32,803 nucleotides of DNA. Origin: Myxococcales bacterium (lineage in GTDB: Bacteria > Myxococcota_A > UBA9042). Below, piece after piece: positions 1 through 32,803 of this stretch. Location of the stretch: NCBI GenBank assembly GCA_023954815.1, contig JAGSHB010000056.1, positions 1-32,803 of the forward strand, given 5' to 3'. The notes under the pieces are model-generated. The model had not been told where the DNA came from. It saw only the letters and a program-made list of their open reading frames with translations, and made no database searches. The first letter of the stretch is position 1; each line of letters opens with the position of its first letter. The position numbers were made by a program, and so were the translations under genes.

Positions 1-971
1 AACAAGAACGTATCCGGGCAGTTCATCGGCTTGAGGCAGTACTCGGTGTCATCCGCGTTGAGGATGAACATGTCATCTTTGTAGTGGTGGTAGTGCCCCG
101 ACTGCTCGTACAGGTCCTTCTTGTAGAGCACCGGATTGAAGATCTCCTGGTAGCCGCGCTCCTTGTGGCTCTCGCGCCAGTAGGCCAAGAACTCCTGGTA
201 GATCGTGTAGCCGCGTGGCGACCAAAAGACTGATCCTGGGGCCATTTTGTTGAAATGGAACAAGTCCAACTCGGTGCCGATGCGCTTGTGATTGCGCTTT
301 TTCGCCTCCTCCAGAAAGTGCAGGTAGCTCTCCAGATCTTCTTTGTTCTCCCACGCCGTACCGTAAATGCGTTGCAGCATCGGGCGGTCACTGTCGCCGC
401 GCCAATAGGCACCCGAGGCACGCAGCAGCTTGAAGTGCTTGCAGCTCTTGATGCCCGACACGTGGGGGCCAGCGCAGAGATCGACGAACTTGTTCTGCCG
501 AAACAGCGACAGCGTCTCGGGGTTGTGCCGCTCGACGATGGTGTCGATGACCTCCAGCTTGTAGGTCTGGCCAGCCTGCTCGAACACCTCTCGCGCTTCA
601 TCGACCGAGACCTCAGCCCGCTGAAACCGCCAGTTGCGCTTGATCAGCTTCTTCATGCGCCGTTCGATGGTGGTGAGGTCGTCCGGCGTCAGCGTGCGAG
701 GTAGATCGAAATCGTAGTAAAAGCCGTGCTCAATCGCCGGTCCGGTCGCCACCTGGGCGTCTGGAAAGAGCTGCACCACCGCCTCGGCCATCACGTGGGC
801 CGTCGAGTGGCGCAGGCGGTACAGGCGTTCGGCGCGAGACTCGTCTTCCGGCACGTCGTAGCGCTCAAACGGCATATGAGCCGACAAGCTGGTGACCGTC
901 ACAGGCGCGACCTCTTCGGTGGACGGGGCGGCGTCTTGACCGCTGGCGGGAGAGACGGATGGCTGATTCAT
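1..971 (-). CDS. thrS: Threonine--tRNA ligase, partial, TGS-less
   Basis: This enzyme charges tRNA-Thr with threonine and edits mischarged serine in the cytoplasm. About 323 codons are visible and the 3' part runs off the left edge. The editing domain shows its zinc-type site as HSTAH (H55, H59) and LCAGPH (C166, H170). The catalytic core begins near residue 230, and MNCP (C318) is the first ligand of the active-site zinc. The usual N-terminal TGS domain is absent: only about 45 residues, rich in Ser, Pro and Ala, precede the editing domain. The frame is closed upstream by a TAA at 1017-1019, so the domain is not hidden by a wrong start. GGAG lies about 7 bases before the ATG. TGS-less ThrRS is known, for example in cyanobacteria. 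The gene follows a terminator and probably has its own promoter in 972-1081. Confidence 0.97.
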   Translation of the reverse strand, partial: MNQPSVSPASGQDAAPSTEEVAPVTVTSLSAHMPFERYDVPEDESRAERLYRLRHSTAHVMAEAVVQLFPDAQVATGPAIEHGFYYDFDLPRTLTPDDLTTIERRMKKLIKRNWRFQRAEVSVDEAREVFEQAGQTYKLEVIDTIVERHNPETLSLFRQNKFVDLCAGPHVSGIKSCKHFKLLRASGAYWRGDSDRPMLQRIYGTAWENKEDLESYLHFLEEAKKRNHKRIGTELDLFHFNKMAPGSVFWSPRGYTIYQEFLAYWRESHKERGYQEIFNPVLYKKDLYEQSGHYHHYKDDMFILNADDTEYCLKPMNCPDTFL

Positions 972-1081
972 GGTGGACTCCGAAAGTAGGCCGGACCGCA
1001 ACGAAGGGTCGGGCGTTTATTGGGCTCGGTAGCGTGGTGTTTATTTTCGGCGGCGACAAGGCGTTTTCGACAGGATTGACC

Positions 1082-1125
1082 AAAAAAAAGTGCCCCCGGC
1101 ACAACGGGCGAGTCGTACCGGGGGC
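1082..1125 (-). terminator. Intrinsic terminator after the Cys-rich lipoprotein
   Basis: Read on the minus strand, an 11-bp GC-rich stem (1115-1125 with 1092-1102, one G-U pair) closes a 12-base loop and is followed by eight uridines (1082-1089). It lies 37 bases beyond the stop codon of the lipoprotein gene and about 110 bases before thrS. It most likely ends the lipoprotein transcript. A role as an attenuator in a thrS leader is possible, but I see no T-box features. Confidence 0.9.
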
Positions 1126-1161
1126 GAGCCGCGCCGAAGCGCGAGCAGGGTAGGGTTTGCG

Positions 1162-2445
1162 CTACTTATCCGTGACGCACTTACCGAGCGCTGCCTTGCA
1201 AGCGTCGGAGCTGGTGTCGCCCTTGGCGCCGCAGGTCAGCGCCGGCTTGAGCAGCTCGGCCGAGGCCTTCTTGCTCTTGGCCAAGCAGCCCAGCACGCAG
1301 GCAGCTTCCTTGGCGTCTTCGGGGCAGTCACTGACGCATTGAATCGTGGCGCCGCACGTTGCCGTGCCGTCGGGCTCCGTGCACGTGAGGTACGAAGCGC
1401 CGCACTCTGGCAGATCAGCGCCGCAACCGAGGGCGAACTCCATGAATTGCGCTGCGCTGCTCGAGTCGCCCTTCATGATGCAACCCTGGACGCAGGCGTC
1501 GTCGTCGTCCTTGCAAGCATCGACGCACCCAGCGATTTTGCCGCACTTATCCGATCCAGCTGGAGCCATGCACGCCGCAAGCGTCGCGCCGCAACCCGCT
1601 TCGAACTCAGCGCCACAACCCGACGCCTGCATGAACAGGCCGACCGATGCCTTGTCGATCTCTTGCGCGCATTTTCCAACGCACGAGAGCTTGGCTACCT
1701 CCGTCTTTTCGTCGTCGCACTTTTCGGCGCAGGGGATGCCCTCGACGCACTTCTTGCTGCCCGTCTTGCCGCCGGTGAGGCACTGGATGGACTCCTTGCC
1801 GCACTCCGCGTCCTTGCCCTTCGCCTGGCAAGCCAACATGGCCTTGAACTCTTTCTTGCCGTCCTCGGTGACTGCGTCGAAGCACTTGGACAAGCAGACG
1901 AACTGCCCAGTCTTGCCGGCCTGACAAGCCTCGCCGCAGCCCAAGAGGCTGCCGCAAATCTCCTTGCCGTGGGTTTTGCTCTCCACACAAGTAAAGAACT
2001 CACCGCTGCACTTGGTCGAGATGCAGTCGTTGAGGCAGTCGGGGTCTTTGCTGGCGGCGCAGGCTGGCACACAGGTATCTTTCGCGCAGGTCAACAGCGG
2101 CGCGCCGGGAAGCAGTGCTTCTTTGGATGCATCGCCCAGGCATGCCGTCTCGCAGCCCTTTTCGAACTTCTTTGGCGTGCATGCTTCGAGAACACAGTCG
2201 GCCAGCGTTGGGCACGTCGTGTACGTCGGAGCCTTGCCTGCGTCCGCTGCACCAGCGTCAGCACCTGTCGTGGTGTCGGACCCGGTCGCGGCGTCCGTGC
2301 CTGCGGTCGTGTCACTGCCGCTTGCCGAGTCGCCAGTCGCCGCTGCATCGGATGCTGTGGTTTTCTTCTCTGTCGTTTCTCCGCCGCAAGCCACAGCCAG
2401 GGCGGCCATCAGTAGCAGGCTCATACATTTTGCAAGCATATTCAT
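1162..2445 (-). CDS. Cysteine-module lipoprotein
   Basis: This is a 427-residue exported lipoprotein of unknown function. The start at 2445 is chosen because GGGAG precedes it and it gives a compact signal peptide ending LAVAC, with the lipidated cysteine at residue 20. An upstream in-frame ATG at 2541 would put 32 odd residues before the signal. Residues 21-77 are a flexible linker of Asp, Thr, Ala and Gly. From residue 78 the protein has 44 cysteines, an even number, arranged in four clear modules that start at residues 146, 215, 285 and 348, a partial fifth at 416 and a looser N-terminal copy. Each module follows C-x6-C-x8/10-C-x5-C-x3-C-x6-11-C-x3-C-x17/18-C. The likely result is a chain of small disulfide-bonded domains held on the outer membrane or cell surface. 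The gene is monocistronic between two terminators. I know of no named family with this spacing. Confidence 0.85.
   Translation of the reverse strand: MNMLAKCMSLLLMAALAVACGGETTEKKTTASDAAATGDSASGSDTTAGTDAATGSDTTTGADAGAADAGKAPTYTTCPTLADCVLEACTPKKFEKGCETACLGDASKEALLPGAPLLTCAKDTCVPACAASKDPDCLNDCISTKCSGEFFTCVESKTHGKEICGSLLGCGEACQAGKTGQFVCLSKCFDAVTEDGKKEFKAMLACQAKGKDAECGKESIQCLTGGKTGSKKCVEGIPCAEKCDDEKTEVAKLSCVGKCAQEIDKASVGLFMQASGCGAEFEAGCGATLAACMAPAGSDKCGKIAGCVDACKDDDDACVQGCIMKGDSSSAAQFMEFALGCGADLPECGASYLTCTEPDGTATCGATIQCVSDCPEDAKEAACVLGCLAKSKKASAELLKPALTCGAKGDTSSDACKAALGKCVTDK
1177..2010 (-). repeat. Tandem 8-cysteine protein modules
   Basis: Four full repeats of 63-70 codons and a partial fifth lie within the lipoprotein gene, beginning at about 2010, 1803, 1593, 1404 and 1200 when read on the minus strand. 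Conservation is in cysteine spacing (x6, x5, x3, x3 and x17/18 nearly invariant) rather than in the other residues. This suggests old duplications kept for the disulfide scaffold. Confidence 0.8.
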
Positions 2446-2543
2446 CGTCGATCTCCCAGAGGCGTGCGCACAACCGGCCATCAGGGCCGAGTAGAGATGC
2501 GCGGGTTGGTGCACCTGTAGCATCGCCATGCTGCGGCTCATGG

Positions 2544-2584
2544 CAAAAAAACAAAGACTGCGCTCGGTGTTCGAGCGCAGTCTT
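2544..2584 (-). terminator. Intrinsic terminator after the Spy-like gene
   Basis: A perfect 13-bp stem (2554-2566 with 2572-2584) closes a 5-base loop and, on the minus strand, is followed by a U-rich tail (TTTGTTTTTTT). It sits 33 bases beyond the stop codon of the 2617-3222 gene and separates it from the cysteine-module lipoprotein. Confidence 0.92.
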
Positions 2585-2616
2585 CGCTTCGCGTTTCCGG
2601 GGGGAGCGCGAGTCAG

Positions 2617-3222
2617 CTATCGAACATCACCCTGAGCTCCGGCGGGAGGTGGGTAGTCGCCGGCAGCGTCGCCGCCACGTTGATGCCGACCACGCCGTCC
2701 GTGCCAGCCCTTGCCGCCGCGTTTGCCATGCCCCCAATGCCGCCCCATGTGGCGACGGAACTTGTGGTGCGCGACCATCAATTGAGCTTGCTGCTTGGGG
2801 TTGAGTAGCTGCTTTATCGCCGAAACTTGGGCCTTGTGGAGCTTCTTCAGCTTCGCCCGTGTCTTCACGATGGTGTTGAGCGCCTGGGCGTAGGCGCGCT
2901 GGTCATTGCTGTCCTCTTTGAGCAGCACACGCAGAGCGCGATGACTCTGTTTCATCTCCTTTCGCAAGGGACGCTTCTTTTGGCGGAAAGCGGTCATGAG
3001 CTTTTCGACGCGCTGGGCCTTGTCCTCCGTCAGCTGCATTTTGTCGCGCAGTAGCTCGCCGAAGCGTGCCTTCATCTTGGCGCGGAACTTCGCGCGTTGC
3101 TCCTTAGTGAAACGCTTGTGGGGGTGGGCACCATCACCCGGACCAGCCGAAGCGAGCAGTGGCACGGCGGTTAGTGCGACAGCCGCGATGGCCAGCACTG
3201 CTACGAGGGATCGAATCTTCAT
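2617..3222 (-). CDS. Spy/CpxP-like periplasmic LTxxQ-type protein
   Basis: This is a 201-residue periplasmic protein of the Spy/CpxP/CnrX kind, whose members act as ATP-independent chaperones or metal-stress sensors. A Sec signal peptide ends at ASA (residue 26). The body is strongly helical and basic, with two LTxxQ-like turns: LTEDKAQ at about residue 64 and LNPKQQ at about residue 141. The last 45 residues are rich in His, Gly and Arg, which suggests metal binding or a disordered tail. AGGAG precedes the ATG with good spacing. The gene has its own terminator. Two small hairpins lie in the leader, one overlapping the ribosome site. The family assignment rests on layout and motifs rather than close identity. 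Confidence 0.75.
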   Translation of the reverse strand: MKIRSLVAVLAIAAVALTAVPLLASAGPGDGAHPHKRFTKEQRAKFRAKMKARFGELLRDKMQLTEDKAQRVEKLMTAFRQKKRPLRKEMKQSHRALRVLLKEDSNDQRAYAQALNTIVKTRAKLKKLHKAQVSAIKQLLNPKQQAQLMVAHHKFRRHMGRHWGHGKRGGKGWHGRRGRHQRGGDAAGDYPPPAGAQGDVR

Positions 3223-3230
3223 GAGAGCAC

Positions 3231-3260
3231 TCCTGATTGAGGAAAGGACGCTGCGTCCTT
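3231..3260 (-). promoter_or_regulatory. Leader hairpins before the Spy-like gene
   Basis: On the minus strand the leader can form AAGGACG-CAG-CGTCCTT (3244-3260) and then TCCT-CAATC-AGGA (3231-3243). The second places the Shine-Dalgarno AGGA in a 4-bp stem. Such short anti-SD pairings occur by chance, so regulation of translation here is only a suggestion. Confidence 0.3.
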
Positions 3261-3296
3261 GTTCACGTCTCTAGATGCCGTTGTGCCCAAGGACGT

Positions 3297-3320
3297 AAAA
3301 ACAAAAACGCGCAGTATCGC
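3297..3320 (-). terminator. Weak possible terminator after the reductase-like gene
   Basis: On the minus strand just past the stop at 3324, a very short GCG/CGC stem is followed by TTTTTGTTTTT (3297-3307). The stem is too short for confidence, but the T-rich tract is in the right place. Confidence 0.3.
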
Positions 3321-3323
3321 CTT

Positions 3324-4079
3324 TTACCCGTGCCCAGTCGCCGCGAGCAGGCCCCCATGGACGGGGGTCTGAATGCCGCGCTGCAGCGCCTCTTGCACAA
3401 ACCAGCCGTTGCGCCAGGGCCACTCCTTCACCGCGCCTTTGTAATCGGCGATGCCAAGCGAGAAGCCACAGAGGCGCTCCACGAGCGGCGCCAACTCCAG
3501 CGACACCCCAAGGTGTGCGCCGCCCACCCGGTTCATCTCATCGACTAGGTCCTGCAGCTCATCACGATGACGCGCCACAATAGTGCCCACCGGAGCCCCA
3601 TAGCGTTCGCACAGCAAGCCAAAGGCGCTATTCCAGATGAGTTTTTCCAGCTCTACCTCTCGAAACTGCTGGTCGGCAACAGCGATGGCTGGCACATCCA
3701 AACGCTGAAGCCACCGCACGACAGCGGAGGCGCGCGGGCCGGAAAATGGCGATTCGCTACCTGGCGTCAGATCATCGCCGCGCTTGGCGACCGCAAAGAA
3801 CAGCAACCCCCTGGTCGCACCTGTGAGCCCGTTGTCGGCCAGCCATGAGCGCAACATCCCGTTTTGCAGAAATACGAGATCCTCACGGCGAGCGGCAGGC
3901 ACCTTCTCCAGCACTGCCGCCAAGTCGTCGTTGCGCGTCGCCACCAAAATAGGGCCACTGCCGTCGGCCGTCAGGGCTTCCCAGCCGGTCTTGCGACGAA
4001 TCAGTGCACAGGGGACGCCGCGCATGGCAGCTCGCGTTTCTAGGGCCTGACCGACACGCCCGCCTCCGATGATGATCAT
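3324..4079 (-). CDS. Ketopantoate reductase-like (ApbA/PanE) NADP-binding protein
   Basis: This 251-residue protein resembles 2-dehydropantoate 2-reductase, which makes pantoate for coenzyme A. The start at 4079 is supported by AAGGAG about 6 bases upstream and by the dinucleotide-binding strand MIIIGGGRVG directly after it; a longer frame back to 4163 has neither. LQNGM near residue 97 matches the ApbA N-domain. KLIWNSAFGLL followed by YGAPVG matches the start of the ApbA C-domain, including the Lys and Asn of the family's active-site helix. The protein is somewhat shorter than typical PanE (about 300 residues), and the segment after the Rossmann fold is compressed. It has no pantothenate neighbours, so the substrate may differ. 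Confidence 0.7.
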   Translation of the reverse strand: MIIIGGGRVGQALETRAAMRGVPCALIRRKTGWEALTADGSGPILVATRNDDLAAVLEKVPAARREDLVFLQNGMLRSWLADNGLTGATRGLLFFAVAKRGDDLTPGSESPFSGPRASAVVRWLQRLDVPAIAVADQQFREVELEKLIWNSAFGLLCERYGAPVGTIVARHRDELQDLVDEMNRVGGAHLGVSLELAPLVERLCGFSLGIADYKGAVKEWPWRNGWFVQEALQRGIQTPVHGGLLAATGHG

Positions 4080-4421
4080 GACCACTCCTTGCCGCGAAAT
4101 CATAGCTCGCCAGATGCTGTACCGCATTGGCGCGCTCGACGGAACATACGTTGGTCGACCCAAGGCTGTGGGGGGAAGTCGACGCGGTCGCCGTGCGTTG
4201 CGTGTTGTTCCCGTCGTCCTACTCTTCAGTTTGAATCATGGCGCCACGGACGGCGTTACGAGCTCACAGCGTGCCTGCTAGCGGTGCCAAGTGTCACAAA
4301 AGTGTGTTGGCCTCGTCAGAGTCTCGCAGTTCGCTTGCGTTGCGCCAGGGTGCTTCGCAGACTGTCGCTGGATGCACGCAGGCCCACGAATGCAGGCCTC
4401 AAATCAGGACGGAATCACTCG
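4080..4421. other. Divergent intergenic region
   Basis: This is 342 bases between the divergent reductase-like and START genes. I see no convincing ORF, RNA gene or strong promoter. Open frames here lack ribosome sites or run out of phase into the START gene. It presumably carries both promoters. Confidence 0.5.
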
Positions 4422-5132
4422 ATGTCACAAGGTCTCTCCCGCAACATGTCTCTGCTCCTGATCATGGCTGCGTTGGTCGCAAGTGCGTCTACCGCATTCG
4501 CAGCACCAAAGTGGCAATTCGTTACCTCGGGCGAGGGCGTACGCGTCTACAACTTCCCAGAAAAAGGGCGCTCCGTCCCGCGGTTTCGCGGTGTCGCGAC
4601 TATCGATGCGCCGGCGCTGCAGCTGCTCGCCATCTTGGGTGATGTCCAGCGTTCGTGTGAGTGGAACACTGCATGCAAGCATTCGATCTTGCTTTCCAGA
4701 ACGGACGATCTGCGCATGGTCTTCCACAATCGACTCAAGGCACCGTGGCCGGTCAGCGACCGCGACGCCATCTTGAAGACCAACGCCTCTATCAGCGCCG
4801 ACGGGAGCGTCGTACGCGCCACCTTTAGGGCGATACGGTACGCCAAGCGCCCGCCGGCGAGTGGTGTTGTCCGGTTTCCGCGGCTGATCGGCCAGTACAA
4901 GATGACGGTCATCAGCCCAACACGGACGCGCGTGGTCTACACCATCGACAGCGATTCTGGCGGTTGGCTGCCGGGCTGGATGGTCCGCTATGCGACCAAA
5001 AATGTACCGATTGGGACCCTCGCTGGCCTACGCAAACAGGCGCGTCGCACCCGCGGTCAATACGCTGCTTTTATCGCCAAGCACACGCCTAAGAAAGCCA
5101 AACGGCAGGGTGTGGTAGCGACGCCGAAGTAG
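4422..5132 (+). CDS. Periplasmic START-domain protein A
   Basis: This 236-residue exported protein carries a START/lipid-binding helix-grip fold. The start at 4422 gives a signal peptide cleaved near TAFA/AP (residues 27-28); a second Met at residue 9 is an alternative. The mature part has RFRGVA, the C-x5-C pair C79/C85, APWPVSDRD (107-115), GVVRFPRLIG and a C-terminal SGGWLPGW segment followed by TLAGLRKQ. These are shared in order with the protein at 22820-23542. The family normally binds lipids or other hydrophobic ligands in a deep pocket. A periplasmic form could carry lipids between membranes, but the ligand cannot be read from sequence. The two cysteines probably form a disulfide after export. 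Confidence 0.8.
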   Translation: MSQGLSRNMSLLLIMAALVASASTAFAAPKWQFVTSGEGVRVYNFPEKGRSVPRFRGVATIDAPALQLLAILGDVQRSCEWNTACKHSILLSRTDDLRMVFHNRLKAPWPVSDRDAILKTNASISADGSVVRATFRAIRYAKRPPASGVVRFPRLIGQYKMTVISPTRTRVVYTIDSDSGGWLPGWMVRYATKNVPIGTLAGLRKQARRTRGQYAAFIAKHTPKKAKRQGVVATPK

Positions 5133-5229
5133 TGGCAGACGCGCCCTGATTCGTCCGTGGCGGTCGTGATTGTCTCGCTCGTGCCGGGATGTAGCGCAGG
5201 TGGCTGTTGTCCCGCCATCGACGCGCGCC

Positions 5230-5670
5230 CTAGGGAACGGGAACTGAGTCATCCGCTGGGATGACCTGCACGTTGGCCTCTGCCCAGTAGCGCTGACCAC
5301 TGGTCGCTCGGCGCGATTCGCTTACCACCACGCTACCATCGGGTCGTGGAACGCTCAGACGAACCCACGCGAGGTGATACCGCCGCGGAGCAGTGGCCGG
5401 CGACGTCGGCCCATCAGCCGCCGTCGCATGGCGGCGCACCTGGATGTGACTCGGTCTTTCTGCACCACGAGCGAAGTTGGCGAGCCGTGGCTCGGCCGCC
5501 ATCGCGGTCGGGCTGGTGGGCCGAATCTGGTTGGCAGTCGGCACGCCATCGAGCGCCAACGAGGCGCCATCCGGCAAAAAGATGTCCACGCCCGTCGCCA
5601 GCAGGGGCTGCTCGTCCGCGTTGCAGCCGATCAGCGCCAGCGCCAATACACACACCACCAGTCGTTTCAT
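5230..5670 (-). CDS. Small lipoprotein of unknown function
   Basis: This 146-residue protein has a short signal peptide and a canonical lipobox LIGC (lipid Cys at residue 16). The start at 5670 has GGAGG six bases upstream; an open frame continues to 5772 without a ribosome site. The mature part shows a small beta-rich segment (VDIFLPDGASLALDG), a Pro/Ala/Thr-rich middle and a second beta-like segment near the C-terminus (LAWVRLSVPRPDG). I do not recognise a domain. It is convergent with START protein A, with about 97 bases between them and no clear terminator. Confidence 0.65.
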   Translation of the reverse strand: MKRLVVCVLALALIGCNADEQPLLATGVDIFLPDGASLALDGVPTANQIRPTSPTAMAAEPRLANFARGAERPSHIQVRRHATAADGPTSPATAPRRYHLAWVRLSVPRPDGSVVVSESRRATSGQRYWAEANVQVIPADDSVPVP

Positions 5671-5827
5671 CGCCGACCTCCACGCTGCCATGGTGCAAAA
5701 CGCCGCGCGTCGCGCCAAGGAAAAGTGCACCGCATAGCGACAAGTCAGCAAAAACCCCGACAACACCGCCACCAGATCGCGTCCTCAGCTTGCATCTCCG
5801 CGCGGTCGCCATGACACTTGGCGTACT

Positions 5828-6832
5828 TTGCAGAACCTCTCCCAGATCCACATTCGTTCGCTTGCCGCCTCCTTGAGGTCAGCCGTCATCCTTGCGATCC
5901 CGCTGGTTACGCTGCTGGTCACACCCCTCACCTATGCAGCCGCGCCGCTGTCAAAGGCTGTGACTTCCACCGTCGATCCCGAGTCTTCCCGTTCGTTGGT
6001 CTACGACCTCACTAAGCTAGTCCGATTCTTTGAGCAACGCGGGTGGACGATCGATCGTTACGAGTTTCGTCGCGTCATGCCCGAGGCTTTGCTCAGCGTA
6101 TGCCGTTGCGATCTGGGTACCCGTGCCGCCGCCGCACAAACCATCCAGCGCAAGATCTCTGCGCTGGGCGGTCCATCGAAACTCACGTGGCAGAAAAATG
6201 GTCACAACCTTGGCGCCGTCTCCGAGACACTGACGCTTGAGCGCACCGCACGCCTGTTGGCCGAGGCGCGCCGGGTCGCACCGGAGGTTTGCCCCTACTA
6301 CTTGGTGCGTCATGCGCGGTTTCGCGGCTATCAGATCGATACCGATCATATCACCATCGGCGCTGAGGGCGGTGGCCTGTTCTCACTGCGCCAGCATCAA
6401 GACCAGTGGCTGGTTGGCGGCGGCGGTACCGGCCGGGTCGTCGTCTCATTTCCCATCGACTCCCGTTGGAAACTGCGATTGGGGCCGGCGGTCGGTGGTG
6501 CGGCGCTGGTGGGCGACGATGTGTCCACCGACAACCTCGCCGTGGATTTCGTGACGTCGGTCCCGATCACAGCTCGCCGCTACGCCGGGCTCTATCTCTA
6601 CGACATTGAGGTCGCGCCGGTAGCGCTGGGCATGTGGTGGCGGGAGCCGGTTCGTTATGGCGCCCGGCTCGGTGGCTTGTTTGGCATTTCTGCGCCGCGA
6701 TTGCGCGGCTTCCTTCCGTGGACAGGGCTTTCAGTCGCCATGGAGTGGGTGGCGCCCTCCGGGGACCAGCCCGCCCAGTGGACATTGCGAATGGGCTTGC
6801 GAGTCGGCTTTGCGATTCGCCTGTCCGATTGA
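5828..6832 (+). CDS. Exported protein of unknown function, C-terminal beta-rich
   Basis: This protein of about 334 residues has an N-terminal signal sequence (hydrophobic residues 17-35, likely cut near YAAA). The frame has no ATG near its 5' end. TTG at 5828 is the first usable start, and a later TTG inside the signal region is an alternative; neither has a strong ribosome site, so the start is uncertain. Residues 55-170 look helical, with one Cys pair (VCRC), and the cysteines are few. Residues 185-334 alternate hydrophobic and polar residues, are Gly-rich and end in RVGFAIRLSD, as expected for a small outer-membrane barrel or beta-sandwich. I cannot name a family. It is divergent from the 5230-5670 lipoprotein. 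Confidence 0.65.
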   Translation: MQNLSQIHIRSLAASLRSAVILAIPLVTLLVTPLTYAAAPLSKAVTSTVDPESSRSLVYDLTKLVRFFEQRGWTIDRYEFRRVMPEALLSVCRCDLGTRAAAAQTIQRKISALGGPSKLTWQKNGHNLGAVSETLTLERTARLLAEARRVAPEVCPYYLVRHARFRGYQIDTDHITIGAEGGGLFSLRQHQDQWLVGGGGTGRVVVSFPIDSRWKLRLGPAVGGAALVGDDVSTDNLAVDFVTSVPITARRYAGLYLYDIEVAPVALGMWWREPVRYGARLGGLFGISAPRLRGFLPWTGLSVAMEWVAPSGDQPAQWTLRMGLRVGFAIRLSD

Positions 6833-6862
6833 GCTCAGAGGCCGTTTTCTCGGCGTTTCCCG

Positions 6863-7885
6863 CTAGCTCGTGGCTTTAGCCAGCTTCCCAACCAGCGATG
6901 GTCCGCCATAGATAAGGCCCGTATAGATCTGAACCAAACTGGCTCCAGCATCGAGTTTGGCTTTGGCATCGTCGGGCGTCATCACGCCACCCACTGCGAT
7001 AATTGGCCGCTTCCCATCGGTACGCCGGTGGATTTCGCTGACCATTCGAGTCGCACGCTCTGTCAGCGGCGCCCCACTGAGACCGCCTGTTTGTGTGCGG
7101 TCAGCGGACTTCAGTCCCGAGCGGTCTAGGGTGGTGTTGGTGGCGATGATGCCGTCGATTCCGGCGCGATCGATGGCCTCTAGGGCGTCGTCCAGATCGG
7201 CATCGTCCAAATCTGGCGCCAGCTTGACCAACAGTGGCATGGGCCCGCCCCGTTCCTGACGCAGCTCGTCTCTACGCTGCACCACCGCTCGCAACAGCGC
7301 TTCGAGGCGGTCGCCCGTCTGCAATTTGCGTAGCCCTGGCGTGTTGGGTGAGCTGACGTTGACGGTGAGATAGTCCGCGTACTGCGCGAGCTCGTCCATC
7401 ACAGCCAAGTAGTCCTGCGCGGCCTCTTCGAGCGGGGTGTCTTTGTTCTTGCCGAAGTTGACGCCAACGATGAGCCCGTCGGGCTTGGGTTGATCGAGAT
7501 GTCTGGCGGCAAATCCCATCCCGCGACCTGGAAACCCCATCCGATTGATGACCGCTTGATCTTCCGGCAGCCGAAACACCCGAGGGAGCGGATTGCCAGG
7601 CTGTGCACGAGGAGTGATCGTGCCCACCTCCACATGGCCAAAGCCCATGGCTGCGAAGCCGCGCCAAGCGGTCGCGTCCTTGTCGAACCCCGCTGCGAGG
7701 CCGATTTTGTTGGGAAATCGCAGGCCAAGCACCTCTGTTGGGGCCTCGACCCGCGCACCAAAGGCGAGCCGGAGAGCCTGCCGACCAGGACCACTGCGCG
7801 ACATGCGCGCCAAGCTGCCCACAGCCAGGTGGTGAGCCCGCTCGGCGTCGAGTTGAAACAGCAGCGCTCGCATCAGGCTGTACAT
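6863..7885 (-). CDS. pyrD: Dihydroorotate dehydrogenase, class 2 (quinone)
   Basis: This 340-residue enzyme oxidises dihydroorotate to orotate, passing electrons to membrane quinone, the fourth step of UMP synthesis. Class 2 is shown by the N-terminal amphipathic helices (residues 1-25) that dip into the membrane, and by NVSSPNTPGLR (176-186), which carries the catalytic serine of this class. GLAAGFDKD (62-70), NRMGF, GVNFGKN and the late FMN-phosphate region VGGVMTPDDA are all present. Its ATG overlaps the stop of the pyrF-pyrE fusion by one base (TGATG), so the two are translationally coupled. An open frame reaches back to 7957 inside the upstream gene but is not the start. No clear terminator lies between it and the convergent 5828-6832 gene. 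Confidence 0.96.
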   Translation of the reverse strand: MYSLMRALLFQLDAERAHHLAVGSLARMSRSGPGRQALRLAFGARVEAPTEVLGLRFPNKIGLAAGFDKDATAWRGFAAMGFGHVEVGTITPRAQPGNPLPRVFRLPEDQAVINRMGFPGRGMGFAARHLDQPKPDGLIVGVNFGKNKDTPLEEAAQDYLAVMDELAQYADYLTVNVSSPNTPGLRKLQTGDRLEALLRAVVQRRDELRQERGGPMPLLVKLAPDLDDADLDDALEAIDRAGIDGIIATNTTLDRSGLKSADRTQTGGLSGAPLTERATRMVSEIHRRTDGKRPIIAVGGVMTPDDAKAKLDAGASLVQIYTGLIYGGPSLVGKLAKATS

Positions 7886-9360
7886 CAGACGCTCTCCTGC
7901 AGGAAGGTGCGCACCGCGGTGGCTTGGTTGATGCTCACGGCCCCCGACGCCTGCCAATGGTCAAGCAGCTCCGGTAGTTGGAACACCGCGTGTAGTCGGA
8001 CGCCATCCTCAGCCAAACGCGCTTGCGCACCGCTGCCACGATCGACGAGCACCACCAGATCACCAACGTGCAGGCCGGCGTCGCGCAGGGTTGGCAGGGC
8101 TTCGCGCGCGCTGGTGCCGCGGGTCGCCAGATCATCGATCACGACGGCGGTCTCACCGGCTTTGAAGGGACCTTCAATGGCTGCCCCGGTGCCGTGGGCT
8201 TTCCGCTGTTTGCGTGGGTAGATAAGTGGCCATTGGCCAGCGAGTGATACAGCCGTGCCGATGGGTAGGCCCGCGTAGGGCAGGGCGGCGAGGCGATCGA
8301 ACTGCAGACCCTCCAGGCGAGCCGCGTAGGCTTGTGCGGCAAGCCCAAGCAGCGCTGGGTCGCCGGAAAGCTGGCGTAGATCGAGGTAGATGGGTGAGGT
8401 GAGGCCCGATTTCAGCGTGAAGCTGCCAAATCGAACGCAGCCCGCCGTGAGCAGCCCGTCAGCGAGGGTTTGCCCCTGATCGGTCGCCAGGAATCCGGCC
8501 TTCGTCCGATCGCCCATCTGATCTTGCGCCGTGGCCTTCGTGTTGTCGCCATGGGATAGCGCCGTCGCTTGCACCAGCGTCGACGTGCGCGCCGCGGATA
8601 TCTGGGCCACCAGTGCCGCCGCCGCACGAGCTGGATCCGGTGCACGGGCGATGCCCCGTGACACGCTAATGAGCAGGCCGAGGCCATCAGGCCGGACTGC
8701 GGCCGCGACGGTCTCCTGCAGCGACCCACCTTGCGCACCGACCCCTGGCGCCAAAATCCACGCGTCTGGGTTTACACGCCGTACCGCGGGCAAAGCGCCG
8801 GGAGCGGTCGCGCCAACAACGAGACCACAGCGCGCCGCGTCCCAGTTGCGCACCGCGGTGGCGACGGTCACGTACATCGGGTCGCCTGTCTCAGTCGCGA
8901 GCTCCTGCAGTTCGGCTGCGCCCGGGTTGGAGGTCCGGCAGAGCACAAAAACCCCGCGGTCCTGATGGGCCAGAAACGGCGCGATGCTGTCTCGTCCGAG
9001 GTAGGGGTGCAGGGTCACCGCACCGGCCCCTAACACATCGAAGCAAGCCGTGGCGTATGCGGCAGCAGTCGAGGCGATATCGCCGCGCTTTGCGTCCAAA
9101 ATCACTGGAATCTCGGGCTCCAAGTCCGAAATCAGATCGCCGAGTGCAGCCACGCCCGGCGCGCCAAGCGCCTCGAAAAACGCAGCATTTGGCTTGAACG
9201 CACACGCGTAGGGTCGCGTCGCAGCGACGATGTTTCGGCAGTAGGTCAGCGCCGCCTCAGCAGTCGGCGTCGACAAGTCCGCGAGATGAGGGTCTAACCC
9301 GACACACAGGAGCGAGCCGGTGGCAACTGCACGTCGACTCAGACGGTCGAAGAAGGTCAT
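7885..9360 (-). CDS. pyrF/pyrE: Bifunctional OMP decarboxylase / orotate phosphoribosyltransferase
   Basis: This 491-residue fusion performs the last two steps to UMP. Residues 1 to about 265 are an OMP decarboxylase of the PyrF-2 type, with FKPNAAFFE (55-63) and the catalytic LDAKRGDI (D89, K91, D94). After a polar linker (about 266-288), residues 290-491 are orotate phosphoribosyltransferase, with the flexible-loop sequence YPRKQRKAHG (381-390) and the PRPP-binding VVIDDLATRGTS (406-417). The order is the reverse of the animal UMP synthase; the same order is known from cyanobacteria and trypanosomatids. The start at 9360 is chosen because GGAGC precedes it; an ATG at 9375 has no ribosome site. 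Fusion allows orotidylate to be consumed as soon as it forms. Confidence 0.95.
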   Translation of the reverse strand: MTFFDRLSRRAVATGSLLCVGLDPHLADLSTPTAEAALTYCRNIVAATRPYACAFKPNAAFFEALGAPGVAALGDLISDLEPEIPVILDAKRGDIASTAAAYATACFDVLGAGAVTLHPYLGRDSIAPFLAHQDRGVFVLCRTSNPGAAELQELATETGDPMYVTVATAVRNWDAARCGLVVGATAPGALPAVRRVNPDAWILAPGVGAQGGSLQETVAAAVRPDGLGLLISVSRGIARAPDPARAAAALVAQISAARTSTLVQATALSHGDNTKATAQDQMGDRTKAGFLATDQGQTLADGLLTAGCVRFGSFTLKSGLTSPIYLDLRQLSGDPALLGLAAQAYAARLEGLQFDRLAALPYAGLPIGTAVSLAGQWPLIYPRKQRKAHGTGAAIEGPFKAGETAVVIDDLATRGTSAREALPTLRDAGLHVGDLVVLVDRGSGAQARLAEDGVRLHAVFQLPELLDHWQASGAVSINQATAVRTFLQESV

Positions 9361-9439
9361 GGGGTAGCGCTCCATTCGCGGGGCAGTGGACAGGTCTTAG
9401 CGGCCCGCTGCGGCAGTAATGACAGGACGCAGCACGCGA

Positions 9440-10420
9440 CTATGCCTTGCCGAGAACCATGGCTAGCAGGGCCATCCGCACGTACATGCCGTATTCCATC
9501 TGCCGGAAGTAGGCGGCACGCGGATCGGTGTCGACTTCCATGGAAATTTCCCCGACACGGGGCAGGGGATGCATCAGCACCATCTGCGGCCGAGCGCGGG
9601 CCAGGATTTCGGGCGTGATGACATAGGCATCTTTGACGCGGGCGTAGTGATCCGGGTCGTCGAAGCGCTCTTTTTGCACGCGTGTCACGTACAGCACGTC
9701 GCTGCGGGGGAGCACTTCCTCGAGTTCCCGGTGCGCCTCCCACGGGATGCCGCGCTCATCGAGTTCCGCCAGAATCTTGTCTGGGAAGGCCAAACTCTCG
9801 GGTGACACGAAGTTCAGCTTGACGTCGTACATGCTCAGCAACCGCGCCAACGAATGGACTGTCCGCCCATTTTTCAGGTCGCCCAGCAGCGTGATTGTCA
9901 GGCCATCTACGCGCCCGGACTCCTCAACGATGGTGAAGAGATCCAGCAGCGCCTGGGTCGGGTGCTCGCCGATCCCGTCGCCCGCGTTGATGATCGGTTT
10001 TCTTGCGTAGCGCGCAGCCAGTTTCGCTGCGCCCACCTCTGGATGCCGGAGCACGATGACATCGGCGTAGCACTCCAGCGAGCGCACCGTGTCGGGCAGG
10101 CTCTCACCCTTGGAAACCGACGAGTAACGCACCTCGCTGATGGGAATCACGCTGCCGCCAAGTCGCTCCATCGCCGCCGTGAAGCTCGAAGCGGTGCGTG
10201 TCGAGGGCTCGTAGAACAGGCTGGCTAGAATCTTGCCCTTGAGTAGGTCGAAGCTGCCGATGCGCTCAACCATCTCCCGCATCTCGCGGGCGACTCCGAA
10301 AATGTACGACAGGTCCGCTCGTCGAAATTGCGCGACCTCCAAGATGTCCTGACCGTAAAAAGCCGTGTCCCGCCTGTCGCCGAGCGGCAGGTGTGGGCTC
10401 TGAGTGCGGTTCGCAGCCAT
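9440..10420 (-). CDS. pyrB: Aspartate carbamoyltransferase
   Basis: This 326-residue catalytic subunit condenses carbamoyl phosphate with aspartate, the committed step of pyrimidine synthesis. The carbamoyl-phosphate motif is [12 protein letters not shown] (69-80), followed by the KGES loop, [11 protein letters not shown] and the C-domain MHPLPR. The [10 protein letters not shown] form is closer to the eukaryotic CAD type than to the E. coli STRTRLSF form. AAGGGAG lies about 7 bases before the ATG at 10420. No pyrI regulatory subunit is adjacent, so allosteric control by that subunit is not expected here. The gene is 79 bases upstream of the pyrF-pyrE fusion and 79 bases downstream of the protease gene, with no obvious terminator or attenuator in either gap. 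Confidence 0.96.
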
Positions 10421-10499
10421 GGTCGCTCCCTTTTGCATCGTCACAGTCGAAAACGCCGAGAATCCGGGCCGATCGCTGTGGTCGTGGGGTCGGAACTGT

Positions 10500-12209
10500 C
10501 TACTTGTTGCAGAGGGCCAGATTTTCACCAGATTGCGGCACGGTCGGCAATACATCGACCTCGATTTCGTCGATCCGTACGTCCTTTAGCGAGTGGTTGA
10601 GCAGCAGCATCCAGACGTTGCCGCCTTGGTACGGGATGCACTTGCCAGCGAGCGTGATCGACTGCCACTTGCTCTTGTTCTTGTCGGGTTCGGGCACCAC
10701 CGTGGCGTGCGCAAAGACCTTGCCGCCGTCGATTCCGGAGATCGTCACCGGTGCATTGAACTGCAGCGCGAGCGTAAGATTCGGATTATTGAAGGTTCCC
10801 GATGATTCAGCATGCCAGCGGATACGGACCGCCTGCGTGCCCTGCTTCACGGGCAATCGCCACTGCAGGTACGCCGGCACGCCGAACTTGTAGCCGCCAC
10901 CGAGCTTGCCGCCGCCCTCGACTTGGAAGTCCGTCTTGTCCGGGCTGTTGTTCTTGGACCAGGTCTTCAGCTCTTTACCGCGCAGGCAACCGATCAGGCC
11001 GTATTTCTTCAGCAGCAGCTCCATCTGCCCAGCCTTGGTGCTGTCGAGCTTTTCAGCCTCAGCGATAATGAGTTTAGCGGCAGCTTCAAAGCTGGTGTGA
11101 TTGGTGAAGGTCAGCAGGGCCCGCAGGATCACGTGATCGGTCAGTTGGCTACCTACCTTCTTGCGAATCGCCCACAGCGCGCTGGAGAAGATTCGGCCGT
11201 CGGCATGGACCTGCCCCGTTAAGTCATCAGGACATTTGCGCATGACCGAGAGATCGCGCACGCGGTGGGCGCCAGCAAACGCGAGGCCGTAGGTGCCGAT
11301 GATGGGGTACTCAATCATCGCCGCCGCGAAGTAGTCCGCGAAGCCCTCATTCATCGCACCAGGCTGATTATTCAGGCCGTGAGCGTCGGCAAAGAGCCCG
11401 CTGAGGCGCGTGGTTCCAACCATGGCGTGGGTGTACTCATGATAGATGACCGTCGCGTCGTAGCTGAAGTCGGTCTTTTCGTACTGGCCAAAGATGATGT
11501 GGCCTTTGTCGCGCTCTGGGAGCTGAAAAGCCTTGAATCCTTTGGGGGGCATGAACGCCGCGTTTGGGTAGCCAGTCCACCCGCCAGCGAGGCCATGGGT
11601 CTTGGCGATTTCGGGGTCGTACCAGAGGTTGACATTGACCAGCGCCGGAAGCGGATGGTCGAGTTCCGTGAGGCCGTGCACATTCTTGAAATACGCGTGA
11701 ATCTGATTGACGTGGTGGTACATCATCAGCTCGGCAAAGCCGTCGTTCGGATCGCTCATGTCCGTCGGTGGTTTGATAGAGAGGTAGTGGCCGTCCGCGT
11801 CTGGGACCACCGTCGCCACTTCCTTGCACAGTGCTCCGAAGGCGTATCCGAGGGACGCCATGGTCTGGCCACCTTTCTCGTTGAGGCAGTTCTTGACCGA
11901 TGCGTAGGGGCCCGTGAGCGTGCCGTCGGCGGTTGTCGGCCGCACCAATGTGACCTGAGCTGTGGTCAGCTGATCGGTCGTGGGATCGTGGAAATAGACC
12001 TTGGCTTTGGGTGCCTCGGCCACAACGGGTTTACCGGCGTCGACAGCGGCATCCGCAACGGCGTCCGTCCCGGCGGCATCGGCTGTGGATTGCGCGGGCG
12101 GCTGCGTCGGTTCCGTGCCACAAGCCACGGCGATCGATGCGACTATGCAGCAAGCTGCCGCGGCGCGAATCCACCAGAAAACTGGGCGTTTCGTTACAAA
12201 CCTGCTCAT
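10500..12209 (-). CDS. Gluzincin metalloprotease lipoprotein (M4/M36-like)
   Basis: This 569-residue exported zinc protease has a signal peptide ending IAVAC (lipid Cys about residue 30). An Ala/Asp-rich linker follows to about residue 60. The zinc site is HEYTH (257-261), with the third ligand and its context in MNEGFADYF (E288), as in thermolysin and fungalysin relatives. Residues from about 435 to the end form a beta-rich C-terminal domain, probably for substrate or surface binding. The protein has no propeptide of its own; a separate gene directly upstream encodes one, and the two overlap by four bases (ATGA). The start at 12209 uses AGGATGAA as ribosome site inside that gene. The long open frame back to 12734 is a shadow of the propeptide gene. 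Substrate unknown. Confidence 0.85.
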
Positions 12210-12916
12210 CGTTTCATCCTGTCGCCCATCCGAACGATGCGGCCGTCTGAACTCGCCACGACCACGCGCAACAATTGCGGCTTCAACCCTCCGATGAGGT
12301 CCACCGCGAAGCCGTCTACAGCGCCGCCGAATTGCGCGTCGATAACGCGGGTGACGTGCTTGACCGCCCATCCGGTGCCGCCAGCGGCCAGCAGGGCCTT
12401 GCGCACCGCGAGTTGGCTGCTGAGGGCACCGCGCTTGACGCCGTTGACCGGAACGGCGTCGCTCGACAGGTGCAAGACAACGCCGTCTGGCGTCATCGAC
12501 ACCGCCACAAATCGCCCAAGAACCGGCGTGCCAGCGTGACTCTGTGCGAATCTCGCGACGCGGCGACCGTGCGCAACACTGACGCGGTCGAGCCGTAGGT
12601 CGCGCTGCTTCACGCCGCCAAGGAGCGCTTCGTGTGCGCGTAGGAAGTGCCTTGCGCGGGCTTCGTACGTCTTGCCCTTCGTCAGCACGCGCATGCCGGC
12701 GACCACATGGGGGCCTGGCTGGCTGATCGACCAATGGGCGCTCGTCCGTGGCGTACGTTTTTGCAGCTCGGCGAGGGTCTGCTGAGCTTGTTGCCTCGCT
12801 GAGGCGGGAGCGCGGGAGACGGTCACCTTTTTGGCCGTTCGAGGCGCGGACGCGATGGCAGGGCTCGGCAAGGCGAGGCCGAGCAGGGCGGCGGTGGTGG
12901 CGATCAGACGATTCAT
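12206..12916 (-). CDS. Secreted FTP/PepSY propeptide-like protein
   Basis: This 236-residue protein has a Sec signal peptide (cut near AIASA/P, residue 24) and no lipobox. Residues 85-155 match the fungalysin/thermolysin propeptide (FTP) pattern, most clearly GTPVLGRFVAVSMTPDG followed by VVLHLSSDAVPV. Residues about 163-228 resemble a PepSY domain. There is no zinc motif and no catalytic domain. In M4 and M36 proteases these domains form the N-terminal prosegment that helps the enzyme fold and keeps it inactive. Here the prosegment is a separate protein whose stop overlaps the protease start by four bases. The inferred role is a dedicated folding helper and inhibitor acting in trans. GGAGG precedes the ATG at 12916. 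Confidence 0.8.
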   Translation of the reverse strand: MNRLIATTAALLGLALPSPAIASAPRTAKKVTVSRAPASARQQAQQTLAELQKRTPRTSAHWSISQPGPHVVAGMRVLTKGKTYEARARHFLRAHEALLGGVKQRDLRLDRVSVAHGRRVARFAQSHAGTPVLGRFVAVSMTPDGVVLHLSSDAVPVNGVKRGALSSQLAVRKALLAAGGTGWAVKHVTRVIDAQFGGAVDGFAVDLIGGLKPQLLRVVVASSDGRIVRMGDRMKR

Positions 12917-13130
12917 GGGAGGCCTCCGGAACGGGAGAGCGCGAACCCTAGCAGACGCGGGCGTCATCCGCGATGGTCAGTTGGTACGGACCGACACCGT
13001 CTCGGGCGGCGGCAACCCATGGGCGTCGATGGCGTGGTGATCACCTTCTAAATTTGCGACTTGCCTCTAGCCCCAGCCGCGCGCAACATGCCGTGCCCCG
13101 CGCCAGTCTGAGGCGCACATGGAGCCCACC

Positions 13131-13685
13131 ATGGCCATCGCCATTCGCCTAGAAATCCTCGCCGACGGCCCACGCAGCGGCACCGAAACGGTCGCTCCGA
13201 CCCTACTGACGTCTCACCGAGATTGTGCCTTTGAGCCCGGAAATAAGCCCCTTTCGCTGGATTGGACGGCGACCGAGGTGGCCCGGGTTGTCGAGTTGAA
13301 GGCGAGGTTACGGGGGGAGCTGTCGTACGGCTGCGCCCGGTGCACCGACCCGCTGACCTTCCCGCTCGACGTCGCCATTTCTCACCACTGGGTACCCGCC
13401 GGCGGCTTGGATATCGGCGGCGACGAAGTCTCCGAGTTCGATCGCGATCCCGATGTCTCCGAGCACAACGGTGTGGAGATCGATATCGAGTCGGTCGTCC
13501 TAGAGTGCGTGATGGTCGACCTGCCGTTCGCGCCTGATTGTGATGTCAGCGCGCAAGGGCGATGTCCGGATTGGACTGACGAGGCGCGCATCGTTCACCA
13601 CGGTGGCAAGGCGCCAGAAGTTGAAGGAGAAAACCCCTTCGCGGCCCTCGCCGGCCTCAAGCTGACATCAGACGCAGAGGCGTAG
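13131..13685 (+). CDS. yceD: YceD/DUF177 family protein
   Basis: This protein of about 184 residues belongs to the YceD (DUF177) family, whose bacterial and plastid members are linked to 23S rRNA accumulation. The diagnostic segment is SYGCARCTDPL (about residues 65-75), a C-x2-C knuckle. A further Cys cluster, DC-x8-C near residue 140, may complete a metal site. The start at 13131 (MAIAIRLEIL) fits the family's usual N-terminus and has GGAGC upstream; ATG 13119, with GAGG before it, is equally possible and adds four residues. In most bacteria this gene is followed by rpmF (ribosomal protein L32). Here cysS follows after 72 bases. Confidence 0.85.
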   Translation: MAIAIRLEILADGPRSGTETVAPTLLTSHRDCAFEPGNKPLSLDWTATEVARVVELKARLRGELSYGCARCTDPLTFPLDVAISHHWVPAGGLDIGGDEVSEFDRDPDVSEHNGVEIDIESVVLECVMVDLPFAPDCDVSAQGRCPDWTDEARIVHHGGKAPEVEGENPFAALAGLKLTSDAEA

Positions 13686-13757
13686 CGGCCCGGCAACACC
13701 GGACCGCACCCTCGCAGAGAACCCAAGGCCCACGGGCCGACCCAAGCTGGAGCACCC

Positions 13758-15242
13758 ATGCCCGCCCCATTTCGCATCTACAACACCCTCAGTCGCACCA
13801 TCGAAGACTTCGCCCCGGTCAAAGACGGCCACGTCGGCATCTACGTCTGCGGTATGACGGTGTACGACCACATCCACGTCGGCCACGCCCGCGCGATGGT
13901 CGTATTCGACGCATTCGTGCGTTACTTGCGCCACCGTGAGTGGGACGTGACCTTCGTCCGCAACTTCACCGACGTCGACGACAAGATCATCAAGCGCGCC
14001 AACGAGGTCGGCAAGGACCCGGTCGCGCTGGCGGGCGAGTTCATCGGTCACTTCCATGACGACGTCGGCGCCCTGGGTTTGGCTAACCCAGATCACGAGC
14101 CGAAGGTCAGCGAGACCATCGACGGCATCCAGGCGATGATCGGCAACCTGGTGAACAGCGGTCACGCCTACGAGCAGGACGGCACCGTCTGGTACAGCGT
14201 CGAGAGCTTCCCGGAGTACGGCAAGCTCAGCGGCCAGAAGGTCGAAGAGCTCCGCAGCCCCGACGAGGTGCCCGGCAAACGCGCACCAGCGGACTTTGCG
14301 CTCTGGAAGGCCGTCAAACCGGGCGAGCCTGCATGGGACAGCCCCTGGGGCCCCGGTCGCCCGGGCTGGCACATCGAGTGCTCCGCCATGAGCCTCGGTG
14401 ACATCGGCGAGACCTTGGACATCCACGGCGGCGGCCTCGACTTGGTGTTCCCGCACCACGAAAACGAGATCGCGCAGTCCGAAGCGGCCAACGGCAAGAA
14501 GTACGTCAACTACTGGATGCACAACGGCCTGCTGACCATGACGAGCGGCCAGAAGATGGGAAAATCCCTCGGCAACGTCATCAATGTGCGTGATGCGCTG
14601 AGCCAGTTTCCCGCGGAAAGCCTGCGTTTGTACTACTTGCAGAGCCATTACCGCTCGCCGCTGCCTTGGGGGCCCGAGGCGCTGCCTGAGGCCTTGGCCA
14701 TGCTCGGTCGCCTCTACGAAGCGCGCGAAAACGCTGAAGCCATGGGCGGCAGCGAGCCAGTGGAGCAGGTCATCAGCGGTCTCGGTGAGGACGCCAAGAA
14801 GGTCTTTGAACTCGGCCAGGGCTTCACCAGCCGCATGTACGGCGCCCTCGACAGCGATTTTAGCACCGCACAGGCGCTGGGTTACCTCTTCGAACTCGCC
14901 CGCGCCGTGAACCGGCTCGCCAACCACAAGAAGGCAAAAAAGCGCGGCGGCCCGGTGGTTGCGCCTGCATTGGCCGCCTTCGCCAGCGTCGCTGAGACCT
15001 TGGGTCTGATGGCGATGAGCTCTGCGGACTTCATGGCCGAGGTGAAGGAAAAACGCCTCGCCGCCATGGGTGTGTCGCATGATGCCGTCGAGCAGCTGCT
15101 CACAGACCGTCGTCAAGCGCGCGCCGACAAGGACTGGGGCCGCGCCGACGAGATCCGCAATCAGCTCGACGAGATGAACATCGTCGTGATGGATCGCGCC
15201 GATGGGTCCGATTGGAAAGTGCGTTTGGTCGCGGCGAACTAG
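13758..15242 (+). CDS. cysS: Cysteine--tRNA ligase
   Basis: This 494-residue class I synthetase attaches cysteine to tRNA-Cys. Zinc and substrate-cysteine ligands are visible as C31 in YVCGMT, the Cys of WHIECSAMS and the His residues of FPHHENE. The class I signatures are HVGH (40-43, the HIGH motif) and KMGKS (about 266-270, the KMSKS motif). The anticodon-binding DALR-type region follows, and the C-terminus ends with the family's ADEIRNQL segment. Length is normal. GGAGCACCC directly precedes the ATG. It lies 72 bases after yceD on the same strand and is probably co-transcribed. A long open frame on the opposite strand (13668-15116) is a codon-bias shadow. Confidence 0.97.
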   Translation: MPAPFRIYNTLSRTIEDFAPVKDGHVGIYVCGMTVYDHIHVGHARAMVVFDAFVRYLRHREWDVTFVRNFTDVDDKIIKRANEVGKDPVALAGEFIGHFHDDVGALGLANPDHEPKVSETIDGIQAMIGNLVNSGHAYEQDGTVWYSVESFPEYGKLSGQKVEELRSPDEVPGKRAPADFALWKAVKPGEPAWDSPWGPGRPGWHIECSAMSLGDIGETLDIHGGGLDLVFPHHENEIAQSEAANGKKYVNYWMHNGLLTMTSGQKMGKSLGNVINVRDALSQFPAESLRLYYLQSHYRSPLPWGPEALPEALAMLGRLYEARENAEAMGGSEPVEQVISGLGEDAKKVFELGQGFTSRMYGALDSDFSTAQALGYLFELARAVNRLANHKKAKKRGGPVVAPALAAFASVAETLGLMAMSSADFMAEVKEKRLAAMGVSHDAVEQLLTDRRQARADKDWGRADEIRNQLDEMNIVVMDRADGSDWKVRLVAAN

Positions 15243-15279
15243 CGTAACGGCTGCATACCTGAACGGTACGATCGGTCAG

Positions 15280-16743
15280 CTAGATTCTGGCTAAGAGGCT
15301 CTTCAACCGGGCATTTGCTTCCGATCGCGCTTCTTCGTAGGCGCCGTCGCCGAGCAGGGACTGCCTGAAGGTGCCGGGCTCTCCGATCCACTTTCCGCTG
15401 ACCATCATGCCGTCTAGGGCATCGCCCGGCTCCGCGTAGGCGAGCGTTCGCAGTACGTCGTTACCCGGCCAGAAGCTGGGGTGGCTGACATCCCAGGTGA
15501 GCAGGTGGGCCCACGCACCGGGTGCGATGACACCTGAGCGCATCTTCGGATCCAGCCGGCCTGGAATCGACCACACCCGCGCCAACAGCCGATCGGGGTC
15601 GGCCCACACGGGCCACGCATCGAATGTGCGCTGACGACGCGCCTGCAGCTCGCGGGCGTCGTGCAGAGAGCCGCTCTTGTGAAAGGCCTCTTGTTGGTGG
15701 CTCCAACTGGTCGCCACTGAGCGGAGACCCGCCACGAAACGCAGCTCCTTCTGCGGGCCCATGCCGTCGTTGCTGGCGGCGCAATCGGTGGCGACCAACC
15801 AGGGCACACCCGCCTCGTCCCAGCTCTGTACATCGGCCGGAAAGCAGAATTGCAGCTGGCTGTAGGGGCAAAATCCGAGGGTGTGGCGTGCAGGATCGAG
15901 AATCTTCAGGTCGGATTCGCTGAGAAAGACACCGTGTACCAAAAGGAATCGGGCATCGAGCGCACCAGTCGACGCGAGCCATTTGGCTGGGGAGACGCCG
16001 TGCCGCTCGTGCGCGCGTTCGTATTCCTCAATGGATTGGGAGACGTGGGCGTGCACGCTGAGATCGTGCTTGCTGGCGGCGTCGGCGATGCGTCGCCACA
16101 ACGGGCCGCTGACCGTATCGGTGGCGTGAGGCCCGAGCGCTGGAAAGACGCCTTTGTCGGCCAGGGAGGTGTTTTCGAGAAGATCGTACGTCGCCTGCCA
16201 CTGGTGATCCAAGCGGTCGACACCCGGTCCATCCAGATCTTGCAACGTTGGGGCGACAAACCCGGCGAGACCTGTGTCCTCAAATGCGCCTGCGAGCTCG
16301 GTTCCGCCGTAGTAGTGCTCCCATACGACGCCGACGCCAGCGCGCAGACTCTCGTACGCACCCATTCGGGCAAACGCCCGTACGTCGGCATCTTCCACCT
16401 TGGTCTCAACCGTGAAGTAGAGATCTTCGATGACGTTGTTGCGCATGATCGCCGCGCCGCCCATGCCGCGAAAGGAGGCCATCGACAGGTGGGTGTGGGC
16501 GTTGACGAACGCTGGCGTTAGCAATCGGCCGGAGATATCGCGCTTTTTTCCCGAAAACACGGTATTTTCAAAGGTTTCTCGATCACATTCGGTAACATCG
16601 ACAATGCGCGTGCCACTGACCTTGACCGCCGCCGCAACCACCCGTAGACCGGTCTCGTGATCCCCGAGGACGACCTGATCGCTCCAGAGCAAGGTGGCGT
16701 TTTCGCTGGGGGTTGGTGCATCGAGCGTGGGCGCATCGGGCAT
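15280..16743 (-). CDS. Amidohydrolase-superfamily protein (deaminase-like)
   Basis: This 487-residue metal-dependent hydrolase is of the TRZ/ATZ/MtaD type, which deaminates or dechlorinates ring compounds. The metal ligands are clear: NAHTHL (H83, H85), HAHVSQS (H231 or H233), LLVHGVF (H270) and LVATDCAASND (D320). The position that is often a catalytic Glu in H-x2-E is Gln in HVSQS, a variant seen in part of the superfamily, so the substrate class is open. The start at 16743 has GGAGAAG upstream; an open frame to 16809 is less likely. No signal peptide is visible, so it is cytoplasmic. It is divergent from the DUF971 gene. Substrate not predictable from neighbours. Confidence 0.85.
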   Translation of the reverse strand: MPDAPTLDAPTPSENATLLWSDQVVLGDHETGLRVVAAAVKVSGTRIVDVTECDRETFENTVFSGKKRDISGRLLTPAFVNAHTHLSMASFRGMGGAAIMRNNVIEDLYFTVETKVEDADVRAFARMGAYESLRAGVGVVWEHYYGGTELAGAFEDTGLAGFVAPTLQDLDGPGVDRLDHQWQATYDLLENTSLADKGVFPALGPHATDTVSGPLWRRIADAASKHDLSVHAHVSQSIEEYERAHERHGVSPAKWLASTGALDARFLLVHGVFLSESDLKILDPARHTLGFCPYSQLQFCFPADVQSWDEAGVPWLVATDCAASNDGMGPQKELRFVAGLRSVATSWSHQQEAFHKSGSLHDARELQARRQRTFDAWPVWADPDRLLARVWSIPGRLDPKMRSGVIAPGAWAHLLTWDVSHPSFWPGNDVLRTLAYAEPGDALDGMMVSGKWIGEPGTFRQSLLGDGAYEEARSEANARLKSLLARI

Positions 16744-16859
16744 GACGCTTCTCCAGTGGGCAGGCGCAGCGTTTGCAGCAGGCGACGCAACAGGTGCAAG
16801 AACGAGCAAGAGTGGCTACGCTACGCCGACTTTTGCCGCTCCGCCAGCGGACGGCACCC

Positions 16860-16873
16860 GGAGGACCATCTTG
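16860..16873 (+). promoter_or_regulatory. Ribosome site deciding a TTG start
   Basis: GGAGG (16860-16864) lies six bases before TTG 16871. This is a stronger start than ATG 16694 or ATG 16742, both of which overlap the 5' end of the divergent amidohydrolase gene and lie well upstream of the conserved domain. Confidence 0.7.
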
Positions 16874-17332
16874 CACGAGCGCAGCTTTGAGACAATCACC
16901 GCCAGCCAGCTTACTTGGCGTGACGATGGCGGCATCGCAGTCACCTGGAGTGACGGACATCACAGCGTTTATTCGCGCCCCTATCTGCGAGCGAATTGCC
17001 CGTGCGCCACTTGCCAAGGGACGCATGGCACGCCCACGACGCTTGTCGATGCGACGGCCAAGCCCGACGCGCCGAAGAAGAAGTTCGGTGGCTTCAAGGT
17101 CATGACCGGCCCCAAGCCGCCCCCGGTCGACGTGGCCATCCAAATCAAGCAGGCCGATCCCATCGGGCAGTACGGCATGAAGCTGACGTGGGGGGACGGA
17201 CACAACACCGGCATCTACACGTGGCAATACCTGCGCACCATCAGCCCGGGCGACGGCACTGCTGCGCATCCGCCGACGGAAGCTGCGCAGCAGGCGCGTT
17301 CGAAAGCGAAAGAGGCCGCTGGCTCGTCGTAG
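16871..17332 (+). CDS. DUF971 family protein
   Basis: This is a 153-residue cytoplasmic protein when started at TTG 16871. It has the DUF971 domain in two parts. The first is ITWRDDG-like LTWRDDGGIAVTWSDG with SRPYLRANCPCATC. After a Pro/Lys-rich connection comes VAIQIKQADPIGQYGMKLTW with DGHNTGIYTWQYLR. The fold is shared with the N-domain of gamma-butyrobetaine hydroxylase and with proteins found beside Fe-S or MinD/Mrp-type ATPases, and the C-x-C-x2-C-like cysteines are characteristic. Its precise role is not established. A charged Ala-rich tail ends the protein. It converges with the HIT gene at a distance of 31 bases. Confidence 0.8.
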   Translation: MHERSFETITASQLTWRDDGGIAVTWSDGHHSVYSRPYLRANCPCATCQGTHGTPTTLVDATAKPDAPKKKFGGFKVMTGPKPPPVDVAIQIKQADPIGQYGMKLTWGDGHNTGIYTWQYLRTISPGDGTAAHPPTEAAQQARSKAKEAAGSS

Positions 17333-17363
17333 TCGGCAGTCTCAGGGCGCGGAAATCGTCCTG

Positions 17364-17813
17364 CTACGGTTGCTGCGCCGCGAGCGCCGCTTGCAAGTCC
17401 GCCTTGAGCTTCGCAGCGTCCGAATCGCCTAGTTTTCCGGGCTTCCAGCCGACACCTAGCCCCTTCGTTCCGACTCTCGGGATGATGTGAAAGTGCACGT
17501 GGAAGACGGCCTGATGGGCGCTGCTGCCGTTGTTTTGCAGCAGGTTGTAGTTCTCCGCGCCGGTGGCAGCCATCACGGCCCGCGCGATCTTCGGAAGCAC
17601 CCGCCCCACCGCAGCGCCGGCCTCCTCTGACAGCTCGTGCAGAAAGGCGCGCCGCTGTTTCGGAATCACCAGCGTGTGGCCGTAGACCAGCGGAAAAATA
17701 TCCAGGAACGCCAACACATCATCGTCCTCGTAGACCTTGTGACACGGGATCTCTCCGTCGAGGATCTTGTCGAATAGGCTCGGGCCGTGGGGATTGGGGC
17801 TCATGTCAGTCAT
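17364..17813 (-). CDS. HIT-family nucleotide-binding protein
   Basis: This 149-residue cytoplasmic HIT-domain protein is of the Hint branch, which hydrolyses nucleoside phosphoramidates or dinucleotides such as Ap4A. FDKILDGEIPCHKVYED opens the fold, GHTLVIPKQR follows, and the catalytic triad motif is HVHFHIIP (105-112). The start at 17813 has AGGAG six bases upstream; a longer frame to 17855 lacks support. It lies 57 bases after the 17871-20255 gene on the same strand and may share its transcript, although the functions are unrelated. Confidence 0.93.
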   Translation of the reverse strand: MTDMSPNPHGPSLFDKILDGEIPCHKVYEDDDVLAFLDIFPLVYGHTLVIPKQRRAFLHELSEEAGAAVGRVLPKIARAVMAATGAENYNLLQNNGSSAHQAVFHVHFHIIPRVGTKGLGVGWKPGKLGDSDAAKLKADLQAALAAQQP

Positions 17814-17870
17814 CGATGTCTCCTGGGATGTTGAGCGAACCATGCCATGGCACACAGGCTGGTTGTCGCG

Positions 17871-20255
17871 CTATTTTTTCGGGGGCGCCCAGCCTTTGCT
17901 CGTCTTGCCGCTCTCAAATAGCCAGAGCTTCTGATCGACCGCGAATGGGCCTTTGAAGCTGGTCTTCTTGCCGCCGGGGAAGACCACCTCGATGCCGTCG
18001 ATGGTCGTCAGCTTTCCGAGACCCATGTGCTGCGTGAGGCTGTCTTGGCAACCCTGTCCGTTGCCGCCCGAGACATACCGCAGCCACGTCTTGCTGCCCG
18101 ATTTGACCCGAATCGTCGCCCCAATCGCCGCCCGATTGGCCTTGCCATCGCCGATGACTTGCACCTGCAGCCAGTGACCGAGCTTGGCGCCCTCGCGGAG
18201 GGATTGACCGCTGTTGCGAAAGACCACGCCTTTCGCAGCCATGTCGGGCGCGCCGTCGTGATCGATGTCCGCTGCCGCCATGCCCCAGCCGTTGTCGACC
18301 GTAAGCCCCGCATGGAGCACGTCGAGCGAGAAGGTGCCGTCGCCCAATCCCCAGTAGAAATCACTCGGCCGGCCGTCGTAGGTCGCGCTGATCGCCAAGT
18401 CGAGGTGTCCGTCGAGGTCGAAATCGGCCAGCAGGGGCACGGAGTGGGTCTCTTGGAAGCGCAGGCCGCCCAGCCCGACGGGAATCGACCAGTCGCCCTG
18501 GTTGTCTGCCCACTTGCCCTTGCCATCGGCGATGAGCACCCGTGTCTTGTCGCTGAAGTTCCAAAATCGCGGGTGAGCGAGGTTGGCCACCACCACATCG
18601 AAGTAGCCGTCGCCGTTCAAATCACCCCAAGCGGTGCCGATGGAGTGGCCGTAGTGCGTGTTGCCGCTGCTCGCGACCCCGTGCCCCGCCAAGCCCGTCT
18701 TGAGCGCCGATTCGGTGACCGTGCCGTCGCCGTTGTTCTTGAAATACAGGTTCCTGTGCAGGCGGTAGTTGTTGACCAGCACGTCCACATGACCGTCGCC
18801 GTCTGCATCCACCGCGTTGGCGCCGCGGCCGGCATAGCGCTTGCCCAAAGTGCCCAAAAATCCTGATTTTCCGGTCCAACTGGTGAATTTTCCGCCACCT
18901 TCATTGTGCCAGATGGTGTCGACGTAAAACGTCCCCAGTGGCCAACAGATGAAGTTTGCGACGTAGAGATCCAGCTTGCCGTCCGCGTCGATGTCCACCC
19001 AAGCCGCGCCGGGTGTTGGGGTGTGCAGCTGCTTTTTGTCCGACTTGTCGTCGCACATGTTGTAGCTCTGCAGGTCGCTCAGCCCCGACGCTTTTGTTAC
19101 GTCCTCGAAGGTGCCGTCGCCCTTGTTGCGCAGCAGCGTGTCCCCGCCGCCGAGGGTCTCCCAGAAGACAAAGAGATCGAGGTGGCCGTCGTTATCAAAG
19201 TCACCCCAAATACCGCCATTGCCTTTGACGTCGAGCTTCTTGAACCCGGCCGCGACGCTCACGTCTTTCAACGTGCCCTTGTCGTTCCGAAACAGCTTGT
19301 TGCGGCTGTCGAAGAGGTCGTCCCAGCCATCGTTGTCGAAATCACCCCAGGCCATGCGGTGCCCGGGTTTGGTGTCGCCGAGAGGTTGCAGCAGGGTCTC
19401 CTCGGGCTTCACCTCCTTCAGAGGCTCGACGATGAGCCGCACGAGGTAGTCCGTCGGTCGCGTCAGGCTCAGACCATTCCAGTTGAAATTCTGCTGGCCG
19501 CCGGAGGTGAACTTGGTGAGCTCGGGGAAGTTCCACGCGGAGTGGCAACGAGCGAACTTATCGCAGCATTTCTCCGCCTTGCCATCACAGTCTGGGTGGA
19601 GCGAGCCGTCGAACGCCCAGGCCGCGCTGTTCGGCCCGCCGTTGCGCCTGTGGGCGACGTACACCAGCCCTGGTTGGTCGATGACGAGCGGCTTGGGCAG
19701 CTTAAACGTGGTCCATGTGCCAGCGCTCATCTCGGCGACCGGGCAGCTGACCTCCCAGATGGGATCGGGCGACCAGAAGTCGAAGCCGTTGTGGCCGAAA
19801 TCGCGATACAGGCCCGATGAAACCGGCCCACTCGTTGGCAAATGGCCATACTGAATCTTGTAGCCGTGGATGCGCACTGGCTGATCGAGATCGAAGCGTA
19901 CGGCTTCATGCAGCGGTGTGGCGTTGATCTGTTTGCCGACGATTTTCCACTCGGCTTGCTTGCTCACATCGCTCACGCCCTTGCCGTCATCCCACGCGAT
20001 CTCCACCAGACCCTGCGGCAGCGCGGCGTCCACAGCGCAGGCGGTCAGGGCGCCAACGGGCGGCTTTCCAGCGTCGGGGGCACCTGCGTCCTGCTGGCCG
20101 GCGTCTTGCTCACCCCCAACACCGTCACTAGTTGAACCGTCACCACTGGTCACGTCCTCTGCCGGCGTGTCATTGTCTGCTTCTGTGCCGCAACCAGCGG
20201 TCGCCAGCAGCGTCATCATCAGCAGTGCGCCCATCGCGCCCCGAATGTTCCCCAT
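17871..20255 (-). CDS. FG-GAP/VCBS-repeat lipoprotein with UnbV C-domain
   Basis: This 794-residue surface lipoprotein has a signal peptide ending ATAGC (lipid Cys 22), then an Asp/Gly/Ala-rich linker to about residue 65. A beta-rich N-domain follows (about 70-290, with one Cys cluster, EKCCDKFARC). After it come seven calcium-loop repeats of DxDxDG type, from DFDNDGWDD near residue 300 to DIDHDGAPD near 665, which should fold as an FG-GAP beta-propeller. The C-terminus has an ASPIC/UnbV-type domain (NRAAIGATIRV, then HMGLGKL and VVFPGG). Such proteins bind ligands or partners outside the cell. GGAGAAG lies before the ATG at 20255. The gene is divergent from the DHH gene. Confidence 0.9.
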   Translation of the reverse strand: MGNIRGAMGALLMMTLLATAGCGTEADNDTPAEDVTSGDGSTSDGVGGEQDAGQQDAGAPDAGKPPVGALTACAVDAALPQGLVEIAWDDGKGVSDVSKQAEWKIVGKQINATPLHEAVRFDLDQPVRIHGYKIQYGHLPTSGPVSSGLYRDFGHNGFDFWSPDPIWEVSCPVAEMSAGTWTTFKLPKPLVIDQPGLVYVAHRRNGGPNSAAWAFDGSLHPDCDGKAEKCCDKFARCHSAWNFPELTKFTSGGQQNFNWNGLSLTRPTDYLVRLIVEPLKEVKPEETLLQPLGDTKPGHRMAWGDFDNDGWDDLFDSRNKLFRNDKGTLKDVSVAAGFKKLDVKGNGGIWGDFDNDGHLDLFVFWETLGGGDTLLRNKGDGTFEDVTKASGLSDLQSYNMCDDKSDKKQLHTPTPGAAWVDIDADGKLDLYVANFICWPLGTFYVDTIWHNEGGGKFTSWTGKSGFLGTLGKRYAGRGANAVDADGDGHVDVLVNNYRLHRNLYFKNNGDGTVTESALKTGLAGHGVASSGNTHYGHSIGTAWGDLNGDGYFDVVVANLAHPRFWNFSDKTRVLIADGKGKWADNQGDWSIPVGLGGLRFQETHSVPLLADFDLDGHLDLAISATYDGRPSDFYWGLGDGTFSLDVLHAGLTVDNGWGMAAADIDHDGAPDMAAKGVVFRNSGQSLREGAKLGHWLQVQVIGDGKANRAAIGATIRVKSGSKTWLRYVSGGNGQGCQDSLTQHMGLGKLTTIDGIEVVFPGGKKTSFKGPFAVDQKLWLFESGKTSKGWAPPKK

Positions 20256-20351
20256 GGTCTTCTCCGTGGTAGTCGCTCCACAGCGTACAAGAACCAGCGC
20301 GAGAGCGCGCCCCGCCTATGATGACATAGAGACCTGTCGCCGAAGAGAGCC

Positions 20352-21662
20352 ATGATCGTCATCGCCACCCACGACCACGCAGATTTCGACGCCTTCGCCG
20401 CTATGGTGGCCGCTCGCAGACTGCACGGTGGTGGCCATATGGTGCTCGGTCGGCCGGTGAGCGACTACGTGCACGCCTTTCTGTCCCTGCACAAAGAGCA
20501 CTTCACGGTCTGCAAAGAGTCCGATCTCGACCTCGATCAAGTCACCAAGCTCGTGGTCGTCGATACGCGTGACATTCGCAGGCTGAAAAACATCAAAGAG
20601 CTTGTAAAAAGGGCACCTGAGCGGACTTTCGACTTGGAGGTCTGGGACCATCACTGCGCGTCCGGTGACGATTTGGTGGGCGATCGCAACTACGTCGAAC
20701 CCCTCGGTGCGGTGACTACGCTCCTAGTTGAGCGGCTGCGCGCCGAGGATCACCAGATTCCCGAGATCGAGGCGACGGTGCTCGCCCTGGGCATCCACGC
20801 CGACACCGGCTCGCTGACGTTCCCCTACACCACCCCGCGCGACGCTGAAGCCCTGTCTTGGCTGCTGTTTCAAGGCGCCAACCTGAAGATGATCGGCCAC
20901 TACCTGCGGACGCGTCTGAAGCCCGCTCAGCGCGACGCCCTGTTGGCCGTGATGGCGAAAGTGCAGGTGCAGCCCATCGTCGGGGTGGAGATCGCCTTCG
21001 CCGAGGTGCAGCTCGATCGGCAAGTGACCGGGCTCGCCGAGGTCACCAGCGAAGCGCTCAAGGCTGGCGGTCACGACGCGCTGTTTGTGCTCTACAAGGT
21101 CCGCGGCAATCGCATCACTGTCATCGGCCGGGCCACCGCTCGTTGGATGGACATCGGCGCCTTGATGCGGCGGCTAGGCGGCGGGGGCCATCGGGGGGCC
21201 GGGGCGGTGACGTTCAAGGCCATCTCGCCGGATGAGGCCCGCGGTCGCCTGCAAGCCGAGCTGTCCCGTGAGCCGCCCCAACCGGCGCGGGTCTCCGATG
21301 TCATGAGCACCCCGGTCGAGACCGTGGCGCCTGAGCTGCCGCTCACCGAGTTGGAGCGGCTGCTCAGTGAGCTTGGCCACACGGGCATGCCAGTGGTTCG
21401 CCGGGGCAAGTTGGTGGGTGTGGTGTCAAAGCGGGACGTGCAACGTGCTCATCGTCGTGGGGATTCCCATCGGCAAGTGCGCAGCTGTATGTCGCAAAAC
21501 GTGGCGACGATCGCGGCGGACGCACCGCTCGATGCCGCGCTCCACCGCATGGTCGCCAAAGACGTGGGGCGGCTACCCGTGCTCACAGATGGCAAGCTGG
21601 TCGGTATTCTGACGCGTACGGATGTACTGCGCGTGCTCTACGCGCCAGGCAAAGGGGAGTGA
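20352..21662 (+). CDS. DHH-DHHA1-CBS-CBS protein
   Basis: This 436-residue cytoplasmic protein has a DHH phosphoesterase domain: THDHADFDA (7-15), VVDTRD (69-74), WDHH (98-101) and HADTGSLTF (149-157) give all metal motifs. A DHHA1 domain follows, with GGGGHRGAGAVTF (276-288), then two CBS domains (about 313-366 and 376-430). The same order forms the N-terminal half of the large A-adding/CCA-type tRNA nucleotidyltransferases of Aquifex and some deltaproteobacteria, but here the protein stops where the nucleotidyltransferase would begin. It may act as a nanoRNase or cyclic-dinucleotide phosphodiesterase gated by adenine nucleotides; this is inference. The ribosome site is weak (GAAGAGAG). A TATGAT at 20317-20322 could be a -10 element. 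Confidence 0.88.
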   Translation: MIVIATHDHADFDAFAAMVAARRLHGGGHMVLGRPVSDYVHAFLSLHKEHFTVCKESDLDLDQVTKLVVVDTRDIRRLKNIKELVKRAPERTFDLEVWDHHCASGDDLVGDRNYVEPLGAVTTLLVERLRAEDHQIPEIEATVLALGIHADTGSLTFPYTTPRDAEALSWLLFQGANLKMIGHYLRTRLKPAQRDALLAVMAKVQVQPIVGVEIAFAEVQLDRQVTGLAEVTSEALKAGGHDALFVLYKVRGNRITVIGRATARWMDIGALMRRLGGGGHRGAGAVTFKAISPDEARGRLQAELSREPPQPARVSDVMSTPVETVAPELPLTELERLLSELGHTGMPVVRRGKLVGVVSKRDVQRAHRRGDSHRQVRSCMSQNVATIAADAPLDAALHRMVAKDVGRLPVLTDGKLVGILTRTDVLRVLYAPGKGE

Positions 21663-21667
21663 CGTCG

Positions 21668-22798
21668 ATGAGGCCCACAACCCCGGGATATTTTCGCCAA
21701 CTTGGCTCGTCGACCCCGCTGGTGATCGGCTTCCTGAGCGGTCTGCTGCTCATGGGGGCTGGGTGCGGCAGTGACGCGGCGGATGCGGCGGGTGACACCA
21801 CTTCTTCGGACGTATCGCTCGTCGATGCGGCCGCTGGTCTCGATGGCGCCGGGGCCGACCAAACCAGCGCCGATGCCAACGTCAGTGACAGCGCCAGCGA
21901 CGACACGCAGCTGAACGCAGACGCAGCAGTCGACGCAAGCGAGCAGGTCGATGCAGGGCCCATCAAGACCTTCGCCATTGCCGCCATCGCCGACCCTCAC
22001 ATCACGGGGACCAGCACCACCAAGCCCAACATCCAGCGGCTGCACGCGACGGTCGCTTGGCTCAACGCAAACGCCGCAGCCAAGGGCATCGAGCTCGTGC
22101 TGGTCCTTGGCGACATCGGTTGGAGCGGCGGCCTAAAGGGGGCAAGGGCAGCGCTCGACAAGCTGACGGTGCCGTACCTGCCCACCCTGGGTGACAACTG
22201 CAATTTCGCCGGTGACGAGAAGACGTTCAGCGATGTCTTCGGGCCAGTCTACGCCGGGCTAGGCGACAAATTCGCCAATCTATCCCGAGCCGCCACGCCC
22301 ACTACCCACGGAAAGACCGGAAAACAGGTCATTTTGCAGAACGTGAGCTTCGACCTCCATGGCATCCACGTGGTTGGTCTGGATGTCAGCCCGCGCGACA
22401 AGAAGGGCATCGTCGGCGAGATGGGGGACCTGCACGACTACGAGGGCGGAACCTTTCCCTGGTTGCAGGCGGACCTAGCCAAGGTCGCCCAGCGCCCCAA
22501 GGGTAGCGTGCTCATCGCGTCGCACATTCCGCTGCACGAGTCCCCTGGGGCGCTCATGGGCGACGAGATCGACAAACTCAATGCGCTAGCGAAGAAGACG
22601 CCGGGCCTCATCCACGCCAGTATCGCTGGCCACTACCATGTCGATGCGGTCGTTGACCTGCCCCTACTTGAGTACATCTCGTACGTGGTCGGCGCGATCT
22701 TCGTCGGACCGCTGCCGGTGCACATCGCCACGGTCACGACCCAGGGCCAGACGGTCACTTGGCAGCACGACACGATCTATCTGCCAGGCTACAAATAG
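21668..22798 (+). CDS. Calcineurin-like metallophosphoesterase lipoprotein
   Basis: This 376-residue protein has a signal peptide ending GAGC (lipid Cys 33) and an Asp/Ala/Ser linker to about residue 95. A metallophosphoesterase domain follows: ADPHI (first metal motif), VLGDIGW (second), ASHIPLHE and GHYHVDA (late His ligands). The third motif, usually GNHD/E, reads LGDNCN, so the standard catalytic His is not in place. The start at 21668 is favoured because GGGGAG is suitably placed before it; GTG 21659 overlaps the stop of the DHH gene and is too close to the GGGGA. The near-overlap suggests one transcript with the DHH gene, though this product is exported and the other is not. Substrate unknown. 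Confidence 0.85.
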   Translation: MRPTTPGYFRQLGSSTPLVIGFLSGLLLMGAGCGSDAADAAGDTTSSDVSLVDAAAGLDGAGADQTSADANVSDSASDDTQLNADAAVDASEQVDAGPIKTFAIAAIADPHITGTSTTKPNIQRLHATVAWLNANAAAKGIELVLVLGDIGWSGGLKGARAALDKLTVPYLPTLGDNCNFAGDEKTFSDVFGPVYAGLGDKFANLSRAATPTTHGKTGKQVILQNVSFDLHGIHVVGLDVSPRDKKGIVGEMGDLHDYEGGTFPWLQADLAKVAQRPKGSVLIASHIPLHESPGALMGDEIDKLNALAKKTPGLIHASIAGHYHVDAVVDLPLLEYISYVVGAIFVGPLPVHIATVTTQGQTVTWQHDTIYLPGYK

Positions 22799-22819
22799 CC
22801 CCGTGTTCGGGCCACACCC

Positions 22820-23542
22820 CTATTTCTTACCGCCGACGATGTAGGCGGGCGGCACGGTTCCGCCCACGCGCGGGTCATAGCGCTTCTTCATCCACTGGTA
22901 CTTGCCTTTGGTTTCCCGAATCCGGCGTCGCAGCCCGATTAGGGTCTTGTAGGGCAACTTCTTCGCAGAGCGCTCAGCGAGCCAATTCGGAATCATCCCA
23001 CCGGGGTCGCTGTAGACCTGGTAGGTGACGCGGATGCGACCGGGGCTGAGCTCCTGAAACTTGTAGAAGCCCTCCAGCTTCGGCATGCGCACCACGCCGC
23101 TGACTTCAGGCACGGACTTGTGCCGGACGGCCTTGAAGCGGCTGGTGACGATGTGCTTGGTGAGATTGACGGTCGACGTGCCCAGGAGAACGACATCGCG
23201 GTCGCTGACGGGCCACGGCGCGTTGATGCGGGTGTACATCGTGCGCACGAAGTCATCGCGTTGGCTGATGAGGCGCGCGCTGTGGCATTTGGCCCGCCAT
23301 TTACAGTGATTCTTGATGTCGGACACGATGCCGATCAGGTCGAACAGGTCACCGTGCACCACACCGACACCTCGGAACTCAGGCAGATTTTGCCCAGGAA
23401 CCGCGCGCACCGAGATGGTGACCCCGTCGCGAACATCCACGGTTTTCCATGGGCCGCGCGCTGGGCTGGCGGTGGCGAGCAGGGGTAGGGCGAGGAGGCC
23501 GATGAGGGCGCTGGCGGCGACGAGCCTGGCGCGGGTGTGCAT
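22820..23542 (-). CDS. Periplasmic START-domain protein B
   Basis: This 240-residue paralogue of the protein at 4422-5132 has a signal peptide (hydrophobic core 8-24, cut near ATASP). Shared features in the same order are FRGVG (57-61), the C-x5-C pair C80/C86, NAPWPVSDRD (108-117), SGVVRMPKLEGFYK, DPGGMIPNW and TLIGLRRRIRETKGKY. The start at 23542 has AGGA upstream; an open frame to 23653 is unsupported. It is convergent with the phosphoesterase lipoprotein (21 bases apart). The ligand is unknown; START folds bind lipids or similar molecules. Conserved length, cysteines and C-terminal amphipathic Lys/Arg helix suggest the two paralogues do related jobs with different ligands or at different times. 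Confidence 0.8.
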   Translation of the reverse strand: MHTRARLVAASALIGLLALPLLATASPARGPWKTVDVRDGVTISVRAVPGQNLPEFRGVGVVHGDLFDLIGIVSDIKNHCKWRAKCHSARLISQRDDFVRTMYTRINAPWPVSDRDVVLLGTSTVNLTKHIVTSRFKAVRHKSVPEVSGVVRMPKLEGFYKFQELSPGRIRVTYQVYSDPGGMIPNWLAERSAKKLPYKTLIGLRRRIRETKGKYQWMKKRYDPRVGGTVPPAYIVGGKK

Positions 23543-23823
23543 GAGACAGTCCTGAGGGGCCGAGGGAAACAAGCGGTCAGCGATAACAGATGAAGGGCGA
23601 CCGACCCTACCTTGGACGCAGTGGAAGTGCGACCGATTCAGTCCTTCGCTCACGCAACTGCAAAATGCCGCGTGGCGTGGCGGTCAGCAATCCTTGAACA
23701 CCACATGGCGCTACATCCAATAACAAAGACGTCCTGTTTCACTTGCCTATTTGTGCACACAACCTCAACACTGACAGCGAACACGTGCCCCCTGTCGATC
23801 GGGCACTGTAGGAGAGACACGCC

Positions 23824-25332
23824 ATGCCGAAGCGACTTCTTCATTGGCCACAGATAGTGCTCCTCGCCGTCGGCGTTTGGGCCTGCTCGTCCCAGCCAAC
23901 TGGAAACACGGGCTATATTTTCGATATGGGCGCAGAGCCGGCGTCCGATACCAAGGTGGCTACCGATACTGGTTCGTCGGCACAGACAGACGTGCCAGAC
24001 ACCCTCGCCCCGACGGATACAGATGGTGGTCAGGGGAAAGTGGACTCAGGCGGGACGGTCGATACCGCCACCGGCGCCGCCGATACGGCGGGCGATTCTG
24101 GTGCAACGGTCACAGACACAACCTCCATCACTGACACCACAGCTGACTCGACAGTTGACACGACAGCTGACACTGGCTCGGTTGTCGACACTGGCGGCAC
24201 GACCGGCGCGGCAGATGTGCCGTGGGGCAGCCAGGCCGACGCCAAGCCCTACGATGCCGGGCAGTACAACTATTCGGACGTCGGCACCTCCGGCGGCAAC
24301 ACCGGCAGTGGCGGTGCGGGGCTCTGTATCCCCAAGGTCACACAGCTCAACCTTGAGAAGATCAAGGTCGGCGGCAAAGTCGACATCATCTGGTTCGTCG
24401 ATACGTCCGGATCTATGGGGCAGGAGGCGGTGTACCTCAACAAGAACATCAACGCGTTCGCCAAGTTCATCACGGCGGCCGGGGTCGACTTTCGCATGGT
24501 GCTTATCGGCAAGCGCTGCACGTCACCCAATCCACCGAAGTATCCAATCTGCGTCTGCGGCGCGCCGCCGCTCGGTGGGGCGAATTGCGGCAACGGACCC
24601 AAATTCTTGCACGTCAATCAGGTGGTCAACTCCATCGACGGCTTGGCGCAGGTCATCAAGACGTATCCGCAATGGAAGAACTTCCTCCGCAAGGACGCGA
24701 CCAAGAATTTCGTCGCGGTGACCGACGACAACAGCCGAGACTACTGCCACTACGGCACCAAGAAGTGCATTCACGACACCAACAAGAGCTGCACGAGCTC
24801 TTCGATTTGCACGCAGTCCTACAAAGGAGCGACCTGGTTCCCCAACGCGGTGCAGGCCATGGACCCAGCCCAATATCCACAGACGCCGGCCGTGCCCCAC
24901 GGCTTCGTCTTTCACAGCATCGTCGGGTACCCGAACAAGGCGACCTGCAAGACGCTGGCGACGGTGGGTCAGGTCTACCTCGACCTCACGGCGAAGACCG
25001 GCGGGGCCAAGTTCAAAATTTGCGAGACCAACTGGGCGCCGATCTTCAATACGCTCGCCAAGAACGTCGTCCAGACCGCGAAACCGCCGTGTACCCACGC
25101 CATCCCCCTGCCGCCTGGCACCACGACGGCCAAGGGCGCAACTGTGAACTACGTCGCCGAAGATGACTTCTTCAATGTGCCGCCGGCACAGAACAACAGC
25201 TGCCCTGTCAGTGGGGTGGGCTTCACGCTCGACAACCCGAACAACCCGAAGAAGATCACCCTCTGCGCCAAGAGCTGTGACCTGCTCAAGGGCGGCGGCA
25301 ACATTCAGTTCGACTTTGGCTGCTTCCTGTAG
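23824..25332 (+). CDS. von Willebrand factor A lipoprotein
   Basis: This 502-residue surface lipoprotein has a signal peptide ending VWAC (lipid Cys 21). Residues 22-167 are a very long low-complexity linker of Asp, Thr, Gly, Ala and Ser, including near-repeats of the TADSTVDTTADTG kind encoded at about 24120-24190. The vWA domain follows, with a complete MIDAS start DTSGSMG (193-199) and a later acidic strand VTDDNSRD. The domain contains many cysteines (for example CVCGAPPLGGANC and CHYGTKKC) that suggest disulfide-stabilised loops. Such domains bind partner proteins through a metal ion. GGAGAG precedes the ATG. The 281-base gap upstream probably holds its promoter. Confidence 0.88.
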   Translation: MPKRLLHWPQIVLLAVGVWACSSQPTGNTGYIFDMGAEPASDTKVATDTGSSAQTDVPDTLAPTDTDGGQGKVDSGGTVDTATGAADTAGDSGATVTDTTSITDTTADSTVDTTADTGSVVDTGGTTGAADVPWGSQADAKPYDAGQYNYSDVGTSGGNTGSGGAGLCIPKVTQLNLEKIKVGGKVDIIWFVDTSGSMGQEAVYLNKNINAFAKFITAAGVDFRMVLIGKRCTSPNPPKYPICVCGAPPLGGANCGNGPKFLHVNQVVNSIDGLAQVIKTYPQWKNFLRKDATKNFVAVTDDNSRDYCHYGTKKCIHDTNKSCTSSSICTQSYKGATWFPNAVQAMDPAQYPQTPAVPHGFVFHSIVGYPNKATCKTLATVGQVYLDLTAKTGGAKFKICETNWAPIFNTLAKNVVQTAKPPCTHAIPLPPGTTTAKGATVNYVAEDDFFNVPPAQNNSCPVSGVGFTLDNPNNPKKITLCAKSCDLLKGGGNIQFDFGCFL

Positions 25333-25442
25333 ACGAGCGTGCAGTCATACGATTGTCCAAGGACGTGACGCGGCCCTCTCGCGATGGTGCCCGCGGCATC
25401 TGTGTGTCGGGGCAGGGCCTGAAGACGTGCTAGGCTCGTGTC

Positions 25443-25982
25443 ATGAACACACCCCCAGCACAAGGTGGCGATGACGCCGCCATCTTTCGTATCGAACGAC
25501 CGCACCCCAAGCTCATGCGGGTCTATTTCCTGCGCGCGCTGCTGAGTGGCCCGATGTTCTTCATCGTCCTGCCGGTGATGTATTTTCGCTACTACACGCT
25601 GAGGTATCGCTTCGACGACGAGGGCGTCGCGGCCAGCTGGGGCATCCTCTTTCGGCGCGAGGTCAACCTGACGTACGCCCGCATCCAGGACATCCACATC
25701 AACGCTGGATTTGTGCAGCGTTGGCTGGGCTTGGCCGATGTGTTGGTGCAGACCGCGTCCGGTTCCGCTGGCGCAGAGCTGACGATCGAAGGGCTGCTGG
25801 AATACCAGTCTGTGCGCGACTTTCTCTATCGCCGAATGCGCGGCGTGAAAGACGAGCCTGCACCGACAGCTGCCCAGCGCGCAGCCGATGATGAGGTCGT
25901 CCAGTTGCTACGCGGTATCCAGGGCGATCTGGCGGCCGTTCGCGCCGAGCTGCAGCGCCGTCCGCCGGAGGCGAGGTCGTGA
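25443..25982 (+). CDS. Bacterial PH-domain membrane protein, first of a pair
   Basis: This 179-residue protein is of the bPH2 (YdbS/YdbT, DUF304) family. A hydrophobic hairpin or one to two membrane segments (about 27-52) come first. The PH-like domain follows, with the family core YARIQDIHINAGFVQRWLGL and ADVLVQTASG, and a helical, charged tail (about 145-179) that may form a coiled coil. Bacillus YdbS/YdbT pairs are membrane proteins connected with resistance to some bacteriocins; whether that holds here is unknown. The ribosome site is weak. The stop overlaps the GTG of the next gene by four bases (GTGA), so the pair is coupled. Confidence 0.85.
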   Translation: MNTPPAQGGDDAAIFRIERPHPKLMRVYFLRALLSGPMFFIVLPVMYFRYYTLRYRFDDEGVAASWGILFRREVNLTYARIQDIHINAGFVQRWLGLADVLVQTASGSAGAELTIEGLLEYQSVRDFLYRRMRGVKDEPAPTAAQRAADDEVVQLLRGIQGDLAAVRAELQRRPPEARS

Positions 25983-26740
25983 GCGCTAGTGGCTTTTCCG
26001 CATCACTCGCTCGCCTGCTACGGGTGCCACCTGAGCCCGACCCCCCGGCCGGCTCGCCTGGCAGTCTGCAGGTCTTTCGGGCGGCCAACGGCTATGTGCG
26101 CTACCGCATGGTCGGCTGGCTCATTGCCCACGTCTTCTCATTTCTGCTGTTGGTGCCCGGGCCGCTCATCTTGGCTCTCGCGTTGACCTTTGGCGAAGCG
26201 GACGAACTCGGCGCCATCGGCCTGGCCTTCATCTGGCTGCTCGCTTTGGGTTTCGTGGGGTTCTGGCTCTTCCTGGTCATCGTCGGTTGGCTGACCATCC
26301 GCGTCGACAGAGACATGCGCTGGTACATGGTCACCGATCGCAGCCTGCGCATCCGCGAGGGCGTGTGGATCGTGCGCGAGATGACGATGACCTTCGCCAA
26401 CATCCAGAACATCTCGGTCACCCAAGGGCCGCTCCAGCGCAGCTTCGGCATCGCTGACTTGGTCGTGCAGACCGCTGGCGGCGGCGGGGCGGCGCAACAG
26501 GGCCAAGCCCACGCCAGCCTTCACGTCGGGCATTTTCGTGGCATCGCCGACGCGATGGCGGTCCGTGATTTTGTGCTCGACCGGATGAAGCGCGCAGCAG
26601 GGGCTGGTCTCGGTGACAGCGTCGAGCCGGGTCCGTCTCCGCTCGCGGGCGCAGACGATCCGCTGATCGCTGGGCTAACCGCGGTGAAACAAGAGAGTGG
26701 TCTGCTGCGCGAGACCGTCTGTGGGCGTGCCGCAACCTAG
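25979..26740 (+). CDS. Bacterial PH-domain membrane protein, second of a pair
   Basis: This 253-residue bPH2-family protein starts at GTG 25979 within the end of the previous gene. It has two strong membrane segments (about 45-70 and 78-106). The PH-like domain then has YMVTDRSLRIREGVW, FANIQNISVTQGPLQRSFGI and ADLVVQTAGGGG. This matches the first protein motif for motif, so the two are probably partners that form a hetero-complex. A polar tail ends the protein, with a short segment similar in position to the first protein's tail. It is convergent with the DUF3604 gene after 17 bases. Confidence 0.85.
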   Translation: MSASGFSASLARLLRVPPEPDPPAGSPGSLQVFRAANGYVRYRMVGWLIAHVFSFLLLVPGPLILALALTFGEADELGAIGLAFIWLLALGFVGFWLFLVIVGWLTIRVDRDMRWYMVTDRSLRIREGVWIVREMTMTFANIQNISVTQGPLQRSFGIADLVVQTAGGGGAAQQGQAHASLHVGHFRGIADAMAVRDFVLDRMKRAAGAGLGDSVEPGPSPLAGADDPLIAGLTAVKQESGLLRETVCGRAAT

Positions 26741-26757
26741 GCAGCCCTGTCACCGCA

Positions 26758-28731
26758 TCAGGTTTTTGGTGCTACCCAGACCGGCGCCGTCCACGCGCGC
26801 TCTTGTACGACCTTCTGCGCTTCTTCACAGGACTTGGGCCGCTTGGCTGCCGGCAGTCCGTTGCACATCCGCTGACTCCAGCGACAGGTCGGCCGTTGCA
26901 GCACACGACCGTAGTACAGCGCCGGCAGGGTCGGGTCATAGTTCGGGTCGCGCCACACCTTGCACAGCGCGTCGTGGCCGCCTTTTTCCGCGGTGCAGGT
27001 TTTTGTATCGACGGCTGCCGGCTGCTTGTCCCCTGCCACATCGAAGATCTGTTCGTGGGCGGCTCCTTTGGCATCCAGCCACACCTTGATGACCTGCAGT
27101 TTCCCTAGAGCCGCCTCACCGTCGGGCGCTTTCGACGCGTGCAGCAACAGCGCAGGCCCAGCTGTGGTGTTCGCTTGGGCAGGCAGTCGCCCGCCCATGG
27201 GCACACCGGACTTCAGCGCCTTCAGGTCCCGTTTGTCGTCCGCGCACAACCCTACCGGGAAATCCCACCCAGCAATGAGGCGCACAGCCAGTCGCGGCCC
27301 GGACGTGGCGAAGGTCTCTCTACGCTTGAACGCCGCAAAGATCGCATCTCTGCTGTTCTCCTCGGCCCAGACGCCGGCGAGACCGCCCGGATTGTTGATG
27401 ATGCCGTCGTGGGTCACCGTCCCCGACCCGAGGCGCTTGAGGGGCGTGTCGTCGACCAGTCCCACGTGCCCCGGGAAGTTGGCGCTGGCGGTGTTGCCCG
27501 GCGTGCCGTTGTGGGTGTCTGTGCTGCCGATCATCCCGAACATATAGGGGTTCACACCCAGCTCCTGCTCTAGGCTTAGCCCCTCTTTGAGGGCCTCCCG
27601 CATGAAGTCCAGCCGGTGCAAACAGCCCCACAGGCGCATGCCACCTACGCCCGGCTTGTGCTCCGGACACAGTTCGGTATCGACCGGGCGCAACTTCTCA
27701 AAATTGCACAGGGGATCGGCCTTTGGCGCGCCGCCGAGCAAGCCGTTGCGGCACTCCATGTCGCCCTTGTGCTGGAACATCTCGACCAGGGGCTCCATCC
27801 GCGCCCGCAGCTTGGCTTTCGCCACCGCCTCGGCCTTCGTGAGCCCCGCCTTCCAGCTTGGGTAGAAGTAGTGGCCATTGGAGAGGTTGCTGTTGTGCCC
27901 CAAGGTGATGACCTCGCAACCGTCGTCCCGCTGGTTGCACTGGCTGTCGAGCGACTCCCACAGCTTCCACTCGGTGGGTGATTCAAAGTGGCTGACAGGC
28001 AGGGCTGTCACGCGATCATTGCGAAAGACCACATTGCGGTGGAGGTTCGATACGCCGCGCGTGTTGGTGTATTCGTAGCCGACAAATGCCGTAAATTTAC
28101 AGCTCTTGCTCCGGTCGTAGGCTTTGTCGGCGGCGGCCTGCATCACCTGCCAGCGTTTCTTCGCCCAGATCCGACAGAGCTCGCCATCTGCCCCGCATAG
28201 GTCCTCGTAGCGCTTGGGTGTGAAGCTCGCCAGCGCCAAGGCCATGTCGAAGGCGCCGTCCTTGGTGCGGTAAGCCTTGCAGCGCTCGATGTTGTACTTC
28301 GGACTGCTGGGCTCCGTGCACAGGGCGACTTCACCAATGAGGTCGCCATGGTCAGTCAGCGCGGCGAAGTCCAGCGGCAGGGCTAGCTTCGTCGTCCGGG
28401 TGCCGCGGCCTTTGTCGTCTTGCGGCGCGATGGCGACGGGCTCTCCTTGGGCGAAACGCCACGCCTGGTCCGGGCTCGCTGGCGTGTCGTAGGCGTGGGC
28501 GTCGAACGACAGGGTGGTGTGCACGTGCAGATCGCCAAAGAGCGGTCTGCGTTCGGGGCGAAAGTCGTCACATTGGGGGCGCTCTTCGCTGTAGGAGAAG
28601 GACTTCGGGAGCTGCTGTTCAGGCGGCTTGTCGCCGCTACCGCATCCAGGTGACAGCAGCGCCGCCGCTCCGAAGAGCCAGCAAACGCGGGAGAAAGTGG
28701 TGGCGGCAGGGGGCACGGAGCGTTCGTTCAT
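26758..28731 (-). CDS. DUF3604 lipoprotein (PHP-like metal fold)
   Basis: This 657-residue lipoprotein has a signal peptide ending LSPGC (lipid Cys 30). The DUF3604 hallmarks are LFGDLHVHTTLS (64-75), the ALTDHGD metal motif (124-130), FVGYEYTN and GSTDTHNGTPGN (about residue 405). These correspond to the metal-binding strands of PHP phosphoesterases. The activity of DUF3604 proteins is not settled; a hydrolase using two or three metals is likely. The C-terminal 160 residues contain paired cysteines. The ribosome site before 28731 is poor, so the start is set by the signal peptide. The short linker after the lipid Cys is unlike the long Asp/Thr linkers of its neighbours. Confidence 0.88.
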   Translation of the reverse strand: MNERSVPPAATTFSRVCWLFGAAALLSPGCGSGDKPPEQQLPKSFSYSEERPQCDDFRPERRPLFGDLHVHTTLSFDAHAYDTPASPDQAWRFAQGEPVAIAPQDDKGRGTRTTKLALPLDFAALTDHGDLIGEVALCTEPSSPKYNIERCKAYRTKDGAFDMALALASFTPKRYEDLCGADGELCRIWAKKRWQVMQAAADKAYDRSKSCKFTAFVGYEYTNTRGVSNLHRNVVFRNDRVTALPVSHFESPTEWKLWESLDSQCNQRDDGCEVITLGHNSNLSNGHYFYPSWKAGLTKAEAVAKAKLRARMEPLVEMFQHKGDMECRNGLLGGAPKADPLCNFEKLRPVDTELCPEHKPGVGGMRLWGCLHRLDFMREALKEGLSLEQELGVNPYMFGMIGSTDTHNGTPGNTASANFPGHVGLVDDTPLKRLGSGTVTHDGIINNPGGLAGVWAEENSRDAIFAAFKRRETFATSGPRLAVRLIAGWDFPVGLCADDKRDLKALKSGVPMGGRLPAQANTTAGPALLLHASKAPDGEAALGKLQVIKVWLDAKGAAHEQIFDVAGDKQPAAVDTKTCTAEKGGHDALCKVWRDPNYDPTLPALYYGRVLQRPTCRWSQRMCNGLPAAKRPKSCEEAQKVVQERAWTAPVWVAPKT

Positions 28732-29241
28732 GGGGCAATGATGATCGGTGCTCCGGCGGCTGTCGACTGGTCGCTGCCCACGTCCCGGCAGTCCGCCCCA
28801 AAGGGCTCAGTGCAACGGCCGCGGGGCCCCAAGCCGCTAGGCCGGCCGGTGACGGCGGGTCCCCACTAAGATGCCTTCGCTGATCGAAAACGCCGCTAGC
28901 GGCCTCCCAGGGCCCTTTGTGGGCATTTTGAGTCTGAGAATCGTTCAATTTGTTGCTTGCGGCGGGCGAATGAGGGTTGGTGAAGACCCTCCGTGTCCAG
29001 CTTGATGCCTGCAGGTCTTGGCTGACGTTGGGGGCTTGCCCGAGCAAGCCGTCGAGCCGCCCGCAAGGACTAAAAAAACAAGGAGTAGGCCGTTCAATGC
29101 ACGGTTTGGCTCGCGCGATCGGATCTCTCTGGTGCCCAAATCGACGTCATCTCGACACTGCGCTGCCCGAGAAATCGACCGCAACCTCTGCTGCATTTCG
29201 ATTTCGAAATCTGTTACAAATGAACGCACTGGAGGCAAGCT
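28732..29241. other. Intergenic region before the histidine kinase
   Basis: This is 510 bases between divergent genes. It contains one weak candidate small lipoprotein frame on the minus strand (28945-29097) and the kinase ribosome site. I see no tRNA-like fold or convincing promoter. The plus-strand frame at 28977-29261 has no ribosome site and overlaps the kinase start. Confidence 0.5.
28945..29097 (-). CDS. Candidate 50-residue lipoprotein
   Basis: Starting at TTG 29097, the frame gives a hydrophobic signal-like run (NGLLLVFLVLAGG) ending STAC, then a polar tail of about 32 residues. It resembles the small lipoproteins of the entericidin size class. Against it: there is no ribosome site before the TTG, the lipobox is weak, and the frame is open further upstream without sense. 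Treat as tentative. Confidence 0.22.
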   Translation of the reverse strand: MNGLLLVFLVLAGGSTACSGKPPTSAKTCRHQAGHGGSSPTLIRPPQATN

Positions 29242-29244
29242 TTG
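29231..29244 (+). promoter_or_regulatory. Ribosome site deciding a TTG start
   Basis: GGAGG (29231-29235) is six bases before TTG 29242, the same spacing as at 16860-16871. No in-frame ATG or GTG lies near, and the PAS domain begins about 20 residues on, so TTG is the likely start of the kinase. Confidence 0.8.
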
Positions 29245-31164
29245 ACGAACGACCTGAATGACAGGCTACGTGCGATTGAGGAGCGTGAGGCGCTGCTCGC
29301 GGAAGCTGAGCAGATCGCCCGCATGGGTACCTGGACGTGGCATGTCGCTGACGACAGCGTCTATTGGTCGGACGAGCTCTACCGAATTTTGGGCTACGAC
29401 AAAGCGGTCGATTTGCCGAGTGTCGAGGGGTTTTTCGGTGCTATCCATCCGGAAGACCTGCCCGCGCTACAAGCTGAGTCGGCGAAGATGGCCCAGACGG
29501 GAAAATCGGTGGCCCGCGTGGTTCGCATCGTCCGGCCCTCGGGCGAAATACGGGTCATTCGGCTTACGTCCGCCTCGGTGCAGGGGGCTGATGGCGCACC
29601 GGTGCGCATGGTTGGGTCGATACTCGATCTGACCGATACGCTGGCGCAACAACAGGAGCTAGCAAAGAGCCACGAACGGCTCAACGAAGCGCAGCGGCTC
29701 GCCAATGTGGGCAGTTGGGTCTGGCATGTACGCACGGGGAAGATTCGCTGGTCCGATCAGATGTTTCGCATCTGTGGCCGGGATCCCCACACGTACACGC
29801 CAACGGTCGACGCCTTCATCAATCTCCTTCACTCGGAGGACAAGGCGCGTGTTACCGACGCCATCCAGTCTTCGCTATCTGACTCGTTCGCGGAGATTGA
29901 GTGTACGATCGTCCTGGATAACGGCGCCGAGCGTTCGATTCACATCACCTCCAAATTAGTGAAGTCCGACGATAGCGGTCCCCTCGTGCTCCACGGTACG
30001 ATGCACGACATCACTGACCGCAAAGAACTGGAGGGCCAACTCAGGCAGTCCCAGAAGATTGAGGCGTTGGGTATGCTGGCCGGCGGCATCGCCCACGACC
30101 TAAACAACTACCTGCAGATCATTCAGGGAAACCTCGCGGTGCTCGACCTGTGCCTGAGCTGTGTTCAACCTCAGGTCGCTCGTGCGCGGGAGGACATCAC
30201 CGCGTCTCTGGAGCTGTGCTCTTCGCTGACCAAGGGGCTCGTCGCCTACAGTCGACAGCAAGAGCTGGCGCCAGAGTTGGTCGATCTGCACACCATCGTA
30301 ACGAGCTCGCTGCACCTCGTGGCCAAGCTCCTCGGCGCCCACATCGAGACCAAGTTCGATCTGGCGGCAGCGCACTCGCATGTTCTGGTCGATCGCAATC
30401 AGCTTCAACAGGTCATCGTCAACCTCGCAATCAATGCGCGTGACGCCATGGATGGGTCAGGGCAACTCTCTGTAAGCACCGGAAACCTTGGTGGCCGTGA
30501 CAATGGCTACGTGGAGCTGCGCGTGACGGATACAGGGCAGGGCATGAGCCAGCACGTAGCAGGCCGGGCCTTCGATCCCTTCTTCACAACAAAGCCGGTG
30601 GGTCATGGTACGGGGCTTGGGCTGTCCACCGTCTACGGTATCGTCGAGCGGTCCGGTGGCTCCATCACCGTTGAAAGTACGCTCGATGTGGGCAGCACCT
30701 TCATCATCCAACTGCCCTTGCAGCAGCCGCCACAGCCAGAGACGGTGCAGGAGCCCATCATCGAGGCCGCTCCAGCGCTCGCGTTTGGTAAGAAGATCCT
30801 GATCGCTGAAGACGAGCGGATGGTTCGGCGGATGGCGAAGATCTTGTTGCAACGCGCGGGCTTCAGTGTGGTGGAAGCCGCCGACGGCCGTGAGGCGCTC
30901 GACATCGTCCTGGGCCCCGGTGGCGACGCAATCGGTCTGGTCTTGTCCGACGTGACGATGCCCAACCTGGATGGCCCCACGCTGGCGGTCGAGTTGGCCC
31001 GGCAAGGCAGGTCATTGCCATTTGTGCTCATGACCGGCTACACGAATCAAGCGCACCTCATCAGCGATGTCACGAGCGTGCGCGCGGTCTTGCAAAAACC
31101 GTTTTCTAACGACCAGTTGGTTGGCTGCATTCGGCAGGTCATCAGCGAACTGCCAGTTACCTAG
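29242..31164 (+). CDS. Hybrid histidine kinase, PAS-PAS-HisKA-HATPase-REC
   Basis: This 640-residue cytoplasmic sensor kinase has no membrane segment. Two PAS domains (about 20-135 and 148-262) are similar to each other: [10 protein letters not shown] and [10 protein letters not shown] against [10 protein letters not shown] and [10 protein letters not shown]. This shows an internal duplication. The phosphorylation helix is [11 protein letters not shown] (H285, the NtrB-like HDLNN form). The ATPase has the N-box [21 protein letters not shown] and [13 protein letters not shown] receiver domain (518-635) ends the protein, with acidic IAEDE, the phosphate acceptor D570 in LSDVTMP, and K619 in QKP. 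No separate response regulator or output gene is adjacent, so phosphate probably goes to a partner encoded elsewhere. Start TTG with GGAGG. Confidence 0.93.
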
Positions 31165-31245
31165 CCAGCCACCCGCATCGCCGTCACACCTCGCCGGTCC
31201 GTTGCGGCCCGGGCAATGACGCCGTCGTCGATATCGGAGCACGCC

Positions 31246-31611
31246 ATGGGCAACAACAGCCGCCTAGTCTACTCGAGCGATAGCGGTCGCGTGCGCGACA
31301 CGGAAGAGCGGCCCGCTAAATCCAAGAAGGGCAAGCGGCGTGGTGCGGCCAAGGCAACCACGCGACAGGTCCCCAATGACGGTGTGGTTCGTGTCCACCG
31401 TGAGACCAAGGGGCGTCGAGGCAAGGGTGTGTGTCTCGTGACCGGCGTGCCGGCGGAGCAGACCAAGGCCGTATCCAAAAAGCTGAAAGCCGTCTGTGGC
31501 ACCGGCGGCGCGGTGAAGGATGGCGTGATCGAGCTGCAAGGCGACCAACGCGACCGCATCAAGGCTGAGCTCGAGAAGATGGGCTTTCAGGTCAAACTTG
31601 CCGGCGGGTAG
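31246..31611 (+). CDS. yciH: SUI1/eIF1-family protein YciH
   Basis: This 121-residue protein is close to E. coli YciH: NSRLVYSSDSGRV at the start, VVRVHRETKGRRGKGVCLVTG in the middle, then CGTGGAVKDGVIELQGDQRD and a VKLAGG end. The fold is that of eukaryotic initiation factor 1, and bacterial members are thought to affect start-codon choice during stress. A Lys/Arg-rich insert (about 22-40) is longer than in E. coli. The start at 31246 has GGAGC upstream; a frame to 31216 is less likely. It follows the kinase by 81 bases. Confidence 0.95.
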   Translation: MGNNSRLVYSSDSGRVRDTEERPAKSKKGKRRGAAKATTRQVPNDGVVRVHRETKGRRGKGVCLVTGVPAEQTKAVSKKLKAVCGTGGAVKDGVIELQGDQRDRIKAELEKMGFQVKLAGG

Positions 31612-31725
31612 GCGAACCGCTGACAGCTGAGCCGAGCACTTGACGCGCCCCGCTTTGCATCCTTGATTGTTAGGTCGCCAATTTGATTCCATCATAACTT
31701 GTTGAAAATAAATGGCTTTATGGGT

Positions 31726-31744
31726 TGACATCAAAGAAATGTCA
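31726..31744. promoter_or_regulatory. Palindrome upstream of hsp20
   Basis: TGACAT-CAAAGAA-ATGTCA is a perfect 6-bp inverted repeat with a 7-base centre. It lies in an AT-rich stretch (about 31660-31745) 57 bases before the Hsp20 start. TTGACA (31725-31730) overlaps its left arm and resembles a -35 box, so a regulator bound here could block transcription. It does not match the CIRCE element. Confidence 0.4.
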
Positions 31745-31763
31745 CTTTCCTTGCTGATGCCAC

Positions 31764-31804
31764 GGGCGCTGAGCGCCCCACATCATCCTTGGAGGACCCT
31801 ATGG
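31764..31804 (+). promoter_or_regulatory. Possible RNA thermometer in the hsp20 leader
   Basis: The leader can form GGGCGC-TGA-GCGCCC (31764-31778), then TCCT-TGG-AGGA (31786-31796), which holds part of the Shine-Dalgarno GGAGGA. Small heat-shock genes often carry thermometers of this layout, with a stable hairpin and a weak one closing the ribosome site. The second stem is only 4 bp, so this is a hypothesis. Confidence 0.35.
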
Positions 31805-32238
31805 CACATGTTCGATTCAGCCCTTGGAGCGACTTTGACCACTTGCACACGCAGATGGAGCGGATGTTCGACACACGCGTCGACAAGCGCGTCGTCACCG
31901 AGCGTCGCGTGAACTTTAGCCCCGCTGTCGATGTCTTTGAGACCGAGGCGGCCTTCGCCATCGACCTGGATCTGCCCGGGATCAAGCGTGAGACCGTCCA
32001 CATCGAAGTCCTCGACGGCGTGCTGCATGTCCGCGGTGAGCGGTCGCGTCGCAAGCGCGATGAAGAAGCCGGCTACCACCGTACAGAGCGGCGTTTCGGC
32101 GCCTTTGAGCGGGCCTTCCGCTTGCCCAAGAACGTCGACGGCGAGGCGATTTCCGCTCGCTCAACCGATGGCGTACTGACCATCACGCTGCCGAAAAAGC
32201 CGGAACCGCAACCGCGCCGCATCCAAATCGAGGCGTAG
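31801..32238 (+). CDS. Small heat-shock protein, Hsp20/alpha-crystallin
   Basis: This 145-residue ATP-independent chaperone holds unfolding proteins during heat stress. After a short N-arm (MAHVRFSPWSDFDHLHTQ), the alpha-crystallin domain spans about residues 38-138, with VDVFETEAAFAIDLDLPGI, RERS-like RGERSRRKRD, FERAFRLPKNVD and the signature A-x3-DGVLTITLPK. The C-terminal IQI matches the I-x-I motif used in oligomer assembly. GGAGGA precedes the ATG at 31801; TTG 31789 in the same frame overlaps the ribosome site. The leader carries an AT-rich block, a palindrome and possible hairpins. Confidence 0.96.
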   Translation: MAHVRFSPWSDFDHLHTQMERMFDTRVDKRVVTERRVNFSPAVDVFETEAAFAIDLDLPGIKRETVHIEVLDGVLHVRGERSRRKRDEEAGYHRTERRFGAFERAFRLPKNVDGEAISARSTDGVLTITLPKKPEPQPRRIQIEA

Positions 32239-32253
32239 GTGTCCGTCTGACCA

Positions 32254-32312
32254 AGCGCCCGGTCCGGTCCCGTCACGTATCCCCCATGCGTTGGCGGCCG
32301 CGACCGGGCGCT
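32254..32312. repeat. 11-bp inverted repeat after hsp20
   Basis: AGCGCCCGGTC (32254-32264) and GACCGGGCGCT (32302-32312) are perfect complements with 37 bases between them. No T-tract follows, so it is not a standard intrinsic terminator. It lies between hsp20 and the ABC-F gene and could form a structure protecting or ending the hsp20 transcript. Confidence 0.45.
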
Positions 32313-32443
32313 CGGTCGATTACCCGGCAGACGGCGCGGTCGATCCCACATAAACCCCCTTGCACTCGACGGACTTCTCCCCTAAACCTCCGCCCCGCGC
32401 GTCCACTGAACGTCCACCGCGCGGCCACCTGGGGAGCTAGTCG

Positions 32444-32803
32444 ATGATCACCGTTTCTGAAGTAACCAAGAGCTATGGCGGCCGAAAGCTTTTCGAGGAC
32501 GTCAACACCACGTTCGCACCGGGAAATCGCTACGGCCTGACCGGCCCGAATGGTGCTGGCAAGTCGACGTTCATGAAGATCGTCGCAGGTGACATCGAGC
32601 CGGATAGCGGGCACATCAATCGCCCCAAGAAGACAGCCGTTCTCAAGCAGGATCACAGTCTCCACAACGACGTGGCCGTGCTCGACACGGTGCTCATGGG
32701 CAACCCTGGGCTGTGGGCAGCCATGGAAGAGCGCAATGAGCTCTACATGCAGGCCGACAACTTCACGGACGAGATGGGCATGCGGCTCGCCGAGCTGGAG
32801 TGC
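32444..32803 (+). CDS. ybiT: ABC-F family ATPase, YbiT-type, partial
   Basis: This is the first 120 codons of a soluble ABC-F protein, running off the right edge. ABC-F proteins bind the ribosome E site and help stalled or specialised translation. The Walker A motif is GPNGAGKST (34-42), after SYGGRKLFEDV; the stretch FMKIVAGDIEPDSG and TVLMGNPGLWAAMEERNELY match E. coli YbiT closely. The second ATPase domain and the linker are outside the window. GGGGAG lies eight bases before the ATG at 32444. Confidence 0.93.
   Translation, partial: MITVSEVTKSYGGRKLFEDVNTTFAPGNRYGLTGPNGAGKSTFMKIVAGDIEPDSGHINRPKKTAVLKQDHSLHNDVAVLDTVLMGNPGLWAAMEERNELYMQADNFTDEMGMRLAELEC

Follow-up and report, generated by a model that had tools for sequence, protein, structure and literature searches.

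Proteases of the thermolysin and fungalysin type are textbook examples of zymogens, with the propeptide on the same chain as the enzyme. In a stretch of 32,803 nucleotides from a Myxococcales bacterium (contig JAGSHB010000056.1, in the following called the window) two neighbouring genes on the reverse strand raise the question whether such a zymogen can be encoded in two separate parts and what its bearer might gain from this.

The prosegment gene and the protease gene

The protease gene P0001 (10500–12209, reverse strand) encodes a protein of 569 amino acids, which according to its ORF and Pfam is M36-like and without a prosegment; it scored above the cut-off with both M36 (1.6e-8, 34.6 bits, cut-off 23.3) and M4_C (8.6e-8). 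The chain starts with a lipoprotein signal (12120–12209) including the lipobox Cys30 (IAVAC), followed by an Asp/Ala/Pro-rich tether (residues 31–67, 12009–12119), which appears disordered as the AF2 model has a pLDDT of 86 but falls below 50 for residues 1–62. The gluzincin catalytic domain (approximately residues 68–400, 11010–12008) was assigned by fold as well as by Pfam, and the C-terminal beta-rich domain (approximately residues 428–569, 10503–10928), defined with the AF2 model and Foldseek, ends without a MYXO-CTERM tail as judged by the MYXO-CTERM model. In an alignment with 20 relatives of P0001 the HEYTH zinc motif (residues 257–261, 11427–11441), the third zinc ligand E288 (11346–11348), H335, D337 and the lipobox Cys30 are unchanged, and P0001 possesses the HEXXH motif, downstream Glu ligand and catalytic His that characterize M36/M4 gluzincins. 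A Foldseek search with the model matched aureolysin, thermolysin, LasB, vibriolysin and the M36 structure 7qp3 (E 7e-9 to 7e-6; TM 0.55–0.71 normalised by target, over part of the query), and the mature domain shows the thermolysin/fungalysin fold. P0001 is the sole M36 match found in this genome, and with the model of the myxosortase-dependent M36 proteases (NF038112) it reached only 13.5 bits against a cut-off of 1500.

The second gene, P0002 (12206–12916, reverse strand), encodes 236 amino acids without a catalytic domain and was recognized as a prosegment gene by its ORF and its homology to cis prosegments. Its type I signal peptide (approximately residues 1–25, 12842–12916) was assigned by eye and is disordered in the AF2 model, which has a pLDDT of 89.3. 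It is followed by an FTP motif (residues 110–152, 12461–12589; PF07504, 5.1e-5, 23.5 bits, cut-off 21), representing the sole FTP match found in this genome, and by a PepSY-like half (approximately residues 158–236, 12209–12445), for which the AF2 fold, Foldseek and a comparison of the junctions are the basis, as Pfam made no PepSY call in P0002, whereas three of 33 relatives were called. The model resembles two propeptide chains, one from autoprocessed vibriolysin (3nqy_A, E 6e-7) and one from Aspergillus fungalysin (4k90_B, E 7e-5), and also matches the C-terminal domain of YpeB (5boi). By motif and fold P0002 is a member of the FTP–PepSY prosegment family (Pfam, Foldseek and hhalign); a Pfam scan with E up to 1 returned nothing but FTP and gave no sign of the emfourin, Lif or PopD families.

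The original prediction, made from the sequence of the window, had described a prosegment without catalytic part next to a lipidated zinc protease without prosegment, the two genes overlapping by ATGA. ORFs, Pfam and folds agree with this arrangement, the stop of P0002 and the start of P0001 share the 4 nt at 12206–12209, and the proposed lipidation is predicted from an invariant lipobox Cys. The assignment of the two genes as a prosegment and its protease is supported.

Conservation, position and origin of the split

In order to see how widespread this arrangement is, homologues of P0001 were gathered in 284 genomes of the phylum as well as in a one-genome-per-species collection, and further loci were added. 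After removal of duplicates 76 loci remained, comprising 33 split loci, four close homologues cut by contig ends (L004, L033, L023 and L046) and 39 distant homologues. At the 33 split loci, all from Myxococcota, a separate FTP/PepSY ORF is located directly upstream of the protease on the same strand, no prosegment is present on the chain of P0001 itself, each gene has its own export signal and the gap between the genes ranges from -28 to +131 nt, with the overlap of four nucleotides found in nine of them. For L004 (genome G138) the partner was found across the contig break. All close homologues with enough upstream contig are split, and fusion was seen only outside the well-supported clade formed by them.

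These results also bear on a different explanation of the pair, namely that a sequencing or assembly error has broken one fused gene. A frameshift can indeed generate an ATGA overlap, but the survey for adjacent pairs that had been proposed along with the original prediction recovered the split at 33 loci in independent assemblies, so that it is conserved and not a local frameshift. Moreover, no simple frame change could restore a fused chain, since the two halves are separated by a second signal sequence and a tether. We rejected this explanation on the comparative data and regard its probability as practically negligible; the split is far beyond chance. The case that would have spoken against the prediction, close homologues with one fused chain, was looked for and not encountered, fused chains appearing only beyond the split clade.

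One chain is nevertheless the rule among the more distant relatives, as the prediction had assumed, since nearly all of the 39 distant homologues carry a prosegment in the same ORF. The N-terminal approximately 200 residues of these fused proteins are homologous to the separate partner: a profile built from split partners only finds the N-termini of 35 of the 39 fused chains (best E 1.6e-35) and no match in shuffled controls, and hhalign aligned the split-partner and fused alignments over 193 columns (99.7%, E 3.6e-27), reaching the last residue of P0002. Outside the split clade the nearest homologues found were the fused Myxococcota M36-like proteases, to which the named myxosortase-dependent M36 subfamily (NF038112) is related; they show the same order of pro- and mature part.

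A comparison of the junctions shows where the split lies. In 28 of the 33 partners the chain ends 11 residues past a conserved PepSY Gly (23 counted by script, plus five, with sequences such as DGQTG, in which the script had picked a Gly further upstream), and all 33 terminate in R, H, D or K. Since 11–12 residues separate this Gly from the mature core in most of the fused proteins, the partner appears from this comparison to end at the boundary between pro- and mature part, where autoprocessing is expected to cut the fused chains. It thus resembles a propeptide that has already been cleaved. We attach no probability to the conserved end, because the sequences are related by descent.

Linkage of the two genes was surveyed in 52 genomes of the window's class; matches to the partner were obtained in 28 of them and matches to the protease also in 28. 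The strong matches to the partner adjoin their protease wherever the contig permits, and neither an orphan partner nor an orphan protease was found in these 52 genomes once contig ends and a single decayed locus are set aside. Two weak partner matches (G196:C61 and G065:C35) are located inside long frames of the fused type, and G196 has two split pairs with one partner each. In a sample of 269 genomes of the phylum the top partner matches were likewise the split loci, and the weaker ones are mostly found inside frames of approximately 560–1580 codons. Two apparent exceptions were rejected: in G138 the protease gene is interrupted by a contig break, and its 5' part is still present downstream of the partner on that contig, and the seemingly lone partner in G148 belongs to the decayed locus, in which a deletion joins remnants of partner and protease. 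At this locus (L099, G148:C119:19583-20511) most of the partner is joined to the C-terminal domain of the protease and the catalytic domain is deleted; the junction could be an assembly artefact. Besides its two split pairs G196 has a fused-type homologue (contigs C255, C416 and C215), showing that both architectures can coexist.

Next to the pair the window contains a single ORF of 496 amino acids with PyrF-like and PyrE-like sequences (7885–9375, reverse strand) and, adjoining it, a PyrB-like gene (approximately 9440–10441), a neighbourhood that is kept within the genus. Outside the genus the pair is still together although these pyrimidine genes were not found in its vicinity. Comparison with a relative of the same genus gave rough dN/dS values of 0.28 and 0.17 for the two genes of the pair with dS near saturation, and both look to be under purifying selection as far as such sequence comparison can tell. 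Within the genus the partner (51% identity) evolves faster than the protease (72%).

In a maximum likelihood tree of the catalytic cores a single branch (SH-aLRT 98) separates all split proteases from the rest. In a more careful tree the split clade received a bootstrap of 99 and an SH-aLRT of 99, and a single change was reconstructed in 100% of the bootstrap trees. With an outgroup of fused chains taken from other phyla, the tree is best read as indicating that the split was derived once in Myxococcota from a one-chain ancestor; its root is weakly placed.

A probable change of the membrane anchor

The split goes along with a change of the anchor, as judged from sequence motifs: a C-terminal MYXO-CTERM-type anchor in the fused proteins versus an N-terminal lipobox in the split ones. 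With lipidation and signal peptides judged by motif only, a lipobox Cys is present in every split protease that could be examined (32 of 32), always followed by a tether of 22–86 residues, and no convincing lipobox was found among the 39 fused proteins. The latter have a type I signal, and most complete fused proteins from Myxococcota end with a Cys followed by a hydrophobic stretch and a cluster of Arg, as is typical for MYXO-CTERM. By a simple rule 30 of the 39 fused proteins have such a Cys-TM-Arg tail, and the MYXO-CTERM NCBIfam model matched 14 of 32 fused but none of 35 split proteases. Two hits of the tail heuristic among the split proteases (L059 and L061) were discarded, as they are not MYXO-CTERM by the model and not tail-like by eye. 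The one-chain ancestor apparently had a C-terminal MYXO-CTERM-type anchor, and we infer that its replacement by an N-terminal one and the split occurred on one and the same branch.

Proteins with MYXO-CTERM are anchored to the cell surface following cleavage by myxosortase (PMC11980579). A loss of this system as cause of the anchor change was considered and rejected: nine MYXO-CTERM matches were found in the window's genome and others in further split lineages, so that the change was not forced in this way. A different rationale follows from the order of the domains. If a cis zymogen carried a lipid at its front end, this lipid would be lost together with the propeptide, and an anchor at the N-terminus of the mature enzyme thus needs the propeptide to be on another chain. 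This is probably the reason for the separate prosegment gene; however, as split, lipobox and loss of the tail represent one event in one clade, their association cannot prove the cause. If the rationale is correct, it suggests a rule according to which a zymogen with an N-terminal propeptide may be anchored at its C-terminus, and N-terminal anchoring is available only if the propeptide is split off.

The residue at position +2 past the lipobox Cys varies between families. It is Gly, Ala or Ser in most of the window's family, unlike in the split proteases of the families f30 and f43 (L018, L021, L022, L024 and L025), which have Asp at +2 (and +3) and may have a different membrane destination.

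Possible function of a prosegment in trans

Taken together, we consider it quite probable that the pair is a natural split zymogen of single origin, consisting of a prosegment acting in trans and an N-terminally lipidated mature protease, and that the split was accompanied by the shift of the anchor. A stricter version, in which the whole clade inherited a 'born-cleaved' zymogen whose prosegment is an obligate foldase and inhibitor in trans and thereby enables the N-terminal lipid anchor in place of a MYXO-CTERM-type one, seems to us evenly balanced between right and wrong. The biology of M4/M36 zymogens is the source for the steps that can be proposed, from binding in trans through folding help and inhibition to release. 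The closely spaced co-directional genes would probably be expressed together and both products exported separately via their own signals. Most likely the prosegment would then bind the folding protease in trans and aid its folding, and its C-terminus would block the active-site cleft, as does the cleaved propeptide in autoprocessed vibriolysin and fungalysin. Release or degradation of the prosegment would give the free enzyme, which would stay tethered to the membrane by the N-terminal lipid on its disordered tether.

The pair shares the prosegment fold, the gluzincin motif and the mature fold with the M36 fungalysins and M4 thermolysin-like proteases that have a cis prosegment, and it differs from them by two genes, separate export signals and a predicted N-terminal lipid anchor; it would need no cleavage step. 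In autoprocessed fungalysin (4K90) and vibriolysin (3NQY/3NQZ) pro- and mature part are two chains of one complex after autocleavage, a state that the pair would resemble from birth. Among separately encoded helpers Lif, a periplasmic steric chaperone dedicated to one enzyme (PMC3352829), would be similar in the way it works; our pair shows the separate gene and one-to-one linkage. The Lif system has an unrelated enzyme, Lif is membrane-based and the lipase is secreted, whereas here the predicted anchor is on the enzyme; moreover, P0002 is homologous to cis prosegments, unlike Lif. No published description of the split pair was found in the literature searched, with most subscription papers outside its scope.

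Three other functions have to be weighed against the split zymogen. The partner might be a dedicated inhibitor or immunity-like protein that keeps a self-folding protease silent in the envelope of its producer. Its C-terminus, which coincides with the pro/mature cut of the fused chains, is what a cleft blocker would show, and the emfourin–protealysin operon, in which a small inhibitor is encoded together with an M4-type protease, offers a precedent (PMC9505478), although emfourin is of another inhibitor family and protealysin is intracellular, whereas P0002 matches FTP and is exported. A mere inhibitor would, however, hardly account for the full FTP and PepSY length being retained, FTP half included, and in the split clade no protease without partner was found where the contig allows a check, which leaves this alternative rather unlikely.

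PopC is a subtilisin-type protease unrelated to P0001. It nevertheless illustrates in the same phylum how a second protein can restrain a protease, as PopC of Myxococcus xanthus is kept in a complex and held back by PopD, which is degraded after the stringent response (PMC6434023), although PopD acts by blocking PopC secretion. By analogy the separation could be mainly regulatory, a view in line with the original prediction, with the level of the partner or its destruction by another protease setting the activity of the anchored enzyme, and separate genes would permit separate turnover. The overlapping or closely spaced co-directional genes rather favour joint expression, no sequence feature points to regulated turnover and the strict association with an N-terminal lipobox would be left unexplained, so that we hold regulation as the main purpose to be clearly improbable. 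Still less probable is that the prosegment is no longer needed and its neighbouring gene a vestige or a periplasmic PepSY protein of unrelated function. The faster evolution of the partner would fit this and PepSY proteins with other roles exist, as the YpeB match recalls, but strict linkage across the class, duplication of the pair in G196, the fixed end point, the rough signal of purifying selection and the joint decay in G148 all argue against it. The split itself, natural, conserved and located at the processing boundary, puts to the test whether propeptide and enzyme need to be linked at all, and it offers a ready two-component system for studies of steric chaperones. It would also be misleading to label the split proteases as lacking a propeptide in annotations.

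A different arrangement was observed in family f32, where a stand-alone FTP/PepSY ORF with a lipobox is located directly upstream of a fused protease that has its own prosegment (L103:882-1959 and 989-5027, G120:C10). A similar stand-alone ORF with lipobox was found at a contig edge (L106:89-1012, reverse strand, G071:C67). From their sequences these free prosegments are candidates for a lipidated inhibitor or foldase acting in trans, and the one beside the fused protease could be an inhibitor of the kind weighed above. In L103 it seems to be the free prosegment that carries the anchor, the mirror image of the pair in the window.
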